Source of the DNA: Gammaproteobacteria bacterium
Lineage (GTDB): Bacteria; Pseudomonadota; Gammaproteobacteria; Acidiferrobacterales; Sulfurifustaceae
Direction of reading: 5' to 3'
Assembly: GCA_016199745.1 (NCBI GenBank)
Contig: JACQFZ010000029.1
Location: forward strand, 1-64,000
DNA: 64,000 nt
Part shown: positions 1 to 64,000 of the stretch, in pieces
Numbering within the stretch: position 1 is the stretch's first letter
Layout of the letters: each line of letters begins with the position of its first letter
Position numbers and translations under genes: made by a program
Notes under the pieces: generated by a model
Told to the model about the DNA's origin: nothing
What the model saw: only the letters and a program-made list of their open reading frames with translations
The model's database searches: none

Positions 1-123
1 CTCATCGAAAACTTCTTTGCCAAACTCAAACAATTCCGCGCCGTTGCCACGCGCTATGACAAACGGGCGCGTAACTTCCTGGCGGGTATTTATTGTGCGG
101 CTATTTGGGTGTGGTTGGCGTAA
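1..123 (+). mobile_element. IS5-family transposase, C-terminal fragment (cut by window edge)
   Basis: An open frame runs from the first base to a TAA at 121-123 and encodes about 40 residues that begin LIENFFAKLKQFRAVATRYD. This is the conserved C-terminal end of IS5-family (IS427-like group) DDE transposases: the catalytic glutamate of the E...K/R signature lies in LIENFF, followed by the K..R..ATRYDK helix. The start of the gene lies outside the window, so whether the element is intact cannot be judged. The terminal inverted repeat probably lies shortly after the stop, around 126-140, but I cannot define its end without the left end. Confidence 0.75.
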
Positions 124-157
124 TTGGTGACACGCCCTAAGCTCCCTAACAACCGGA

Positions 158-340
158 TTAGATGACGCCGCTGATGACAGCGGCTGCAATGATTGCGATA
201 GCCACGACGTTAAGCGCGTTGGTTGCGGACGTGTCCGAGTTTTTCTTCGCGAGCAAAAATCCCAACACCACGAATACTGCCAACACGGCGACTCCGTGGG
301 TAATCCAAGGGTGTCCGCTGGCGGCCTTCATCAGCGACAT
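158..340 (-). CDS. small two-helix membrane protein, unknown function
   Basis: A 60-residue protein with two hydrophobic segments (about residues 14-31 and 43-60) joined by a short polar loop containing KKNSDTSATN. It ends directly in the second helix. No strong ribosome site is visible before the ATG. I do not recognise a named family. Composition and the clean two-helix pattern argue that it is a real inner-membrane microprotein. A plus-strand frame over the same bases has a poor, low-complexity product and is taken as its shadow. It lies between an IS fragment and a hairpin repeat, so it may be a recently isolated remnant. Confidence 0.45.
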   Translation of the reverse strand: MSLMKAASGHPWITHGVAVLAVFVVLGFLLAKKNSDTSATNALNVVAIAIIAAAVISGVI

Positions 341-360
341 CGTCAGAGCGTGTTTAAAAA

Positions 361-383
361 CCCCTCTCCCGGTGGGAGAGGGG
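361..383. repeat. GC-rich CTCTCCC/GGGAGAG hairpin repeat
   Basis: A perfect 10-bp palindrome, CCCCTCTCCC, then GGT, then GGGAGAGGGG. The same unit or close variants recur at about 8490, 11429, 11504, 11610, 13147, 28590, 38450, 38600, 48090 and 48190. Here it lies between two genes pointing left and could act as a transcription terminator for the ftsH side. Confidence 0.8.
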
Positions 384-484
384 TAATAATCCGAACCGTT
401 TGTAAGTTTTTAAACAGCTTCTTATAAACTGGCACTGATGAAGGCAGAGAGTTGATGAGACCATGCATCCTGCTATCAGCACCA

Positions 485-2359
485 TTATGTAAACGTACAT
501 GCCGTCTCCCTGAGCACCGGCCGGTCCAGGATCTTGAGCTCGTCCTCGCCCAGGGTTTCTTTGGCAAGCAGTTGTTGCGCGCCGCGTTCCAACGTCTGCC
601 GCCGCTCACGCAGAATCGCCAGCGCCTGGTCGAACGCCGCGGTCAGGACGTCGCGCACGGCGTGGTCGATCTCGCGCGCTGTCTCCTCGCTGTAGTCACG
701 CGGATGGGTCGTCGTCGGCACGTCGAGCAGCGTCGCCCGGTCGTTCTCGTAGACGACATGTCCGAGCTTCTCCACCATGCCGTAGCGCATCACCATACTG
801 CGCGCGATGTCGGTCGCTTTGGCGAGATCATCGGCCGCGCCGGTGGAAAAATGTCGGTAGACGAGTTGCTCGGCGGCGCGCCCGCCGAGCAGTACCGCCA
901 TTTTGTTCTCTAGCTCAGCACGCGTCATGAGGTAACGATCTTCGGTCGGCCGCTGGATGGTGTATCCGAGTGCGCCGATGCCGCGCGGAATAATCGACAC
1001 CTTGTGCACGACATCGGTACCCGGTAACGACAGCGCCACCAGCGCGTGACCCATTTCGTGATGCGCTACGATCTCGCGCTCCTTGACGTTAAGGAGGCGA
1101 TTCTTCTTTTCGAGGCCGGCGACGATGCGCTCCACGGCGCGCGTGAAATCGTCGAGCGCGACTGACTCGGCACCGCGGCGCGTCGCGAGTAGCGCCGCTT
1201 CGTTCACGAGATTGGCCAGATCGGCGCCGGAGAAACCCGGCGTAAGCGCGGCAATCTTTTCCGGATCGGCGTCGCCTGCCAGCCGCACTTTCTTAAGATG
1301 GACCTTGAGGATATCTACTCGCCCTCTCTTATCCGGCCGATCGACCAGCACCTGCCGATCGAAGCGCCCGGCGCGCAACAAGGCAGGATCGAGTATCTCC
1401 GGCCGATTGGTGGCGGCGAGCAGCATCAGCCCGACGCTCGGGTCGAAGCCGTCCATTTCCGTGAGCAATTGATTCAGTGTCTGTTCCTTCTCATCGTGCC
1501 CGCCGGCAAGCGGCGACGCGCCGCGGGCGCGGCCCAGTGCGTCGAGCTCGTCGATGAAGATGATGGCAGGCGCAAGCTTGCGCGCCTGGTCGAAAAGATC
1601 GCGCACCCGCGCCGCGCCGACACCGACGAACATCTCCACGAACTCAGAGCCGCTGATTGAAAGAAACGGTACCTTAGCCTGGCCGGCGACGGCGCGGGCG
1701 AGCAGCGTCTTGCCGGTCCCGGGCGGACCGACCAGCAGCACGCCTTTGGGAATACGCGCGCCGAGACGGCCGTAGCGTTTCGGATCTTTTAGGAACTCGA
1801 CGATCTCCTGCAATTCTTCCTTGGCCTCGTCGACGCCGGCCACGTCCTCGAACGACACGCCGGTCTGCTTCTCCATGTAGACCTTGGCCTTGCTCTTGCC
1901 GATTTCGAGCATGCCGCCGGCCGCGCCGCCCATGCGCTTCATCAGCAAGCCCCAGATGCCGACAAAAATCACCGCCGGCAAAACCCACGACAGCAGGGTA
2001 GCAAGCCACCGGCTTTCAATCTTGCCCGCGAAGCGCACGTTGGCGGCTTCCAACTCCTTAACGAGGTCGGGATCGGCGACGCGCACAACCTCGAAGCGGT
2101 GGCGATCGCCGCCGGCACGCTTGAGTCGTTCGAGTGTCGCGGCCGGCAGCTTTCCTTCGAGACCATCGGCGTCCAATACGCCCGCAATCGCCGTTTCCGT
2201 GATCGCCGCCTCCTCGACCTTGCCGGCCTTGAGCAGTGTCTTGAACTCGCTGTAGGTCAGATCCTCCGTATGCGTATCCGCGAAATAATTCTGCACCGCG
2301 AGCAGCGCCAGAAACATGATCACGAAATACCACAGGGAGAATTGATGTTTGTTCTCCAT
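485..2359 (-). CDS. ftsH: ATP-dependent zinc metalloprotease FtsH
   Basis: A membrane-anchored AAA+ protease that degrades misfolded and short-lived membrane and cytosolic proteins. With the start at MENKHQ it is 624 residues, close to the usual 600-650. It has an N-terminal transmembrane helix (about 8-26), a periplasmic domain, a second helix (about 118-140), Walker A GPPGTGKT (211-218), Walker [11 protein letters not shown], an arginine-finger region ending in GRFDR, and the zinc site HEMGH (434-438). An upstream in-frame ATG at 2422 would overlap the preceding gene, so the MENKHQ start, 19 bases after that gene, is preferred; no strong Shine-Dalgarno is seen. It is probably co-transcribed with 2379-2786 from the FNR-box promoter, which suggests a stress-associated second FtsH rather than the housekeeping copy. 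Confidence 0.93.
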
Positions 2360-2378
2360 AGCGATCGCGCGCTCTGTT

Positions 2379-2786
2379 TTAAGGAGTACGCATCGGAAAA
2401 TGTTCTCGAACCTTTTCCACAATTTGACGATCAGTCATCTTATCAACCGTTTCGACACCGACGACGTGCGCGGGGAAATGGTTCTTATCGAGACGCTTCT
2501 TCAGTTCTGTCTTCGCCTCGCCCGGGCCGAAGATCACCACGGACTCGCCGTCGGGAATCTGGGCGATGACTTCGTCGTAGTATTGGCTCAGATGCTGTCG
2601 GTAAGTTCGCTGCGCGTGATCGTCCGCCGGCCTCGGTTCTCGCGACGCCGTCGATACCACCCCATCGTAACGCCGCGGTTGTCGGTCGACGTTGGCGGCA
2701 ACCGACTTCACGCTCTCGCCTTCGTCGGTCACGGTCACGATGACGGCGCGTGTATGGTCTATCCACAATCCGACTTCCGTTTTCAT
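2379..2786 (-). CDS. conserved hypothetical protein, possibly related to bacterial eRF1-like (baeRF) proteins
   Basis: A 135-residue cytosolic protein. It begins [21 protein letters not shown], with an early beta-strand pair around an IDH motif, a charged linker, then [15 protein letters not shown] and a C-terminal [15 protein letters not shown] helix. The GPGEAK segment and overall layout recall the second domain of archaeal/bacterial eRF1-like proteins that are often found beside universal stress proteins. This link is from memory of the family and is not proven here. AGGAG lies 6 bases before the ATG. It is the first gene of a pair with ftsH, and a perfect FNR box lies 57 bases upstream. 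Confidence 0.8.
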
Positions 2787-2842
2787 AGCCGCTCCTGCTC
2801 AGTAACTAGTACTAAGTGTGGCGCTCCCGGTAACGAGATATC

Positions 2843-2856
2843 TTGATCTGTATCAA
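2843..2856 (-). promoter_or_regulatory. FNR/ANR box (TTGAT-N4-ATCAA)
   Basis: The sequence TTGATCTGTATCAA is a perfect match to the FNR/ANR consensus TTGAT-N4-ATCAA. It lies 57 bases upstream of the start at 2786 (minus strand), a spacing compatible with class II activation (centre near -41.5) if transcription starts about 15 bases before the Shine-Dalgarno. Confidence 0.75.
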
Positions 2857-2970
2857 AAAATGCGTGGGCTAGGAAAAACCTTGAATCCTGAAGGTGTCCC
2901 CCGAAAAACTGATCATGTATGCAGGCGACGCGCGGTTCCTGGGTAAAACGGTGTTGCATGCGGCTTAACC

Positions 2971-3405
2971 TTATTTCCGTCGCATCATCTCCATCAGCGC
3001 CTCTTGCTGCCCCAGCATCTGGTCCATCATTTGCTGCATCATGTCCATGCGTGCTTGCATCATCTGCATACGCTTTTCCGTCGGCGCGTCGGTGCCCTCC
3101 GCCGGCTTCATGCCCTGCGCCATCATGCCGCCCATCGCCTTCATGTGGGTCTGCATGAGCTGCATATGCTCCTGCATCAGGCGTTCGCGTTCCTTCGGGT
3201 CGCTGGTCTGCTGAATTTTTGCCATCTGCTCATGCATCTTTTTCATACTGTCCATCATCGCCGGCGGCATACCGGCGCTTTGCCCGGTGGCAGGCGCCGG
3301 TGTGGCGGATGCATTCGTTTGCGCCTGCGCATGGTGGGTATCGTCGGCATAGGCCGGCGCGCACAAGATCGAGGCAAAGGTAACGACATATAAAAGCGAT
3401 TTCAT
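2971..3405 (-). CDS. methionine-rich exported protein
   Basis: Start chosen at MKSLLYVVTFASILCAPAYA, which is a typical signal peptide with an AYA cleavage site and is preceded by GGAGA; the longer in-frame ATG at 3513 lacks these. The mature protein is about 125 residues, helical, rich in Met, Gln and Lys, with repeated MM, MQ and HM dipeptides (for example MDMMQQMMDQMLGQQ). Such Met/His-rich periplasmic proteins often bind copper or silver, but no defined family motif is present, so the metal role is inference. It stands alone, with an FNR-like palindrome 59 bases upstream, inside the low-oxygen island. Confidence 0.8.
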   Translation of the reverse strand: MKSLLYVVTFASILCAPAYADDTHHAQAQTNASATPAPATGQSAGMPPAMMDSMKKMHEQMAKIQQTSDPKERERLMQEHMQLMQTHMKAMGGMMAQGMKPAEGTDAPTEKRMQMMQARMDMMQQMMDQMLGQQEALMEMMRRK

Positions 3406-3463
3406 GGCGAATCTCCGGATCAATATTGAAAGGCTTATATATGACAACACCACCCGCATTTCA

Positions 3464-3477
3464 TTGACCCACGTCAA
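3464..3477 (-). promoter_or_regulatory. FNR-type box variant (TTGAC-N4-GTCAA)
   Basis: The palindrome TTGACCCACGTCAA differs from the canonical FNR box at the fifth base of each half-site, symmetrically. It lies 59 bases before the start of the Met-rich protein, the same distance as the other FNR boxes in the island. It may be read by FNR with lower affinity or by a related Crp/Fnr protein such as DNR. Confidence 0.5.
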
Positions 3478-3551
3478 ACGTTGCGACACAGTGTCGGCGT
3501 CGTCGCCCGGCAACGATCGCCCCCTGCGATAGCTCGCACAATCGCCGGAAG

Positions 3552-3854
3552 CTACGGAGAGCCTATGAAACCCATGGACGAACTACGCCTCGCGCAAGCG
3601 GCTTTCCAAAACACCAACGATGCCATCATTTTGCGATCGAGATAGACATCGCCTTGCCGCCGCGCCGAAGCCTCATATTGCTGCAGCAGATCGGCGTTCA
3701 TAACGCCGAACTCGGTCGGTAACGCGTAGGCCGGTTCCAACACGTGAATGCCGACGATTTTCGCATTCAGTATTTTTGCCAGCCGCACGCCGTCGCCAAC
3801 GACCTTTTCGGAAAGTTCCGAACCGTCGGTCGGAATAAGAATGTTCTTGTACAT
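3552..3854 (-). pseudogene. universal stress protein UspA family, C-terminally truncated
   Basis: The first 75 or so residues are a clear Usp domain: MYKNILIPTDGSELSEKVV, then VRLAKILNAKIVGIHVLEP. The normal family length is about 145 residues with a C-terminal G-x2-G-x9-G(S/T) nucleotide motif. Here the frame breaks after YLDRKM and ends as an unrelated tail (VFWKAACARRSS) at residue 100, so the ATP-binding half is missing. The 5' end is intact, with an FNR-type box 62 bases upstream, so the gene may still be transcribed. I regard it as a decayed member of the low-oxygen island. Confidence 0.75.
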
Positions 3855-3915
3855 GTCGCCTCCTTTTTATTTCGATGGTTCCATGATCACGATAGCGAGC
3901 GGCGTGTTTCAGGTA

Positions 3916-3929
3916 TTGATTTGGATCAG
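3916..3929 (-). promoter_or_regulatory. FNR/ANR box (one mismatch)
   Basis: TTGATTTGGATCAG matches TTGAT-N4-ATCAA at nine of ten fixed positions. It is placed 62 bases upstream of the truncated uspA start, in the direction of that gene. Confidence 0.6.
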
Positions 3930-3983
3930 AGATATGCCGAAGGTGAGATACCGAACCAGAATGAATCCTTCATCGTATCCTCC

Positions 3984-4211
3984 TCACGATTTCCTTTGCG
4001 CCGCCTCGTGGTACTTTCCCGGCTCGGACGAGAAACGTGCATGGCACCCGCCGGAGCAGAAATGATAGGTCGCACCGCAATAAACGACGCTCGCCGCCGC
4101 TTGAAACTCGCTCAACGACCGCCCGCAAACCGGGTCGGCGAACAGCGCCCCGGCTGGTCGTGGCGCCGGCTCTGGAAACCACGAAAATGATCTGAAGGCG
4201 TACGTCAGCAT
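3984..4211 (-). CDS. YHS-domain small protein
   Basis: A 75-residue protein whose residues from about 27 onward form a YHS domain: DPVCG, then VVYCGATYHFCSGGCHARF, ending in PGKY. These Cys/His residues are the metal-binding signature seen in heavy-metal ATPases and in stand-alone YHS proteins linked to copper handling. GAGGAG lies 8 bases before the ATG at 4211; a GTG nine bases further upstream is the alternative start. It sits between the uspA fragment and a tiny membrane ORF, all on the minus strand. A role in metal binding in the cytosol is inferred from the domain only. Confidence 0.75.
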   Translation of the reverse strand: MLTYAFRSFSWFPEPAPRPAGALFADPVCGRSLSEFQAAASVVYCGATYHFCSGGCHARFSSEPGKYHEAAQRKS

Positions 4212-4245
4212 ATAGAACACTCCTCGTTCGTTCTAGCACGGGGCG

Positions 4246-4377
4246 CTAACGCTCGGATTGACCGAGGCCAAACGCCACGATCACGATGAGCACGCCGCCC
4301 GCGATCGCGCCCGGCGACTGCCCGGGCCAACGGGTTTGATGACTATGCAAGCTTGCTGCTTTGCGATCCGGCTCCAT
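4246..4377 (-). CDS. possible 43-residue single-helix membrane protein
   Basis: The frame MEPDRKAASLHSH... contains one hydrophobic stretch, GAIAGGVLIVIVAFGLG (about residues 23-39), and ends GQSER. GAGGAAA stands about 6 bases before the ATG. It overlaps the 3' end of the SRPBCC gene by 35 bases out of frame, which is typical of translational coupling. Its size prevents firm proof; the good ribosome site and clean helix are the only support. Confidence 0.4.
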   Translation of the reverse strand: MEPDRKAASLHSHQTRWPGQSPGAIAGGVLIVIVAFGLGQSER

Positions 4378-4771
4378 GGCTTGTTTCCTCGAAATGTTTT
4401 ACCGCATCACTGACCATTCGTTGGCTACACCAGCGCGCGTCATAGCGGCTGAACAGCCGACCGAATAAAGATTCCGGCAACGCGTAGTCAATGAAGACGC
4501 GGAACCGTGAACGGTCGTCGCGCGGGGTAATCTCAAAACCCATTTGATAATGTCCGATCACCAATAGATGCGGTTGATCGATCGTCTTCCAGACTTTGCG
4601 ACGAGGCAGGACACGTTCGGTGACCACCTCCTCGACCGCGAGCGACATCCCGAAGACGCGCCCGGCGATGCGCACGCGCGATCCCACGCGGCGTCCGCCG
4701 GCTTCGTCGACGTCGATTTCCATTCGACCACCGCCCAGCCTCCACGAGGGTTGGTTCATGTGCGACGCCAA
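4343..4771 (-). CDS. SRPBCC-family (START/Bet v1-like) protein, 5' end unclear
   Basis: The protein reads SHMNQPSWRLGGGRM...VGSRVRIAGRVFG...VIGHYQMGFEI...FIDYALPE, the helix-grip hydrophobic-ligand fold of SRPBCC proteins. Homology clearly continues upstream of this ATG: the open frame back to the TAG at 4877-4879 encodes ETIRLAIKQGAWIHAPADKV, the usual family N-terminus, but that stretch has no ATG, GTG or TTG in a suitable place. Either a rare start codon is used, or translation comes from the overlapping small gene 4849-5004 by frameshift, or the start has been lost. Function unknown; related genes are common in stress islands. Confidence 0.65.
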   Translation of the reverse strand: MASHMNQPSWRLGGGRMEIDVDEAGGRRVGSRVRIAGRVFGMSLAVEEVVTERVLPRRKVWKTIDQPHLLVIGHYQMGFEITPRDDRSRFRVFIDYALPESLFGRLFSRYDARWCSQRMVSDAVKHFEETSHGAGSQSSKLA

Positions 4772-4848
4772 CCGCGCGTGGTCGTCGGCATACTCGAAGA
4801 CCTTGTCGGCGGGCGCGTGGATCCAGGCGCCTTGCTTGATTGCGAGTC

Positions 4849-5004
4849 TTATCGTTTCGCCGATTTCGGCCGCACGCTATCTACCCGCTGTTTGTGGCGG
4901 CGGCGCATCGGCCCAAGGCGGCGTACGCTGCCGGTAGCGAAAGCGCTTCTGCCTGGATAATATGCCCAGCTGTTCGTTAAGTGCTTCGTGGGGTTATCGC
5001 TCAT
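4849..5004 (-). CDS. small basic protein, 51 residues, unknown
   Basis: ATG at 5004 is preceded by a perfect AGGAGG 7 bases away, and an FNR box lies 64 bases upstream, so a gene clearly begins here. The product starts MSDNPTKHLTNSWAYYPGRS and ends in a very basic tail. Its 3' end overlaps the 5' part of the SRPBCC coding region in another frame. The likeliest explanations are a true leader-like small protein or the frameshifted original N-terminus of the SRPBCC gene. I do not recognise the sequence. Confidence 0.5.
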   Translation of the reverse strand: MSDNPTKHLTNSWAYYPGRSAFATGSVRRLGPMRRRHKQRVDSVRPKSAKR

Positions 5005-5067
5005 ACGAGACGCCTCCTTGAGAACCAGTAGATGCGAGAATTTTGCGCGTTCCGCACAGCACCGGTA

Positions 5068-5081
5068 TTGATATGAATCAA
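5068..5081 (-). promoter_or_regulatory. FNR/ANR box (perfect), overlapping the kinase start
   Basis: TTGATATGAATCAA is a perfect TTGAT-N4-ATCAA palindrome. It lies 64 bases upstream of the minus-strand start at 5004, in activating position for that gene. The plus-strand kinase ATG (5073) falls inside it, so bound FNR could also affect the kinase transcript. Confidence 0.7.
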
Positions 5082-6389
5082 ATATCACCCTCATCCACCG
5101 GCGCTAAATCGTCTTCCGTTACTCCGGACTCACGTTTAAAGCGTCTGCTTACCATTCTCGGGCCGGCACTGCTCCTGGCCGGGGTAACGGTCGTCTTGAC
5201 GGCATTCGCCGCGACCCTGGGTTTTTACCGCACCGAGATGCTGATAATCGCCGCCGCGGTTACCGGTGCCGCGCTCGTCTTCGCCACGGTCCTGCTTTAT
5301 CGGCAAGCGGCGCAACAGCGCACCGCCAAGCGCACACTGGACGATGTGGAAGCGCGGATCGGCGGCATCATTAACTCGGCGATGGATGCGATCATCACCA
5401 TCGATCGCCATCAACACATCGTCCTGTTCAACGACGCCGCCGAACAGGTGTTTCGTTGGCCGCGCGCGGCGATGATCGGCCAGCCGCTCGACCTATTACT
5501 GCCGGCGCGCTTTCGCGACCTGCACCAGCAACACGTTCAGCGTTTCGGCGACATCGGCGCCACATCACGCCGCATGGGGGCGAATACCATCCTCACCGGT
5601 CTACGCGCCAACGGCGAGGAATTCCCAGTGGAAGCGTCTATCTCGCAGTTCGGCCAAGGCAAGCAAAAACTCTACACGGTGATCTTGCGCGACGTTACCG
5701 AGCGCGTAAAAGCGGAAGACGCGTTACGCCGCTCGAAGGAAGAGTTGCGCGAATTGGCGGCGGCCGCCCATCAGTTGCGCGAACAAGAAAAACGCGCGAT
5801 CGCACGCGAGCTGCACGACGAGTTGGCGCAGGCGTTGACCGGCCTCAAAATGGACGTCGCCTGGATCAAGGACAAGCTACCGGCACCGCCGCCGGAGATT
5901 GTGAATAAACTGCAAAACATGGAGTTATTGCTCGACGACACCGTCGCCGCCACCCGGCGGATCTCCGCCGACCTGCGTCCGATGATGCTCGACGACCTCG
6001 GTTTGGTTCCGGCGATCGAGTGGCTGGTGCAAAACTTCATCGAGCGTACCGGCATCCATTGTGAGTTCATCCTCACCGACCCCCATCTCGAATTGCACGA
6101 TCCGCACGCCACCAGCCTATTCCGCAGCCTGCAGGAATCGTTGACCAACATCGGCAAACACGCCAACGCCGGAAACGTCAACGTCACGCTGGCGAGCACC
6201 GACGACACCGTGACGCTCAGCGTGCGCGATGACGGCGTCGGCTTCTCGCTGCAATCGCCGCGCAAACCCAATTCCTATGGTCTCATCGGCCTGCGCGAGC
6301 GCGCCTATCTGCTGGGCGGCACGGCAACGATCGAAAGCCGCCCCGGCGAGGGAACTTGCATCGAGGTCCGGTTACCATTCACCTTATGA
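5073..6389 (+). CDS. PAS-domain sensor histidine kinase, NarX/HisKA_3 type
   Basis: A 438-residue membrane kinase. Two transmembrane helices (about 25-50 and 55-76) are followed by a PAS domain (about 90-210, with DAIITIDRHQHIVLFNDAAEQVF and a PAC-like VILRDVTERV end), a HisKA_3 dimerisation domain with the phospho-acceptor in ARELHDELAQ (His 248), and a HATPase domain with N-box ESLTNIGKHA and G-box DDGVGFS. The ATG at 5073 is chosen because the upstream ATG at 5043 gives no homology. The stop overlaps the start of the response regulator (ATGA), so the two form an operon and a cognate pair. The PAS signal is not evident; no heme- or FMN-binding signature is obvious. Confidence 0.88.
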   Translation: MNQISPSSTGAKSSSVTPDSRLKRLLTILGPALLLAGVTVVLTAFAATLGFYRTEMLIIAAAVTGAALVFATVLLYRQAAQQRTAKRTLDDVEARIGGIINSAMDAIITIDRHQHIVLFNDAAEQVFRWPRAAMIGQPLDLLLPARFRDLHQQHVQRFGDIGATSRRMGANTILTGLRANGEEFPVEASISQFGQGKQKLYTVILRDVTERVKAEDALRRSKEELRELAAAAHQLREQEKRAIARELHDELAQALTGLKMDVAWIKDKLPAPPPEIVNKLQNMELLLDDTVAATRRISADLRPMMLDDLGLVPAIEWLVQNFIERTGIHCEFILTDPHLELHDPHATSLFRSLQESLTNIGKHANAGNVNVTLASTDDTVTLSVRDDGVGFSLQSPRKPNSYGLIGLRERAYLLGGTATIESRPGEGTCIEVRLPFTL

Positions 6390-7033
6390 TACGAGTCATC
6401 ATCGCCGATGATCACACCATCGTGCGCGAGGGTTTGAAACAACTGCTCGCCGGCGCCGACTTCGAAATCGTCGGCGAGGCGCGCGACGGCCACGAAGCGA
6501 TCGAATGCGTGCGAACGCTCGCGGCGGACGTGTTGCTGCTCGATATGTCGATGCCGAAAAAAAGCGGCATCGAACTGATCAAACAGATCAAGAGCGAAAG
6601 ACCGAAGCTGCGCGTGCTCGTCTTGAGCATGCACGAAGAGCAACAGTACGCCATCCGCGCGATCAAGGCCGGCGCCTCCGGCTACCTGACGAAAGACAGC
6701 GCCTCGGCGCAACTGATCTCGGCGATCCGCAAGGTCGCCGGCGGCGGCGCGTTCATCAGCAGCGCCGTCGCCGAGCAGCTCGCGCTCGGCGCCATGCCGC
6801 AAACCGAAGGCCCGCCGCATACGGCGCTGTCCGATCGCGAGTACCAGGTGTTTCAGCTGCTGGTCTCCGGAAAATCCGTGACCGAGATCGGCGAGCAATT
6901 GAATCTGTCGGTCAAGACGGTGAGCACGCACAAGGCGCGGCTGATGGAGAAGTTGGGCCTGACCAACCAGACGGAGTTAGTGCGTTACGCCATCGCGCAT
7001 CGTCTGGTCGATGACCCGAGCGCTGGCGGCTAG
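6386..7033 (+). CDS. NarL/FixJ-family response regulator
   Basis: 215 residues: receiver domain (about 1-118) with acidic pair IIADDH, phospho-acceptor Asp 53 in LLLDMSMP, and the conserved lysine in YLTKDSAS; then a GerE/LuxR helix-turn-helix (about 148-210) with LSDREYQVFQLLVSGKSVTEIGEQLNLSVKT as its core. It overlaps the kinase stop by four bases. It is a DNA-binding output protein and the likely partner of the upstream kinase. Its TAG stop is the first three bases of TAGTGTCC, a sequence shared with the MITE termini described elsewhere. Confidence 0.9.
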   Translation: MIRVIIADDHTIVREGLKQLLAGADFEIVGEARDGHEAIECVRTLAADVLLLDMSMPKKSGIELIKQIKSERPKLRVLVLSMHEEQQYAIRAIKAGASGYLTKDSASAQLISAIRKVAGGGAFISSAVAEQLALGAMPQTEGPPHTALSDREYQVFQLLVSGKSVTEIGEQLNLSVKTVSTHKARLMEKLGLTNQTELVRYAIAHRLVDDPSAGG

Positions 7034-7197
7034 TGTCCTAAAACACCCCTCATCCCGCCAAAGGCATGAAACCGATGGGCGACATCGATTCCAACTGGAA
7101 AGAAGAACGAGAACTTCCCGTCGTCACACCACATTCGCTCTGTCTGGCGTTATACTGCTTTGCCTGATCAATGTAGCAGTCTGCGAAAAATAGCGTC

Positions 7198-7551
7198 GTG
7201 ACCCATCACCGCCAGAAAATTCAATTCTTTCGGCAACGTATTCCATCGTTCGAATGCAAACCCGGATGCCACGATTGCTGTGGGCCGGTGACCGCCTCTA
7301 CCGAAGAGATGGCAAGGCTTCCCGTCAAGAGCGATGACGAACACGAGACGGCGCTTGCCGATCTCCGCTGCCCCCACCTCGGTGAGCATGGATGTACCGT
7401 CTATGAAGAGCGGCCGCTGATCTGTCGTTTATTCGGAACGACGCCGCGACTCCCGTGCCCGGTCGGCAAGCGGCCGGAGACGATGATCGACTCGCAAGTA
7501 GAACAGCAAATTTACCGATTTTTTGCGAGCACGCGTCATGTGTTGGTTTGA
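7198..7551 (+). CDS. YkgJ-family cysteine-cluster protein
   Basis: 117 residues with the YkgJ pattern: FECKPGCHDCCGPV near residue 20, then CPHLGEHGCTVYEERPLICRLFG and PCPVGK. The clustered cysteines are thought to bind zinc or an iron-sulfur centre; no reaction is established for the family. The start is GTG at 7198; the preceding 160 bases contain nothing convincing. It is not clearly in an operon with the response regulator upstream or YoaK-like gene downstream. Confidence 0.85.
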   Translation: MTHHRQKIQFFRQRIPSFECKPGCHDCCGPVTASTEEMARLPVKSDDEHETALADLRCPHLGEHGCTVYEERPLICRLFGTTPRLPCPVGKRPETMIDSQVEQQIYRFFASTRHVLV

Positions 7552-7624
7552 GGTGGCAAGAGTCGAGAACTAGAGGTTGCCCCATCCTGCAGGCTTCATT
7601 TTCAACTACCAACGCCGTCTTTCC

Positions 7625-8374
7625 ATGCCGATAAACTATCTCGCCCAACTCACCGCCCGCGAGCGAACCGCGCGGACGAATCTTCATCTGGGGGTATCGC
7701 TGGCGTTCGTCGCCGGCGCGCTGAATGCCGGCGGGTTTTTGGCGATCGGGCAATACACGTCGCACATGACCGGCATTGTTTCCGCGGCGGCGGATAATTT
7801 GGTGCTGGGCAATATCGCCTTAACGGTTGCCGCGGCGCTGTCGCTGCTGTCATTCATTAGCGGCGCGGGAACGACGGCGGTGCTGGTCAGCTATGCGAAA
7901 CGGAACTCCGGGAAGAACATCTACGTCGTTCCATTGCTGATCGAAGCGGTGTTACTGCTACTCTTTGGCATTATCGGCGGTACCTTACGACTGCACGAGA
8001 TCGTCAGCATCTCGTTAACGGCGATCCTGCTTTGCTACGTGATGGGTTTGCAAAACGCGCTGGTAACAAAGGTATCCAACGCCGAAATTCGCACGACACA
8101 TTTAACCGGTCTCGTTACCGACATCGGTATCGAGCTGGGTAAGTTGATTTACTGGAACCGCGGCCATCGCGTCTCCCAGCAGGCGGTGCGAGCCAACCGG
8201 GTTCGGCTACGGATTCACAGCTTGTTGGCGATGGCGTTCTTTTTCGGGGGCGTCGCCGGCGCGTTCGGATTCAATCATGCCGGCTTTGCATCGACGATTC
8301 CGCTGGCGGTGGCACTGGTAGTCATGGCGTTGGCGCCGGCGTTCAGTTCACGGCGGCCGGTGGCAGCAGAATGA
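7625..8374 (+). CDS. YoaK/DUF1275-family membrane protein
   Basis: 249 residues with six predicted transmembrane helices. The family signature is evident: AFVAGALNAGGFLAIGQYTSHMTG near the start, LLCYVMGLQNALVTKVSNAEIRTTHLTG in the middle, and VTDIGIELGK after it. ATG 7625 (MPINYL) is preferred over an in-frame ATG 48 bases upstream because family members start close to this point. DUF1275 proteins are inner-membrane proteins of unproven function, probably transporters. Confidence 0.88.
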   Translation: MPINYLAQLTARERTARTNLHLGVSLAFVAGALNAGGFLAIGQYTSHMTGIVSAAADNLVLGNIALTVAAALSLLSFISGAGTTAVLVSYAKRNSGKNIYVVPLLIEAVLLLLFGIIGGTLRLHEIVSISLTAILLCYVMGLQNALVTKVSNAEIRTTHLTGLVTDIGIELGKLIYWNRGHRVSQQAVRANRVRLRIHSLLAMAFFFGGVAGAFGFNHAGFASTIPLAVALVVMALAPAFSSRRPVAAE

Positions 8375-8390
8375 AACAGAGTTGTGGTGA

Positions 8391-8487
8391 GCAAGCGTAG
8401 CGTGCGCCATGCGCACGATTACTCCATCTCCCCGAAACTGTCATCCTCATGTTGTAGGGACGTGCGCATGGCGCACGTTACATTTGC
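8391..8487. repeat. pair of inverted REP palindromes (BIME-like)
   Basis: Two copies of the REP unit built on CGTGCGCCATGCGCACG stand in opposite orientation at 8391-8418 and 8459-8487, separated by about 40 bases. The same unit flanks both RAYT transposase relics near 30.0 and 31.2 kb, so this is a transposase-free unit of the same family. A partial CTCTCCC hairpin follows at about 8489-8515. Confidence 0.8.
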
Positions 8488-8519
8488 TACCCCTCTCCCG
8501 GAGTGATAGGGGTGATAAG

Positions 8520-8816
8520 TTATTCGATCGATACGGATTCGAGATAATCCGGCACGTGTGTGGTCCAGCCTAAGTTTTCTTCGATGCGGTGGCGTAGTGC
8601 GTCGGCGGCGTAGGGTTCGCCATGGGCGATGAAGGTTTTGCGCGGCGGTGATTCGAAATGTTCCAGCCAGTTCAAGATTTCGTTGTAGTCGGCGTGCGCC
8701 GATAGGTTGTCGATGTTGGCGACCTCGGCGCGCACGGGAATATATGAGCCATGGATCTTGATGGTGTCGGCGCCATTCACCATGGCGGCGCCGCGGGTGC
8801 CGCCGGCAGAGATCAA
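8520..8816 (-). pseudogene. MBL-fold/beta-CASP RNA-exonuclease-like protein, C-terminal fragment
   Basis: About 98 residues survive: AGGTRGAAMVNGADTIKIHG, then VANIDNLSAHADYNEILNWLEHF and KTFIAHGEPYAADALRHRI. This is the C-terminal RMMBL region of metallo-beta-lactamase-fold RNases (motifs B and C: SAHAD and HGE). The complete protein is about 450 residues; the catalytic HxHxDH half is absent and the frame opens only from a TTG. Genes of this type commonly stand beside universal stress proteins in low-oxygen loci, which fits the surroundings. Confidence 0.8.
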
Positions 8817-8901
8817 CTAAAATCGTTATTAGCGGCGCCGGATCTTGGTCAGCGCGCCGCGACATTCCTCCTGATCAGGCAATCGCCGCGGGTCCGTTAA
8901 C

Positions 8902-8917
8902 GTAGGAGAATTCCTAC
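8902..8917. promoter_or_regulatory. inverted repeat GTAGGA-N4-TCCTAC
   Basis: A perfect 6-bp inverted repeat with a 4-bp spacer lies 105 bases upstream of the lone receiver gene at 9022. Its size suits a dimeric regulator such as a NarL-family protein. No partner is identified; only one copy was noticed. Confidence 0.3.
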
Positions 8918-9021
8918 ACGCCGGCTCCTCTCCGTCCTACCCCTAAAATCAGAACGCCCTGACAGGCAGATTCAGCACCCGCCGATACGATCGCGGGCGT
9001 TGTCGGCCGATACTTTCGTCC

Positions 9022-9405
9022 ATGGAAATGCCGGTCGCCTCGAAGAACGTTTTTATTGTCGAAGATTCCGTCGCGGTGCGCGCGCGGTTGGTCGAGTTAG
9101 TGCGCGCCATTGATGGTGCGACCGTCGTCGGCGAAGCCGGAACGCCGGTCGATGCGGTGATCGGAATCATGAAGACCCGTCCCGATTTTGTCGTTCTCGA
9201 TTTTCAGCTCGAGGGCGGCACCGGTGCCGACGTGCTGCGGATGATTCGCCCGCAGATGCCGAAAGTTGTCGTTATGGTGCTGACTAATTATCCGCTGGCA
9301 CAGATCCGTCGCGCCTGCATCGAGGCCGGTGCGGACACGTTTTTCGATAAAACGAGCGAGTTTGGAAAGATCAAGGACGTCATCGCGGGCACCGCGCCCG
9401 GGTAA
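9022..9405 (+). CDS. single-domain response regulator (CheY-like receiver)
   Basis: 127 residues forming one receiver domain: acidic pair VEDS near residue 14, phospho-acceptor Asp 60 in FVVLDFQLEGG, threonine in VMVLTNYP, and lysine in FFDKTSEF. There is no output domain, so it would signal by protein contact or phosphotransfer. It precedes the FNR gene by 36 bases on the same strand and may be co-transcribed with it. No kinase is adjacent; the PAS kinase at 5073 already has a partner. Confidence 0.88.
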   Translation: MEMPVASKNVFIVEDSVAVRARLVELVRAIDGATVVGEAGTPVDAVIGIMKTRPDFVVLDFQLEGGTGADVLRMIRPQMPKVVVMVLTNYPLAQIRRACIEAGADTFFDKTSEFGKIKDVIAGTAPG

Positions 9406-9441
9406 CGAGACACATCATTCAACACATTAGAGGCCGTCGCC

Positions 9442-10227
9442 ATGGGATCCGCTGCTGCTTTCCGTGCTATCGATAAAAATTTGCCCATACCCATCAACCA
9501 CCGCGCCGCATCGAAAAACATTGAGCGTTGCCCGATCTTGTGTTCGAGCTGCAATCTGCGCCACCTCTGTCTGCCGTGCGGCATGACCGACGCCGACGCT
9601 GAATTTCTCGGCGACTTACACTTCACTCGCCGCCATCTGAAACGCGGCGACACGCTCTACCGCGCCGGGGCGAGCTTCGACTCGCTCTACGCGGTTCGCA
9701 GCGGTTTTTTTAAGAGCTACGCGATCACGGAAGACGGTCGCGAACAAGTGACGGGTTTCCAGATGACCGGCGAAATCATCGGCCTTGATGGCATCGAGAA
9801 CGACAAGCACAGCCTAACGATCAAGGCGCTCGACGACGCCGTCGTCTGCGTCATTCAATTCACCCAGCTGGAAGAAATGGCAAGCCGGCTACCCGCCTTG
9901 CAGCGCCAAATCCATCGCCTGATGAGCCGCGAAATCGTGCGCGATCAGAGCATGATGATGCTGCTCGGCGCGATGCCGGCCGAGGGACGCGTAACCGCCT
10001 TCCTGCTCGGCCTGTCGCAACGCTTCGCCGCGCGCGGCTATGCCGCCTCCGAGTTCATTCTGCGCATGACGCGCGAGGAAATCGGCAGCTATCTCGGGCT
10101 GAAACTCGAAACCGTGAGCCGGGTATTCTCGCGGCTGCAGCAATCCGGCCTGATCGACGTCCAACAAAAACACGTGCACCTGCGGGACATGACGGGCCTT
10201 CAGGCGATCCTGGGAGGATCCGCGTAA
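9442..10227 (+). CDS. fnr: FNR-type oxygen-sensing Crp/Fnr regulator
   Basis: 261 residues. The N-terminal cluster CSSCNLRHLCLPCG supplies Cys 34, 37 and 43 and a central Cys 136 (AVVCVIQF), matching the four ligands of the oxygen-labile [4Fe-4S] cluster in FNR/ANR. A cyclic-nucleotide-binding-like beta roll follows, then a helix-turn-helix (about 208-232), TREEIGSYLGLKLETVSRVFS, with the E-x2-SR recognition residues for TTGAT-N4-ATCAA. The five FNR-type boxes in this window are its probable local targets. Two extra cysteines (30 and 46) flank the cluster. It lies between a lone receiver and a diguanylate cyclase, all in the same direction. Confidence 0.93.
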   Translation: MGSAAAFRAIDKNLPIPINHRAASKNIERCPILCSSCNLRHLCLPCGMTDADAEFLGDLHFTRRHLKRGDTLYRAGASFDSLYAVRSGFFKSYAITEDGREQVTGFQMTGEIIGLDGIENDKHSLTIKALDDAVVCVIQFTQLEEMASRLPALQRQIHRLMSREIVRDQSMMMLLGAMPAEGRVTAFLLGLSQRFAARGYAASEFILRMTREEIGSYLGLKLETVSRVFSRLQQSGLIDVQQKHVHLRDMTGLQAILGGSA

Positions 10228-10256
10228 CAACGCGATACGACAAGGAGTCGCTACCC

Positions 10257-11333
10257 ATGTGCGCACAAAGGCACCCTCTTTCCGCCGTCGGACTATCGCT
10301 GCCGCCGGAGTTGTTGGCGAACGCGCTGACGGTGATCGCTAACCCAGTCTTCATTGCCGATCGGCGAGGCTACATCGTTTGGGTCAACGACGCCTTCTGC
10401 CGAATCAGCGGTTACTCGCCCGACGAAATCATCGGCAAGAGTCCCCGGATTTTAAAATCCGGGAAACAAGACGCCGCGTTTTATCGGCAACTATGGGAAA
10501 CCATTCTCGCCGGCAACACCTGGCACGGCGAAGTCGCACAACGCCGCAAAGACGGCAGTCTGTTCACCGTGGAAGAAGCGATCTCCCCCCTGCGCGACGA
10601 CACCGGCGCCATCACCCACTATGTCGCGATTCACCATGATGTCACGCGACGCAAGAATGAGGTCGAGCGCGAGCGCTACCTTGCCTACCATGACACGCTG
10701 ACCGATCTGCCGAATCGCGCGATGTTTTTCGACGTGCTGAAGCAGGCGCTCGCAAAGTCCGGGCGCACGGCAAATTCGTTGGCGTTACTCTATGTGGACG
10801 TTGATAACTTCAAGTCGATCAACGATACCTTGGGGCACCACAGCGGCGACCGCCTGTTGCGCGCCGTCGCCGACCGATTGCGCGCGGCGGTCCGCAAGCA
10901 CGACACCGTCGCCCGACTCGGTGGCGATGAATTCGCCGTCCTTCAGACCGATCTCGACCATCCGGAGATCGCCGACGCGCTTGCCGCCAAGGTGTTAGAC
11001 ACCATTTCGCAACCGTTCATGATCGACGGGCACACGGTGCACGTGTCCGTGAGCATCGGCATCGCTATACACCCGGGTGATGGCGATAGTCCACCGGATC
11101 TGCTCGGCAACGCGGATCGGGCGATGTATCAGGCGAAAAACCACGGACGAAATAACTATCGGCGACATTGCCCGATGACACCACGATTGTTGGTTTCGGT
11201 TCAGGAATGCCATACCAAGAATACCGTCGAACCGACGTCGTCAAGGCAAGATCGCGCCCGCCGTTTTCCACGAGCGGCATCACGCAGAAGGTGCACGAAC
11301 GACCATCGATTGGATGGGGAGAACGATGCATGA
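10257..11333 (+). CDS. PAS-GGDEF diguanylate cyclase
   Basis: 358 residues. A PAS domain (about 20-130, with NPVFIADRRGYIVWVNDAFCRISGYSPDEI and a PAC motif ending AIHHDVTRRK) is joined to a GGDEF domain (about 143-305). The active site GGDEF is intact (222-226) and an RxxD inhibitory site, R213-K-H-D216, is correctly placed five residues before it, so it should make cyclic di-GMP and be product-inhibited. AAGGAG precedes the ATG. The natural domain ends near QAKNHGRNNYRR; the last 50 residues are low-complexity and look like read-through into non-coding DNA, suggesting loss of the original stop codon. Confidence 0.9.
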   Translation: MCAQRHPLSAVGLSLPPELLANALTVIANPVFIADRRGYIVWVNDAFCRISGYSPDEIIGKSPRILKSGKQDAAFYRQLWETILAGNTWHGEVAQRRKDGSLFTVEEAISPLRDDTGAITHYVAIHHDVTRRKNEVERERYLAYHDTLTDLPNRAMFFDVLKQALAKSGRTANSLALLYVDVDNFKSINDTLGHHSGDRLLRAVADRLRAAVRKHDTVARLGGDEFAVLQTDLDHPEIADALAAKVLDTISQPFMIDGHTVHVSVSIGIAIHPGDGDSPPDLLGNADRAMYQAKNHGRNNYRRHCPMTPRLLVSVQECHTKNTVEPTSSRQDRARRFPRAASRRRCTNDHRLDGENDA

Positions 11334-11428
11334 ATTTCACTGCGCAGAACGACGGTCGAATCGGCGAGAGTTTGTCGTCGGCAGCGACGTTGCCGGATTG
11401 AAACCCCGTGACGTCCGATGGCTGTTAA

Positions 11429-11526
11429 CCCCTCTCCCACCGGGAGCGGGGCAGGGGGTGAGGGAAAATGTGGCGGAAATTGGCTCTGGTTCCCTCACCC
11501 CAACCCCTCTCCCGGTGGGAGAGGGG
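11429..11526. repeat. tandem CTCTCCC hairpin repeats
   Basis: Two palindromes (11429-11451 and 11504-11526) stand head to head, with GGGGGTGAGGG/CCCTCACCCC arms between them, so the whole 98 bases can fold into one larger stem. The 580-base gap between the cyclase and the methyltransferase relic is filled almost entirely by this repeat and the MITE-like element next to it; no gene is seen there. Confidence 0.75.
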
Positions 11527-11554
11527 TAATACGCCGAACACTTCTAACGCGATC

Positions 11555-11741
11555 TAGTGTCCTGAGTCATTAATTCGTTAAAGAATCCCCAGACGCTTAA
11601 CGTTGCGTCTCCCTCTCCCCTTGCGGGAGAGGGAACAAGGGAGAGGGGTGATATTACGCCCCCTCTCTCCCGCAAGGGGAGAGAGGGACCCGAGGTTTGA
11701 GATCCACGAATTCTTGAATGAACTAATGACTCAGGACACTA
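11555..11741. mobile_element. MITE-like element with TA-flanked terminal inverted repeats
   Basis: The ends GTGTCCTGAGTCATTA... (from 11557) and its near-perfect reverse complement (to 11739) form a terminal inverted repeat of about 26 bp, directly bounded by TA on both sides. TA target duplication is typical of IS630/Tc1-mariner transposons. The 183-bp element has no coding capacity and carries two CTCTCCC hairpins facing each other inside. Similar left ends occur at 7031, 38391 and 48043. Confidence 0.7.
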
Positions 11742-11913
11742 GGTCGCGGTGATGAAACGGCGTTGCGTCCATCGAGTTAAACAGCTGCGCCAGCTCGCAC
11801 CGCTGTAACTGGCTGCAAAGCAGCGACGCTGCATACGCTGGCGACCATTTTTTCGGCGTCATGCATGGGTTGCCTCGCGCGCCGCGCTGATTACGTTCTT
11901 AGCCGCGGCGCCC

Positions 11914-12258
11914 CTAGACGAATGAATCAGCGCACGCTCCTCGGTATCGAGCTTGGCGCCTACGAGATCGAGAATCGCGGATGAAGGCAAAGCTGAGGAG
12001 GTGAAACGGCCCGAAATGCGGGTTAGCCTTCCAGCCGAAGAGCATTTCGAGTAGATGACCGGCGTCGTGCGAGAGCCAGTCCACTCCGGGGTAACGGCTT
12101 TGCAGCCAGCCGGAGAGCAGATAGATCGTGAGCGGATAGCCGTACATTTCGCTGAACAGCGCCACCAGAAACGCGGACAGCGCGCCGAACGAGCGCCAGT
12201 CGCGTTTGCTTTGCGGCTTGGCGAAGCTGTAAAGAAAAATGCAGAAGATCTGAAGATC
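11914..12258 (-). pseudogene. PEMT/isoprenylcysteine methyltransferase-like membrane protein, fragment
   Basis: An open frame without a proper start encodes IFLYSFAKPQSKRDWRSFGALSAFLVALFSEMYGYPLTIYLLSGWL, then WLSHDAGHLLEMLFGWKANPHFGPFHLLSF. This is the N-terminal portion of the PEMT-like/isoprenylcysteine carboxylmethyltransferase family often found in stress or metal islands. After HLLSFAFI the reading breaks into an unrelated tail, so the SAM-binding C-terminal half is gone. A weak hydrophobic reading upstream (to about 12325) in another frame may belong to the same or a neighbouring lost gene. Confidence 0.7.
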
Positions 12259-12357
12259 TCATGAACAACGAAACCACCGCGGCGACAGACACCCAAGATA
12301 AAGGCGGCCTTGAAGATGGATGCACCGCCGTCTTGATTTCGCTGTATGAAAAAATAA

Positions 12358-12984
12358 TTAGCCGACCCCATCGAGCACGCGCCGGCGGAACCGCAGGCCG
12401 AGCCGGTAGGCGATGTCGCGGCAGGCGGCGATGTCCACCTCCGGCAGACCATCGATCGCGGTCAGGGTAATATCGGGCACGAACTCGCGCGCCCGCGCCA
12501 CGAAGTCGAGCATCGCTTCGTAACTGTGCGGGTGGATCGGCCGGCAGTGGCGTGCGTAGACTTCCGCGTTGTGCGCGTTGAGCGACACCGACAACGCATC
12601 GACAATGCCCTCCAGATCGGGCGTGATGTCGCGCTCATGGACGAGATTGGCCAAGCCGTCGGTATCGATGCGGATGACGGCGCCGTGTCGGCGCAACTGC
12701 CGCGACGCCTCGAGCACATCGTATAGCCGCAACGTCGGCTCGCCGAAACCGCAAAACACGATTTGCTCGTAGCGCTCGGCATCGCCGGCGGCGACGACGA
12801 TTTCATCGACCGTCGGTTCTCGTTGCAGACGCAGCGTGTCGCCGTGCGTCGTCCAGCAACCATTTAACGTGGGACGGAAGCGGCAACGCAGCGTGCAGCG
12901 GTTGGTCACATTGAGATAACGGTTGTTACCGATGGTATAGCCGACGATGCCGCAGCCGATGGATCCCGGCGGTGTTTCGTTCAT
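12358..12984 (-). CDS. radical SAM protein, TatD-associated type, with altered cluster motif
   Basis: 208 residues following the TatD-family-associated radical SAM pattern: YLNVTNRCTLRCRFRP, then VFCGFGEPTLRLYDVLEA, IRIDTDGLANLVHERD, VSLNAHNAEVYARHCRP. The CxxxCxxC motif that holds the [4Fe-4S] cluster should read CTLRCRFC; here the third cysteine is arginine (Cys 30, Cys 34, Arg 37), explained by one TGT-to-CGT change. The rest of the fold is intact. GAGGAG stands before the ATG and a perfect FNR box lies 68 bases upstream. It either lost its activity recently or uses another residue as ligand; a sequencing error is the third option. Confidence 0.82.
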   Translation of the reverse strand: MNETPPGSIGCGIVGYTIGNNRYLNVTNRCTLRCRFRPTLNGCWTTHGDTLRLQREPTVDEIVVAAGDAERYEQIVFCGFGEPTLRLYDVLEASRQLRRHGAVIRIDTDGLANLVHERDITPDLEGIVDALSVSLNAHNAEVYARHCRPIHPHSYEAMLDFVARAREFVPDITLTAIDGLPEVDIAACRDIAYRLGLRFRRRVLDGVG

Positions 12985-13051
12985 CCTGACTCCTCGCCGC
13001 CGCGCGTTCGCGAGCGCAGGATTCTTGTACGCGCAACCGGGAAGCGTTGGC

Positions 13052-13065
13052 TTGATTCAGATCAA
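13052..13065 (-). promoter_or_regulatory. FNR/ANR box (perfect)
   Basis: TTGATTCAGATCAA is a perfect FNR palindrome, 68 bases upstream of the radical SAM gene start (12984, minus strand). The 13066-13200 stretch beyond it holds only a CTCTCCC hairpin. Confidence 0.7.
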
Positions 13066-13146
13066 GCCGACGGCACGCGCCTTCCTTACCATCGAGTCAA
13101 AATAAAGGCCTATGGAGAAACGTAGCCACCGCGTCCATCACCCCTT

Positions 13147-13169
13147 CCCCTCTCCCGGAGGGAGCGGGG
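13147..13169. repeat. CTCTCCC/GGGAGCGGGG hairpin repeat
   Basis: CCCCTCTCCC followed by GGA and GGGAGCGGGG; the same family as at 361 and 11429, with one mismatch in the right arm. Confidence 0.7.
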
Positions 13170-13200
13170 TTTACACATTAATGGCGCCTTAACCTGGACC

Positions 13201-13395
13201 ATGACCATGCCTACGCACGTCCTGCCTGAAACCGAAGAGCTGGCGGCGCCACCTTCATTCGCATTGCTCTATGTGGGCATCGACAACTTTAAGTCGATCA
13301 CAGAGACCTCGACAGCAACGGCTAAAGTTGACATAAGCGCAAACACGAGCGCCGACGGCGGCGCGCCGCTAGCCGCTGTCGAAAATCTGTCGTAA
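13201..13395 (+). pseudogene. GGDEF-domain fossil
   Basis: A 64-residue frame contains SFALLYVGIDNFKSITETS, which matches the strand-helix region LALLYVDVDNFKSINDT of the diguanylate cyclase at 10257 in both protein and DNA. The conserved Asp that binds metal (LYVDVD) has become Gly here, and neither the GGDEF motif nor the rest of the domain follows. It is a small remnant of a second cyclase or of a partial duplication. Confidence 0.6.
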
Positions 13396-13491
13396 AGTTT
13401 GCGCGAGTAGTAAGTTGCGAGGAACCGCGGCTGATCGGCAGTGAGTGCTAAAGCACTGATCCCATTAGACGCGTCAGATAACTTACTGATC

Positions 13492-13556
13492 GCCCCGAGA
13501 CTTGTAGCTGCCTCCTAAGCGGTAGGTCGCCGGTTCAACTCCGGCCCGGGGCACCA
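13492..13556 (+). tRNA. degenerate tRNA-Arg(CCU)-like sequence without a D arm
   Basis: The 3' half is a good tRNA: anticodon loop CTCCTAA (anticodon CCU) on a five-pair stem with two wobbles, T arm GCCGG-TTCAACT-CCGGC, acceptor strand CCGGGGC, discriminator A and encoded CCA. The 5' strand GCCCCGA pairs with the acceptor at six of seven positions. Only about eight bases separate it from the anticodon stem, so the D arm is missing and total length is 65 rather than 76. It is probably non-functional, or the 3' end of a tRNA left by an integrative element. It ends 3 bases before the ccmA start. Confidence 0.5.
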
Positions 13557-13559
13557 ATA

Positions 13560-14225
13560 GTGGCCGTGGAGTCCTGTTTGGCGCATCGTCTCGATATCGT
13601 TGATCTCAGCTGCACACGCGGCGATCGGCCGCTTTTTAGTGGGCTAGGTCAGAGCGTTGCTGCGGGTGAGTTGTTGCATGTGGTAGGTAGCAACGGCAGT
13701 GGTAAGACGACGCTACTGCGAACCCTTTGCGGGCTATCGCAGCCAGCGGCGGGGGAAGTCCGTTGGCGCGGTACATCGACGCGAGCGTTAAGCGACACCT
13801 ATCGGCAGGATCTAACCTATCTCGGCCATCTGGACGCGGTTCAAGGCGAGCTCACGCCGCCGGAGAATCTGCATGCGTTAGCGCGGATGGCGGGCGGCAG
13901 CGGCAAAATCGACGAAGCGCTGGAACGCCTGGGATTGACGGCGCACCGCTCCTTCCCGGCAAAGATCCTGTCACAAGGCCAAAAGCGGCGACTGGCGTTG
14001 GCGCGGCTCTTAGTGCTCCAAAAACCCTTGTGGATTTTAGACGAACCGTTTACAGCGCTCGATGCCCGCTCCTGCCGTCTCATGACTGAGCTCCTAGCGG
14101 AACATCTCGCGAGCCAAGGGATCATCGTCCTGTCGTCGCACCAAGACTTCGATATGCCCGGCGCTGTGATCAAACGCATTGATCTCGACCAGCTGCGGCA
14201 CGCTCGGAATCGACCGTCAGCGTGA
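13560..14225 (+). CDS. ccmA: heme exporter ATP-binding protein CcmA
   Basis: 221 residues, an ABC ATPase of System I cytochrome c maturation; with CcmB, CcmC and CcmD it releases holo-CcmE. Walker A is VGSNGSGKTTLL, the signature is LSQGQKRRLALARLL, Walker B is LWILDEPF, and the His loop is VLSSHQDF. The start is GTG at 13560, 3 bases after the tRNA-like sequence; a second GTG two codons on is possible. Its stop overlaps the ccmB start (GTGA). First gene of the plus-strand ccmABCDEG operon. Confidence 0.92.
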   Translation: MAVESCLAHRLDIVDLSCTRGDRPLFSGLGQSVAAGELLHVVGSNGSGKTTLLRTLCGLSQPAAGEVRWRGTSTRALSDTYRQDLTYLGHLDAVQGELTPPENLHALARMAGGSGKIDEALERLGLTAHRSFPAKILSQGQKRRLALARLLVLQKPLWILDEPFTALDARSCRLMTELLAEHLASQGIIVLSSHQDFDMPGAVIKRIDLDQLRHARNRPSA

Positions 14226-14899
14226 GCGGGCTCGTCAGCGCCACCCTTAGCATCGTTCGCCGCGATCTCACGGTCGCACTGCGACGCGCGCAAGACGCGC
14301 TAACGCCGGTCATCTTCTTCGCGATCGTCGTCAGCCTATTTCCGCTCGGCGTCGGTCCGGAGCCGGCAACGTTGGCGACCATAGCGCCGGGGGTGTTGTG
14401 GGTCGCGGCGCTGCTGTCGACGATGCTGTCGTTGCCGCGGATGTTCAGCAACGACTATGCCGATGGCACGCTCGAGCAACTGTTGCTGGCACCGCATCCC
14501 CTATCCGTACTGGTGTTGGCCAAGGTGCTGGCGCATTGGCTACTGACCGGCCTGCCGCTGGTGCTGTTGTCGCCGCTACTAGCGCTACAACTGCAGCTAC
14601 CCGCCGACGCAATCGGCACGCTGACGCTGTCGCTACTCCTCGGCACGCCGGTGCTGAGCCTGCTCGGCGCCACCGGCGTAGCGCTTACGCTCGGGCTGCG
14701 CGGCGGTGGCGTGTTGGTTTCGCTGCTGGTATTGCCACTGTATACTCCGGTGCTGATTTTTGGCGCCGGCAGTGTCGCGGCGGCCGCCACCGGATTAGAT
14801 ACGGAAGCTTATCTCTCCCTGTTGGGCGCATTCCTGGTGCTGGCCTTGAGCTTTGCGCCTTGGGCCACTGCGGCGGCACTACGCACGTCGTTGGATTAA
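14222..14899 (+). CDS. ccmB: heme exporter permease CcmB
   Basis: 225 residues, six transmembrane helices. It reads VRRDLTVALRRAQDALTPVIFFAIVVSLFPLGVGP near the N-terminus, then FSNDYADGTLEQLLLAP, the conserved CcmB cytoplasmic loop. It is the membrane partner of CcmA. The GTG start overlaps the ccmA stop by four bases, showing translational coupling. Length is normal for the family. Confidence 0.92.
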   Translation: MSGLVSATLSIVRRDLTVALRRAQDALTPVIFFAIVVSLFPLGVGPEPATLATIAPGVLWVAALLSTMLSLPRMFSNDYADGTLEQLLLAPHPLSVLVLAKVLAHWLLTGLPLVLLSPLLALQLQLPADAIGTLTLSLLLGTPVLSLLGATGVALTLGLRGGGVLVSLLVLPLYTPVLIFGAGSVAAAATGLDTEAYLSLLGAFLVLALSFAPWATAAALRTSLD

Positions 14900-14961
14900 C
14901 GGGAGCGAGAACACCCACTCTCTGCCTGACCCGTGTGGTGAAGGGAAGTTGGTGAAAATCT

Positions 14962-15702
14962 ATGTTTCAATCGATACACAACTACGCGTCACCTAAAACG
15001 TTCTATCCCCTCGCCGGCCGCTTGCTTCCGTGGTTTGCCACGGCGACGGTTTTATTGCTCGCCATCGGGCTCTACCAAGGACTATTCGTTGCGCCGCCGG
15101 ATTACCAACAAGGCAACAGCGTACGTATCATGTTCATTCACGTGCCCGCCGCCTGGATGTCCATGTTCGTCTACGTGGTCATGGCGGTCGCCGGCGCCAC
15201 CGGACTCATCTGGAACGTAAAGCTCGCCGAAGTGCTGGCGCGCTCGTGCGCACCGATTGGCGCATCGTTCACCCTGCTAGCGCTTGCCACCGGCTCGCTC
15301 TGGGGCCGACCGATGTGGGGCACCTGGTGGGCGTGGGACGCGCGCATTACCTCCGAATTGATTCTGCTGTTCCTCTACATGGGGTTCATGGCGCTGCAGG
15401 CATCGATCGACGACCCTAAGCGCGCCGCCCGCGCGGCGGCGATTCTGGCGCTGGTCGGCGTCGTCAATATCCCGATCATTCACTTCTCGGTCGAATGGTG
15501 GAACACGCTGCACCAACCGGCATCGGTCGCGCGCATGGGCAAACCGACGATCCATCTAAGCTTGTTAATTCCTCTGCTGTTGATGGCGGCTGCTTTCAAA
15601 ACTTACTTCGTTACCGTGCTGCTCATGCGTATGCGCAACGAAATTCTGCTGCGCGAACGGCACACCTCGTGGGTCACAGACGTCATCGAGAGCAAGGCAT
15701 GA
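14962..15702 (+). CDS. ccmC: heme handling protein CcmC
   Basis: 246 residues, six transmembrane helices. It carries the tryptophan-rich WGTWWAWDARITSE motif and periplasmic histidines (for example in MFIHVPAAW and near HFSVEWWNTLHQ) that present heme to CcmE. The 62 bases after ccmB hold no gene; all later genes in the operon overlap by four bases. The start ATG is clear from family alignment at MFQSIHNYASP. Confidence 0.93.
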   Translation: MFQSIHNYASPKTFYPLAGRLLPWFATATVLLLAIGLYQGLFVAPPDYQQGNSVRIMFIHVPAAWMSMFVYVVMAVAGATGLIWNVKLAEVLARSCAPIGASFTLLALATGSLWGRPMWGTWWAWDARITSELILLFLYMGFMALQASIDDPKRAARAAAILALVGVVNIPIIHFSVEWWNTLHQPASVARMGKPTIHLSLLIPLLLMAAAFKTYFVTVLLMRMRNEILLRERHTSWVTDVIESKA

Positions 15703-15869
15703 ACTGGTCCGACTTCTTCGCCATGGGCGGTTATGCACTCTATGTCTGGGGTGCGTATGGCTTGGCGGTAATTATCTTGAGCGTAAATGTGCTGTTGCCG
15801 TTACGCCGCCGCAAAACCGTACGCCGCCAGCTTGCCGACTACTACCAGCTACAAGACGAATCGCGATGA
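15699..15869 (+). CDS. ccmD: heme exporter small subunit CcmD
   Basis: 56 residues: one transmembrane helix (YALYVWGAYGLAVIILSVNVLLPL) followed by a basic cytoplasmic tail (RRRKTVRRQLADYYQ). The size and the GGYALYVWGAYG signature are typical of CcmD, which tethers holo-CcmE to the CcmAB complex. It overlaps ccmC and ccmE by four bases each. Confidence 0.9.
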   Translation: MNWSDFFAMGGYALYVWGAYGLAVIILSVNVLLPLRRRKTVRRQLADYYQLQDESR

Positions 15870-16312
15870 AGCCGCGCCATAAACGATTGGCGGTCATTGT
15901 CGTCGGCGTCGTTGGCCTGACGGTGGCGTCGCTGTTCGTGCTGAACGCATTCCGCAGTAACTTGGTTTACTTTTATTCGCCAAGCGAGACGCTGGCCGGT
16001 AAGGCGCCGATCAATCGCGCGTTCCGCCTTGGCGGTATGGTGGAAAAAGGCAGCGTACAGCGCTCCAGCGACGGCCTGACGGTCGATTTCGTCGTCACTG
16101 ACTTAAAACAAAAACTGCCGGTGCACTACCAAGGCGTGTTACCCGATTTATTCCGCGAAGGCCAGGGCGTGGTCACGCAAGGCCGGCTCGTTAACGGCCG
16201 CTTCATGGCCGATCAGGTCCTCGCCAAGCACGACGAAAAGTACATGCCGCCCGAAGCCGCTAAAGCGCTTGCCGGCGGATCTTATGTTCCGGGCAAGGAA
16301 CCCTCGAAGTGA
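15866..16312 (+). CDS. ccmE: periplasmic heme chaperone CcmE
   Basis: 148 residues: an N-terminal membrane anchor (about 9-27), an OB-fold, and the heme-binding motif LAKHDEKYMP with His 122, which attaches heme covalently, and Tyr 126. It carries heme from CcmABCD to CcmF. In the usual order ccmF follows; here ccmG follows instead and ccmF is on the opposite strand. Confidence 0.94.
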   Translation: MKPRHKRLAVIVVGVVGLTVASLFVLNAFRSNLVYFYSPSETLAGKAPINRAFRLGGMVEKGSVQRSSDGLTVDFVVTDLKQKLPVHYQGVLPDLFREGQGVVTQGRLVNGRFMADQVLAKHDEKYMPPEAAKALAGGSYVPGKEPSK

Positions 16313-16851
16313 AAAAATTTTTGATTCCGATTGCCGGCTTCGTCGCGCTCGGCGGCCTATTCGTCTACGCGCTGTACCTCATGCAAACCGGCGGCTACAA
16401 CCCGCGCGATATTCCATCGCCGCTGATCGGCAAGCCATTGCCCGCCTTTACGCTGCCGGTGCTGCATGAACCGACACGCACAGTAACGCCGGAATCGCTA
16501 CACGGCCGTGCCTATCTGTTGAATGTTTGGGCATCGTGGTGTGTCGCTTGCCGCCAGGAACATCCGGTCTTGAACGAGCTGGCGCATAAGAAGACGGTGC
16601 TAATCGTTGGCCTTAATTACAAAGATCAGCGCAGCGATGCGCTCGACTGGCTCGACAACTTCGGCAATCCGTACGATCTAAGCCTGGTCGACGCGACTGG
16701 AAGAACGGGAATTGAATTGGGTGTCTACGGGGTGCCGGAGACATTCGTCATCGATAAGAACGGAATCATTCGCTACAAGCACATCGGGCCGGTAACTCCC
16801 GAGTCGCTGGCGCAGGTGTTGCTGCCGAAGTTGGCGGCGCTCAACGAATAG
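16309..16851 (+). CDS. ccmG: thiol:disulfide oxidoreductase CcmG/DsbE
   Basis: 180 residues: N-terminal signal anchor (about 5-25) and a thioredoxin fold with WCVAC (Cys 78 and 81) and the cis-proline segment YGVPETFVIDKNG. It keeps apocytochrome CxxCH cysteines reduced in the periplasm. GTG start overlapping the ccmE stop by four bases. Last gene of the plus-strand operon. Confidence 0.93.
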   Translation: MKKFLIPIAGFVALGGLFVYALYLMQTGGYNPRDIPSPLIGKPLPAFTLPVLHEPTRTVTPESLHGRAYLLNVWASWCVACRQEHPVLNELAHKKTVLIVGLNYKDQRSDALDWLDNFGNPYDLSLVDATGRTGIELGVYGVPETFVIDKNGIIRYKHIGPVTPESLAQVLLPKLAALNE

Positions 16852-16858
16852 CTTTATG

Positions 16859-16974
16859 ACCCCCACCCTAGCCCTCCCCCGCTTCGCCGAGGAGGGAATG
16901 GAGACACGGTAAAGTCAGTCGACATTTGTTGTCCCCTCCCCCGCGCTTTTGCGGGGGAGGGTTAGGGTGGGGGT
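16859..16974. terminator. bidirectional GC-rich hairpin between the two ccm operons
   Basis: Inverted arms starting CCCCCACCCTAGCCCTCCCCC and ending with their complement allow a long stem; within it a second stem is formed by CCCTCCCCCGC and GCGGGGGAGGG around 16934-16961. The plus strand then runs into AAAAAA. It lies exactly where the convergent operons end and probably serves as terminator for both. The right arm also has four G-runs able to form a G-quadruplex. Confidence 0.65.
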
Positions 16975-16988
16975 AAAAAAATCGGCAG

Positions 16989-17858
16989 TTATTTTTTCGC
17001 CGCCCGCAGACGCGCCGCTTCGAGCGCGCGCTGCACTTGCGGTGTGACTTCGCTGTCCGGCGGTAATTCTTTCAACAAGCGCTCCCAATACTGCGCCGCC
17101 TGTTTAAATTTATTTTCCTTGAACGCCACTAAGCCGAGCGTCCACAACGCCGCGGGATGCTTGGGGTTGAGCTTATAAAGCTTACCGAACAACGCCACTG
17201 CCTCAGGATCGGGATTCGCCGGATCGCGCGACATTAAGAATGCGGCGTAGGCGGCGATGATTTCGGGACGGTTCGGCGCGAATCGATAGGCATGCACGTA
17301 AGCTTGGCGAGCATCGTCCGGGCGACCGAGCACTTCATACGACCGGCCGAGTTTGGCCCAGCCTTCAGCGTCGTTCGGATTGTCGCGCAGCTTTTGCTCG
17401 AGGCGTGCCACCATTTGCAGCACCATCGGCGGCATACCGGCGCTCTGCACCGTTTGCGGCTGCGCCAATTGCCCGAACGTTTCGTAATTGATTGCCCAAT
17501 ACAAGCCGGCTGGAACTAGCAACACCAACGCCGCAACGACAACGACAATGACGCTGCGAGTAACGGGCGAACCGGATACAGCCGGCGCCGGTACCTCGGT
17601 AAATTCGTCGAGCTCCTTCAGCGCGCGCGCCAGCTCACCTTCGAGACGCAGGCGCTCGTCGGCGGCGACCGCTGGATCGATATTGGCATCGCCGGTTTCA
17701 ATATCGAGCTCGCGCAATTGCGCCAACAAACGCTCGCGCAATTGCACCAGTTGGTGATACCCCTCGTGGGTTACCGCGGCACCGCGCAAAATCGGGCGCA
17801 CGAGATAAAAAACGGTAACGACCGCGATCAGCGCGACAACGACGATCAACGCAATCAT
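16989..17858 (-). CDS. ccmI: cytochrome c biogenesis protein CcmI (TPR)
   Basis: 289 residues with the start at MIALIVVVALIAVVTVFYLV, which overlaps the ccmH stop (ATGA). The N-terminal helix, a basic cytoplasmic segment with a coiled coil (LRERLLAQLRELDIETGD), a second helix (about 121-145) and C-terminal TPR repeats (DAEGWAKLGRSYEVLGRPDDARQAY) are the CcmI/CycH layout. It presents apocytochromes to CcmF-CcmH at the outer face of the inner membrane. An in-frame ATG far upstream lies inside ccmH and is not used. Confidence 0.9.
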   Translation of the reverse strand: MIALIVVVALIAVVTVFYLVRPILRGAAVTHEGYHQLVQLRERLLAQLRELDIETGDANIDPAVAADERLRLEGELARALKELDEFTEVPAPAVSGSPVTRSVIVVVVAALVLLVPAGLYWAINYETFGQLAQPQTVQSAGMPPMVLQMVARLEQKLRDNPNDAEGWAKLGRSYEVLGRPDDARQAYVHAYRFAPNRPEIIAAYAAFLMSRDPANPDPEAVALFGKLYKLNPKHPAALWTLGLVAFKENKFKQAAQYWERLLKELPPDSEVTPQVQRALEAARLRAAKK

Positions 17859-18304
17859 GGTTCGTCCTGGCGGGCGGCGCGCACGCGGGCGGCGTCTTCT
17901 TCTGATAACTTCGGCGACGGCGCCAACGGCGTGCGCTGACGATGCCGCAAATACACCAATGCCGAAGCGCCAAGCATGACCAATACCAACAACGGACCGA
18001 CCCACACCAGCAGTCCCGGTCCGCGCGCCGGTGGTTGCATCAGCACGTAGTCGCCGTAGCGATCGACGAAGTAATTGATGATTTCCTGCCGGCTCTTACC
18101 GGCAGTAATTTGCTCGCGGATGATTTGGCGCATGTCACGCGCTAAATCGGCGTCGGATTCGGCGATCGGTTGATTTTGGCAAACGGTACAACGCAGCTCT
18201 TTGGCGATGTCGAGCATTTGCCGTTCGAGCGGATCTTCGTTGACCTCGGCGGCAAACACCGGCAGCAACATTAAACAAAGCACGAGCCCGAAGACGCGTA
18301 TCAT
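17855..18304 (-). CDS. ccmH: cytochrome c maturation thiol protein CcmH
   Basis: 149 residues: signal peptide, three-helix domain with RCTVCQNQ (Cys 39 and 42), the SRQEIINYFVDRYGDYVLMQPP signature, then a C-terminal transmembrane helix. It reduces apocytochrome cysteines together with CcmG. It is the short CcmH form, with the TPR part encoded separately as ccmI. It begins directly after the ccmF stop codon. Confidence 0.93.
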   Translation of the reverse strand: MIRVFGLVLCLMLLPVFAAEVNEDPLERQMLDIAKELRCTVCQNQPIAESDADLARDMRQIIREQITAGKSRQEIINYFVDRYGDYVLMQPPARGPGLLVWVGPLLVLVMLGASALVYLRHRQRTPLAPSPKLSEEDAARVRAARQDEP

Positions 18305-20290
18305 TTATTTGGCGCCGACGGCGGCGGCGGTAACAGCCGCAGACGCGCGTTGCTTGCGCCGACCGCTCAACGACAGCACCAAACCCGACAACACGATGCC
18401 GCCGCCGATCCAAATGAACTGCACCAATGGATTGACGTAGGCATGCACTGCCCAGCGCCCGTTGTCGACCGCCTCGCCCAATACCACATACACGTCGCGC
18501 ACCGGCGTCGAGTCGATGCCGGTTTCGTTCATCGGCATTTCCTGGCGCGGATAACGGCGGCGCTCCGGCGAAACATAACGACCGGAATTGAGCAGCGCGA
18601 TACGCGCCTCGATCATTTGATAATTGGCCCGCTGACCGGCACTCACCCCTTCGAAACGCAAGCGCTCGCCGGCGATTTCGAGCACATCGCCCGGCTTCAT
18701 TACCACCGACGCCTCGCTACGGAATAAGCCGGAGCCCACCAGGCCGAGAGCGATCACCACGATACCGAGATGCACCACCATGCCGCCATAGTGCCGACGA
18801 TTACCGAGCACGGTTTTGCCGGCCGCTCGCAGCCACGGTTCATTAAGCTGCACCCGCCGCTGGCGCAGGGCACGCACGTAGTCGATGATCACGGCGGCGC
18901 CGGCCAACAACGCCAGCCCAACGCCCGCTGGCGCCGTCCAGTGGCCCTGCGGCAGCAACACGACCATGGCGATGGCCGCGGCCACACCGACCGCGATCGG
19001 CAACAGCATTCGCTGTTTTAGGCGCTGCACATTCGCCTTACGCCATGGTACCAACGGGCCGATCGCCATCAGTAATAAGACGCCCAGAAAAATCGGCACC
19101 ATCACGGCATTGAAATACGGCGCGCCGACGGTGAGCTTGGCGCCGGTGAGCGCCTCGAGCGCCAACGGGTACAACGTTCCGAGCATGACGACCAAACAAG
19201 CGGCGGTGAAAATGACGTTGTTCCAAACGAATAATGATTCGCGCGACAACAGCGACGTAATCGACTCTTCCGCCTGCTGATAGCGCCCGCGCAACATGAA
19301 GATGCCGAACGATGCCGCCAATACGGTCGTCATGAACGCCAAAATGTAAGCACCGCGACCCGGATCAACGGCAAAGGCATGCACCGACGACAACACGCCG
19401 GAACGCACTAAAAAAGTGCCGAGCAACGATAACGAAAAGGTCGCGATGACCAAGAATATGTTCCACGCGTGGAGCATTCGCCGGCGATCTTGCACCGTGA
19501 TCGAATGGATCAACGCCGTACCGAGCAGCCAAGGCATGAACGAGGCGTTCTCCACCGGGTCCCACGCCCAATACCCGCCCCATCCCAGCTCGTAATAGGC
19601 CCACCAACCACCGAGCAGAATACCCACCGTAAGAAAGCCCCAGGCGACCAACGCCCAGCGGCGTATATGACCGATCCACAGCTCGCTACGCCAGCGCGTC
19701 AACAATGCCGCGATCGCAAACGCAAACGGCACCGAGAAGCCGACGTAACCGAGATACAACATCGGCGGATGGATCACCATGCCGGGGTCTTGCAACAGCG
19801 GATTGAGATCGCGTCCGTCCTGCGGAATCGGTAGTAACCGCTCGAACGGGCTCGACAAGAATAAGATTAAACCGAGGAAGCCGACGACGAGCGCGCCCTG
19901 CACGGCGAGGATGACCGGCAGATGCTGCGGATAATGTTTACGTCCATGCCAAACCACCAACAGTGTGTAGAGGCTCAACACCCACACCCATAAATAGAGT
20001 GAACCCTCGTGCCCGCCCCACAGCGCCGCTACCTTATAAAAGAGCGGTAACTGCGTATTGGAGTTGATGGCGACATAAAGCACTGAGAAGTCGCTGGTCA
20101 TGAACGCATGGATCAACGTCGCGCCGCCCATACTCAGCAAAACGAATACAGCGACTGCTGCATTCACGCTCACAGCAGCGACATTTGGAACCCGGAGCAC
20201 ACGCGCCACTAACGGCGCCAGTGCCTGCATAGCGGCAACGACAAGCGCCAAGAAAACTGCGAAGTGGCCTAGCTCGATGAGATACAACAA
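18305..20290 (-). CDS. ccmF: heme lyase subunit CcmF
   Basis: 661 residues and about 14-15 transmembrane helices. It contains the WWD-type loop GGYWAWDPVENASFMPWLLGTALIHS, the PPMLYLGYVGFSVPFAFAIA segment and several periplasmic loop histidines. It ligates heme to apocytochrome with CcmH and CcmI. It leads the minus-strand ccmF-ccmH-ccmI operon, convergent to ccmABCDEG, instead of its usual place between ccmE and ccmG. Confidence 0.95.
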   Translation of the reverse strand: MLYLIELGHFAVFLALVVAAMQALAPLVARVLRVPNVAAVSVNAAVAVFVLLSMGGATLIHAFMTSDFSVLYVAINSNTQLPLFYKVAALWGGHEGSLYLWVWVLSLYTLLVVWHGRKHYPQHLPVILAVQGALVVGFLGLILFLSSPFERLLPIPQDGRDLNPLLQDPGMVIHPPMLYLGYVGFSVPFAFAIAALLTRWRSELWIGHIRRWALVAWGFLTVGILLGGWWAYYELGWGGYWAWDPVENASFMPWLLGTALIHSITVQDRRRMLHAWNIFLVIATFSLSLLGTFLVRSGVLSSVHAFAVDPGRGAYILAFMTTVLAASFGIFMLRGRYQQAEESITSLLSRESLFVWNNVIFTAACLVVMLGTLYPLALEALTGAKLTVGAPYFNAVMVPIFLGVLLLMAIGPLVPWRKANVQRLKQRMLLPIAVGVAAAIAMVVLLPQGHWTAPAGVGLALLAGAAVIIDYVRALRQRRVQLNEPWLRAAGKTVLGNRRHYGGMVVHLGIVVIALGLVGSGLFRSEASVVMKPGDVLEIAGERLRFEGVSAGQRANYQMIEARIALLNSGRYVSPERRRYPRQEMPMNETGIDSTPVRDVYVVLGEAVDNGRWAVHAYVNPLVQFIWIGGGIVLSGLVLSLSGRRKQRASAAVTAAAVGAK

Positions 20291-20613
20291 GGCGTCGTCA
20301 AAACCGTTAGTGAGAGCGGGACGATTCTACCCGCCTGCGCGAGTACGGCAACAAAGAATTTTTTCAGACCTAGCTTGGGGCATCGGAAAAAATCGCGTTA
20401 CATTTTTATTAACAGAAATTGTGGATAACTATGTGGTTAAGTCTGTTGCGCCTAGGCGAAGTCCGAGTAAGCAACGCATCCGCATTAGATTGAACATTTT
20501 TTAAACAGAAGCAGGCGGAACAAAAACAATATGTTGCATAATTCTCTGCGCTGTAATAGTACTGCAACATTCGACCACAAACGCAATTAACGGTTGTGTA
20601 AAACCGATCTCGC
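20291..20613. other. AT-rich intergenic region between lptG and ccmF
   Basis: About 320 bases, clearly lower in GC than either side. It must hold the ccmF promoter and the end of the lptFG transcript. No convincing ORF, RNA gene or repeat was seen. Confidence 0.5.
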
Positions 20614-21687
20614 TTACGCAAGCCGACGCACCAAAATTAACGCTAATACTAGAAACAAGATCAGCGGCGCGACCGCCGCGAATAGCGGTGGCAACCCGTA
20701 AATAACGGCGATGTAACCTAGCGCCTTGTGAACAACTACGAACACCAGCCCTAATACGATTCCCAAGAACATCCGCTGCGCCAATCCACCACTGCGTGCC
20801 GAGCGAAACACGAACGGCACGGCCAGGAACATCATTAACGCCGTGGCAAGCGGCATGAAACATTTTTGCCAAAACGCGAGCATGTAGCGCGCGACTTCCT
20901 GATTGTTGTGGCGTAGATGCTTGATGTAGGCGTGCAGCTGGGCAATGGACAGTGCCTCTGGACGAATGGTGAACACGGCGACAACGTCGGGCGTCAGTGC
21001 CGCCGGCCACGGCATCTGCGCCTGAATATGCGTGACGATTTGCTGCTGACCGATGTCGCTGGCGTGCACATCCAGCAGCTGCCATTCCTTGCCATCGTAA
21101 CGCGCGCGGTCGGCGTAGATATGCCGATGCATTTCGTACGTCGGCGTTAACTCGTAAATATCGACACGCAACAGGCTAAGATCGGGCAGTACCTCACCGA
21201 TGCTGACGAACGAGTTGCGATCGCGTAACCATAAACCACCGCTGCCATGCTGCAGGCTGGTGGCGAGCGCTTGGGCGCGGCCGGTCTGGGCTTGGGTCTC
21301 GGCAACGGGCACGACGTACTCACCGACCAGCACCGCGCCGATCACTAATACCGCACCGGTTTTCATGGCAGCGCCGATAATGCGTGCCTTAGACATACCG
21401 GCAGCACGCATGGCAATTAATTCCGAATTCAGGGCCAGCGTCGATAGACCGAGTAAGGTACCGATCAACACCGTTACCGGAAAAATCTCGTAAAGCTTGC
21501 GCGGTTGGCTGAGCAACACGAAGCTTACAATTTCGTAAGCGCCGAAATGGCCGCTCCCGTAGTTCGGCAATTCGTCGATCAGCGACGCAAAAACAAACAG
21601 TGCCGCGAATACCGCCAACACCAACAATGTGCCTTGGATGATACTACGGCCAATATGACGGTCGATCAGCGTGAGCATCGGACTCAC
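20614..21687 (-). CDS. lptG: LPS export ABC transporter permease LptG
   Basis: 357 residues of the YjgP/YjgQ family. Six transmembrane helices, three at each end, bracket a periplasmic beta-jellyroll. Signature parts are IDRHIGRSIIQGTLLVLAVF, SLIDELPNYG, NSELIAMRAAGMSKARI and GLPPLFAAVAPL. With LptF and LptB it extracts LPS from the inner membrane. The GTG start at 21687 overlaps the lptF stop; an ATG three codons later (21678) is equally possible. Confidence 0.93.
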   Translation of the reverse strand: MSPMLTLIDRHIGRSIIQGTLLVLAVFAALFVFASLIDELPNYGSGHFGAYEIVSFVLLSQPRKLYEIFPVTVLIGTLLGLSTLALNSELIAMRAAGMSKARIIGAAMKTGAVLVIGAVLVGEYVVPVAETQAQTGRAQALATSLQHGSGGLWLRDRNSFVSIGEVLPDLSLLRVDIYELTPTYEMHRHIYADRARYDGKEWQLLDVHASDIGQQQIVTHIQAQMPWPAALTPDVVAVFTIRPEALSIAQLHAYIKHLRHNNQEVARYMLAFWQKCFMPLATALMMFLAVPFVFRSARSGGLAQRMFLGIVLGLVFVVVHKALGYIAVIYGLPPLFAAVAPLILFLVLALILVRRLA

Positions 21688-22775
21688 CGGCCGCGCCGGC
21701 CAAGCCGGGGAAATAACGGCCAGTTGCGACTACGGCGATAAAATAAATAGGCGGCTACCGCTAACATCGATGCGTGCACCCACCAAAGACCGACGCTGCC
21801 CGACACGTACCCTTTGCGCATCAACGTCTGACCGACGCCAAGCAGATTGGAGTAAATAAAATAAACGAGAATCGCGGCGAATAAATTGGCCAGCCGCCCG
21901 CGGCGCGCATCGGTATGCGCCATCACTAAGGCAAAGATCGCCAATACAAACACGAACAGCGGCTTGGACAACCGCCAATGCCATTCGGCCGAGGCATCGG
22001 CATTGTTGAGCGCGAGCAGCGCCATTGCCGGCAACGTCTGAATCGTATCCGGCACCGGTACGATCGGCTTAATGTCGATGCGCACGGCATAGCTCTCGAA
22101 CTTCACCATACGATAGTCCGGCTGTCCGGGAACGCCGTCATAGGCCCAACCATCGGCGAGCGCCATGAAGTGATCGCCGGTTCGTTCATCGGCGAAAGGA
22201 TGCCCCGAGCGCGCCAAAATTACGCTCGGACGCCCATCCTTTGGGTTACTGATGAACACTTGCTGTAAGCGTCCTTGACCATCGGTCGACTCGGCATACA
22301 CCACACGCCCACCTTCACCCGCTTCGGTGAATGCGCCCGGATCGACGCCGGTAATCTCTGGGCGACTCGCACCCTCCGCTTTCACTTGATCCAAAGCGCG
22401 CATGGCGTATGGCGAGACATAAAACGCGGCAACCGCAACGAGCGACGCCATCGCTGCCGCCGACACCAACACCGGTCGTAGCAACTGTGGTAGACCGATA
22501 CCGCAGGCAGCCAATACCGTCATTTCGCTATCGCGATACCAGCGACTAAACGTCAGCAACACGCCCAAATAAAATCCGAGCGGCAGCAACAAATCCAATC
22601 GTCGCACCGTCTGCCAGCCAAGCAGCACGAACACAACACGCTCGGCATAGTCGCCGCTCACGGTATGCGCGAGCAACGAGGTCATACCGAACAACACGAA
22701 CACCACCACCAGGACCGCGACTATGGCCACCGTCGCCTTGGTCATTTCCCAATAAAGCGTACGGCGGATGATCAC
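21684..22775 (-). CDS. lptF: LPS export ABC transporter permease LptF
   Basis: 363 residues of the YjgP/YjgQ family, first gene of lptF-lptG. It begins MIIRRTLYWEMTKATVAIVAVL and has SRWYRDSEMTVLAACGIG, the conserved coupling-helix region, and a central periplasmic domain. Membrane topology is as in LptG. It is divergent from pepA, the arrangement usual in gammaproteobacteria. Confidence 0.93.
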   Translation of the reverse strand: MIIRRTLYWEMTKATVAIVAVLVVVFVLFGMTSLLAHTVSGDYAERVVFVLLGWQTVRRLDLLLPLGFYLGVLLTFSRWYRDSEMTVLAACGIGLPQLLRPVLVSAAAMASLVAVAAFYVSPYAMRALDQVKAEGASRPEITGVDPGAFTEAGEGGRVVYAESTDGQGRLQQVFISNPKDGRPSVILARSGHPFADERTGDHFMALADGWAYDGVPGQPDYRMVKFESYAVRIDIKPIVPVPDTIQTLPAMALLALNNADASAEWHWRLSKPLFVFVLAIFALVMAHTDARRGRLANLFAAILVYFIYSNLLGVGQTLMRKGYVSGSVGLWWVHASMLAVAAYLFYRRSRNWPLFPRLGRRGR

Positions 22776-23170
22776 GCAGCGAACTGCCTATGAGCGGATG
22801 GAAAAATAATACGGTCTGAAAAGCGGCGAAATGCCGACCCTTTCTCCGTCAGGGAGAAAGGCGAAATGAAGCGGATATTTCCAAAGAAGTTTAGGATTTC
22901 CCGAGCCGCAACCCCACCTCCACTATAAGAGGCGAAACAATACATCGGCCTCATCTTGTTAAAGATGCAATCGCATTTTGACAAGGATCGAACAAACAAT
23001 GGAGAATGCGGCGCAACCGGCAGGAGCATGCGAAATTTGTCCGATGGGACCTTCTTTCCGTTTTCGCGAGTCGGTAAATGCTTGAGCAGAAAAAAGAACC
23101 GACCTAACAAACCGCCGGCAATATAACACAGTTCCAGCGATCCACGGGCCCAGGTAGGGATAGGAAATAG
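22776..23170. other. divergent lptF/pepA promoter region
   Basis: A 395-base gap holding promoters for both directions. A perfect 8-bp hairpin CTTTCTCC-N5-GGAGAAAG is at 22840-22860, a lower-GC cousin of the CTCTCCC repeats. No gene is supported. Confidence 0.5.
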
Positions 23171-24688
23171 ATGGAATACAGCGTCAAAAGCGGAACCCCC
23201 AAGAAACAACGCAGCGGTTGCCTCGTTGTCGGCATCTACAGCGGCCGCAAACTCTCCGCTGCCGCGCGCGAGATCGACGAAGTTTGCAATGGCGCGATCA
23301 TGCAGATCGTCCGCCGCGGCGATCACAACGGTAACCCCGGTCAAACCTTACTGCTACACAACCTACCGAACTCGCCCAGCGAACGCGTTTTGCTCATCGG
23401 CTGCGGCAAGGACAAAGAATTCAACGAAGCGCGCTATCGCGACGTCACCGCCGCCGCCATCAACGCACTCAAGAATACCGGCGCCGGCGAAGCGACATCT
23501 TATCTCACCGATCTCGACGTCAAGGGCCGCGATGTGCTGTGGAAGTTGCGCCAAGCGGTCGAGATCAGCGAGGCATCGCTCTACCGCTTCGATCAGCTGA
23601 AGAGCAATAAGAACGACGACAACCGCCGGGCGCTGAAGCGCCTGATCCTCGCCGTGGCCAAGCGCAGCGATCTGCAGCCCGGCGAACAAGCGGTCAATGA
23701 AGCGCTCGCGGTTGCGGCCGGCGTGCGTCTCGCCAAAGATCTCGGCAATCTGCCGGGCAACATCTGCACACCGACTTATCTGGCAGAGCAAGCGGTCGAG
23801 CTCGCCAAGCAATACGGCATGGGCAACACGGTGCTCGAAGAATCTGACATGCGCGGTCTGGGCATGGGCGCGCTGTTGTCGGTATCGCGCGGCAGCCGCC
23901 AACCGCCGAAGTTCATCGTCCTCGAATACCGCGGCGGTATCGAGAACGAAGCGCCGGTCGCACTCGTCGGCAAAGGCATCACCTTCGATGCCGGCGGCAT
24001 CTCGATCAAACCATCAGCGGCGATGGACGAGATGAAGTTCGACATGTGTGGCGCTGCCTCCGTGCTCGGTACGCTCAAAGCAATCGCCGAGCTCAAGCTC
24101 CGCATCAACGTCGTCGGCGTCATCGCCGCCTCGGAAAATTTACCGGACGGTAACGCCAGCAAGCCCGGCGATATCGTCACCAGTATGTCCGGCCAAACCA
24201 TCGAAGTACTGAATACCGACGCCGAAGGCCGCCTGGTACTGTGCGACGCCCTCACCTACGTCGGCCGCTTCAATCCGAGCGTGGTGATCGATATCGCCAC
24301 GCTCACCGGCGCCTGTGTCATCGCCCTCGGTGGTTTTCCCAGCGGTCTGTTCGCCAACAACGATGCGCTCGCGCGTGAATTGCAGAACGCCGGCAAGTAC
24401 ACGCACGATCGCGTCTGGCAGCTGCCGTTGTGGGAGGATTATCAGAAGTTGCTCGACAGCAACTTCGCCGACATGGCCAACATCAGCGGCGGTCGCGAGG
24501 GCGGCGCCATCATCGGTGCCTCGTTCTTGGCGCGCTACACGCGTGATTACAAGTGGGCGCATCTCGACATCGCCGGCACGGCCTGGAAGACCGGCAAGGA
24601 CAAAGGCTCGACCGGCCGGCCGGTGCCGTTGCTCACGCAATTTCTGATCCATCGGGCGGCGAATACCGCCCCGGCCGCGGCGGAATGA
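23171..24688 (+). CDS. pepA: leucyl aminopeptidase PepA
   Basis: 505 residues, M17 family. The C-terminal catalytic domain has VGKGITFDAGGISIKP (metal ligands and catalytic Lys), MKFDMCGAASVLG and the signature NTDAEGRLVLCDAL, with an essential Arg in it. It releases N-terminal residues from peptides in the cytosol with two metal ions; in Escherichia coli PepA also binds DNA. AGGAAA lies before the ATG. Its stop overlaps the holC start, so pepA and holC are one operon. Confidence 0.95.
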   Translation: MEYSVKSGTPKKQRSGCLVVGIYSGRKLSAAAREIDEVCNGAIMQIVRRGDHNGNPGQTLLLHNLPNSPSERVLLIGCGKDKEFNEARYRDVTAAAINALKNTGAGEATSYLTDLDVKGRDVLWKLRQAVEISEASLYRFDQLKSNKNDDNRRALKRLILAVAKRSDLQPGEQAVNEALAVAAGVRLAKDLGNLPGNICTPTYLAEQAVELAKQYGMGNTVLEESDMRGLGMGALLSVSRGSRQPPKFIVLEYRGGIENEAPVALVGKGITFDAGGISIKPSAAMDEMKFDMCGAASVLGTLKAIAELKLRINVVGVIAASENLPDGNASKPGDIVTSMSGQTIEVLNTDAEGRLVLCDALTYVGRFNPSVVIDIATLTGACVIALGGFPSGLFANNDALARELQNAGKYTHDRVWQLPLWEDYQKLLDSNFADMANISGGREGGAIIGASFLARYTRDYKWAHLDIAGTAWKTGKDKGSTGRPVPLLTQFLIHRAANTAPAAAE

Positions 24689-25110
24689 CCCGGGTCGATT
24701 TTTATCTGCTCCCCGTTGCCGAGGAAAACGGCAAATCGATCGCTGTTTGTAAGCTGGTCCACAAAGCTTATCGTTTAGGCCACCGCGTCTATATACTGGC
24801 ACCGACGCGCGAGCACGCGGCCGATCTCGATCAATTGTTGTGGACCTTCGCTGCCGGCAGCTTTATTCCGCACAAGATCTACAGCGAGCCGCTCGATCCA
24901 CAAGTGCCGGTGCTCGTTGGACATGAGCCACCGCCGGCGGCTTTCACGGACGTACTCATTCCTCTCACAACGGATGTGCCGGAATGCTTTACGCGCTTTG
25001 CGCGCGTGGCTGAGCTCGTTGCGCCGACCGAGATCGAACGCGCCGCAGCGCGCGAACGGTTTCGTTTCTACCGCGAGCGGGGTCACGACGTGCAAACGCA
25101 TAATTTGTAA
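24685..25110 (+). CDS. holC: DNA polymerase III chi subunit HolC
   Basis: 141 residues: TRVDFYLLPVAEENGKSIAVCKLVHKAY at the N-terminus, RVYILAPTREHAADLDQLLWTF and SFIPHK in the middle are characteristic of chi. It links the clamp loader to single-strand-binding protein at the replication fork. The ATG overlaps the pepA stop (ATGA). The pepA-holC-valS neighbourhood is the usual one. Confidence 0.92.
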   Translation: MTRVDFYLLPVAEENGKSIAVCKLVHKAYRLGHRVYILAPTREHAADLDQLLWTFAAGSFIPHKIYSEPLDPQVPVLVGHEPPPAAFTDVLIPLTTDVPECFTRFARVAELVAPTEIERAAARERFRFYRERGHDVQTHNL

Positions 25111-25128
25111 TCAACATCCGTCGTGTAC

Positions 25129-26049
25129 ATGGCTGACGAAAAGCCCAAGCACAAACCGTCGCAGAAGCGCACGCTCGAAGAGGTGATGAAGTCGTTGCAG
25201 GATCTCATTCGCAACGATATCGTCGGCGACACGGATGCGCCCGCCGCACCCATGGACCCGGAACCGGAAGAAGCGCCGGAGGACGAGGATGAGGACGAAT
25301 TTCAGGACGCGCTCGAACTCCTCGACCACCTTATTACCCACGAAATTATCGAACCGGTCGAACGCGCGCGCCGAGCGCGAGCGGAATCGATAGCCGCGGC
25401 CGACGACGAGCTAGCAGAGATAGACGAACAAGCCGTTAGCACTGACGACACGGAAGCCGTAGAATTGCATGGACTGGAAGTCACGGAAGACGACCATATG
25501 GACATGGATAGCCCAGAACCTACCGAAAACGACGCCGCAACGGCACACCCGCAAAACGCCCTACCGCATGAGCCACCGCTGGTACGGCCGGAATTGTTAG
25601 CGGAACCGCCGGAAATCAGCGAGGAACCCCCTAAGTCCGACGAGTGGCCGACGTTTGATGCCGATGGCCCAGCTTTTGCTCCTTTTGAGGACGAGCCATC
25701 AACATCCGACGCCATGCGCAATCCGCAAAAGCCTATCGCCAGGGACGACGCCGAAGAACTGCTGAATATTAAGATCGGTCCGATCGAAGACGATATTCCG
25801 GTACTGCGCGATGTCGCTTATTCCGTCGACGCGGATAATAGCGGTGCGCCGATCCTTCCCGGCAGCGCCCAATCGCGCGAAATCGCCATTCGCGTTATCG
25901 CTCGTCTTAACATCGAGCGCCGCCGAGCCGGCGAACCGGCGCTCGACATCAAGGCCATCGAACGACTGCAACGCATTCTGACCGAGACGCTGACGCGGCA
26001 TGAATTGGCCGCGTTGGTGGCAGACGATAAAGATCCCGAAACTCACTAA
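25129..26049 (+). CDS. acidic hypothetical protein downstream of holC
   Basis: 306 residues, start at MADEKPKHKPSQKRTLEEVMKSLQDLIRNDI (a GTG two codons earlier is possible). The first 35 residues are helical and basic; the middle (about 40-230) is low-complexity, rich in Glu, Asp, Pro and Ala and probably disordered; the last 70 (SREIAIRVIARLNIERRRAGEPALDIKAIERLQRIL) look folded and helical. Genes of this type often sit between holC and valS in gammaproteobacteria, with no known role. An interaction domain held by a flexible linker is the only inference I can make. Confidence 0.75.
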   Translation: MADEKPKHKPSQKRTLEEVMKSLQDLIRNDIVGDTDAPAAPMDPEPEEAPEDEDEDEFQDALELLDHLITHEIIEPVERARRARAESIAAADDELAEIDEQAVSTDDTEAVELHGLEVTEDDHMDMDSPEPTENDAATAHPQNALPHEPPLVRPELLAEPPEISEEPPKSDEWPTFDADGPAFAPFEDEPSTSDAMRNPQKPIARDDAEELLNIKIGPIEDDIPVLRDVAYSVDADNSGAPILPGSAQSREIAIRVIARLNIERRRAGEPALDIKAIERLQRILTETLTRHELAALVADDKDPETH

Positions 26050-26390
26050 CGCGACCGATTTGGCGGCGCTGGTAATAGTCGGAGTAAGCATCGATCCATC
26101 GATTCACTTCGCCGCTGTCCACCAGTCGGCGAATAGGCCAAGTACTTCTGCCGTTCTTTAGTTAAGTAGGCGGCAACGATGAGGTCGATGTCGCCGCGCT
26201 TCGCGTACGTCTGCACCCGATTCCACGGCCCCAGCGCCTGACTTTCGACTTTGATCCCCAACTCGGCAAACGCGGTCGCCGCCAATGCGACCACCCTCTT
26301 CCCACATGACGGGTGGATATTCCGGATGACCGGAAGCAATGAGAACATCTTCACTGCGGGCAATAGTCGGACAGGACACCGGCAAACAGG
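26046..26390 (-). pseudogene. transporter substrate-binding protein (SBP_bac_3), frameshifted relic
   Basis: Pieces of one protein appear in different minus-strand frames: [21 protein letters not shown], then [48 protein letters not shown], then GEVNRWIDAYSDYYQRRQ in yet another frame. Together they match the lobe of family-3 periplasmic solute-binding proteins. At least two frameshifts and the missing C-terminus mark it as dead. It fills the gap between the hypothetical gene and valS; the valS promoter must lie within or beside it. Confidence 0.75.
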
Positions 26391-26505
26391 TTCGGGCCCA
26401 CCCGGGCGACCCGCCAACCGGTCGCCGGGAGCGATGCAGACTCTTTTCAACATTGGCCCCAAAGCCATTACAATTCCGCCCTTCCGTATGGATACCCGAG
26501 AGCAC

Positions 26506-29499
26506 ATGAGCCGCGACGCCGCCCACAACCCAGCCACCACCCCCGAAACGACCCTAAGCAAGGCCTACGACCCGCACGCCATCGAGCAGCGGATCTATGA
26601 ATCTTGGGAAAAGGCCGGCGACTTCGCGCCGACCGGCAAGGGCGACCCGTACTGCATTATGATCCCGCCGCCGAACGTCACCGGCAGCCTGCACATGGGG
26701 CACGCGTTCCAAGACACGATCATGGACGCACTCATCCGCTATCACCGTATGAAGGGCCAGAACACGCTCTGGCAAGCAGGCACCGACCACGCCGGCATCG
26801 CCACGCAAATGGTGGTCGAGCGTCAGCTCGAAGCCGAAGGCAAAAAACGCCACGACCTGGGCCGCGAGCGTTTTATCGAGCGTGTGTGGCAATGGAAAGG
26901 CCAATCGGGCGGCACGATCACCAAACAGCTGCGGCGCATGGGCGCGGCGCTCGACTGGTCGCGCGAGCGCTTCACCATGGACGAGGGCCTATCGCACACC
27001 GTCACCGAAGTGTTCGTGCGCTTGTACGAAGAAGGTTTGATCTATCGCGGCCAACGCCTGGTGAACTGGGATCCGGTACTGCACACCGCCGTGTCCGATC
27101 TCGAAGTTATCTCCGAAGAGGAGAACGGCTTTCTGTGGCACATCCGCTACCCGATCGCGAAGTCGACGGAATATCTGGTGGTCGCCACTACCCGCCCGGA
27201 GACGATGCTCGGCGATACCGCGGTCGCGGTTCATCCCGACGATGAGCGCTACAAACACCTCATCGGCCGCTGCGTCGAGCTACCGCTCGCCGGCCGCAAG
27301 ATTCCGATCATTGCCGACACGTATGTCGATCCTGCGTTCGGCTCCGGCTGCGTGAAGATCACGCCGGCACACGACTTCAACGACTACCAAGTCTGGCAGC
27401 GTCACAAGGATCAGGTGTACTTCAAGTCGCAACCGTACGGCGGCTTGATCAATATCTTCAGCATCGATGCCAAGATCAAGAAGCACAACTTCGACGAATA
27501 CGCCTGGGGCCGCATCGAGCACGACCGCAAGAGCGGCCAACCGTGCTACGAAGAAGGCTTCATCGGCTTGCCGACCAAAGATCTGATTCCGCCGAAGTAC
27601 TGCGAGCTCGACCGCTTCGAGGCGCGCCAGCAAATCATCGCCGACCTCGAGGCCGCCGGCCTCTTGGAAAAAGTCCAAGACCACAAACTCATGATCCCGC
27701 GCGGCGACCGCACCAACGCCGTTATCGAGCCGTACTTAACCGATCAGTGGTACGTGAAGGTCGCGCCGCTCGCCGAGCAAGCAATCAAAGTCGTCGAAGA
27801 CGGTCGCATCAAATTCGTCCCGGAAAATTGGACGAAAACTTATTATGAGTGGATGAACAACATTCAAGACTGGTGCATCTCGAGCCAAATCTGGTGGGGC
27901 CATCGCGTGCCCGCCTGGTACGACGCCGACGGCAACATCTACGTCGCCCGCACCGAGGCCGAAGCAAAGAAGAAGGCTCGCGCCATGAATGGCGTCGATA
28001 CCAAACTTGAACAAGACAAAGACGTGCTCGACACCTGGTTCTCGTCGGCACTGTGGCCGTTCTCGACGCTCGGCTGGCCCGAAAAAACGCCCGAGCTGAA
28101 AGCGTTCTATCCGACCAGCGTGCTCGTCACCGGTTTCGACATCATCTTCTTCTGGGTCGCGCGCATGATCATGATGGGCCTCAAGTTCACCGGCGAGGTC
28201 CCGTTCAAAGAGGTCTACATCCACGGCTTAGTGCGCGACGGCCACGGCCAGAAGATGTCGAAGTCCAAAGGCAACGTGCTCGATCCGCTCGACTTGATCG
28301 ACGGCATCGATTTGGAATCGCTAGTCGCAAAGCGCACCACCGGCTTGATGCGCCCGCAAGACGCCCCAAAGATCGAGCAAGCCACGCGCAAAGAATTCGC
28401 CAACGGCATTCCGGCGCACGGCGCCGACGCGTTGCGCTACACCTTCGCCAGCCTCGCCACTCAAGGCCGTGACATCAAATTCGACCTGGGCCGCATCGAC
28501 GGCTACCGCAACTTCTGCAACAAGCTGTGGAACGCCGCCCGCTACGTACTCATGAACACCGAAGGCCACGACTGCGGAACCGCGGGTCTCTCTCGGACCG
28601 AAGCGGGAGAGGGACCAAGGGAGCGGGGGAAATTAGAACTCACCGCCGCTGACCATTGGATCCGGTCGCGCCTAACCCAAACAACCATCGATGTCGAAAC
28701 CGGCTTCCGCGAATATCGCTTCGACATCGCCGCCCAAGCAATCTACAGCTTCGTCTGGCACGAGTACTGCGATTGGTACTTGGAACTGTCGAAGGTCGCG
28801 CTGAACGACCCGAACAGCACCCCCGAACAACTGCGCGGCACACGCCACACGCTGGTCAGCGTGCTCGAAGCACTGCTGCGCCTGGCCCACCCGCTCATGC
28901 CGTTCATTACCGAAGAAATCTGGCAACGCGTCGCACCGCTCGCCGGCAAACACGGCAACACCATCATGCGCCAGCCCTACCCCGACGCGCGCCCGCAAAC
29001 GATCAACCCGGCCGCTGCTGAAGAAATGCAGTGGGTCATGGCCGTCATCAGCGCGGTCCGCACGATCCGCAGCGAGCGCGACATCTCACCGGCGAAAGCA
29101 TTACCGGTGCTACTCGCCGACGGCAGCGACCGTGAGCACACGTGGATGCGTAATAGCACGCACTACCTCAAGCTGCTCGGCCGCATGGAAACGCTCACCT
29201 GGCTGAACAAAGACGAGCCCGCACCCGAATCGATCATGGAACTCGTCGGCGACATGAAAGTGCTCGTGCCGCTCGGCTCGTTGATCGATAAGAAAGCCGA
29301 GCTTGAGCGCCTGCAGAGGGAAATCGAGAAGAACGAAAAGGAGCTCGACAAAGCGAAGACAAAACTCGCTAACCAGGAGTTCGTCGCGCGCGCGCCCACC
29401 GTCGTCGTGGAAGAAGTAAGAGCTCGTGTCCAGCAGTTCGAACAGGATGTGGCGAAGTTCAAGGCGCAGTACGCGCAAGTCGCCGCACTCCCTGGCTAG
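26506..29499 (+). CDS. valS: valyl-tRNA synthetase
   Basis: 997 residues from [14 protein letters not shown]; the ATG at 26488 adds six. Class I synthetase charging tRNA-Val. The HIGH-type motif is in [15 protein letters not shown], the editing domain has [16 protein letters not shown], the KMSKS loop is [14 protein letters not shown], and the anticodon domain and C-terminal coiled coil ([20 protein letters not shown]) complete it. Between the catalytic and anticodon domains the stretch [16 protein letters not shown] is encoded by a CTCTCCC-type repeat (28586-28629) inserted in frame; relatives have a short loop there. The reading frame is otherwise unbroken, so the enzyme tolerates the insertion. 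Confidence 0.96.
28586..28629. repeat. GC-rich hairpin repeat inserted in frame in valS
   Basis: GCGGGAGAGGGACCAAGGGAG here is nearly the same as GCGGGAGAGGGAACAAGGGAG in the MITE-like element near 11620, showing that this is the same repeat family inside an essential coding region. It adds about 14 codons. Confidence 0.7.
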
Positions 29500-29502
29500 T
29501 TC

Positions 29503-29817
29503 CTACTCGTCGGTAAGGACCTGCTGCGCCACGTTGTCGACCACCACCGGACATTCGAAGTAGGTTACGGTTGGATCAGTGCCGTACTTCTCCCGGACGA
29601 ATGAGCGCCACGATTCTGTGTACATTGCTTCTGCCTCTGGCCTCGAATTCCAAAGGTAGACGCCACCTGCTGTGGCTCCGTCTTGGGAGAGCACGTAGTG
29701 CTTCCGAAACAAACCTTGTACGCCTCGATACTTTGGCGCGGTGCTCAGGAAGATGCGGCGAGCTTCCTCGCGAGTGATTGGCTTTGGCAAAGCGAACGCA
29801 GTAATGACGATAATCAT
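29503..29817 (-). CDS. YdhR-like small monooxygenase-fold protein
   Basis: 104 residues starting MIIVITAFALPKPITREEARRIF, with AGGAGG before this ATG; a longer in-frame ATG is rejected. KYRGVQGLFRKHYVLSQDGATAGGVYLWNSRPEAEAMYTESW matches the dimeric alpha/beta-barrel YdhR family. Its substrate is unknown. It is convergent to valS, with the stop codons only a few bases apart. Confidence 0.82.
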   Translation of the reverse strand: MIIVITAFALPKPITREEARRIFLSTAPKYRGVQGLFRKHYVLSQDGATAGGVYLWNSRPEAEAMYTESWRSFVREKYGTDPTVTYFECPVVVDNVAQQVLTDE

Positions 29818-29993
29818 CTGCACCTCCTGTTGTGCTGTGTGGCCGATGACGCCCAACTTGTTATAAATCGCAAATGCCAATATAACATCGCTGAATACTG
29901 GCGTTTCTGGTCATAGACTGTACATATGTACAGTATTAACAGAATCGACAAATCACGCACGCCGGCTTTAGCCTCTACGCGGCTGCTCGACCA

Positions 29994-30318
29994 GCAAGTG
30001 TAGCGTGCGCCATGCGCACGACCCCTCTACCATCGAAGCATGGCCACCTTCCGACGCTCCACCGTTCCAGGCGCAACGTATTTCTTCACAACAGTAAATA
30101 CCTACTTGAAAAACACATGGATTACATTCATTGGAATCCGATCAAGTAGGGTTATGTGAAGCGGGTGCGCGATTGGCGCTATTCAAGTTTTCACCGCTTT
30201 GTCGAACAGGGCGTCTACACGCCGGATTGGGCATTGCCGCCGGCACAAGGCGAACCGTTTGCGGAGGGTGGTTTCGACGAGGTGGGGTGATCGTGCGCAT
30301 GGCGCACGCTACGCTTGC
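29994..30318 (+). mobile_element. REP-flanked RAYT unit
   Basis: A REP palindrome (29994-30022, core CGTGCGCCATGCGCACG) and its inverted copy (30291-30318) enclose a decayed REP-associated tyrosine transposase. The unit starts and ends at the palindromes, which suggests that REP and transposase moved together. The same layout recurs at 31165-31412. Confidence 0.75.
30040..30290 (+). pseudogene. REP-associated tyrosine transposase (RAYT), internally deleted
   Basis: The start MATFRRSTVPGATYFFTTVNTY is the typical N-terminus of Y1-type REP transposases (Y1_Tnp). Directly after it the DNA jumps to the C-terminal part in another frame: EKHMDYIHWNPIK, stop, GYVKRVRDWRYSSFHRFVEQGVY...EGGFDEVG. The middle, which holds the HUH motif and catalytic Tyr, is deleted, and one in-frame TAG interrupts the end. 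It cannot make active protein. Confidence 0.8.
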
Positions 30319-30379
30319 AAAAAAAAATCATTTTTCAAAGTAAGCGACCAGCCGCCAACGGCCGGTCGCTTGCCCGCGT

Positions 30380-30784
30380 TCATTCGGTACGGCACCATGG
30401 GAGGCCGCTATCACCGACATCTTCTTCCCCGGTGGTGCCAATAGCCGAGGCGGGCACCCAACCCCAAGCTTCGAAATTTTCCCAGCCCGACAAGGTGCGA
30501 TCGCCTTGGGTCAAGTACCAAACATCGTTATGACCTTCATGTTCCCTGATATGCGTTTTGCACGTAAACCAGCTCGGATTGGAATCTAAAATTCCGACGG
30601 GTTGTAAATTTTCGTCGTCGTAACGCTGGTAGACATAGGTATGGGGCGTATTCGGACAGTACCATTGGTCGCCGCTTTGCCAGCAGCTGGCGAACGCACC
30701 TGTCGAGAATAAAAAGGCGCTGAGCGCGACCGCGGCGCGCATCTTCGTTGCCGTGCGTCGTTGTTGGTTGTTGGGCTTGTACAT
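30380..30784 (-). CDS. small secreted protein, unknown function
   Basis: 134 residues; AGGAGG stands just before ATG 30784, so this start is used although the signal peptide proper (MRAAVALSAFLFSTGAFA) begins at residue 15. The mature part of about 100 residues has four cysteines and is rich in Trp, Tyr and Asp (SCWQSGDQWYCPNTPHTYVYQRYDDENL). I do not recognise the family. It lies between the two RAYT relics, so it may be an acquired gene. Confidence 0.7.
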   Translation of the reverse strand: MYKPNNQQRRTATKMRAAVALSAFLFSTGAFASCWQSGDQWYCPNTPHTYVYQRYDDENLQPVGILDSNPSWFTCKTHIREHEGHNDVWYLTQGDRTLSGWENFEAWGWVPASAIGTTGEEDVGDSGLPWCRTE

Positions 30785-31164
30785 AATTCCTCCTATTCGA
30801 GAATTCTCGGTGAGTAGTTATCCATGTAGCCTCCAGAACTATTGAAGGACAAAAACAGCTATTTGAAACTTGCGCACTGCGAAATAGGTTGGATTGATCA
30901 TTTTCTAATACGCTCCGACCCGCCATAATTTAAAATGAGTTGTGGTGAACCACATTTTCGGTTCAATTTGTCTTCGACAAACATAGGCAAAACCAAAAGG
31001 GTAGAGATCGAACTCGGTTCAGATTGGTCGCGATCTGGCAAACTTTTATTTGCGAAAGACAGAAAATTATTCCGCCTCGCTTTTGGTAAGACAGGCGAAC
31101 TGCCTTGTCTGGATGATGCGGAGTTGCTGATCGATTTAAGTGATCGGACGTTTGAACCAAGAGC
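30785..31164. other. AT-rich gap with a chimeric reading frame
   Basis: No recognisable gene. A plus-strand frame opens at 30935 (MSCGEPHFRFNLSST...) and reads on through the REP palindrome (as RSVRHAHD) into the RAYT fragment, ending at 31384. The first 75 codons match nothing I know and base composition differs from genuine genes nearby. Confidence 0.45.
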
Positions 31165-31412
31165 TAGCAAACGTAGCGTGCGCCATGCGCACGACCCCTC
31201 TGAAAAGCACATGGATTACATGCGTTGGAATCCGGTCAAGCAGGGTTATGTGAAGCGGGTGAGCAATTGGCGCTATTCAAGTTTTCACCACTTTGTCGAA
31301 CAGGGCGGCTACACGTCGGATTGGGTATTACCGCCGGCACAAGGCGAACCGTTTGCGGAGGGTGGTTTCGGCGAGGTGGAGTGATCGTGCGCATGGCGCA
31401 CGCTACGCTTGC
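31165..31412 (+). mobile_element. second REP-flanked RAYT unit
   Basis: REP palindromes at 31165-31193 and (inverted) 31385-31412 enclose the last 60 codons of a RAYT gene (31202-31384): EKHMDYMRWNPVKQGYVKRV...EGGFGEVE. Here the N-terminal part and the catalytic centre are lost altogether. Its C-terminus is about 85% identical to that of the first unit and lacks the internal stop. Confidence 0.8.
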
Positions 31413-31413
31413 T

Positions 31414-31597
31414 ACTTAACTCGACTATGTTACTAAACTGACCCGCCCCAAACTTATTAGCAGGTCCCTTCCCCTTCAGGGGGAAGGACAGGATGGGGGT
31501 GGGTTGTGATCGCTACTGCAAAAAAACCCACCCCCACCCCAGCTTCTCCCCCTGAGGGGGAGGGAGTGGCGGCGGACGCGTTTCGGCTTTTTCTTTA
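31414..31597. repeat. dispersed repeat, copy 1 (about 180 bp)
   Basis: This stretch and 45671-45849 are reverse complements with only scattered differences. Shared landmarks are ACTTAACTCGACTATGTTAC, TTATTAGCAGGTCCCTTCCC, GATCGCTACTG and GCGTTTCGG-like ends. It has two hairpins built from CCCTTCCCC/GGGGAAGG and CCCCTGAGGGGG, and no coding capacity. Confidence 0.75.
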
Positions 31598-31634
31598 ACC
31601 CGATTTATTGTTGCTCTAAGGAAAGCGATGCGCA

Positions 31635-32195
31635 TCATGTAGAGGCGCGAAAGAGATACGGACTCCGTGTCGGTAAAAAACCTGCCGCGATGAAACGCTG
31701 ACGCCACCAATGGCGCGGGCGGAGGGTTACGCGATACTTGTCGCCTGGCTCGAACGACTCGCTCGTACTGCTCAGGAAATGATAGTAGCGACATATCTGA
31801 CTGCACTGAGCCAGTAACCCATCGATATCGCTCTCTTTTAGATAGATCAGCGCGTTGCCAAAGATCAGGTCGAACTGCCGGCCGGCGCTAAGTACTCGCG
31901 GGACGTATTCCAACTGGTCGGCCTGCATTATTCGGGTTCGATAGCGGCGCGGTATACGGCTGTGGGCCCACGGATTTATCTCACAGCCTTCCGGGCGTAC
32001 ATCCCAGGCTTGTTCAAAATGGCGCAGAATGCGGCCAGTCGCTGCTCCTAGAACTGCCACAGACGCTATACGAATTTTGAATCGGTCGATGATGTCAATG
32101 CAGTGGTCGACACCGCTATACGCCAGGTAATTGTCGTCATAGGAACCGGCGCCGCAATAATTCGTAAAGTAGGAAACATCCAACGTCGTGCTCAT
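31635..32195 (-). CDS. SAM-dependent methyltransferase-like protein
   Basis: 186 residues with start at MSTTLDVSYFTNYCGAGSYDDN. The Rossmann core shows motif I VAVLGAATGRILRHFE, an acidic residue after the second strand (GCEINPWAH) and FDLIFGNALIYL as motif IV. No substrate can be deduced. The ribosome site is weak. It stands alone in an accessory region next to repeats; the upstream 470 bases are AT-rich and empty. Confidence 0.65.
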   Translation of the reverse strand: MSTTLDVSYFTNYCGAGSYDDNYLAYSGVDHCIDIIDRFKIRIASVAVLGAATGRILRHFEQAWDVRPEGCEINPWAHSRIPRRYRTRIMQADQLEYVPRVLSAGRQFDLIFGNALIYLKESDIDGLLAQCSQICRYYHFLSSTSESFEPGDKYRVTLRPRHWWRQRFIAAGFLPTRSPYLFRAST

Positions 32196-32668
32196 GCGGA
32201 TTGCTTTCAGGTTAGGTCTCGAGAGATTGGTTGCGCGACACGAGGTGGGATGCTCTTCCAAGCTTTACCGATCGATAAATCCTACGAATCGTCAGCCGAT
32301 TCAGCGTGCCGCCTGCATTTAACGCTTGGTTTTAAGACGACGCACGTTCTACCAGAGTACATAAAGATCATCAACACCTAAGGATGTTGGCAAAACTTGC
32401 CTTCGAGAATATTTTCCACGTTGCATGTGTTCATTTAAGAGTACGATACGATCGGCGTTTAGATCTACTTTCCATTGTCGATACGGTGGCGTCGGGAGAA
32501 ATACCCGTCGTTGATGGATCTCTGCCGCCACACCGTGAATTAACTAGCGCCGCAAAAGGACTTAGCGTTCGGTAATGGGTATGAGGAATTGTCTGCGTGT
32601 GCGAGACGAACCAGCGCCGCAGTTCCCCGATCCGGAATCTCTTAAGTGCCAACAAATGGAGAATTGTT
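32196..32668. other. intergenic region, no gene seen
   Basis: About 470 bases with lower GC. Short frames on both strands have no homology that I recognise. It must contain the promoter of the large exported heme protein and that of the methyltransferase on the other strand. Confidence 0.45.
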
Positions 32669-35143
32669 ATGGCAGAGAAAAATCCCGATTCGAAAAAGAG
32701 AGCCGCTGGCTTTCAATCTCAACCCATGGAGCAATACGACGACACCCATCGAGGCCACATCGACCAGCCGCCGTGGAATAACCCTCTCGCAACGATCTAC
32801 ACCAACCCTGACGATGTCAGCAGGCCTGTTAATCGACGCTCTCAACGACAATACGGTCTTGTTGAAAGACTGATTGTCGTTCTTACCGTTTGCTTTCTTG
32901 TAGGAATATTTGCGGTTCTCTGGCCGCAGCCCACTCGGGCAGAAGACCGGGGGCCCATTGCGGCTACCGGGCACGGCGGTTTTTTTGACCAAGACGGGCG
33001 CCAGATTCCGTTGACGTTAGGTTTTGCCGCCGAAGCGCAGGCCTGGTACCGCAACAAGCTGTTGTCGACTTTGCCAACGGCCAAGAAGAGCGAATTTGCT
33101 GCCTATGAAAAGCGCCTGCGTGGCGGGCTCAACGCTGACGGGCAGGATGGGCTTGTGTTGCAGCACCAAGCACTTGAATGGTTGTTGGCCAACACGCGAT
33201 CAACCGATCTCAAGCTGCAAACGGCAAGCATGCTTCGTGCGCTTCGGTACGAAATGAACTGGAAGCTGCCCGAGCAAAACGACTCGAAGGCGGTTGACAG
33301 ACTTGAGCCATTCACTCCGCGCGCCGATGTCCTAAAGCGACTAGAGTCCCTACCCTTCAAGCCCGGTGGTGGCGTGCAGCTGCTATCAATCACCACCAAC
33401 TCAGGGCAGGCCTACATCAATGAATGCATGGCCGCCGGTGTGCCGATTCCACCCGCGATCAATCTGATGGACCCCGCTGGACTGGCGGGCTGGAAATCTC
33501 AGGGCTTCATTCCGACGACGGATCAATTCATCGTTGGCACACCGGCGGAGGTGCGTACCTACCGGAGCGCTTCACCGGAGGGCATGTGCTACGCCTTACC
33601 CCGATACACCGATGCCACGCTGAGCACGGTCAAACTTGACGGTGTCATCTGCATGGGCAAGCAAAGTTCCAAAGTCTGCTTTTGGGACAATCAGTGGACT
33701 GTCGGCGGCACGGTGCAGTCCTTTCAGTTCCCGGCAGGCACGCAGATACCGATTGGCGTACCCAGTACACCCGGTGGCAAGTATCAAGCCGGAGGAAAAG
33801 AAATTGAATTCGGCCCCGGCGGCATCTGCACGGATTGTCACGCCGGAGAAAACCCGTACATCATTCACCCCAAGAGCAATCTCGCCACCAGCGGTGCGGC
33901 GGTATTGTGGGAGAGTCTTTCGCAGGCGCCACAAAATTTACCGTCGATGCCAGTCAACCGTTATGACCCGCTCGTAGGGGCATCGTGGCCGCAGAACCAA
34001 TTATCACAGGCGGGTTCCACCGTCCCCGGCGTGTGCAGCGGTTGCCACGTCAAAGGTGGCACCGGGCGCTTTCCGCATCTGTCGAATGAAATTTCGCAAT
34101 ACTGCAACACCGTCCTCGGGCAGGCGATCACCAGAACCATGCCACCGGGCAGCCCCGGCAGCGCCGCGGTTGCGGCCAACGCGTTCAAAAATGCCTGGTG
34201 CGGTGGTCCACCCGACGCAAGCTCTGCCGACGCCGGCGATCCGCACATCACAACCACCAACGGCATCAATTACGATTTTCAGGCGGCTGGCGAATTCACG
34301 GCCCTGAAGAACGAGGACACCCGCTTTGAATTGCAAACCCGCCAGAGTCCTGTGCTCACGACCTTTACTCCCGGCGCCAACCCCTACACCGGACTGGCAA
34401 GCTGCGTGAGCCTAAACACGGCGGTAGCCCTGCGCGTCGGCAAGCACCGCATCACTTACCAACCGGCCGGCGGAGCGTTTACCAGTGCCGAGCGGCTGCA
34501 ACTGCGCGTAGACGGCACACCCGTCAACCCGGCGAGCGGCGTCAACCTGGGCAGCGGCAACGTCATCAACAAAAGCACAACCGGTGGTGAGATCGACATA
34601 CGCCTGGACGACGGTACGCGCGTAGTCGTCATTCCGCTCTTCTGGGCATCACAAGGCTACTGGCACCTGGACGTACAGGTGTTCAACACGCCTGCGCGCG
34701 AAGGTGTGATGGGCCCGATTCTGGCGACCGACTGGTTACCGCGCGCGCCCGATGGCGCAAGCTTTGGTCCTAAACCGGCGTCGCTGCTGGACCGGCACGT
34801 GCTGCTTAACAAAAAATTTGCCGACGCCTGGCGCGTGAGCACTAGTACCAGCTTGTTTGACTACGCCATCGGTACCAGCACCGCCAACTTCACCGACACC
34901 AACTGGCCACCCGAAAGCGGCAAGCCTTGCACCAAAACCACGGTGGGCGGCCCGCACCCGAGGGTGAAAGAGCCGCGCCCCGACATGGCCAGAAAAGCTT
35001 GCCTGGGCATCAAGGACAAAGCCATCTACGCCAACTGCATCTTTGACGTGACGGTGATGGGCGACACCATAGCCGCCAAGGGCCACAAGCGGGCAGCCAA
35101 GCTCAAAGCGTTGGCCACGCAGACACCGTTGGTGAATCAATAA
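32669..35143 (+). CDS. exported protein with two CxxCH heme sites and a von Willebrand type D domain
   Basis: 824 residues from MAEKNPDSKKRAAGF, with GGAG before the ATG. A 60-residue polar N-terminus precedes a signal-anchor helix (LIVVLTVCFLVGIFAVLWP). The central part has CTDCH (387-391) and CSGCH (456-460), two c-type heme attachment motifs. From residue 523, GDPHITTTNGINYDFQAAGEFTAL is the classic start of a VWD domain, followed by FELQTRQSP and about 200 residues of beta-rich sequence. Heme attachment would need the ccm system in this window. Neither partner nor reaction is known; surface electron transfer or adhesion are possibilities, not conclusions. It stands alone between repeat-rich gaps. 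Confidence 0.8.
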   Translation: MAEKNPDSKKRAAGFQSQPMEQYDDTHRGHIDQPPWNNPLATIYTNPDDVSRPVNRRSQRQYGLVERLIVVLTVCFLVGIFAVLWPQPTRAEDRGPIAATGHGGFFDQDGRQIPLTLGFAAEAQAWYRNKLLSTLPTAKKSEFAAYEKRLRGGLNADGQDGLVLQHQALEWLLANTRSTDLKLQTASMLRALRYEMNWKLPEQNDSKAVDRLEPFTPRADVLKRLESLPFKPGGGVQLLSITTNSGQAYINECMAAGVPIPPAINLMDPAGLAGWKSQGFIPTTDQFIVGTPAEVRTYRSASPEGMCYALPRYTDATLSTVKLDGVICMGKQSSKVCFWDNQWTVGGTVQSFQFPAGTQIPIGVPSTPGGKYQAGGKEIEFGPGGICTDCHAGENPYIIHPKSNLATSGAAVLWESLSQAPQNLPSMPVNRYDPLVGASWPQNQLSQAGSTVPGVCSGCHVKGGTGRFPHLSNEISQYCNTVLGQAITRTMPPGSPGSAAVAANAFKNAWCGGPPDASSADAGDPHITTTNGINYDFQAAGEFTALKNEDTRFELQTRQSPVLTTFTPGANPYTGLASCVSLNTAVALRVGKHRITYQPAGGAFTSAERLQLRVDGTPVNPASGVNLGSGNVINKSTTGGEIDIRLDDGTRVVVIPLFWASQGYWHLDVQVFNTPAREGVMGPILATDWLPRAPDGASFGPKPASLLDRHVLLNKKFADAWRVSTSTSLFDYAIGTSTANFTDTNWPPESGKPCTKTTVGGPHPRVKEPRPDMARKACLGIKDKAIYANCIFDVTVMGDTIAAKGHKRAAKLKALATQTPLVNQ

Positions 35144-35157
35144 CGGCGTAGGTAGTA

Positions 35158-35786
35158 ACTAGCCCGGATGCAGCGTAGCGGTTTCCAATAATTCTGGATT
35201 CCACTGCGCTTCGTCTGGGCGACACACTGGCGGAATAGACGTGCTGTAAAACAAATGCAGGTAACTGCGATGAGACACAACATCGCGCACAACGCATCGT
35301 AATTAAAAGTCACCGACTCATTCGGCAAATCGCGTCTGACATTTTGGTCGGAGTATCGTCACAAAAATCAATAGCTGATTGTTGAAAACGTGACTCTGCG
35401 CACCGGCTGTTAATTTATCCACAAGTTCTGTTAATAACTCTGTGGAGTGTTTCATCAAACTGAAATAATTCTCGGAAATAGTGTCGCTTCCATTAGTTTG
35501 CTTACTTATTGGTCATTGTTCGTCCATCGCTAACACATAAAAAGAAAGAGCGCCTAACTGCTGGCGCTCTTTCAGCGGCTTTGTGCTAGACCGCCTATTT
35601 TTCTAGGTTGATAACTGCCAAAAAAAGACGGCAGATATATTTTTACTGATTGAATTGATCTGCTACCTTTATCTCTTGCCTCAATTTAATCGCCTAACCA
35701 GACGTTCACGTTGACCGACCGACCTTTAATTAACCCGGACTTCGCTAGGCTCCATCCGGGTTATACGTCTTACCGTAACCGCTTCC
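35158..35786. repeat. AT-rich gap with TAGCCCGGATG-type repeats
   Basis: The 640-base gap holds a degenerate copy of the widespread TAGCCCGGATG...CCGGG repeat at 35159-35220 and a clear palindromic copy (TAACCCGGA...TCCGGGTTA) at 35731-35763. A third copy is at 48275. Apart from a terminator-like hairpin at 35545 I see nothing else; no gene is supported. Confidence 0.6.
35545..35572. terminator. 10-bp terminator-like hairpin
   Basis: AAAGAGCGCC, an 8-base loop, then GGCGCTCTTT: a perfect stem with A-tract on one side and T-tract on the other, so it can work in both directions. It lies about 400 bases after the VWD protein gene and 215 bases after the end of the SPFH gene on the other strand, in a gene-free gap. 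Confidence 0.6.
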
Positions 35787-37745
35787 TCACGCTGAAGGCT
35801 TCGCCCCCGGTTTCAACGTTTGCGACAACTCATTCGCCTTAAGCGAACTCATCAACGACAGCAAGTTCGCAAAGGCATTCGCCTCACCACTGCCGCCCAT
35901 TTGAATCTGCGGCACCAACGGCACCTTCGATGTCTCGAACGCCTCGGCCAGTCTGAGCATTACCGTTTGCATCAGCTGCTTGTCGGCACCCTCGCCTTGC
36001 AACGCCTCGGATTTGGCCTTGATGGCGGCGGCCTCCGCTTCGCCGACGGCTTTAACGGCGGACGCGCGGCCGGCGCCTTCCATTTCTTGTTTGAATTTTT
36101 CCGCGTGTGCCAGCGCTTCGATTTCCTGGCGTCGCTTCTCGGCAGCTTTGACGTTAGCGGCGCCTTGGTTTTCTTTGATCGAAATATCGACCAACGAACC
36201 GGTCAGCTCTTTCTGCTTGGCGGCGCGTTGCTCGGCTTCGTTCAGCTCGCGTTCTTTGTCGGCGGCGATTTGCTTTTGGGCGAAGGTCTCGACTTGTTCG
36301 CGGGCGATTTGGCGGTCGCGCAGCTGCGCCATGATGTTTTCGATCTTGGTATCGCCGGTCTGCGGCCGCGGTGTGCCGATCAGCACTTCTTGGAATTCCA
36401 GCGAGTACGTCAGGAACCGTTCCTTCATGTCGGTCGAGGCGTTGGTCTGTAGCTCGCTGCGCGACTGGATCAATTCGATGAAGGTCTTGGTCTGGGAAAT
36501 ATTCTTGAAATACGACGACACCATCGGGTCGAGCGTCTGCTCGACTAGCTGCGCGATGTTGCCGAAACGCTGCACCACCATCGGTGCTTTGCGATAGTCG
36601 ATATGCACTACCACCGACAACGGCAACTGCGGCTCGAACGCGTCCTTGGTGATGAGCGTGATTTCGCGCAGGTTCGAATCGAAACTTGAACCGCTTTCGC
36701 CCGATTTCCACATCAATACGAAGTTGGTCGTCGGCACCAGCTCGATCTTGCCGGCGTAGGTGTTAAACGCATATTTTCCCGGCATCAGCGGATCGCGCCA
36801 AACGCCGCGGTAACCGTTCTCGACCAATTCACCATGGCTGTATTCCCTGCCGGAGACATCCTCACCGCGGCGACCGGTATACGACACGACGACACCGACG
36901 CTGCCCACGGGGATGATGGTCTTCTTGATGAATTCGACGGTGGCGAACAGACGGTTGATGTAATACGTGCCTTCCACCAGCACGCGCTCCTGACGACCGC
37001 GCTTACCGCCGGCCGCCAGAAATTTCTCCGGCTCTTGAAACGAATTGTGGTCGTCGCCGACATCGGGCGCCAGCAACTCGTCTTTGGACAATCCCGGTCC
37101 GTCTTGGACGGTAACGATGGCGAGCTGGTCGGAATCGTGCGCGCCCTTCACTTCTTTTATCACTACCGGCGTGAACCCTTCGCGCTCGTCGAGCACGCCG
37201 CGCATTTGGTTGTAGTACGCCTTCTCCTTCTCATCCAACGACGCCGAATAGGTCGCCTCCTGCGTCATGACCACGAACAACGCCGGATTGATGATATGCG
37301 TGCCTTCGCGCAGCACTTTGCGTTGCGGGCCTTTTTGGCCGCCGCCTTGAAGAAAGCTGCGCACGTCGCGGAAGTCCGAAACCTTGGAGTTCTCGGCCAA
37401 GGTTTGGCCGGCCGGCAGATCGACGCCATCGCGAGCGAACACGTAACCGATCTTGCCCTGCGTGACCGATACCATCGATTGAATATGCACGCGGTATTGG
37501 AATGGCGTAAAGAAATGAAAACCGCCGCGCCGAAGATCCGGCTGGAAGCCGGCCTCACCGTGAAGCGCCAGCAGCCCGCTCTGTACCGAACCCTTGGCGC
37601 TCCACAATTTCTCGACGACGCCGATGCGATCGTTCGGGATATACCGCACCACGCCAGACACCCACAAAATCAACGCGACGACGACAAGTACCGCCAACAC
37701 GATGATCACCGGCGGAAACCAGCTAAACGTTAGAAGCGTATCCAT
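35787..37745 (-). CDS. SPFH/flotillin-like membrane protein
   Basis: 652 residues: one N-terminal transmembrane helix (about 11-33), a Band-7/SPFH domain (about 35-430), then a long Ala/Glu-rich coiled coil (AEQRAAKQKELTGSLVDIS... KAVGEAEAAAIKAKSEALQGEG) typical of flotillins, and a short C-terminal tail. Such proteins scaffold detergent-resistant membrane domains. The SPFH part is longer than in ordinary flotillins (about 500 residues in total). GGGGAGA precedes the ATG. No NfeD-type partner is adjacent. Confidence 0.85.
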   Translation of the reverse strand: MDTLLTFSWFPPVIIVLAVLVVVALILWVSGVVRYIPNDRIGVVEKLWSAKGSVQSGLLALHGEAGFQPDLRRGGFHFFTPFQYRVHIQSMVSVTQGKIGYVFARDGVDLPAGQTLAENSKVSDFRDVRSFLQGGGQKGPQRKVLREGTHIINPALFVVMTQEATYSASLDEKEKAYYNQMRGVLDEREGFTPVVIKEVKGAHDSDQLAIVTVQDGPGLSKDELLAPDVGDDHNSFQEPEKFLAAGGKRGRQERVLVEGTYYINRLFATVEFIKKTIIPVGSVGVVVSYTGRRGEDVSGREYSHGELVENGYRGVWRDPLMPGKYAFNTYAGKIELVPTTNFVLMWKSGESGSSFDSNLREITLITKDAFEPQLPLSVVVHIDYRKAPMVVQRFGNIAQLVEQTLDPMVSSYFKNISQTKTFIELIQSRSELQTNASTDMKERFLTYSLEFQEVLIGTPRPQTGDTKIENIMAQLRDRQIAREQVETFAQKQIAADKERELNEAEQRAAKQKELTGSLVDISIKENQGAANVKAAEKRRQEIEALAHAEKFKQEMEGAGRASAVKAVGEAEAAAIKAKSEALQGEGADKQLMQTVMLRLAEAFETSKVPLVPQIQMGGSGEANAFANLLSLMSSLKANELSQTLKPGAKPSA

Positions 37746-37913
37746 TTATCTCCCCTGCTTAGTAGTAATTGAGACTGCACGACCGAATTAGTCGGGGGTC
37801 TTTTTAACACTTTTACCGTGACAACGGCTAATAGAACGCGCCTACTTTCGGCCGTTTTGCCGCCAACGTTTATCCACTAGACTCCGCTACACAAAAAACC
37901 ACCGGGAACAACC

Positions 37914-38393
37914 ATGGGCGACCGCTACGACGATCTAGCTCGACTCAACGAGCTGCGGCTAAAGGGAGCGTTGACGGAGGAGGAATACCAGGCCGAGAAA
38001 CAAAAGGTATTGGCCAATCCGGGCACCACAGCCGGTGGCAGCTATTGGGGGATGGAAGAAAATCAATTCGCGATGCTGATGCATCTTGCGCAGTTTGCTA
38101 ACTTCTTGCTTCCGTTCGCCGGATTGATCCTGCCGATCGTGATGTGGTCGACCTACAAGGAAAAGTCGCCGCTGATCGATGCCAACGGCCGCAATATCAT
38201 CAATTGGCTCATCAGTGCGACTATCTATTGCGTCGGCGCGTTCGTGGTTTGCTGGACGATCATTGGCCTAGTCATCGGCATTCCGGTCCTGTTCGCCATC
38301 GCTATTATGAGCGTGGTGTTCACGATCATCGGTGCGGTGAAAGCGAATAAAGGCGAGGCGTGGAAGTATCCGTTGTCGATTAAATTTCTGTAG
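37914..38393 (+). CDS. SHOCT-DUF4870 membrane protein
   Basis: 159 residues. An N-terminal SHOCT-like helix pair (LARLNELRLKGALTEEEYQAEKQKVL) is followed by a DUF4870 region with three or four transmembrane helices (MLMHLAQFANFLLPFAGLILPIVMW and KSPLIDANGRNIINWLIS as signature). Function unknown; possibly oligomerising through the SHOCT part. Its stop TAG coincides with the TAGTGTCC end of a MITE-like repeat. Confidence 0.85.
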   Translation: MGDRYDDLARLNELRLKGALTEEEYQAEKQKVLANPGTTAGGSYWGMEENQFAMLMHLAQFANFLLPFAGLILPIVMWSTYKEKSPLIDANGRNIINWLISATIYCVGAFVVCWTIIGLVIGIPVLFAIAIMSVVFTIIGAVKANKGEAWKYPLSIKFL

Positions 38394-38640
38394 TGTCCCA
38401 CTCTGGCCTGAGTCATTCATTCGCTGAATACCATTATCGCCAGCCACCCCCCTCTCCCCTTGCGGGAGAGGGGCCGGGGGAGAGGGGTATCGTTCGTAGA
38501 CATTCCCCTTTCCCTTGTTGTATTCCCACCTGGGTGCAGGAAAATCACCTGCACCCGTTCGGCGGCGTAAACACACGTTAAGTGTGTTCGCGAAAACCCC
38601 GCCTCACCTCCCGCAAGGGGAGAGGGAGACCCAAGATCAA
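38391..38640. repeat. degenerate MITE-like repeat with CTCTCCC hairpins
   Basis: It starts TAGTGTCC, then CCTGAGTCATTCATTCG, and has CTCTCCCCTTGCGGGAGAGG followed by GGGAGAGGGGTAT, in the same order as the left half of the element at 11555. CTCCCGCAAGGGGAGAGGGAGAC near 38610 corresponds to its right half. The right terminal repeat is not recognisable, and about 100 bases are inserted in the middle. Confidence 0.55.
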
Positions 38641-38763
38641 ACGTCTAAATGAATTTTCTAGAGTAAACAAAGCGAATGACAACTCAACACTTTTCAATCG
38701 TAAACGGTAGCTGGGCCGTTGCGCGCCTCGGCGCCGACGAATTGACCCTTCGTTGATCTCGCC

Positions 38764-38838
38764 GTGCACACAGAAACCAACCTCGTTCTACTTCCCGGCC
38801 TAGACGGTACCGGAAAACTGTTTGACGACTTCGTTTGA
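38764..38838 (+). pseudogene. alpha/beta hydrolase, N-terminal fossil
   Basis: The frame VHTETNLVLLPGLDGTGKLF ends in DDFV and a stop. LVLLPGLDGTGKLFDDF is the typical first strand and oxyanion loop of a group of alpha/beta hydrolases. Only about 24 codons remain. The bases before it show no start apart from the GTG. Confidence 0.5.
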
Positions 38839-38897
38839 CTTCCCCAAAAACGGGGCGCGCAGTATAGGATTAGCGTCTACCAAAGACGCAGGCATCG

Positions 38898-39437
38898 ATG
38901 CCCACCATTCTTTCTCATCCCGCCGTTCCGTTCGCGCTCGGATTAGGTCTGGGAACAAAGATTATTCCGCGGCCGTTGCTCGCGGCCGGTATGGTGGCGT
39001 CGATATTGCCCGATCTCGATGTGATCGCGTTCCGCATCGGCGTCCCCTACGCCTCTCAATTCGGGCACCGCGGCTTTAGCCATTCGCTGCTGTTCGCGTT
39101 CGCCGTTGCTTTGTTAGGTGCTGGCGCATTGCTCGCGCTCCGCATTCGCTTTAATCGCGCTTTTTGGTTCTTGTTCTTGGCAACGGCGTCTCACGGAATA
39201 CTCGATGCTTGCACTAACGGCGGGCTCGGGATTGCGTTCTTATGGCCATGGTCCAATGAGCGATTTTTTCTGCCGTATCGAGTGATTGAAGTCTCGCCGC
39301 TCAGTATGTCGCGCTTTCTCTCCCATCGCGGTCACAACGTCATCCTGTCGGAGTTATTGTGGGTCTGGGCGCCTTGCTTGCTGATCGGAGCGACGATGAT
39401 GCTAGTGCGGTGGAAAATTGCGAAGCCTTCCGCATGA
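38898..39437 (+). CDS. YdjM-like inner-membrane metal-dependent hydrolase
   Basis: 179 residues, four or five transmembrane helices. The family pattern is present: MPTILSHPAVPFAL, PDLDVIAF, FGHRGFSHSLLFA and ATASHGILDACTNGG, with His/Asp residues thought to bind metal at the membrane face. The Escherichia coli member is LexA-controlled; no LexA box was noticed here. Start by family alignment. Confidence 0.85.
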   Translation: MPTILSHPAVPFALGLGLGTKIIPRPLLAAGMVASILPDLDVIAFRIGVPYASQFGHRGFSHSLLFAFAVALLGAGALLALRIRFNRAFWFLFLATASHGILDACTNGGLGIAFLWPWSNERFFLPYRVIEVSPLSMSRFLSHRGHNVILSELLWVWAPCLLIGATMMLVRWKIAKPSA

Positions 39438-39495
39438 CCCGGAGTTCCCGGTGGCAACTCTGGCGGATCTGGCCGATGGCCCGCAGGTTGGCGCG

Positions 39496-39828
39496 TTATC
39501 GCTTCTTTTTCGCAGAGCGTCGCGGATGCCAACCAAAACGCTGCAGCGACACGCGACCACGCCCGTCAAATTGCACACCTTCCAGCTCCAGACGCACGCG
39601 CTGCTCGAATTCCGGACCGAGTTCGCGGCGACAACTGATTTCGCCGCGGGCGTTGATAACGCGGTGCCACGGAATAGTCGTGTTATTCGGCAACCCATAC
39701 AGCGCGTAGCCGACCTGACGCGCCATTCGGCCGAGTCCCGCGATTGCCGCAATCTGGCCGTAGGTCGCCACGTATCCGCGAGGGATTCGCCGGACGACGG
39801 CGTATACGCGCTCGTTCCTATTTTTCAT
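39496..39828 (-). CDS. alkyltransferase-like protein (ATL)
   Basis: 110 residues resembling the C-terminal domain of O6-alkylguanine-DNA methyltransferase: GYVATYGQIAAIAGLGRMARQVGYAL and PWHRVINARGEIS. The alkyl-accepting Cys of PCHR is replaced by Trp 54 (PWHR), which defines the ATL family. ATL binds O6-alkylguanine and hands it to nucleotide excision repair instead of repairing it itself. It runs opposite to the YdjM-like gene. Confidence 0.88.
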   Translation of the reverse strand: MKNRNERVYAVVRRIPRGYVATYGQIAAIAGLGRMARQVGYALYGLPNNTTIPWHRVINARGEISCRRELGPEFEQRVRLELEGVQFDGRGRVSLQRFGWHPRRSAKKKR

Positions 39829-39878
39829 TTCGTCTAAGTAGCGATCGGTTGGGAATGAACGATATTTTCTCGGATCGC

Positions 39879-40778
39879 TTAGCCGGTACGCAACGGTTGC
39901 GTCGGTACATTTTCCCGACCTTCGTCAATGCGCTCGTACTCGGAGATAACCTGCGCACCGAGCAGCACCAACGTTGCCGCGATCTCCAAGCTCAGCAGAA
40001 CGACAATCGCCGTCGTTAGCGATCCATAGACAACCCCGACCTGCGACATGCGCGCGAAATACCAGACGAGCAAATGGCGCGCGATCTCCCACAGCAGCGC
40101 GGCGGTAACGCCGCCGATCAGCGCATGCCGTATCGACAGTTGGCCGACCGGCATTACCCGGTAGATGGAGGTGAGCACGAAAATTTCGCCGCTGACGCCG
40201 AGCAGATACAGCAGCGCGCCGGACACACCGCGCAGCGACCAACTGCGCCCGAGGAAGTCGACGCTTTCATAACCGATGGTCTGTAAGCTGGTGGCAACGA
40301 TGGTTACGAGCAACAGACCGACACCGAGGCACAGGATGTAGCAATATGGCAGCAACGCCGACACCAGAAAATGACGCCGGCGAACGGCCACGCGGTGTAG
40401 AAAGATTACCGACATCGCATTTTCCAACACGGTGAAGCCGAGCGAGCTGAAAAAAATCATCGTTATCAAGAGCGGCCAGCTAATGACATCGCGATGCACG
40501 AGAAAGTTCGTGAGCTCGCCGACGATGGATGTCGCCTCTCCGGGCAGCAACATCTCCAGATAACGGCGCACGGTTTGCAGCAGCTCCGCCTGATCGAGAA
40601 AGTGCGACAGGGCGATGACGGCGAGGATGGTCAGCGGAACGATGGACAACAGCGCGTAATAGGCGACGGCGCCGGCCAAGAGCAACCCCTGGTTAGCGCG
40701 AAAACTCTTGAGCGTTCGCAGCGCGAACGCGCCGGGGTGCGTCAGTATCTGTTTGAGCTTTGGATCGAGGATCTGCAT
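39879..40778 (-). CDS. YihY/BrkB-family membrane protein
   Basis: 299 residues from MQILDPKLKQILTHPGAF; the family domain begins at FRANQGLLLAGAVAYYALLSIVPL. Six transmembrane helices with the segments SSLGFTVLENAMSVIF and RHALIGGVTAALLWEIARHLLVWYF. A longer ATG at 40928 adds 50 residues, but the DNA there resembles a worn CTCTCCC hairpin repeat, so the shorter start is preferred. Function is unclear; it was formerly called RNase BN in error, and BrkB is linked to serum resistance. Confidence 0.85.
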   Translation of the reverse strand: MQILDPKLKQILTHPGAFALRTLKSFRANQGLLLAGAVAYYALLSIVPLTILAVIALSHFLDQAELLQTVRRYLEMLLPGEATSIVGELTNFLVHRDVISWPLLITMIFFSSLGFTVLENAMSVIFLHRVAVRRRHFLVSALLPYCYILCLGVGLLLVTIVATSLQTIGYESVDFLGRSWSLRGVSGALLYLLGVSGEIFVLTSIYRVMPVGQLSIRHALIGGVTAALLWEIARHLLVWYFARMSQVGVVYGSLTTAIVVLLSLEIAATLVLLGAQVISEYERIDEGRENVPTQPLRTG

Positions 40779-41024
40779 GTAGTGGTCGAGAAACAAGGTG
40801 TCTTTTGCGACAACCTTAACCTCACGACCGCGGAAATGCACCGATAGATTTCCCCTCTGGTCGACATTCTCCCGCAAGTGCAGCGGGAGTATTCGCCGAT
40901 TACGTAATCGCTTCGCCGGTGTCGGCAAAAACGTTGCCGCTACACCGGATACCGTGGGTGACGAACAGCGGCATCCGCTCGGTGTCGCCGGACAGCCGAC
41001 CTTGGGCGGCGATAGCGTGGCGGC

Positions 41025-43238
41025 TCAATCGCACGACGGTGCAAACTCGTTGTTAAGCGCGGTCACCTTGTAGTTCGCATCGATCGTCACTAATCGATTA
41101 TCCGACCATTGCGTGACGCTGCAGCTCACATAGGAAGGGCCATAAGACCAACTGCCGTCTACCACTCGATTACCGCGAACGATATAACGACTGCCACCGC
41201 CGTCGTGCACACGAATGGTGTAACCGCCGCCCATAAACAAGTTGTCGTATAACTCGGCTTGCTTCGATTCGTTGGCCATGAATACGTTCGACGTCGAATC
41301 TTCTGCAAGGCGCTGGTCGATGGTGTTGTGGCGAATGACGTTATTGATCCCGGCCTCGTACCCTTGTATGCCATCGGAGTGATCGCCTGGACTGGAACAG
41401 AGGATGACGAATGAATCTTCGATGGTCACATCGTTGTGTGAAATACGGAATCCGTCACTCGTATTACGAATGTACAAACGTTTGGCGGTAAACCGGCCGG
41501 CACCGACGGCGCTCGTGCTGTTACATCCGGACGGCGGCCCGATCGTGCTGTCGGTCACGGTGTACCGGAACGGATTGCCGCCATTCCAATTGCCAATCTC
41601 GCCGTAGACCTCGCTATTACGAATAACGACGCCATCGGCAGCGACGGTAATACTGCCGGTGACACGTTTGTTTTCGAAGACTTGGCCCGGCGTCGATAGC
41701 GTGACATCGCCGTTGATCGTCGTCAGCGCCGTGCCCGCCGGCACGCCGGTGCAGCTCGGTGTCGGATACGCCGGTAACGCGCACGAACTCGGGTCTGGGG
41801 GTGTCACGCGTGCTACCGATACCGCGACTATCGCGCTCGACGTCATGCGCCCGGCCGCATCGTAAGCATTTGCGCTGAGCCTATGGTTACCGACACTGGC
41901 GCTGGCGGTGTCCCAGCGGTAAGTGTACGGCGGCGTGACATCGGCACCGAGCGAACGACCGTCGAGTAAGAACTCAACGCGGGTGACGCCGACATCGTCC
42001 CAGGCCGCGGCTTCCATCGATACCGTTCCTTGAACCGTCGTGTTATTGGCCGGCGCTGGCAGCGTTACCGACGGCGCGGTGGTGTCGACCAGGCCGGGCG
42101 CATAGAGGTTCACTTCGGTCAGACTGTTCCAATCATTGACGCTATTGCCATGACCGATGTAACGCAGATAACGGGCGTCGACATCGGCGAAATCGAAACC
42201 TTCGATCTCGCGCGTCACTCCGCTGCTTTCGCCGCGATCGACGACCGTCCAGCTAACGCCATCGGCCGATACCGCAAGATCGAATCGCGCTTTGCGCTGA
42301 TCGCCGTTGTAAAAGCCGATTTTGGCCGAGCCGATCGTCGTCATCTGGCCGAAATCGAACTGTATCCACTGACCATCGCCGACCGCCGACCAACGCGTGG
42401 CGACATCGTTATCGATCGTATTGGCGGGAACATTGCCGTCATCGCTGCTAGCCGTGACCACCCGCACCACGATCTCCGAGGTCGCATCGCGCGGCGTGGC
42501 TGCCACCGGCGCCGAGTTGACGCTTTCGCCGGCGCCGTTCACGGCGGCGACGACGTAGTAATAGCTAACCCCATTGGTAACGCCGACATCGGCAAAGTTC
42601 GTTGCCGCTTGCCCGCTGTTGATGTTGCTGTACGGACCTTGGCGAACGGTGGCGCGTTTAATGTTGTAAGCATCGGCACCCGTAGCCGCCGACCACGCAA
42701 GATTGACGCGCGCATTGCCGGCATCGGCGGTGAGATCTGTGGGCGCTGCCGGAACCTGCGCCACGGCGTAGATATCGACTTCGGTCAAACTATTCCATTG
42801 ACCGACGTTCGGATCGCTAGTGTCGTTTCCGTGGCCGACATATCTGACATACCGCGCTTGCACGGGAATAAAGCCAAACGTCTCCTGTGCCAGCGTCGTG
42901 CCATTGCTCTGCCCGCTGAATACGGTCGACCAGGTCTTGCCGTCCGCCGAGACACCCAGATCGAACCGCGTATGCCGCGTGTTTCCTTTAAAGAAACCGA
43001 TCGCCAAGGCATTGATCTTTTTGATCGACCCCAGATCGAATCGGATCCACTGGCCATCGCCAGCCGCTGACCAGCGTGTGTCGAAATTATTATCGAGCGT
43101 GTCCGCCGGCACATTGCCATCGTGACGACTGGCACTGACCGCGGTGATGGGCACCGGTTGTGCCGCCAATGCAGGCAGATTAAACAGCGACAATACCGCG
43201 GCAAACGGCAGGAGTAACGTGAAGCCGGAGCGGGTCAT
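41025..43238 (-). CDS. secreted multidomain protein: two discoidin, FN3, Ig-like and beta-helix domains
   Basis: 737 residues. Signal peptide (LLLPFAAVLSLFNLPALA), first F5/8-type-C/discoidin domain (about 30-158, with DTRWSAAGDGQWIRFDLGS), fibronectin III (about 162-250), second discoidin domain (about 258-385, with ATRWSAVGDGQWIQFDFGQ), an Ig-like domain (about 392-490, VEFLLDGRSLGADVTPPYTYRWD), and a right-handed beta-helix (about 500-737, with GVVIRNSEVYG and DGFRISHNDVTIEDSF). The binding modules plus a beta-helix suggest attachment to or cleavage of a polysaccharide. No catalytic residues can be fixed. It stands alone. Confidence 0.82.
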   Translation of the reverse strand: MTRSGFTLLLPFAAVLSLFNLPALAAQPVPITAVSASRHDGNVPADTLDNNFDTRWSAAGDGQWIRFDLGSIKKINALAIGFFKGNTRHTRFDLGVSADGKTWSTVFSGQSNGTTLAQETFGFIPVQARYVRYVGHGNDTSDPNVGQWNSLTEVDIYAVAQVPAAPTDLTADAGNARVNLAWSAATGADAYNIKRATVRQGPYSNINSGQAATNFADVGVTNGVSYYYVVAAVNGAGESVNSAPVAATPRDATSEIVVRVVTASSDDGNVPANTIDNDVATRWSAVGDGQWIQFDFGQMTTIGSAKIGFYNGDQRKARFDLAVSADGVSWTVVDRGESSGVTREIEGFDFADVDARYLRYIGHGNSVNDWNSLTEVNLYAPGLVDTTAPSVTLPAPANNTTVQGTVSMEAAAWDDVGVTRVEFLLDGRSLGADVTPPYTYRWDTASASVGNHRLSANAYDAAGRMTSSAIVAVSVARVTPPDPSSCALPAYPTPSCTGVPAGTALTTINGDVTLSTPGQVFENKRVTGSITVAADGVVIRNSEVYGEIGNWNGGNPFRYTVTDSTIGPPSGCNSTSAVGAGRFTAKRLYIRNTSDGFRISHNDVTIEDSFVILCSSPGDHSDGIQGYEAGINNVIRHNTIDQRLAEDSTSNVFMANESKQAELYDNLFMGGGYTIRVHDGGGSRYIVRGNRVVDGSWSYGPSYVSCSVTQWSDNRLVTIDANYKVTALNNEFAPSCD

Positions 43239-43423
43239 GGGTATCGTCTCGATATTGTTTTTAGAGGTAGATAAAATTTCTGCCGAACCAGGGACACCGC
43301 GTGTTTACGCTTTTTACTAACGATGGCGGCCCAACCCTGCTTGAGTCACTATGTACGCAGGTGAGTGCCCATAACATCGGGCGTTGGTTCAAAGAATTTT
43401 TACCGTCACAGGGACAGACAGAA

Positions 43424-44104
43424 ATGACTCATGCGCAGAATCCGCCGTCGCCGACATTGATAGATTCCAGCAAAGGCGCCGCCGTCTATACGAAACCGGT
43501 GTTGGGCTTGTACGACTTGTTCATTCTTGGGCTTTCGAGCTCCTTCATTTGGCAATGCCCATCGCGCCGGGTGCTCGATCTTTATAACCAGCACGTCACC
43601 GACAAGCATTTAGACGTCGGCGTCGGCACCGGCTACTTTCTCGATCGTTGCCGATTTCCAACGACGACACCGACCATCGCCCTGCTCGACCTTAACCCCA
43701 ATTGCCTGCAAGCCTCCGCCCACCGCATCCGCCGCTATCGCCCGTCGTGCCACGTCGTCGACGTGCTGCAACCGATCGATATCGACGATGCCGACTTCGG
43801 CTCGATCGGCATCAACTACCTACTCCACTGCCTACCCGGCAATCTAAAAACGAAGAGCGCCGCCTTCGCTCACCTAAAACCGCTGCTGGCAGACGGCGGC
43901 GTGATATTCGGCTCGACAATCTTGGGCGAAGGCGTCAAGCGCCATCGGCTGGCAAACAAGCTCATGCGCGTTTACAACGCCAAGGGCATCTTCGGCAACG
44001 CCGGCGATCGGCTCGAAGATCTCGAAGCGGCACTCAAGCAACACTTCGGGAACTGGTCGATTCGCGTTGAGGGTTGTGTCGCACTGTTTAGCGCGAGCAA
44101 GTGA
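43424..44104 (+). CDS. class I SAM-dependent methyltransferase
   Basis: 226 residues from MTHAQNPPSPTLID. Motif I is KHLDVGVGTGYFLDRC, with LLDLNPNCLQ as the acidic loop, FGSIGINYLLHCLPG as motif IV and HLKPLLADGGVIFGSTILG as post-motif. An N-terminal helical part (YTKPVLGLYDLFILGLSSSFIWQCP) may bind the substrate. Similar proteins are annotated only as generic methyltransferases. The longer ATG at 43301 is not supported by homology. Confidence 0.82.
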   Translation: MTHAQNPPSPTLIDSSKGAAVYTKPVLGLYDLFILGLSSSFIWQCPSRRVLDLYNQHVTDKHLDVGVGTGYFLDRCRFPTTTPTIALLDLNPNCLQASAHRIRRYRPSCHVVDVLQPIDIDDADFGSIGINYLLHCLPGNLKTKSAAFAHLKPLLADGGVIFGSTILGEGVKRHRLANKLMRVYNAKGIFGNAGDRLEDLEAALKQHFGNWSIRVEGCVALFSASK

Positions 44105-44134
44105 AACGACGATATGTTCAGAACGGAGATGGCG

Positions 44135-44698
44135 ATGAAAAAATTGGCTTTTATTGCCATTTTGGGCGGTCTACTGCTGACGTCGGCGACTGCCACAGTG
44201 CTGGCCGCCGCCGACGCCGATGAAGCGCGCCTGAAAACGATCAGCAAGAACATCGACCGCGAAGCGTTACATCAAAAAGAAAACGAGCGGGCGCAAGCGC
44301 TAGCAACCGAATTTAGTGTCTCGCCGGACTCGGTGCAAAAAATGCGGAGGCAAAAACAAGGATGGGGCGAAATTACGGTAGAACTGGCGATGGCGCAGCG
44401 GCTGGCGATGACCGACCCCGTCAGCTATCCCGACACGACACTGGCACTGGCCAAGGTAGCATCGTTGCGCAGCGAAAAATTAGGCTTCGGCCAAATCGCG
44501 CACGAGCTTGGATTTAAACTCGGCGCCGTCGTCAGCGCCGCCCAGCGGTCGCAGCGCAGCTCGGCCGCCCATGCCGAAAAAAAATCGCGCAACGATCACG
44601 CGACAAGCACCGCCACATCCGGCAAGGGAAAAGCTGACCATGACGGCAATAGCGGGAAAGGCGGTAAGGGTGGAAGCGGTGGTGGTGGTCATAATTGA
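44135..44698 (+). CDS. secreted Gly/Lys-tailed hypothetical protein
   Basis: 187 residues from MKKLAFIAILGGLLLTSATATVLAA, a signal peptide with GGAGATG just upstream. The middle is helical and charged, with two similar segments (FSVSPDSVQKMRRQKQGWGEITVELAMAQ and LRSEKLGFGQIAHELGFKLGAVVSAA) that look like a repeated helix-turn module. The end is a low-complexity tail of Gly, Lys, Ser and His. No known family; a cell-envelope location is inferred. Confidence 0.7.
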   Translation: MKKLAFIAILGGLLLTSATATVLAAADADEARLKTISKNIDREALHQKENERAQALATEFSVSPDSVQKMRRQKQGWGEITVELAMAQRLAMTDPVSYPDTTLALAKVASLRSEKLGFGQIAHELGFKLGAVVSAAQRSQRSSAAHAEKKSRNDHATSTATSGKGKADHDGNSGKGGKGGSGGGGHN

Positions 44699-44717
44699 TT
44701 AAGACTGGCCGGACGCG

Positions 44718-45641
44718 ATGCGTCGTTCCATCAAACTAGTCGCATTGTCGATTTCAGGATTAATGCTGATAGTTATCCTTGGCATATATGAACTGGGCTC
44801 AACGCTGTCGGCACCTGCCCCACACAACATTGGACCGCCGCCGGAAGATCTGCACGCGATAGAAATCGAATTCTCCGGCATTCGCGGCTGGTTCGTGCCC
44901 GCAGGCGCAAACTCCCATTGCATCCTTCTGATGCACGGAGTTCGCGGACATCGACTAGATATGATTAAGCGCGCCCGATTTCTGCATGAAGCCGGTTACG
45001 CATCGTTGCTCTTTGATTTCCAGGCGCACGGTCAAAGCCCGGGGGATCACATCACTTTCGGCTACCTGGAATCACAGAACGCCCGCGCGGCGCTTGTCTT
45101 CGTTCGCGCAAAATTTGGCTGCAAGCACGTAGGTGCTATCGGCCAATCGTTAGGTGGAGCGGCGGCCTTGCTTGGCAAGGAACCCCTGCGAGTCGACGCA
45201 TTGGTCATCGAGTCGGTTTATCCGACTATCGAGCAAGCCATTGCCGATCGCCTTCGGATACGACTAGGCAATTTCGGTCCGCCGCTCGAACCGCTACTGA
45301 CTTTGCAGCTCAAATTCCATCTCGGCATCAACGCCGACGCCCTTCGTCCCATTGACGCCGTTCGCCATGCCAGCGCCCCGCTCTTCGTCTTGGCAGGCAC
45401 AGAAGATCAACACACCCCCCTCGCCGAGGCACAACGCCTGTTCGACGCAGCACCAGAGCCTAAACAATTCTGGGCGATTGCGGGCGCTAAACACGTCGAC
45501 TTGTATAACGTTGCGCCGGTTGAATACCAAAAAAGAGTACTGCAGTTTTTTGCCTTATACGTTGGTGCGCCGGTCGCTTCAATACCGGTGAAGCAACGTG
45601 ACTCTTACTCCCGTAGCCGACAGTTATTCGATGGAGATTAA
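44718..45641 (+). CDS. alpha/beta hydrolase, membrane-anchored
   Basis: 307 residues. An N-terminal helix (about 6-24) serves as anchor. The fold shows CILLMHGVRGHR (oxyanion region), LFDFQAHGQSPGD, the nucleophile elbow GAIGQSLGGAAALL, then the acid in AGTEDQHTPLAEAQ and the His in GAKHVDLYN. Active-site Ser, Asp and His are all present. Substrate unknown. It follows the Gly-rich gene by 19 bases and may be co-transcribed. Confidence 0.85.
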   Translation: MRRSIKLVALSISGLMLIVILGIYELGSTLSAPAPHNIGPPPEDLHAIEIEFSGIRGWFVPAGANSHCILLMHGVRGHRLDMIKRARFLHEAGYASLLFDFQAHGQSPGDHITFGYLESQNARAALVFVRAKFGCKHVGAIGQSLGGAAALLGKEPLRVDALVIESVYPTIEQAIADRLRIRLGNFGPPLEPLLTLQLKFHLGINADALRPIDAVRHASAPLFVLAGTEDQHTPLAEAQRLFDAAPEPKQFWAIAGAKHVDLYNVAPVEYQKRVLQFFALYVGAPVASIPVKQRDSYSRSRQLFDGD

Positions 45642-45670
45642 GGAGTGCAAGACGAATGGCACTTACTGAA

Positions 45671-45849
45671 AGCAAAAACCGAAACGTATCCGCCGCCACT
45701 CCCTCCCCCTCAGGGGGAGGGCTGGGGTGGGGGTGGGTTTTTTTACAGTAGCGATCACAACCCACCCCCATCCTGTCCTTCCCCCTGAAGGGGAAGGGAC
45801 CTGCTAATAAGGTCGGGGTCGTCAGTTTAGTAACATAGTCGAGTTAAGT
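45671..45849. repeat. dispersed repeat, copy 2 (inverted relative to copy 1)
   Basis: Reverse complement of 31414-31597, about 90% identical by eye. It lies between the hydrolase and the M50-like protease gene and carries the same two GC-rich hairpins. Confidence 0.75.
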
Positions 45850-45926
45850 GTAATCCACTGTGGTCTATCCTTAATTCGTAAAAAAAGAAAGCTGTCGTTT
45901 CCTATAACAAAAATGAAATAACTGAC

Positions 45927-47105
45927 ATGGCGAATAACTGTAAAGAGTGCGGAGCTGCACTGAGCGAGGCAGTCGAACTGCCTGCTAAGCATTCGTATTG
46001 CGCCAACTGCTGGAAAGATAAGCAGCAGCACCAACAACGCTCCGCGTTATTTGGGTTGGCCCTTTATGTCGGCGTTGGCCTCTTGATAGTTCTTGTCTTT
46101 CGTGGCAACGGCTTTGGATGGATGTTGCTAAACATAGCCCTACTGTACGTACTCAGCGTTCTTGCGGTAGTCCTTCATGAGCTTGGGCATGCGATTGCAT
46201 CCCGTTCGGTGGGAATGCGGGTACAACGATTGGTAATCGGCACTGGAACCACTTTTTGGCAAATCCGACTATTTGGAGCCTGGATAATTCTTAGAGTCTT
46301 CCCCTTCGGCGGCGGACATGTTGTAGCGACCCACCCGGCCTTGAATTGGGTGCGATTGAGACATGCGGTATTCGTTCTGGCCGGACCAATGACTAATTTG
46401 TCCATCGCCATCATGCTGAGTTGCTTGACGCCCGAAACAGCTCTACGTAACTGGCCAGCAAACACATACTTCTATCCCACCCTAGTCTTTATCGCCGCCA
46501 ATCTGGTGGCATTTGTCGTGAGCTTGTACCCAAAGCATTACATAACCGAGGAAGGCAACCAGGAGGAGAGTGACGGTCTGCAATTGCTGCGTCTTCCGTT
46601 TCGGAAAGCGGATGATTTTAGTTCACATGTTGCCGCTCACTATTTATTGCCCGGCGCCGAATGCCTCGCCATCAAAGACTATGCGGGTACCCGCCAAGCA
46701 GCTCTTAACGGCTTACAGGCTTATCGCACGTTAGATCTAGTACGCGCACATTTATTAAATCAGGTAGCGTGGAGCGATTTGCTGGATGGAACCATGAAGT
46801 TACCTGAGGAATCATTGGCGTTTGCGTCTGAAGCGCTACGACTTGCGCCCGATGATATCGCTATCAAAGGCACCTTGGGTTCTCTACTAGTGGAAAGTGG
46901 TCAATATGAGAAAGGTCTAACGCTCTTGCTCGACTCTAATGCCGGAGTTAAACGTAGCACGGACCGTGCACTCAATTTGTGCTACGTAGCTATTGCCCAT
47001 AAACAACTGGGCAATACCGGCAAGGCTGACGACGTAATTCACGAAATTCAGACGCTGGATCCTGATTGTCTCTTGCTCCAGCGGGCTCGCGGCATAGTTG
47101 GTTAG
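45927..47105 (+). CDS. M50/site-2-protease-like membrane protein with zinc ribbon and TPR
   Basis: 392 residues. An N-terminal zinc ribbon (Cys 5, 8, 25, 28: NNCKECGA...YCANCWK) is followed by transmembrane helices and the metalloprotease motif HELGH (84-88). LAGPMTNLSIAIML matches the family's second conserved helix, and NQEESDGLQLL resembles the DG motif that gives the third zinc ligand. The C-terminal 170 residues form TPR-like helices (PEESLAFASEALRLAPDDIAIKGTLG). Intramembrane proteolysis is likely; a substrate-selecting role for ribbon and TPR is inference. Confidence 0.8.
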   Translation: MANNCKECGAALSEAVELPAKHSYCANCWKDKQQHQQRSALFGLALYVGVGLLIVLVFRGNGFGWMLLNIALLYVLSVLAVVLHELGHAIASRSVGMRVQRLVIGTGTTFWQIRLFGAWIILRVFPFGGGHVVATHPALNWVRLRHAVFVLAGPMTNLSIAIMLSCLTPETALRNWPANTYFYPTLVFIAANLVAFVVSLYPKHYITEEGNQEESDGLQLLRLPFRKADDFSSHVAAHYLLPGAECLAIKDYAGTRQAALNGLQAYRTLDLVRAHLLNQVAWSDLLDGTMKLPEESLAFASEALRLAPDDIAIKGTLGSLLVESGQYEKGLTLLLDSNAGVKRSTDRALNLCYVAIAHKQLGNTGKADDVIHEIQTLDPDCLLLQRARGIVG

Positions 47106-47283
47106 GGCGCATCTCCCTACGCTCGCCCTAACTTACCCATCAAAAGCACTTACCCTAAACTTTGTAATCACCCACACGCCAACGTTGACACGTTCCGGCA
47201 TAGCCCCGTAGGTTGCGTACACAATAACCCACGGCCGCAGGTCTTGGGTCCATACTACGAACACTCATTCACGGAGGAGACGT

Positions 47284-48045
47284 ATGAAATTCCTGAAAGC
47301 CGTCCTGTGTGTCGTTCTGAGTGTGGTGGCCGTCACAGCGCAAGCGCGCAGCCTCGACGAAATCAAGAAACAAGGAAAGATCGTCATTGCTTCGGAAGGA
47401 CAATACGCGCCGTTCAACTTCTTCGAAGGTAGCCGTCTGACTGGGTTTGAGATCGACGTGGCCGACGCGGTGGCGAAGAAGATGGGGTTGGCGGTGGAAT
47501 GGAAGACGCTGGCGTTCGATGCGTTGCTTGCCGGATTGGCGACGGACCGATGGGACTTGGTAATTGCATCGCATGCCATCACCCCGGAACGCGAGAAGGC
47601 AGTGACGTTCACCGCGCCGCACTATTGCTCGGGTGGCGTCATCGTCAGTAAGAGCGCCTCGATCAGCAAGGCTAAAGACCTTGCCGGGCACACTGTCGCC
47701 GCCCAGACCGGAACGAGCTACCTAGAAGCCCTACAGAAAATTCCCGGCATCAACGCCGTCAAAAACTTCCCGAAAGATACCGACGCGCAAAGCGCGCTCA
47801 TGAGTGGGCGGGTCGATGCATGGGTGACGGATAAATTCGTCGCCAAGCCGGCGGTGGCATCGAATCCCAAAGCGAATCTGAAAATCGGCGACTTCGTGGT
47901 AGTCGAACGGGTCGCGGCAGCGGTGAAGAAAGGCAACAATTCACTGGCACAGGCGTACAACGAAGCGCTTAAGCAAGTGATGGCGGATGGCACCTACGCG
48001 GCGATCTCGAAGAAGTATTTCGACGAAGACGTGCGCTGCCACTAG
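47284..48045 (+). CDS. polar amino acid ABC transporter substrate-binding protein
   Basis: 253 residues, SBP family 3: signal peptide MKFLKAVLCVVLSVVAVTAQA, then KIVIASEGQYAPFNFFEGSRLTGFEIDVADAVAKKMG and DLVIASHAITPEREKAVTFTAPHY, the typical ligand-binding lobe. GGAGGAG lies before the ATG. It delivers an amino acid to the permease and ATPase at 48377 and 49182. Its TAG stop is the first three bases of a MITE-like element that separates it from them. Confidence 0.9.
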   Translation: MKFLKAVLCVVLSVVAVTAQARSLDEIKKQGKIVIASEGQYAPFNFFEGSRLTGFEIDVADAVAKKMGLAVEWKTLAFDALLAGLATDRWDLVIASHAITPEREKAVTFTAPHYCSGGVIVSKSASISKAKDLAGHTVAAQTGTSYLEALQKIPGINAVKNFPKDTDAQSALMSGRVDAWVTDKFVAKPAVASNPKANLKIGDFVVVERVAAAVKKGNNSLAQAYNEALKQVMADGTYAAISKKYFDEDVRCH

Positions 48046-48254
48046 TGTCCGTCCCTAGTGGCACTTACTTAACGCCTTTATGGTTTGTTATCCCCTCTCC
48101 CCCGTGCTTTTCGGGGGAGAGGGTAAGGGAGAGGGGGCGCATTTAAGAGCCTCGATACTTCAGGCGCCCCTCTCCCTCACCCTCTCCCCGCAAGCGGGGA
48201 GAGGGAATATCTACGGTACGTTGCTTAAGTAACTGCCATGCAGGACAGACCCTA
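48043..48254. mobile_element. MITE-like element inside the amino acid ABC operon
   Basis: The ends TAGTGTCCGTCC...TGGCACTTACTTAA and, inverted, TTAAGTAACTGCCA...GGACAGACCCTA form an imperfect terminal repeat of about 33 bp bounded by TA. Inside are two large CTCTCCCC/GGGGAGAG hairpins facing each other. 212 bp, non-coding. Confidence 0.65.
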
Positions 48255-48274
48255 GAAGTTGTTTCAACAATCGG

Positions 48275-48307
48275 TAGCCCGGATGGAGTGAAGCGCAATC
48301 CGGGTTA
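48275..48307. repeat. TAGCCCGGATG palindromic repeat
   Basis: TAGCCCGGATGGAGTGAAGC followed by GCAATCCGGGTTA: a clear copy of a repeat common in proteobacterial chromosomes, also at 35159 and 35731. Confidence 0.75.
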
Positions 48308-48376
48308 CGAACAGTAGACGGGTAATTCATCGCCCGTTCTACACAAGACCACTTCCGAACACCGAGAGAGGTCGCC

Positions 48377-49156
48377 ATGACCCAGGCAACCACATCGTCG
48401 CCCAGCTGGTCGCCCGAACGAAAAAGCACCGCGATTATTTTGGTATCGGCGGTGCTTTTGGTACTCATCCTGTGGCTCATCGCGATTCCGCTATCGTGGG
48501 CGCCCGATCCTATCGGGCCAGCGGCACAACTGTTCGCCGAAGGCACGCGCACCACGGTAGAGCTGACGCTCCTATCCGGCATCATCGGCGTCTTAATCGG
48601 CGTATTGGTAGCGGTCGGCAAACTGTCGAAATTTCTGGTGCTGCGTATGGTGTCGGCGGCGTATATCTGGATCATCCGCGGCACGCCGCTGTTGGTGCAA
48701 ATCTTGTTCGTGTTTCTGGCATTGCCGATGTTGGTTCCTGAGCTGCAACTGTCGGACTTCAACTCCGCCGCGGTCGCGCTTGCGTTTAACGTCGGCGCCT
48801 ATAACGCCGAAGCGATTCGCGCCGGCATTCAGGCGATTCCGAAGGGACAGATCGAGGCGGCGCGCTCGCTCGGCTTAAGTCCGCTGCAAACATTCTTCGA
48901 TGTCACTTTTCCGCAAGCGTTCAAGATCTCGTTGCCACCGCTGGTGAACAATTTCGTCGCGCTGCTCAAAGATTCATCGCTCGCTTACGTTATCGGCGTG
49001 GTCGAACTGTCGAACATCGGTAACCGCATACAAGCCGCGACGTTCCAGCCGGTACCGGTGTTCATTACTACCGCGTGTCTCTACTTGTTACTAACGACGG
49101 TGTTGACACAGATTTCCGGAGCAATCGAGGACCGATTAGACATCGGCCGACGCTAA
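48377..49156 (+). CDS. polar amino acid ABC transporter permease
   Basis: 259 residues of the HisM/GlnP type, about five or six transmembrane helices. [44 protein letters not shown] and the EAA loop [24 protein letters not shown], which contacts the ATPase, are typical. It acts with the ATPase at 49182 and the binding protein at 47284. Only one permease is found, so it probably works as a homodimer. Confidence 0.92.
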
Positions 49157-49181
49157 CCATCAGCGACGAGCACGGGCCCCT

Positions 49182-49955
49182 ATGACGCCATCACCTCCTA
49201 CCACAGACGCTACGGCTCAATCACCGCCCCTCATTATCGCCGAGCATGTCGGCAAACATTTCGGAAAATTTCACGTATTGCAGGACGTCTCCACCACGTT
49301 CCGTCAAGGCGAAGTCGCCGTCATCATCGGTGCTTCCGGTTCTGGCAAATCCACCTTCCTTAGAACGCTGAATCGACTGACCGCGCACGACAGCGGGCGG
49401 ATCGTCGTCGACGGTGTCGAACTCAACGACGACTGTAACAACATCGACGAGGTGCGACGCGAAGTCGGCATGGTGTTTCAGCAGTTCAATTTGTTTCCAC
49501 ATTTATCGGTACTCGACAACATTACCCTCGCGCCCCGCCGCGTGCGCCGCAGCAAGCGCGACGCCGCCGAAGCGATGGCGCTCAAGCTGCTCGAGCGCGT
49601 CGGCATGGAAGATCACGCGCACAAATATCCGCATCAACTATCCGGCGGCCAACAACAGCGCGTCGCCATCGCCCGCAGCCTCGCCATGCAACCCAAAGTC
49701 ATGCTGTTCGACGAGCCGACATCGGCACTCGACCCGGAAATGACGAAAGAGGTGCTCGACGTTATGAAGGATCTGGCGAAGTCGGGCATGACGATGATCG
49801 TGGTAACGCACGAGATGGGCTTCGCGCGCGACGTCGCCGATCGGATTATCTTTTTCGATCAAGGTGGGATCCTGGCCGAGGCCAAGCCGCAGGAGTTTTT
49901 CACTCATCAGCCGCACCCGCGAATTCGAGCGTTCTTGGGACAGCTTTCCTACTAA
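49182..49955 (+). CDS. polar amino acid ABC transporter ATP-binding protein
   Basis: 257 residues: Walker [19 protein letters not shown]-loop [18 protein letters not shown], signature [16 protein letters not shown], Walker [16 protein letters not shown] and the switch His in VVTHEMGF, closely similar to GlnQ/HisP. It lies 25 bases after the permease in the same operon. Confidence 0.94.
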
Positions 49956-50054
49956 ACTGCATCCGCCGACCTGTTGACGTACCGCGTACCTGCGCTAATC
50001 TGGACGTCCGCGGCGCTCGCCGCGTTCCAAAACTGGAGGCGTAAGGTGAGGTCC

Positions 50055-50495
50055 ATGATTTTTGAAGATATGGAGTACGTCGGCTTCTGGACGCGGGTCG
50101 GCGCGGCCTTGATCGATTCGGTATTGGTGCTGTTGATCTGCGCGCCGATCGTAACAGCGATCTACGGCCCGGCGTATTGGAACGGCGAGAAGTTCGTGCA
50201 AGGATGGCTCGACTTCATCGTCTCCTGGGTCTTGCCGGCGGCAGCCGCAGTGGTCTTCTGGAAAGCGAAGCAGGCGACGCCGGGAAAGATGGCGTTTTCC
50301 GCTCGCATCGTCGACGAAAAAACAGGAGAAGCACCGACGACTGGACAACTGATCGGACGCTATCTTGGCTACTACGTCTCTACCATTCCGCTATTTCTCG
50401 GAATTCTTTGGGTAGGAATCGATCCGCGCAAACAGGGCTGGCACGACAAGCTCGCCGGCACAGTTGTGATTCGACCGAAGAAGCGCGACGCCTAA
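50055..50495 (+). CDS. RDD-family membrane protein
   Basis: 146 residues: MEYVGFWTRVGAALIDSVLVLLICAPIV carries the Arg and Asp that give the family its name (R...D), with QATPGKMAFSARIVDEKTGEAP and DPRKQGWHDKLAGTVVI as the further signatures. Two or three transmembrane helices. Function unknown. AAGGTGAGG lies before the ATG; a longer in-frame start is rejected. Confidence 0.88.
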   Translation: MIFEDMEYVGFWTRVGAALIDSVLVLLICAPIVTAIYGPAYWNGEKFVQGWLDFIVSWVLPAAAAVVFWKAKQATPGKMAFSARIVDEKTGEAPTTGQLIGRYLGYYVSTIPLFLGILWVGIDPRKQGWHDKLAGTVVIRPKKRDA

Positions 50496-50513
50496 TATAC
50501 GAGAGATATCTAC

Positions 50514-50717
50514 ATGGTCGAGCTCGAAGCCGTCACACGGGCGAAGTTGTATGAATATCGCCTCGAACACAAAGCGCTCGATAGCGCCATCGAGCGCTTA
50601 GGGCAGGATCCATCGATGGACCAACTGCAATTGCGCCGCCTCAAGAAGCGCAAGTTGTTGCTCAAGGACTTTATCGCACGACTGGAAAGTCGATTGATTC
50701 CCGACATCCCGGCGTAA
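50514..50717 (+). CDS. DUF465/YdcH-like small coiled-coil protein
   Basis: 67 residues, all helical: LYEYRLEHKALDSAIERL and LRRLKKRKLLLKDFIARLE are the helical hairpin of DUF465. Function unknown. It lies 18 bases after the RDD gene and may be in its operon. Confidence 0.78.
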   Translation: MVELEAVTRAKLYEYRLEHKALDSAIERLGQDPSMDQLQLRRLKKRKLLLKDFIARLESRLIPDIPA

Positions 50718-50764
50718 CATTCGCCGACCGTTGACGCGCCGACGCGTTATCGAACCGCCCGCAC

Positions 50765-50992
50765 TCAGGCGCTGAAATCGGCGCGCTCGGTCGACAACAC
50801 ACCGTCGTAAAAGTACACCACGAATCCGCTTCCATCCGGCGCTCGATCGGCGGTCCAGATAAAGTTGATACCGCGTAGAAATACCGGATCGATGTGCATA
50901 CCGTCGTTGGCCGGGAACTCCATCAACGCCATCGCTTCTTCCAACGTCGGCAGTCGCCAATCGCCGAAGCCGGCGTATTTCGCAGCATTCAA
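50765..50992 (-). pseudogene. DUF1566-domain protein, N-terminally truncated
   Basis: 75 residues remain: NAAKYAGFGDWRLPTLEEAMALMEFP and FIWTADRAPDGSGFVVYFYDG. WRLPTLEEA is the DUF1566/Lcl signature. In complete members this motif is preceded by W..A...C and a longer domain; here the frame begins with a TTG after an apparent break. Probably not expressed. Confidence 0.65.
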
Positions 50993-51122
50993 CTTTTAGA
51001 TTCGAACCGCTTGAGGAGAATCGGCAGCTGGTCGCAGCGAACCGCCGGTCTTATGCGGACGAATCATAGCGGCGCACGTGCAGACTGAGTAGCACGCGGC
51101 AATCTGAACCAAAGAATTGAAG

Positions 51123-52247
51123 TCAGCCGGTCGGCGACAACCGCACCTGCCTTCGCTTGGCGGCGGGCGTAGCGGCGTTGCCAGACGCCGTCCCCGCTCC
51201 ATCCAGTCCCCAGAACTTGCCGATGTAGTAACTCGCGCAGATTCCGACCGGGAACATATACGGCGCCGGCCGGCCGCAATGATCGGCATTGTTACCCGGA
51301 TCGATCGGAACGCCATGGCCCATGCCGGGGATCACGTACGTTTCCACCAGCGCGTTGCCGTTCGCATCGCGGTAGACCCGATGCGGAAATCCTTTGACGC
51401 GGTTTTCTTCCGGTGGCGTTTGGTCGACGCCGTGAATGGCGGTCCACTGCTCCGCCAGCTCGACCGCATCGCGCGGGTTGACGGTCTTGTCGGCATCGCC
51501 TTGCCAGATCGAAACGCGCGGCCACGGTCCTTGGTAGTCGGTCGCGTCGCGCACGCGCTGGGCCCATTCGTGCGACGTCAGGTCGGTGATCGGAACCGTT
51601 GGCGACTGGTCCAGGCTGACGCCGCAACGTGTTAGCGCCGCCGAGCTGGTGCTGGCACACAAGTACGGCACACCGGCGAGAACACCGCCGCCGGCGAAAA
51701 TCTCCGGGTAAACCGCCAACATGACCGCCGTCATGGCGCCGCCGCCGGAAAGGCCGGTCACATAAACTCGCTTGGGATCGACCTTATGCTCGGTCTTCAC
51801 GCGATCGATCATTTGTTTGATCGACAGCGCTTCGCCGGCGTCGCGTACTTGGTCTGTGCCCCATTCACCCCAGAACCAAAAATCTGACGGCGCCCAACCG
51901 TTGAACCAGTTGAAGCACAGTCGTGGGTTGTTGATTCCTTGCTGCTGCGGCAATAACACCGCGAAGTGCCAGCGCCGTGCGAGCTGGGTCCAGCCGGTCT
52001 CGTCATCGTAGTCGCCGGCGGTTTGCGTACATCCGTGCAGCGCGACCACCAACGGCGCCGATGCCGGCAACGACGGGGGAATATATTTGAACATTCGTAG
52101 ATCGCCGGGATTAGAACCGAAGTCATGGACTTCGGTGAGTTCTTCGGCAAGGACTGTCCGAGAAACGCCGATCACCAGCAGAATAACGGCCAGCGCTAAC
52201 GTGCCAACTGATCCAGATCGGCGACGAGCAAGGTGCTGAACATCCAT
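51123..52247 (-). CDS. secreted PHB-depolymerase-family esterase
   Basis: 374 residues. Signal peptide (about residues 14-34), then the esterase PHB family: PLVVALHGCTQTAGDYDDETGW (oxyanion hole), FNWFNGWAPSDFWFWGEWGTDQV, nucleophile elbow VYVTGLSGGGAMTAVM, acid in SIWQGDADKTVNP, and His in IPGMGHGVPIDPG. It cleaves polyesters or acetyl/feruloyl esters outside the cytoplasm; the actual substrate is unknown. GGAGAAGG precedes the ATG. No substrate-binding domain is attached. Confidence 0.88.
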   Translation of the reverse strand: MDVQHLARRRSGSVGTLALAVILLVIGVSRTVLAEELTEVHDFGSNPGDLRMFKYIPPSLPASAPLVVALHGCTQTAGDYDDETGWTQLARRWHFAVLLPQQQGINNPRLCFNWFNGWAPSDFWFWGEWGTDQVRDAGEALSIKQMIDRVKTEHKVDPKRVYVTGLSGGGAMTAVMLAVYPEIFAGGGVLAGVPYLCASTSSAALTRCGVSLDQSPTVPITDLTSHEWAQRVRDATDYQGPWPRVSIWQGDADKTVNPRDAVELAEQWTAIHGVDQTPPEENRVKGFPHRVYRDANGNALVETYVIPGMGHGVPIDPGNNADHCGRPAPYMFPVGICASYYIGKFWGLDGAGTASGNAATPAAKRRQVRLSPTG

Positions 52248-52383
52248 GTCCCTTCTCCATTGCGTGGTTAGCGAAGACCTTCGCTACACTGGTGATCTTA
52301 ATACGCGAGCGATTTTTTTGTCTGCGCATTCATAAGCCAAACAAGTGCATGGACATTCATAAGATGATAAAAACCGTTTCACA

Positions 52384-53310
52384 ATGATCGCCCCACTTCC
52401 CGCACGCGACGGCGTAAGCCCGAGCGCCGTCTGGTTACCCGACGGCGCGTGGCGCACCATGCTGGAGTTTTTAGTGGATCGCTTCACCGATATTGCCGCG
52501 GCGACATGGATCGCGCGCATGCAAAAGGGACTCGTGGTTGATGAAAACGGCACCCCGATCGACTGCAATACTCCTTATCGCAGTGGCCTTCGGCTTTATT
52601 ACTATCGTGAGCTCGATACCGAAGCATCCATTCCGTTTACAGAAACGATTCTTTACCAAGACGACCACATAGTCGTCGTCGACAAACCGCATTTTCTGCC
52701 GGTTATTCCCTCCGGCCGTTTCCTCCACGAAACGTTGCTGGTTCGCTTGAAACGAAAACTGCGGCTCGATTATCTCGCACCGATCCATCGCATCGATCGC
52801 GAAACCGCCGGTCTCGTGCTCTTTTGCATTACTCCTAACAGCCGCGGTCACTATCAATCGCTGTTCCAGCGTCGCGAAGTCACTAAGACGTACCACGCAT
52901 TGGCACGATTACGTCCCGATCTTAGTTTTCCACGCGTCCATCGCAGCCGAATGGTGGAGGGACAACCGTTTTTTCGAATGCAGGAAACCGCGGGAGAGCC
53001 AAACTCGGAGACCCACATCGAGCTCATCGAAGCCAGGGGAGAACTGGCGCTTTACCAGCTAACGCCGGTCACCGGGCGAAAACACCAACTACGGGTTCAT
53101 ATGGCGTCATTGGCCATTCCTATTATGAATGACGCGTTTTATCCGCAACTGCTGACCCGCGACCAAGACGACTTCTCGCGCCCGCTACAACTGCTCGCCA
53201 AAGCGATTGCCTTCACCGACCCGCTGACCGGGGCAGCGCGGCAATTTGCCAGCCAGCAGGCGCTGTCTCTGCAGGACGCGTCTGCCGTCGGAAAGTCGCC
53301 GATGGCTTAG
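52384..53310 (+). CDS. RluA-family RNA pseudouridine synthase
   Basis: 308 residues. An S4-like N-terminal part (about 20-75) is followed by the catalytic domain: ILYQDDHIVVVDKPHFLPVIPSG, HRIDRETAGLVLF with catalytic Asp 138, KTYHALARL and TGRKHQLRVHMASL. It resembles the less common group with an IPSG/LHETLL stretch rather than RluC/RluD. RNA target unknown. It is divergent from the esterase. Confidence 0.88.
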   Translation: MIAPLPARDGVSPSAVWLPDGAWRTMLEFLVDRFTDIAAATWIARMQKGLVVDENGTPIDCNTPYRSGLRLYYYRELDTEASIPFTETILYQDDHIVVVDKPHFLPVIPSGRFLHETLLVRLKRKLRLDYLAPIHRIDRETAGLVLFCITPNSRGHYQSLFQRREVTKTYHALARLRPDLSFPRVHRSRMVEGQPFFRMQETAGEPNSETHIELIEARGELALYQLTPVTGRKHQLRVHMASLAIPIMNDAFYPQLLTRDQDDFSRPLQLLAKAIAFTDPLTGAARQFASQQALSLQDASAVGKSPMA

Positions 53311-53562
53311 CGAAACCGCGCGTTTTGCGGTGACAGCGCGGTCCCGGTAGCAGCGCCTAGGAAGACAGACTATATAAGTACCATCGAGAATGGCGCGTTC
53401 GGGCGCTGTCGTTCCGCTTCGCCGGTACAGGGATTACCGGGATAAATGCACATTTTCAAGGATGTCGTGATAGTCGCATTCCTCGCCGACGCCCTCACCC
53501 GTGATGTAGGACACCACCAATAGCTCGGGTAAATGAGCCGAGAGTAATAGGGGACTGAAGAA

Positions 53563-54660
53563 ATGACGCTGCGTATGGTTTCGTTAGCTTTTTCTCTACT
53601 GCTCGCCACCGCCGCGCAAGCAGATATCCGAGTGGGTGTCGTCGGCTCGATGAGCGGCCAATATGCCGCTTATGGCGAGCAAGTGCGACGCGGCATGGAA
53701 ATGGCGGTCGCCGACATCAACGCCAAAGGCGGCCTGCTCGGGCAGAAAGTCGTACTGGAAGTCGGCGACGATCAGTGCGATGCGCAGAAAGCGGTACCAG
53801 CGGCGAAAGAGATGGTCAACAAAAAAGTCGTGTTCGTGAACGGTCACGACTGCTCGGACACATCGATTCCGGCGTCCGATATCTATAGTCAAGCGGGTAT
53901 CTTGCAGATTTCACCGGCGGCAACCAATCCGGCATTCACCGACCGCCAATTGAAGAACGTTTTGCGCGTATGCGGCCGCGATGATCAGCAAGGCTTGGTC
54001 GCCGGCGCCTACATCGCCACTCGTTTCAAAAATCAGAACATCGCGATCCTGCACGACAACACCACGTACGGCAAAGGCTTGGCCGACGAAACGAAGAAGA
54101 CGATGAATAAGCTCGGCACGAAAGAGTCGATGTACGAGGCTATCACCCCAGGTGCGAAGGACTACTCGGAGCTGGTGAAAAAACTGAAAGCAGCGAACAT
54201 CGGGCTGATCTACCTCGGCGGCTATCACACCGAGGCCGCGGCAATCGCCCGCGAGGTACACGCCCAAGGTATGAAGACACGGTTGATGTCCGGCGACGCC
54301 TTAGTGACCGATGAGTTCTGGACGATTGCCGGACCGGCCGGCGAAGGCGTGCTCATGACCTTCGGCCCGGATCCGACGCGCGAACTCTCGGCGGTTTCGG
54401 TGGTAAGAAAATTCGTGCAGCAAGGTTACAAACCCGAAGGCTCGACGCTCTACGCGTACGGCGCGACCCAGGTGTGGGCGCAGGCCGTGAAACAAGCGGG
54501 CAGCACTAAAGCGGCCGATGTAGCAAAGGTATTGAAGAGCGGCAAGCGGTTCGAGACCGTGCTCGGCAAAATCTCGTTCGACGGTAACGGCGATGTCATC
54601 GGTCCCGGATATGTCGTGTACGAATGGAAGGACGGAAAGTACGATTACGTAAAGAACTAA
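53563..54660 (+). CDS. branched-chain amino acid ABC binding protein (LivK-like)
   Basis: 365 residues: signal peptide up to AAQA, then IRVGVVGSMSGQYAAYGEQVRRGMEMAVADINAKGG, the Leu/Ile/Val-binding protein signature, DDQCDAQKAVPAAKEMV and NIAILHDNTTYGKGLADE. No LivH, LivM, LivG or LivF gene is near, so it is an orphan that must share a membrane complex coded elsewhere. The 250 bases before it hold no clear gene. Confidence 0.9.
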   Translation: MTLRMVSLAFSLLLATAAQADIRVGVVGSMSGQYAAYGEQVRRGMEMAVADINAKGGLLGQKVVLEVGDDQCDAQKAVPAAKEMVNKKVVFVNGHDCSDTSIPASDIYSQAGILQISPAATNPAFTDRQLKNVLRVCGRDDQQGLVAGAYIATRFKNQNIAILHDNTTYGKGLADETKKTMNKLGTKESMYEAITPGAKDYSELVKKLKAANIGLIYLGGYHTEAAAIAREVHAQGMKTRLMSGDALVTDEFWTIAGPAGEGVLMTFGPDPTRELSAVSVVRKFVQQGYKPEGSTLYAYGATQVWAQAVKQAGSTKAADVAKVLKSGKRFETVLGKISFDGNGDVIGPGYVVYEWKDGKYDYVKN

Positions 54661-54763
54661 CGTATTCGCCGTCGCCGTTAGGGTTCGCGGCGCTCGGTCA
54701 AGCTACCCGAGGCAATATCGTGTAGTTTGGCAGAGTGCCACGAACCCTAATGCGTTATAGCCC

Positions 54764-55648
54764 ATGCCAATAAAACCGAGTCAGTCGCATTTCTCGACGA
54801 TCCGCGGTCTGCACTATCACGTACGCACCTGGGGCCAACCGTCCGCGCCAACGCTATTCATGCTGCACGGCTGGATGGATGCGTCGGCGTCATTTCAATT
54901 TCTCGTCGACGCTCTGCAGCAAGACTGGTATGTCATCGCCCCCGATTGGCGCGGCTTCGGTTTGTCACAATGGAACCCGCAAGGCTACTGGGTGCCCGAC
55001 TACTTGGGCGATCTCGATGCCTTGTTGGCACAGTACTCGGCCGAGGCACCGGCAAAGCTGATCGGACACAGCCTCGGCGGCAATATCGTCTGCCTGTATG
55101 CCGGCATACGGCCGGAACGGGTGTCGCACGTCGTGTCGCTCGATGCTATCGGCGTGCCGCGCAACGATCCGGCCGAGGCACCGGCACGTTACCGTCGCTG
55201 GCTCGACGAAATCATCGACCCGCCGCCGCTGACGCACTATGCGAATCTCGATGCCGTCGTCGCCCGGCTTAAGAAGAACAACCCACGGCTGAGCGACGAC
55301 AAAGCGCGCTTTCTCGCGCCGCATTGGGCCGAGGAACTAGCCGACGGCAGTGCGCGATTGCGCAGCGACCCAGCGCACAAGCTGGTCTATCCGCTGCTCT
55401 ATCGGCTGGAGGAAGCGACGGCATGTTGGCGCCACATCACTGCGCGCGTGCTGCTGGTCGAAGCCGAAGACTCGTACATGCGCAAATGGATCAACGAACA
55501 TCCGACAGAGTTCGCCAAGCGCAAAGCGGCGTTCTCGAATCTGACGGAACACAGGGTACGCGACGCCGGCCATATGCTGCATCACGACCAACCGGAAGAA
55601 TTGGCGCCGCTCATAGAAGCATTTCTCGCCGGCGCGACTTACCCTTAA
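54764..55648 (+). CDS. alpha/beta hydrolase
   Basis: 294 residues, cytosolic. LFMLHGWMDASASFQFLVDAL (oxyanion loop), DWRGFGLSQW, nucleophile elbow KLIGHSLGGNIVCLYA, acid in LLVEAEDSYM and His in VRDAGHMLHHDQPE. A typical single-domain serine hydrolase of the epoxide-hydrolase/esterase type. Substrate unknown. Confidence 0.88.
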   Translation: MPIKPSQSHFSTIRGLHYHVRTWGQPSAPTLFMLHGWMDASASFQFLVDALQQDWYVIAPDWRGFGLSQWNPQGYWVPDYLGDLDALLAQYSAEAPAKLIGHSLGGNIVCLYAGIRPERVSHVVSLDAIGVPRNDPAEAPARYRRWLDEIIDPPPLTHYANLDAVVARLKKNNPRLSDDKARFLAPHWAEELADGSARLRSDPAHKLVYPLLYRLEEATACWRHITARVLLVEAEDSYMRKWINEHPTEFAKRKAAFSNLTEHRVRDAGHMLHHDQPEELAPLIEAFLAGATYP

Positions 55649-55769
55649 CCTCACCGTAGTTCCTGCTCCGCCGCCAACAATTGGTCGTAGAGCTTATAGC
55701 CGTTGGTGCTATAGCACGCGTTTCTCCGTCAGCTTAGGGTCGGCATCAGTCGATCAAAAGGAGAAGATC

Positions 55770-56483
55770 ATGACCTTCCGGCACACGCTGACGCTTTTTA
55801 TTTTCGTTTTATCGCTCGGCCTGAATCAGGCGGACTTCGCCGCCGAAACAGCCACCCGCACAATTCGCGTGGCCGCGCTCGACAGTCTCGAGGGTCCTCC
55901 GCCCTGCGGACAAGACAACAAATGCAATATCGCGGTATGCCCGAACGATCCTGACTGTCCCGCCGATCTGCCGAAGACGTCGACCACGACCAGTACCGAC
56001 AAGCCGGACCGACCGTCCGACATCAACGACTGCACTTCCAAAGAAGTCACCGAAATCGGACTGGCGATCGATTTTGGCGCAGATCATTGGCAGGAATATA
56101 AAGCGGTGCTCGAAGATATCCGCGACTGGCCGGTGACGATCGGAAATTGCCTCGAGAATAGGTTCAAGAAAAACGGCAAGGTCGTCTGCGAAAAATCGAT
56201 GGGCGGCAGCTGCACCGATAAGAACGGAACAAATAACGGCTGGGCGGTTTTCTCGAATAAGAGATGCCACATGTGCCCGGACTTTCTGAACCGCATAAAA
56301 AATCTGCCGGACCCGGTCAGCAATCGGCAAGCGTGCTACTTCGCGCTGGTGACGCATGAGTGGGGACACACCTGCGAACGCGGGCATAAAACGTTGGAAA
56401 TTATCGACGACGAAGCATTCAACTTTTGGAAGAGCAAACATCCCGACGTAACGATCACCTTTAGCGATTGCGGGATGCGATGA
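55770..56483 (+). CDS. secreted Cys-rich protein with HEWGH zinc-protease motif
   Basis: 237 residues with a signal peptide (about 1-25) and 13 cysteines outside it. Residues 196-200 are HEWGH in FALVTHEWGHTCERGHKTLEIIDDEAF, the HExxH zinc motif, with Glu 215 as a possible third ligand in gluzincin style. The N-terminal mature part has CGQDNKCNIAVCPNDPDCPADL, probably a disulfide knot and a linker. AAGGAGAAG precedes the ATG. I know of no named family with this layout; secreted metallopeptidase is inferred from the motif only. Confidence 0.7.
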   Translation: MTFRHTLTLFIFVLSLGLNQADFAAETATRTIRVAALDSLEGPPPCGQDNKCNIAVCPNDPDCPADLPKTSTTTSTDKPDRPSDINDCTSKEVTEIGLAIDFGADHWQEYKAVLEDIRDWPVTIGNCLENRFKKNGKVVCEKSMGGSCTDKNGTNNGWAVFSNKRCHMCPDFLNRIKNLPDPVSNRQACYFALVTHEWGHTCERGHKTLEIIDDEAFNFWKSKHPDVTITFSDCGMR

Positions 56484-56750
56484 CGGCCGGAAAATAGGGT
56501 GGTCGCCCTGACCGTTGCTGAAGCGTTCAATACGTTGTATTACTTCGAAGCGCGTGCGAAAGCTATATTACTGCGCTATCGACCGGGCGCACGTTACCGA
56601 CGCCGTCGCCGGCAAGACGGTGGAACTGTGGGCGGCATATTTGAATTTTTCCGCCAATCACTTCCATGCACTGAAACAGATTTTGCGGCACGCAAGAAAC
56701 GGATTTTTAAACTTGAACACAGCAAATCGACAACGGGAGAAACGAAGACC

Positions 56751-57140
56751 ATGAGAATTTTGCATACGATGTTACGGGTAGGCGACCTGGACCGTTCACT
56801 GACGTTCTACACCGAAGTGTTGGGCATGCGCTTATTGCGGCGCAAAGATTATCCGGAAGGAAAGTTCACGCTCGCGTTCGTCGGCTACGAGGATGAAGCC
56901 GATGGTGCCGCGCTGGAGCTGACTTACAACTGGGGCGTCGGCGACTACGAAATAGGCACGGGCTACGGCCATGTCGCCGTCGAAGTCGACGATGCCTATG
57001 GCGCCTGCGCCGAAATCAAACGCCGTGGCGGAACCGTGACACGCGAGGCCGGGCCGATGAAACATGGCACAACAGTTATCGCTTTTGTGCAGGATCCGGA
57101 TGGTTACAAGGTCGAATTGATTCAAAAGAAGACCCACTAA
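56751..57140 (+). CDS. gloA: lactoylglutathione lyase (glyoxalase I)
   Basis: 129 residues: [39 protein letters not shown], then [16 protein letters not shown] and [15 protein letters not shown]. The metal ligands His 5, Glu 56, His 74 and Glu 122 of the nickel-type enzyme are in place. It converts the methylglyoxal-glutathione hemithioacetal to lactoylglutathione. The earlier in-frame start at 56499 has no homology. Confidence 0.94.
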
Positions 57141-57367
57141 GCGGTACCGACGCCGGCAGGGGCGGCCGTCGACCTTGGAAGGCTCGACCTCCCCCCCTTT
57201 TCGCCGGCATCGTGGACCATCCCGCCACATTACCTTCGACGTAACTGACAATTTTTAAACAGCTTTTACGCTGGCTGCGCTTGTCCAAAGCGGTGCATCC
57301 GGCGCCAATGGATAATGCAGCGATCCAGCCCTCCCGAGTAAGGAAGATTATCTACACTCCTTACATA

Positions 57368-57382
57368 CCCCTCATTGAGGGG
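57368..57382 (+). terminator. short hairpin CCCCTCA-T-TGAGGGG
   Basis: A perfect 7-bp palindrome followed by CTTATTGTTT lies 22 bases before the chemoreceptor start. The one-base loop means the stem cannot close fully. It could be a weak terminator for the upstream side or a leader structure. Confidence 0.35.
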
Positions 57383-57403
57383 CTTATTGTTTCCGGGGGT
57401 CAA

Positions 57404-58816
57404 ATGAAGCTGGTGCAATTTTTCAATAACCTAAAAACATCGCAAAAGCTGCTCATGATCAGCTTGAGCTTCTCGCTACCAATCGCCGTTTTGCTCTACT
57501 TGCTCATCGACAGCATTAACTACGACATCCAGTTTTCGCAGTACGAGCTTTACGGCGATCGCTACCAACGCCCCTTAGAAAAACTGCTGCAGGCCATTCC
57601 CGAGCACAATACCCTGCTGGCCGAATATGCCGTTAAATCGAGCTCACCGCTGAATGCCGGCATACAAAATAAGGAACGAGAAGTCGACGAGGCGATGGCC
57701 GAGCTCGCGCAGGTCGACAAAGAGCTGGGCGAAACTCTCCAGTTCACCGACGAGGGCTTACAAAAGCGTCAACGTACCCATTTCCGCGCCGGTACGGTGG
57801 CGCAGGAGTGGCAGGAACTGAAGTCCAACAGAGACAAACTGTCGCTGGAAGCGTTGGCAGAAAAGCATCAGCACCTAAAGAACGATATCCGCACCATGAT
57901 CACCCACATGGGCGATACCTCTAATCTGATCCTCGACCCGGATCTAGACAGCTATTACACAATGGACGTTACGCTGTTGGCGTTGCCGCAGACGCAGGAT
58001 CGAATGGCCGAAATTATCGATGCCGGTTGGCGCGCGTTACGAAGCGGCACTATCGGTCAGAGCGAGCGCATCAAGATGGCGATTTACGGCGCGCAACTCA
58101 AAGAGGACATGGATCGGATTAATCAAAGCCTGCAAACCGCCTTCAATGAAGATAGAAACTTCTACGGTATCGAGCCGCACTTTCAAAAAATTATCCCACC
58201 GGCGTTGGAAAGCTATAACGTCAAGACCGTTGTGTTTATCAAAATGATTCAGGAGATCGTCGACGCCCCCAGCACCAGCATAACGGCAGATCAATTCGTC
58301 GAAGCGGGGTTGGCAGCGCGCACAGAGAGCTTCAATCTGTGGGACCGGGCCGCCGACGGCGAAGACAGTCTGCTCGTTAATCGGACCAACACGTTTAAAA
58401 CACAGCGGCTCGTATATCTACTCTTAACCCTGTTGTCGCTGGCCGTATCGGTCTTCCTCGCCATTGCTATTACTCGCAGCATCACCAAGTCATTGATGAT
58501 CGTGCTGGATAACCTCAAAGCACAGGCGGCGATGGACTTCAGCAAAAAAATCGATCTCGATCGCTCCGACGAGCTGGGCGAAATGGCCCAGGGCATCAAC
58601 AAAGTCGTCGGCACGCTGCGGTCGACGATCCAACGGATCATCGACAGCTCGAAATCATTGGCGAACTCGGCACAAACCTGGGCGGTGGCCAGTGTCGAGC
58701 TTTCGCAAATCTCCGACAAAAATCCAGCACTGCAAGAAATGACGGCCAGCATCAAGGAAGTGGCCAAGAACGCCAGCGATTTGGCCAAACTCTCGCAACA
58801 ATTTAAGTTAAAGTAG
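57404..58816 (+). CDS. methyl-accepting chemotaxis-like protein lacking the signalling core
   Basis: 470 residues from MKLVQFFNNLKTSQKLLMIS. Transmembrane helix 1 (about 17-35), a helical periplasmic sensor of about 300 residues (QRPLEKLLQAIPEHNTLLAEYA, NLILDPDLDSYYTMDV), helix 2 (about 330-350), and a HAMP domain (ITKSLMIVLDNLKAQAAMDFSKKIDLDRSDELGEMAQGIN). After it come only about 70 residues of the coiled coil: the strand ASVELSQIS jumps to EMTASIKEVAKNASDLA, so the conserved hairpin tip that binds CheA and CheW is absent. The gene is in frame, so it may be an internally deleted receptor or a sensor with another output. Confidence 0.8.
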   Translation: MKLVQFFNNLKTSQKLLMISLSFSLPIAVLLYLLIDSINYDIQFSQYELYGDRYQRPLEKLLQAIPEHNTLLAEYAVKSSSPLNAGIQNKEREVDEAMAELAQVDKELGETLQFTDEGLQKRQRTHFRAGTVAQEWQELKSNRDKLSLEALAEKHQHLKNDIRTMITHMGDTSNLILDPDLDSYYTMDVTLLALPQTQDRMAEIIDAGWRALRSGTIGQSERIKMAIYGAQLKEDMDRINQSLQTAFNEDRNFYGIEPHFQKIIPPALESYNVKTVVFIKMIQEIVDAPSTSITADQFVEAGLAARTESFNLWDRAADGEDSLLVNRTNTFKTQRLVYLLLTLLSLAVSVFLAIAITRSITKSLMIVLDNLKAQAAMDFSKKIDLDRSDELGEMAQGINKVVGTLRSTIQRIIDSSKSLANSAQTWAVASVELSQISDKNPALQEMTASIKEVAKNASDLAKLSQQFKLK

Positions 58817-58851
58817 CAATCGTTCCGGCCGGGGACCTTCGGAGAGAGACT

Positions 58852-59046
58852 ATGGCGGATGTCGTGGCAACGATCATCGTAAAAACGATCGACGGAGAGA
58901 AATATCTCTCCGTGAAACAGTTCCTGGAAATGTCGCCCGAAGACCGGACCAATCTTATCCTGGAAGATAAAATTTCTTTTCTCGATGCCAATGGCAGCGC
59001 TATCCGGAAGATGGATGCACTGCGTAGCCTTAAAGACAAGCGCTAG
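58852..59046 (+). CDS. small hypothetical protein
   Basis: 64 residues, ATG preceded by GGAGAGAG. MADVVATIIVKTIDGEKYLSVKQFLEMSPEDRTNLILEDKISFLD looks like a compact alpha/beta fold. It follows the chemoreceptor-like gene by 35 bases and is probably co-transcribed. Function unknown. Confidence 0.65.
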   Translation: MADVVATIIVKTIDGEKYLSVKQFLEMSPEDRTNLILEDKISFLDANGSAIRKMDALRSLKDKR

Positions 59047-59204
59047 CCGCCTTTCGCTGTCGTTCCTGCCCTCGGGAAAACCACCGAGCTTTTGCGCCCG
59101 CCTATTGATCTACGGCGCGACTTTGTGCCGAAATCTGTACCGGCGACATTGCCAACGCCCGCGCGTCCACACCACCTGGCACCGACAACGAAAAGGAACG
59201 AGCT

Positions 59205-59594
59205 ATGAGCCTATTGCAAGAATTTCGCACATTCGCCATGAAAGGAAATGTCGTCGACATGGCGGTCGGTGTTGTCATCGGTGCCGCCTTCGGAAAAATT
59301 GTTTCTTCGCTGGTCGGTGACATCATCACTCCACCGATCGGCCTCTTGATTGGCGGCGTCGATTTCCGTGATTTGGCGATCCATCTCAGTTCGCCGCTGG
59401 CGAATACACCGGTAACGATCAACTACGGCAAGTTCATTCAATCGATGTTCGACTTCATCGTCATCGCGTTCGCGATCTTCATGGCGCTGAAGGTCATCAA
59501 TCGGCTGCGGGCAAAACATGAAGCAGTACCGGTGATGACGAAAGAACAGCAACTGCTGACCGAGATCCGCGATCTACTGCGCGAGCGCGGCTGA
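59205..59594 (+). CDS. mscL: large-conductance mechanosensitive channel MscL
   Basis: 129 residues with two transmembrane helices. [41 protein letters not shown] is the pore-lining helix, [22 protein letters not shown] the second; the C-terminal amphipathic helix [12 protein letters not shown] is complete. A pentameric channel that opens on membrane tension during hypo-osmotic shock. AAGGAACG precedes the ATG. Confidence 0.95.
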
Positions 59595-59855
59595 CTAAAC
59601 GAACGCGATTAGCATGCTAGAGCGGTTATCGCCGTATCGGCATTCGACCCACTTACCCGATATATGTCGGCGCAAAGGCGCCGTGGTATGAAATTACCGA
59701 CGATCTTCCGCAACACCTGACCTGGCCTCGACGTAACAGCGCTGGGCACAACCATTCTTCCGCAGTACCATACGCCCGTTCCTGATACCGACGCCTGGCG
59801 TTTATCTACCCAGCCGCTACTGGAAAGCGGCGAGTCACAAAATAGGGGAGGCACC
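59595..59855. other. intergenic region before the acyltransferase
   Basis: About 260 bases with no supported gene or repeat; the only notable signal is a strong GGGGAGG at 59845-59851 just before a possible ATT start. Confidence 0.4.
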
Positions 59856-59894
59856 ATTTTCAGTCCCGTAAGCATCCTGCCGGCGTTCGCTGGC

Positions 59895-61049
59895 ATGTTG
59901 CTCGCCACGTCGACGGCGGCGCTATTGGCATGGCTGTTCGGCCAATCACCGTCGATCCATCGCCGACTAACGTCGCTCGACGGTTTTCGCGGCTATTTGG
60001 CGCTGGGTGTGTTTCTGCACCACGCGTCGATCTGGTATTTCTATCTGCGTACCGGCCGCTGGGAACTAGGACCGTCGCGGCTTTACACCCATCTAGGGCA
60101 CAGCAGTGTTGCGCTGTTCTTCATGATTACGGCGTTCTTGTTCTGGGGAAAGCTACTCGACAGCGGCACGCGTCCGGTTAACTGGCTGCAACTGTATGTA
60201 TCGCGGATTTTGCGACTGGCGCCGCTTTATCTATTTTCAGTGGCGCTACTCATCGTGTTGGTGCTATGCGCATCTCATTTCGAGCTGCATCAACCGCTGT
60301 TATCGCTGCTTTGGAACACCATTCACTGGCTCGCGTTCACCGTTTCCTGGGCGCCCGATCTCAACGGCGTTACCGATACGCACCTCATCGTCGCCGGCGT
60401 CACCTGGTCGCTTGCTTATGAATGGCTGTTCTATGCGGTTCTTCCGCTCGGCGCTCTTATTATGGCGTCGGCTCCCTCAGTTCGTTGGATCGCTTTCAGC
60501 ATTGGTGCCTGCACGGTGGTCATCGTTCTGATGGGCGACCTTAAGTTCTTTCATCTGGCAGCGTTTCTCGCTGGCATCGCCGCGGCATACGCCGTGCGCT
60601 GGGAACCGTTACGTTCACGACTGCTGGGTGGAACCGCGGGCGCGTTTGCGCTGATTTGCTTCGGCACAGTGATCTTTAGTTTTCCGACCACCTACACGCT
60701 GTCCGAACTTCTGCTGCTCGCTTTCGGCTTCATCATCGTCGCCAGCGGCAATACGCTATTCGGTGCGCTCGAATGGCGCGCGTCGCAGCTGCTTGGCGAA
60801 ATGGGATATAGCTTGTATCTGCTGCATGGCATCCTGCTGTTTATCACCTTCCGCTTCGTGCTCGGATTCGACCGAGCGGCGGCGCTTTCCGCGGGCCAGC
60901 ATTGGCTCATTGTCTTATGCCTGATCCCGATACTCATCGTGTTCTGTTACGCCACGTTCCGGTCCATCGAAGCACCGGCGATGAAGGCGGTACCGCGAGT
61001 CTATGCCTGGTGCGCACGCCGAGGTCGGCGGAAACCCACCCTTTTGTGA
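59895..61049 (+). CDS. acyltransferase-3 family membrane protein (OafA-like)
   Basis: 384 residues, about ten transmembrane helices. TSLDGFRGYLALGVFLHHASIW holds the catalytic His of the R-G...H motif, and SVALFFMITAFLFWGKL and SLAYEWLFYAVLP are typical of Acyl_transf_3. It O-acetylates sugars of surface polysaccharides or similar acceptors across the membrane. This ATG has no ribosome site. The frame is open upstream as FSPVSILPAFAG, with GGGGAGG four bases before an ATT at 59856, so translation may begin there with a rare start codon and add 13 residues. Confidence 0.87.
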   Translation: MLLATSTAALLAWLFGQSPSIHRRLTSLDGFRGYLALGVFLHHASIWYFYLRTGRWELGPSRLYTHLGHSSVALFFMITAFLFWGKLLDSGTRPVNWLQLYVSRILRLAPLYLFSVALLIVLVLCASHFELHQPLLSLLWNTIHWLAFTVSWAPDLNGVTDTHLIVAGVTWSLAYEWLFYAVLPLGALIMASAPSVRWIAFSIGACTVVIVLMGDLKFFHLAAFLAGIAAAYAVRWEPLRSRLLGGTAGAFALICFGTVIFSFPTTYTLSELLLLAFGFIIVASGNTLFGALEWRASQLLGEMGYSLYLLHGILLFITFRFVLGFDRAAALSAGQHWLIVLCLIPILIVFCYATFRSIEAPAMKAVPRVYAWCARRGRRKPTLL

Positions 61050-61086
61050 TCTATGATGGAAGCTCTATCCAAGCAAGGGATCTGCA

Positions 61087-62661
61087 ATGCGCGATTGGCG
61101 ATATCTGCGGGCAGCGCTGAAAAGCGGTCACATCAGCCGGCGTGACTTCATTAAGAAAGCGACTGCTCTGGGGCTTGCCAGCAGCGTTCTAACGAAAACT
61201 GCTGGCGCCGACGACGAAACGCCGAAACGCGGCGGCAACCTGGTCCTCGGCATCAACGGCGCCGCCTCCAGCGACACGCTAAATCCCGCCACTTGGACGG
61301 CGACCTACCCCGCCGTCTTGGGCTTACAGCTCTATAACACGCTGGTCGAGATCAACGTCGGCGACGACCTTCGGTCGAAGCCGACAGCGTACCCTGCCTT
61401 AGCAGAAAGCTGGGACACCAAACCCGGCGCCAAAGAATGGATCTTTAAACTGCGTAAGGGCGTGACTTTCCATAATGGTAAAATGCTCACTCCCGCCGAC
61501 GTGGTCTACTCCATTAACCATCATCGCGGTAGCGACTCGACCTCCGGCGCCAAGCCGCTGTTGTCGTCGGTAGTAGACGTTAAGGCCGCCGGTAAAAATG
61601 AAATAATATTCACGCTCGATAACGGCAACGCCGACCTGCCCTATTTGTTAGCAGACGTCCATCTATGCATCGTACCGGAGGGCAGTAAGTTTACCGACGG
61701 CGTTGGTACCGGCGCCTACCTGCTCGAAACGTTCACACCGGGCGTACGCGCCATTACCAAACGCAATCCAAACCATTTCCGCTCCGATCGCGGTTTCGTC
61801 GATTCGGTCGAAACGTTAGGCATCAACGACCCAACCGCGCGTATAGAAGCGTTGCTCAGCGGCGCGGTGCAATTGATCAACCGGGTCGATGTCAAAGCCG
61901 TGACCGAAAAAGTGCAGCTGTTCGAAATTTCCGGCGGCGCGCACTACACCTTCCCGATGCGCTGTGACATGGCGCCGTTCGACAACAAGGATTTACGGTT
62001 GGCGCTCAAGTATGCCGTCGATCGAACGACGATGGTCAAAACGATATTGTTCGGTCACGGCACGATCGCTAATGATCAGCCGATCCCGCAGCACGACGAG
62101 TTCTATTCGGGCCAAATCCCGCAACGGCCGTACGATCCGGAGAAGGCAAAGTTTCACTATAAAAAATCACGCCATTCTGGACCGATCGCGCTGACTGTGT
62201 CGGACGGTGCTTTTACCGGCGCCGTTAATTGCGCCCAATTGCTCCAAGAAAGCGCCGCCAAGACCGGCATCAAACTAGAGATCGAACATGCACCGGCCGA
62301 TGGCTATTGGTCGAATATCTGGATGAAACGGCCGTTCTGTGCGTCTTACTGGGAAGGCCGGCCGACCGCCGACCTCATGTTATCGGTGGCCTATAAATCC
62401 GACGCTGTTTGGAATGAGTCGTTCTGGAAACGAGCCGATTTCGACAAAATTCTGCTGGCAGCGCGGGTCGAGCTAAACCGGGCGAAACGTAAACAGATGT
62501 ATCAGGACCTACAGTCGATGGTGCAAGACGACAGCGGTGAGATCATTCCCATGTTTCACAACACTATCGATGCCGGTTCAAAAAAGCTCAGGGGCTTCAT
62601 CGCCTCGCCAGCGTCGGAAATGAGCGGGTATCGCGCTGCTGAAATGGTGTGGTTTGCCTGA
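61087..62661 (+). CDS. Tat-exported peptide/nickel-type ABC binding protein (SBP family 5)
   Basis: 524 residues. The signal has a twin-arginine motif SRRDFIKK and hydrophobic ATALGLASSVLTKTAGA, so export is by the Tat pathway. Then RGGNLVLGINGAASSDTLNPATW, LAESWDTKPGAKEWIFKLRKGVTFHNGKMLTPADVVYS: the DppA/OppA fold. No permease genes are in the window. A paralogue follows after a terminator, so the pair arose by tandem duplication. Ligand unknown. Confidence 0.92.
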   Translation: MRDWRYLRAALKSGHISRRDFIKKATALGLASSVLTKTAGADDETPKRGGNLVLGINGAASSDTLNPATWTATYPAVLGLQLYNTLVEINVGDDLRSKPTAYPALAESWDTKPGAKEWIFKLRKGVTFHNGKMLTPADVVYSINHHRGSDSTSGAKPLLSSVVDVKAAGKNEIIFTLDNGNADLPYLLADVHLCIVPEGSKFTDGVGTGAYLLETFTPGVRAITKRNPNHFRSDRGFVDSVETLGINDPTARIEALLSGAVQLINRVDVKAVTEKVQLFEISGGAHYTFPMRCDMAPFDNKDLRLALKYAVDRTTMVKTILFGHGTIANDQPIPQHDEFYSGQIPQRPYDPEKAKFHYKKSRHSGPIALTVSDGAFTGAVNCAQLLQESAAKTGIKLEIEHAPADGYWSNIWMKRPFCASYWEGRPTADLMLSVAYKSDAVWNESFWKRADFDKILLAARVELNRAKRKQMYQDLQSMVQDDSGEIIPMFHNTIDAGSKKLRGFIASPASEMSGYRAAEMVWFA

Positions 62662-62709
62662 CGGTAATTCCGGGCTGATTTACCCAATTCGTTAAAATAA
62701 GCGCTATTT

Positions 62710-62732
62710 GCGGGGTTTCTCCGAAACCCCGC
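62710..62732 (+). terminator. rho-independent terminator after the first binding protein
   Basis: GCGGGGTTTC, loop TCC, GAAACCCCGC: a perfect 10-bp stem followed by TTTC. It separates the two paralogous binding-protein genes, suggesting separate transcription or reduced read-through. Confidence 0.75.
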
Positions 62733-62781
62733 TTTCGCTGAGCTATTATCTGGAAACCTCTCCAAGCGAAGGGAATTTTGC

Positions 62782-64000
62782 ATGCGTGACCGGCACGATC
62801 TGAAAACAGCGCTAAAAACCGGGAAAATGAGTCGGCGTGACTTCATCAGACAAGCGACGGCGCTCGGTATCTCAGCGACGTTTACCGGTGGCATCGCCGA
62901 CGCGGCGGACCAGACACCGAAACGGGGTGGACATCTAGTCCTTGGCGCGAATGGCGCGTCCTCGGTCGACAGTTTAGATCCCGCTACCTGGTCGTCGACC
63001 TATCCCACGCTCGCCGGCCTGCAGCTCTACAACACGCTCGTTGAAGTCCATGTCGGTTCCGGCCTTCGCGCAAAACCCGAAGTTCAGCCGTCGCTCGCCG
63101 AGAGCTGGGAGCCCAAACCGGGCGCCAAAGAATGGGTGATCAAGCTACGGAAGGGCGTGACATTTCATAACGGTAAGACGCTGACACCGGCCGATGTCAT
63201 TTATTCCCTCAACCATCACCGCCGCGGTGACTCGCAGTCGGGTGCCAAAGCACTGTTGATGTCGGTCGTCGATATCAAGGCCACGACTAAGAATGAACTG
63301 ATCATTACGCTCGACAACGGTAATGCTGACTTGCCGTATTTGCTGGCGGACTACCATTTTTGCATCGGCCCAGAAGGCAGCACATTTACCGACGGTATCG
63401 GCACCGGTGCTTATATCCTGGAGAGCTTCGATCCCGGTGTACGCACTACCAGCAAGCGCAACCCCAATCATTTTCGTTCCGATCGCGGCTTCGTCGATTC
63501 CATCGAGACGCTCGCTATTAACGACCCAACCGCGCGCATTCAGGCGTTGATTAGCGGATCGGTCCATTTGATCAATCGCGTGGAGGTCAAAGCGGTTACC
63601 GAAAACGTGCAACTATTCGAGATTTCCGGCGGCGCGCACTACTCGTTACCCATGCGCTGCGACATAGCGCCGTTCGATAACAAAGACCTACGATTAGCGC
63701 TCAAATACGCCGCCGACCGCACGGCGATGGTCAAGACCATCTTGTTCGGCCATGGCAAGATTGGCAACGATCAACCCATTCCGATGCACGACGAGTTCTA
63801 CTCGAGCCAAATCCTGCAACGCCCGTTTGATCCAGAGAGGGCAAAGTTTCACTACAAAAAATCCGACTACAGCGGTCCGATCGTGCTGACCGTTTCCGAT
63901 GGCGCTTTTACCGGTGCCGTGAACTGCGCACAGTTATTTCGGGACAGCGCGGCTAAGGCCGGAATCAATCTTCAAATCGAACGTGCGCCGGCCGACGGCT
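62782..64000 (+). CDS. second Tat-exported SBP family 5 protein (cut by window end)
   Basis: About 406 codons are visible. The start MRDRHDLKTALKTGKMSRRD parallels the first copy (MRDWRYLRAALKSGHISRRD), including the twin-arginine signal SRRDFIRQ. Roughly three quarters of residues match the upstream paralogue, with differences spread along the lobes (for example YHFCIGPEGSTFTDGIG for VHLCIVPEGSKFTDGVG). The end and any permease genes lie outside the window. Confidence 0.92.
   Translation, partial: MRDRHDLKTALKTGKMSRRDFIRQATALGISATFTGGIADAADQTPKRGGHLVLGANGASSVDSLDPATWSSTYPTLAGLQLYNTLVEVHVGSGLRAKPEVQPSLAESWEPKPGAKEWVIKLRKGVTFHNGKTLTPADVIYSLNHHRRGDSQSGAKALLMSVVDIKATTKNELIITLDNGNADLPYLLADYHFCIGPEGSTFTDGIGTGAYILESFDPGVRTTSKRNPNHFRSDRGFVDSIETLAINDPTARIQALISGSVHLINRVEVKAVTENVQLFEISGGAHYSLPMRCDIAPFDNKDLRLALKYAADRTAMVKTILFGHGKIGNDQPIPMHDEFYSSQILQRPFDPERAKFHYKKSDYSGPIVLTVSDGAFTGAVNCAQLFRDSAAKAGINLQIERAPADG

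Follow-up and report, generated by a model that had tools for sequence, protein, structure and literature searches.

The gene on the forward strand at 32669..35143 of the window, the whole stretch of 64,000 nucleotides that was analysed, encodes a protein of 824 aa in which a diheme cytochrome c-like module is fused to a von Willebrand type D (VWD) module that opens with GDPH, the signature of self-cleavage known from mucin-type proteins. The original prediction described such a fusion, encoded by a solitary accessory gene, and proposed that an exported and possibly polymerising redox protein might result. The domain fusion, the start of the VWD domain, the export signal and the lone accessory position are borne out by the present analysis, whereas the idea of a polymer has little support, and the self-cleavage signature GDPH, which lies where the two modules meet, is the more telling feature and the better lead.

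The reading that is favoured here, and that seems reasonably likely, is that the protein is exported via Sec and that its hemes are attached by System I (Ccm), while the module joined behind the diheme module, VWD-C8-like and of the type seen in FCGBP, RGM and MUC4, probably cleaves itself at the GDPH site. The diheme module would serve as an electron carrier or redox sensor, and the VWD module as the part responsible for attachment or for the binding of a partner. A broader and more tentative proposal is that the diheme cytochrome modules form a new family whose members are combined with varied adhesion-type domains, and that its VWD branch would cut itself and thereby release or loosen an exported redox protein via a mucin-type GDPH site. 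GD/PH autocleavage is known from animal mucins and RGMs, and the prediction is that it should also occur in a bacterial heme protein.

Gene structure, export and heme attachment

According to ORF analysis, translation begins at ATG 32669, with the Shine–Dalgarno sequence GGAGA 6 bases upstream, and the stop codon ends at 35143; full-length orthologs align with the product from end to end. The gene is present as a single copy in its own genome, and all of its features given below lie on the forward strand. The sole strongly hydrophobic stretch of the fusion protein (about residues 64–87) marks the core of a putative signal peptide (residues 65–91; 32861..32941), with predicted cleavage at PTRA/ED and equivalent AxA-type sites in the orthologs. 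This core is preceded by a polar extension of 64 residues (32669-32860) that has no counterpart in the orthologs, including that of Nitrotoga, which indicates that the signal peptide is exceptionally long or that the true start lies further downstream. The N-terminal alpha-helical region (residues 105–232; 32981..33364), recognised from AlphaFold2 and alignment, is common to VWD fusions and to relatives fused to vWA. With a six-row alignment, AlphaFold2 modelling of the full protein gave a pLDDT of 37, being fairly confident at residues 111–200 (about 65–86) and not elsewhere, and modelling of the diheme core gave a pLDDT of 32.

The hemes would be attached by the products of the cytochrome c maturation genes encoded in the window at 13482..20326, of which ccmABCDEG are located on the forward strand and the ccmF/H/I-type genes on the reverse strand. 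The CcmA-type ATPase, CcmB, CcmC, the CcmG-type thioredoxin and CcmF (CcmF_C) were identified by Pfam, while CcmE (HDEKYMPPE) and CcmH (LRCTVC) were recognised by reading sequence motifs, in agreement with the ccm system noted in the original prediction. CcmF is encoded in all seven genomes checked (that of the window and six others), and ResB is absent from all seven.

An operon reading was dropped, as the neighbours of the fusion gene differ in every genome examined, and no conserved neighbour hinting at an electron donor or acceptor was present in the genomes compared. Approximately 6 kb from the fusion gene, the window also encodes a predicted secreted protein of adhesion type (41025-43304), which contains two F5/8 type C domains together with fn3 and bacterial Ig domains.

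The diheme module and its settings

The core of the diheme module (residues 246–515; 33404..34213) comprises two CxxCH motifs and six conserved non-heme cysteines, as defined by a 14-sequence alignment. Heme 1 would be attached at CTDCH (residues 387–391; 33827..33841) and heme 2 at CSGCH (residues 456–460; 34034..34048), the latter in a unit resembling class I cytochrome c. In both motifs, the two cysteines and the histidine are invariant in 14/14 sequences, although identity within the alignment falls to about 28 % and the two middle residues vary. When the mature protein was shuffled, CxxCH occurred on average 0.004 times and two copies were never reached in 20,000 trials, compared with the two that are observed. 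All ten cysteines of the module are invariant in the 14 sequences, except C511 (13/14 in the alignment), and the six that lie outside the CxxCH motifs would form three disulfides.

The conserved His and Met residues of the 14 sequences are limited to the two CxxCH histidines, His400 (33866..33868; His in 13/14 and Met in 1/14) and Met491 (34139..34141; Met in 13/14), which makes the presence of two hemes c plausible. This is the pattern expected if His400 and Met491 were the distal ligands of the two hemes, which would also be ligated by the CxxCH histidines. Since Met491 is located 31 residues past His460, in a TMP motif, it fits a class I cytochrome and is the candidate axial ligand of heme 2. 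Both CxxCH motifs are best described as predicted heme-binding sites, and the assignment of individual ligands to hemes as putative. In a divergent diheme protein (L044:6369-8195 of G1032), Met replaces H400 and KHSAP replaces TMP, so the axial ligands may have been exchanged.

The diheme module as a whole matches no model of Pfam or NCBIfam, and the window protein alone stays under every cut-off, including that of Cytochrome_CBB3 (PF13442; 27 bits). The heme 2 unit exceeds this threshold in two full-length orthologs (30.2 bits in L043 and 28.4 bits in L042). The likeness to class I cytochrome c and Cytochrome_CBB3 resides in this CxxCH...MP unit, whereas the PF13442 family lacks the second CxxCH, the six additional cysteines conserved in the diheme module and its VPIPP/CFWDN region, in which VPIPP, GxCxAL and CFWDN constitute the conserved non-heme part. 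A sequence search of the PDB with the diheme profile returned chance matches only.

The diheme module is not tied to VWD: members of two phyla carry it fused to VWD, fused to vWA or standing alone. In four relatives (L019, L020, L046 and L047), a HYDIN/ASH-type Ig domain and a vWA domain occupy the place that VWD has in the window fusion. In three of these proteins (L019, L020 and L046), the diheme module retains all ten cysteines and the C-terminus is a transmembrane tail; L047 stops at a contig end and covers the second heme only. Stand-alone diheme proteins, which retain the ten cysteines, H400 and M491 but lack VWD, are encoded directly downstream of TfuA in YcaO-TfuA thioamidation-type clusters, on a plasmid of Rhizobium sp. 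TH2 (L009:7194-9040) and in G677 (L031, G677:C41, around 6335-8440). TfuA and YcaO make peptide thioamides (PMC8120280), and the position of the stand-alone forms suggests a possible role in redox tailoring, perhaps as a heme-dependent step in RiPP tailoring. In Rhizobium sp. TH2, the cytochrome gene is separated from TfuA by a 76-aa ORF that could encode a precursor peptide. Among the genomes tested, TfuA is present only in G677, with none in G000, G420, G800, G801, G222 or G339. The window genome has no TfuA, and a TfuA link for the window gene was therefore rejected.

The VWD module and the GDPH junction

The VWD domain (residues 523–700; 34235..34768) begins with GDPHITTTNGINYDF at residue 523, so that GDPH is located 67 residues past the second CxxCH and 136 past the first. 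In the window protein alone, the Pfam VWD match (PF00094) is weak and below the cut-off (E=0.049), while homologs of the module pass it (E=3.6e-16 and 1.1e-11). A profile of the whole VWD module, constructed from ten homologs, matched FCGBP best among PDB sequences (E=1e-13) and the C-terminal domains of RGM weakly. Residues 771–800 (34979..35068) contain a C8-like cysteine pair, C778 and C790, which aligns with the start of the FCGBP C8 domain and for which weak RGM_C and C8-3_MUC4 matches were obtained in homologs. The fusion shares with FCGBP VWD-C8 and the RGM/hemojuvelin VWD a GDPH start, a Gln at His+12 and the order of a VWD followed by a C8-like cysteine pair. It differs from them in being bacterial and single-domain, in having a cytochrome in front, and in lacking both the cysteine that tethers strand 1 and the QGTC cysteine. 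The same VWD module was also observed between an upstream trypsin-like domain and a downstream DUF7450 repeat (L021:6060-9074, G222:C2), in a genome that also encodes a diheme-vWA protein.

The predicted autocleavage site is the bond between Asp524 and Pro525 of GDPH (residues 523–526; 34235..34246). Asp524, Pro525, His526 and Gln538 (34280..34282) have the spacing of their FCGBP counterparts and are invariant in 9/9 VWD fusions, Gln538 also in 10/10 sequences of a wider VWD set. Mutagenesis of FCGBP has demonstrated that autocleavage of the Asp–Pro bond depends on the Asp and His of GDPH, both of which are essential, and that Gln4094, twelve residues past the His and equivalent in position to Gln538, contributes partly (PMC10880436). 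The motif is nevertheless necessary rather than sufficient, since the GDPH of MUC2 was left uncut in one expression system and cleavage is not universal (PMC10880436). On the strength of these conserved residues, spontaneous scission of the GD524/P525H bond is probable once the exported protein has folded, as in FCGBP. In FCGBP, cysteines keep the first strand in place once the bond is cut; the fusion has no clear equivalent of them, and C511, the last cysteine before GDPH, was assigned to the diheme module because it is kept in forms that lack VWD. With no tethering cysteine for the first VWD strand, cleavage would leave the cytochrome either non-covalently held to the VWD module or released. 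A search of openly available papers identified no bacterial GDPH VWD domain and no cytochrome-VWD fusion, which is not proof of absence.

The occasional failure of GDPH in VWD domains to be cut (PMC10880436) leaves some room for an intact redox adhesin, in which VWD would be no more than a stable domain for binding to a surface or matrix, and GDPH could be kept for the stability of the fold. This is rather unlikely, however, given that the nine fusions, which come from two phyla, share every residue linked to cleavage, Gln538 among them, without variation. Covalent or ordered polymerisation driven by VWD, which would yield a polymeric extracellular redox protein, has a very low probability. 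VWD domains help to assemble VWF and the gel-forming mucins, the multimers of which depend on VWD-C8-TIL-E assemblies that contain CGxC motifs and spare cysteines. The fusion has only the VWD domain family in common with these D assemblies and lacks their multimer features: CGxC is absent from 9/9 VWD fusions, no TIL or E domain was detected by Pfam in the fusion proteins scanned, and the mature cysteines fall into conserved even sets (four in the heme sites, six in the cytochrome module and four in VWD). Moreover, the fusion carries one VWD, no further VWD protein was found in its own genome, and disulfide polymers are not formed by FCGBP either, its closest relative of solved structure (PMC10880436).

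The stand-alone relatives bear on a further explanation, in which the diheme module would act as a MauG/MbnH-like oxidase to modify a protein or peptide, and the forms encoded next to YcaO-TfuA would function as enzymes of RiPP tailoring. Diheme peptide-modifying enzymes exist, two stand-alone relatives directly follow TfuA, and the conserved non-heme part of the module could provide a substrate site. An enzymatic function is nonetheless improbable, as CCP_MauG-type profiles match neither the window protein nor any relative scanned, and the tested genomes with VWD or vWA forms lack TfuA. The least credible explanation is a plain disulfide-rich secreted adhesin in which the CxxCH motifs form disulfides or bind zinc rather than heme. 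It would accommodate the ten cysteines of the module and a weak double zinc ribbon match in one relative (E=0.048), but it is at odds with the conservation of a His with each CxxC and of the candidate axial ligands, with the Cytochrome_CBB3 scores of the orthologs, and with the occurrence of Ccm in every genome tested.

Distribution and horizontal spread

The same diheme-VWD architecture was found in eight other genomes, giving nine fusions including that of the window. A scan of 84,980 species revealed full fusions in Ca. Nitrotoga (83 % identical), two Acidobacteriia MAGs (64–65 %) and Lysobacteraceae (54–55 %), as well as a partial fusion that ends at a contig edge in another Lysobacterales MAG. 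Genome sampling added G1340, together with G860 and G985, which belong to the same order as G677 and are taken to be alphaproteobacteria. The fusion was absent outside its own genome in a 194-genome sample of relatives, and the diheme module was present in 4/369 genomes of the class, with that of the window counted. A match in G054 (L002, E=9.9e-4) was discarded, as it falls in unrelated ORFs. Phage and viral collections contained no full relative, although one VWD fragment was found on a viral contig.

In the tree of diheme modules, the VWD fusions form one group (support 86/95), within which Acidobacteriota are nested among Pseudomonadota. This nesting, along with the patchy occurrence and the existence of a plasmid copy, argues for horizontal spread of the fusion. 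The plasmid copy, on Thiothrix subterranea pTSUKu5_27 (L008:16348-18638), is 66 % identical, goes out of frame mid-gene and is annotated as two hypothetical proteins; it is located ~1.3 kb from an annotated recombinase. A further diheme module (L041:6813-8201 of G1008) is interrupted by an in-frame TGA immediately ahead of the conserved KxCxWDN motif, has no C-terminal partner and looks decayed.
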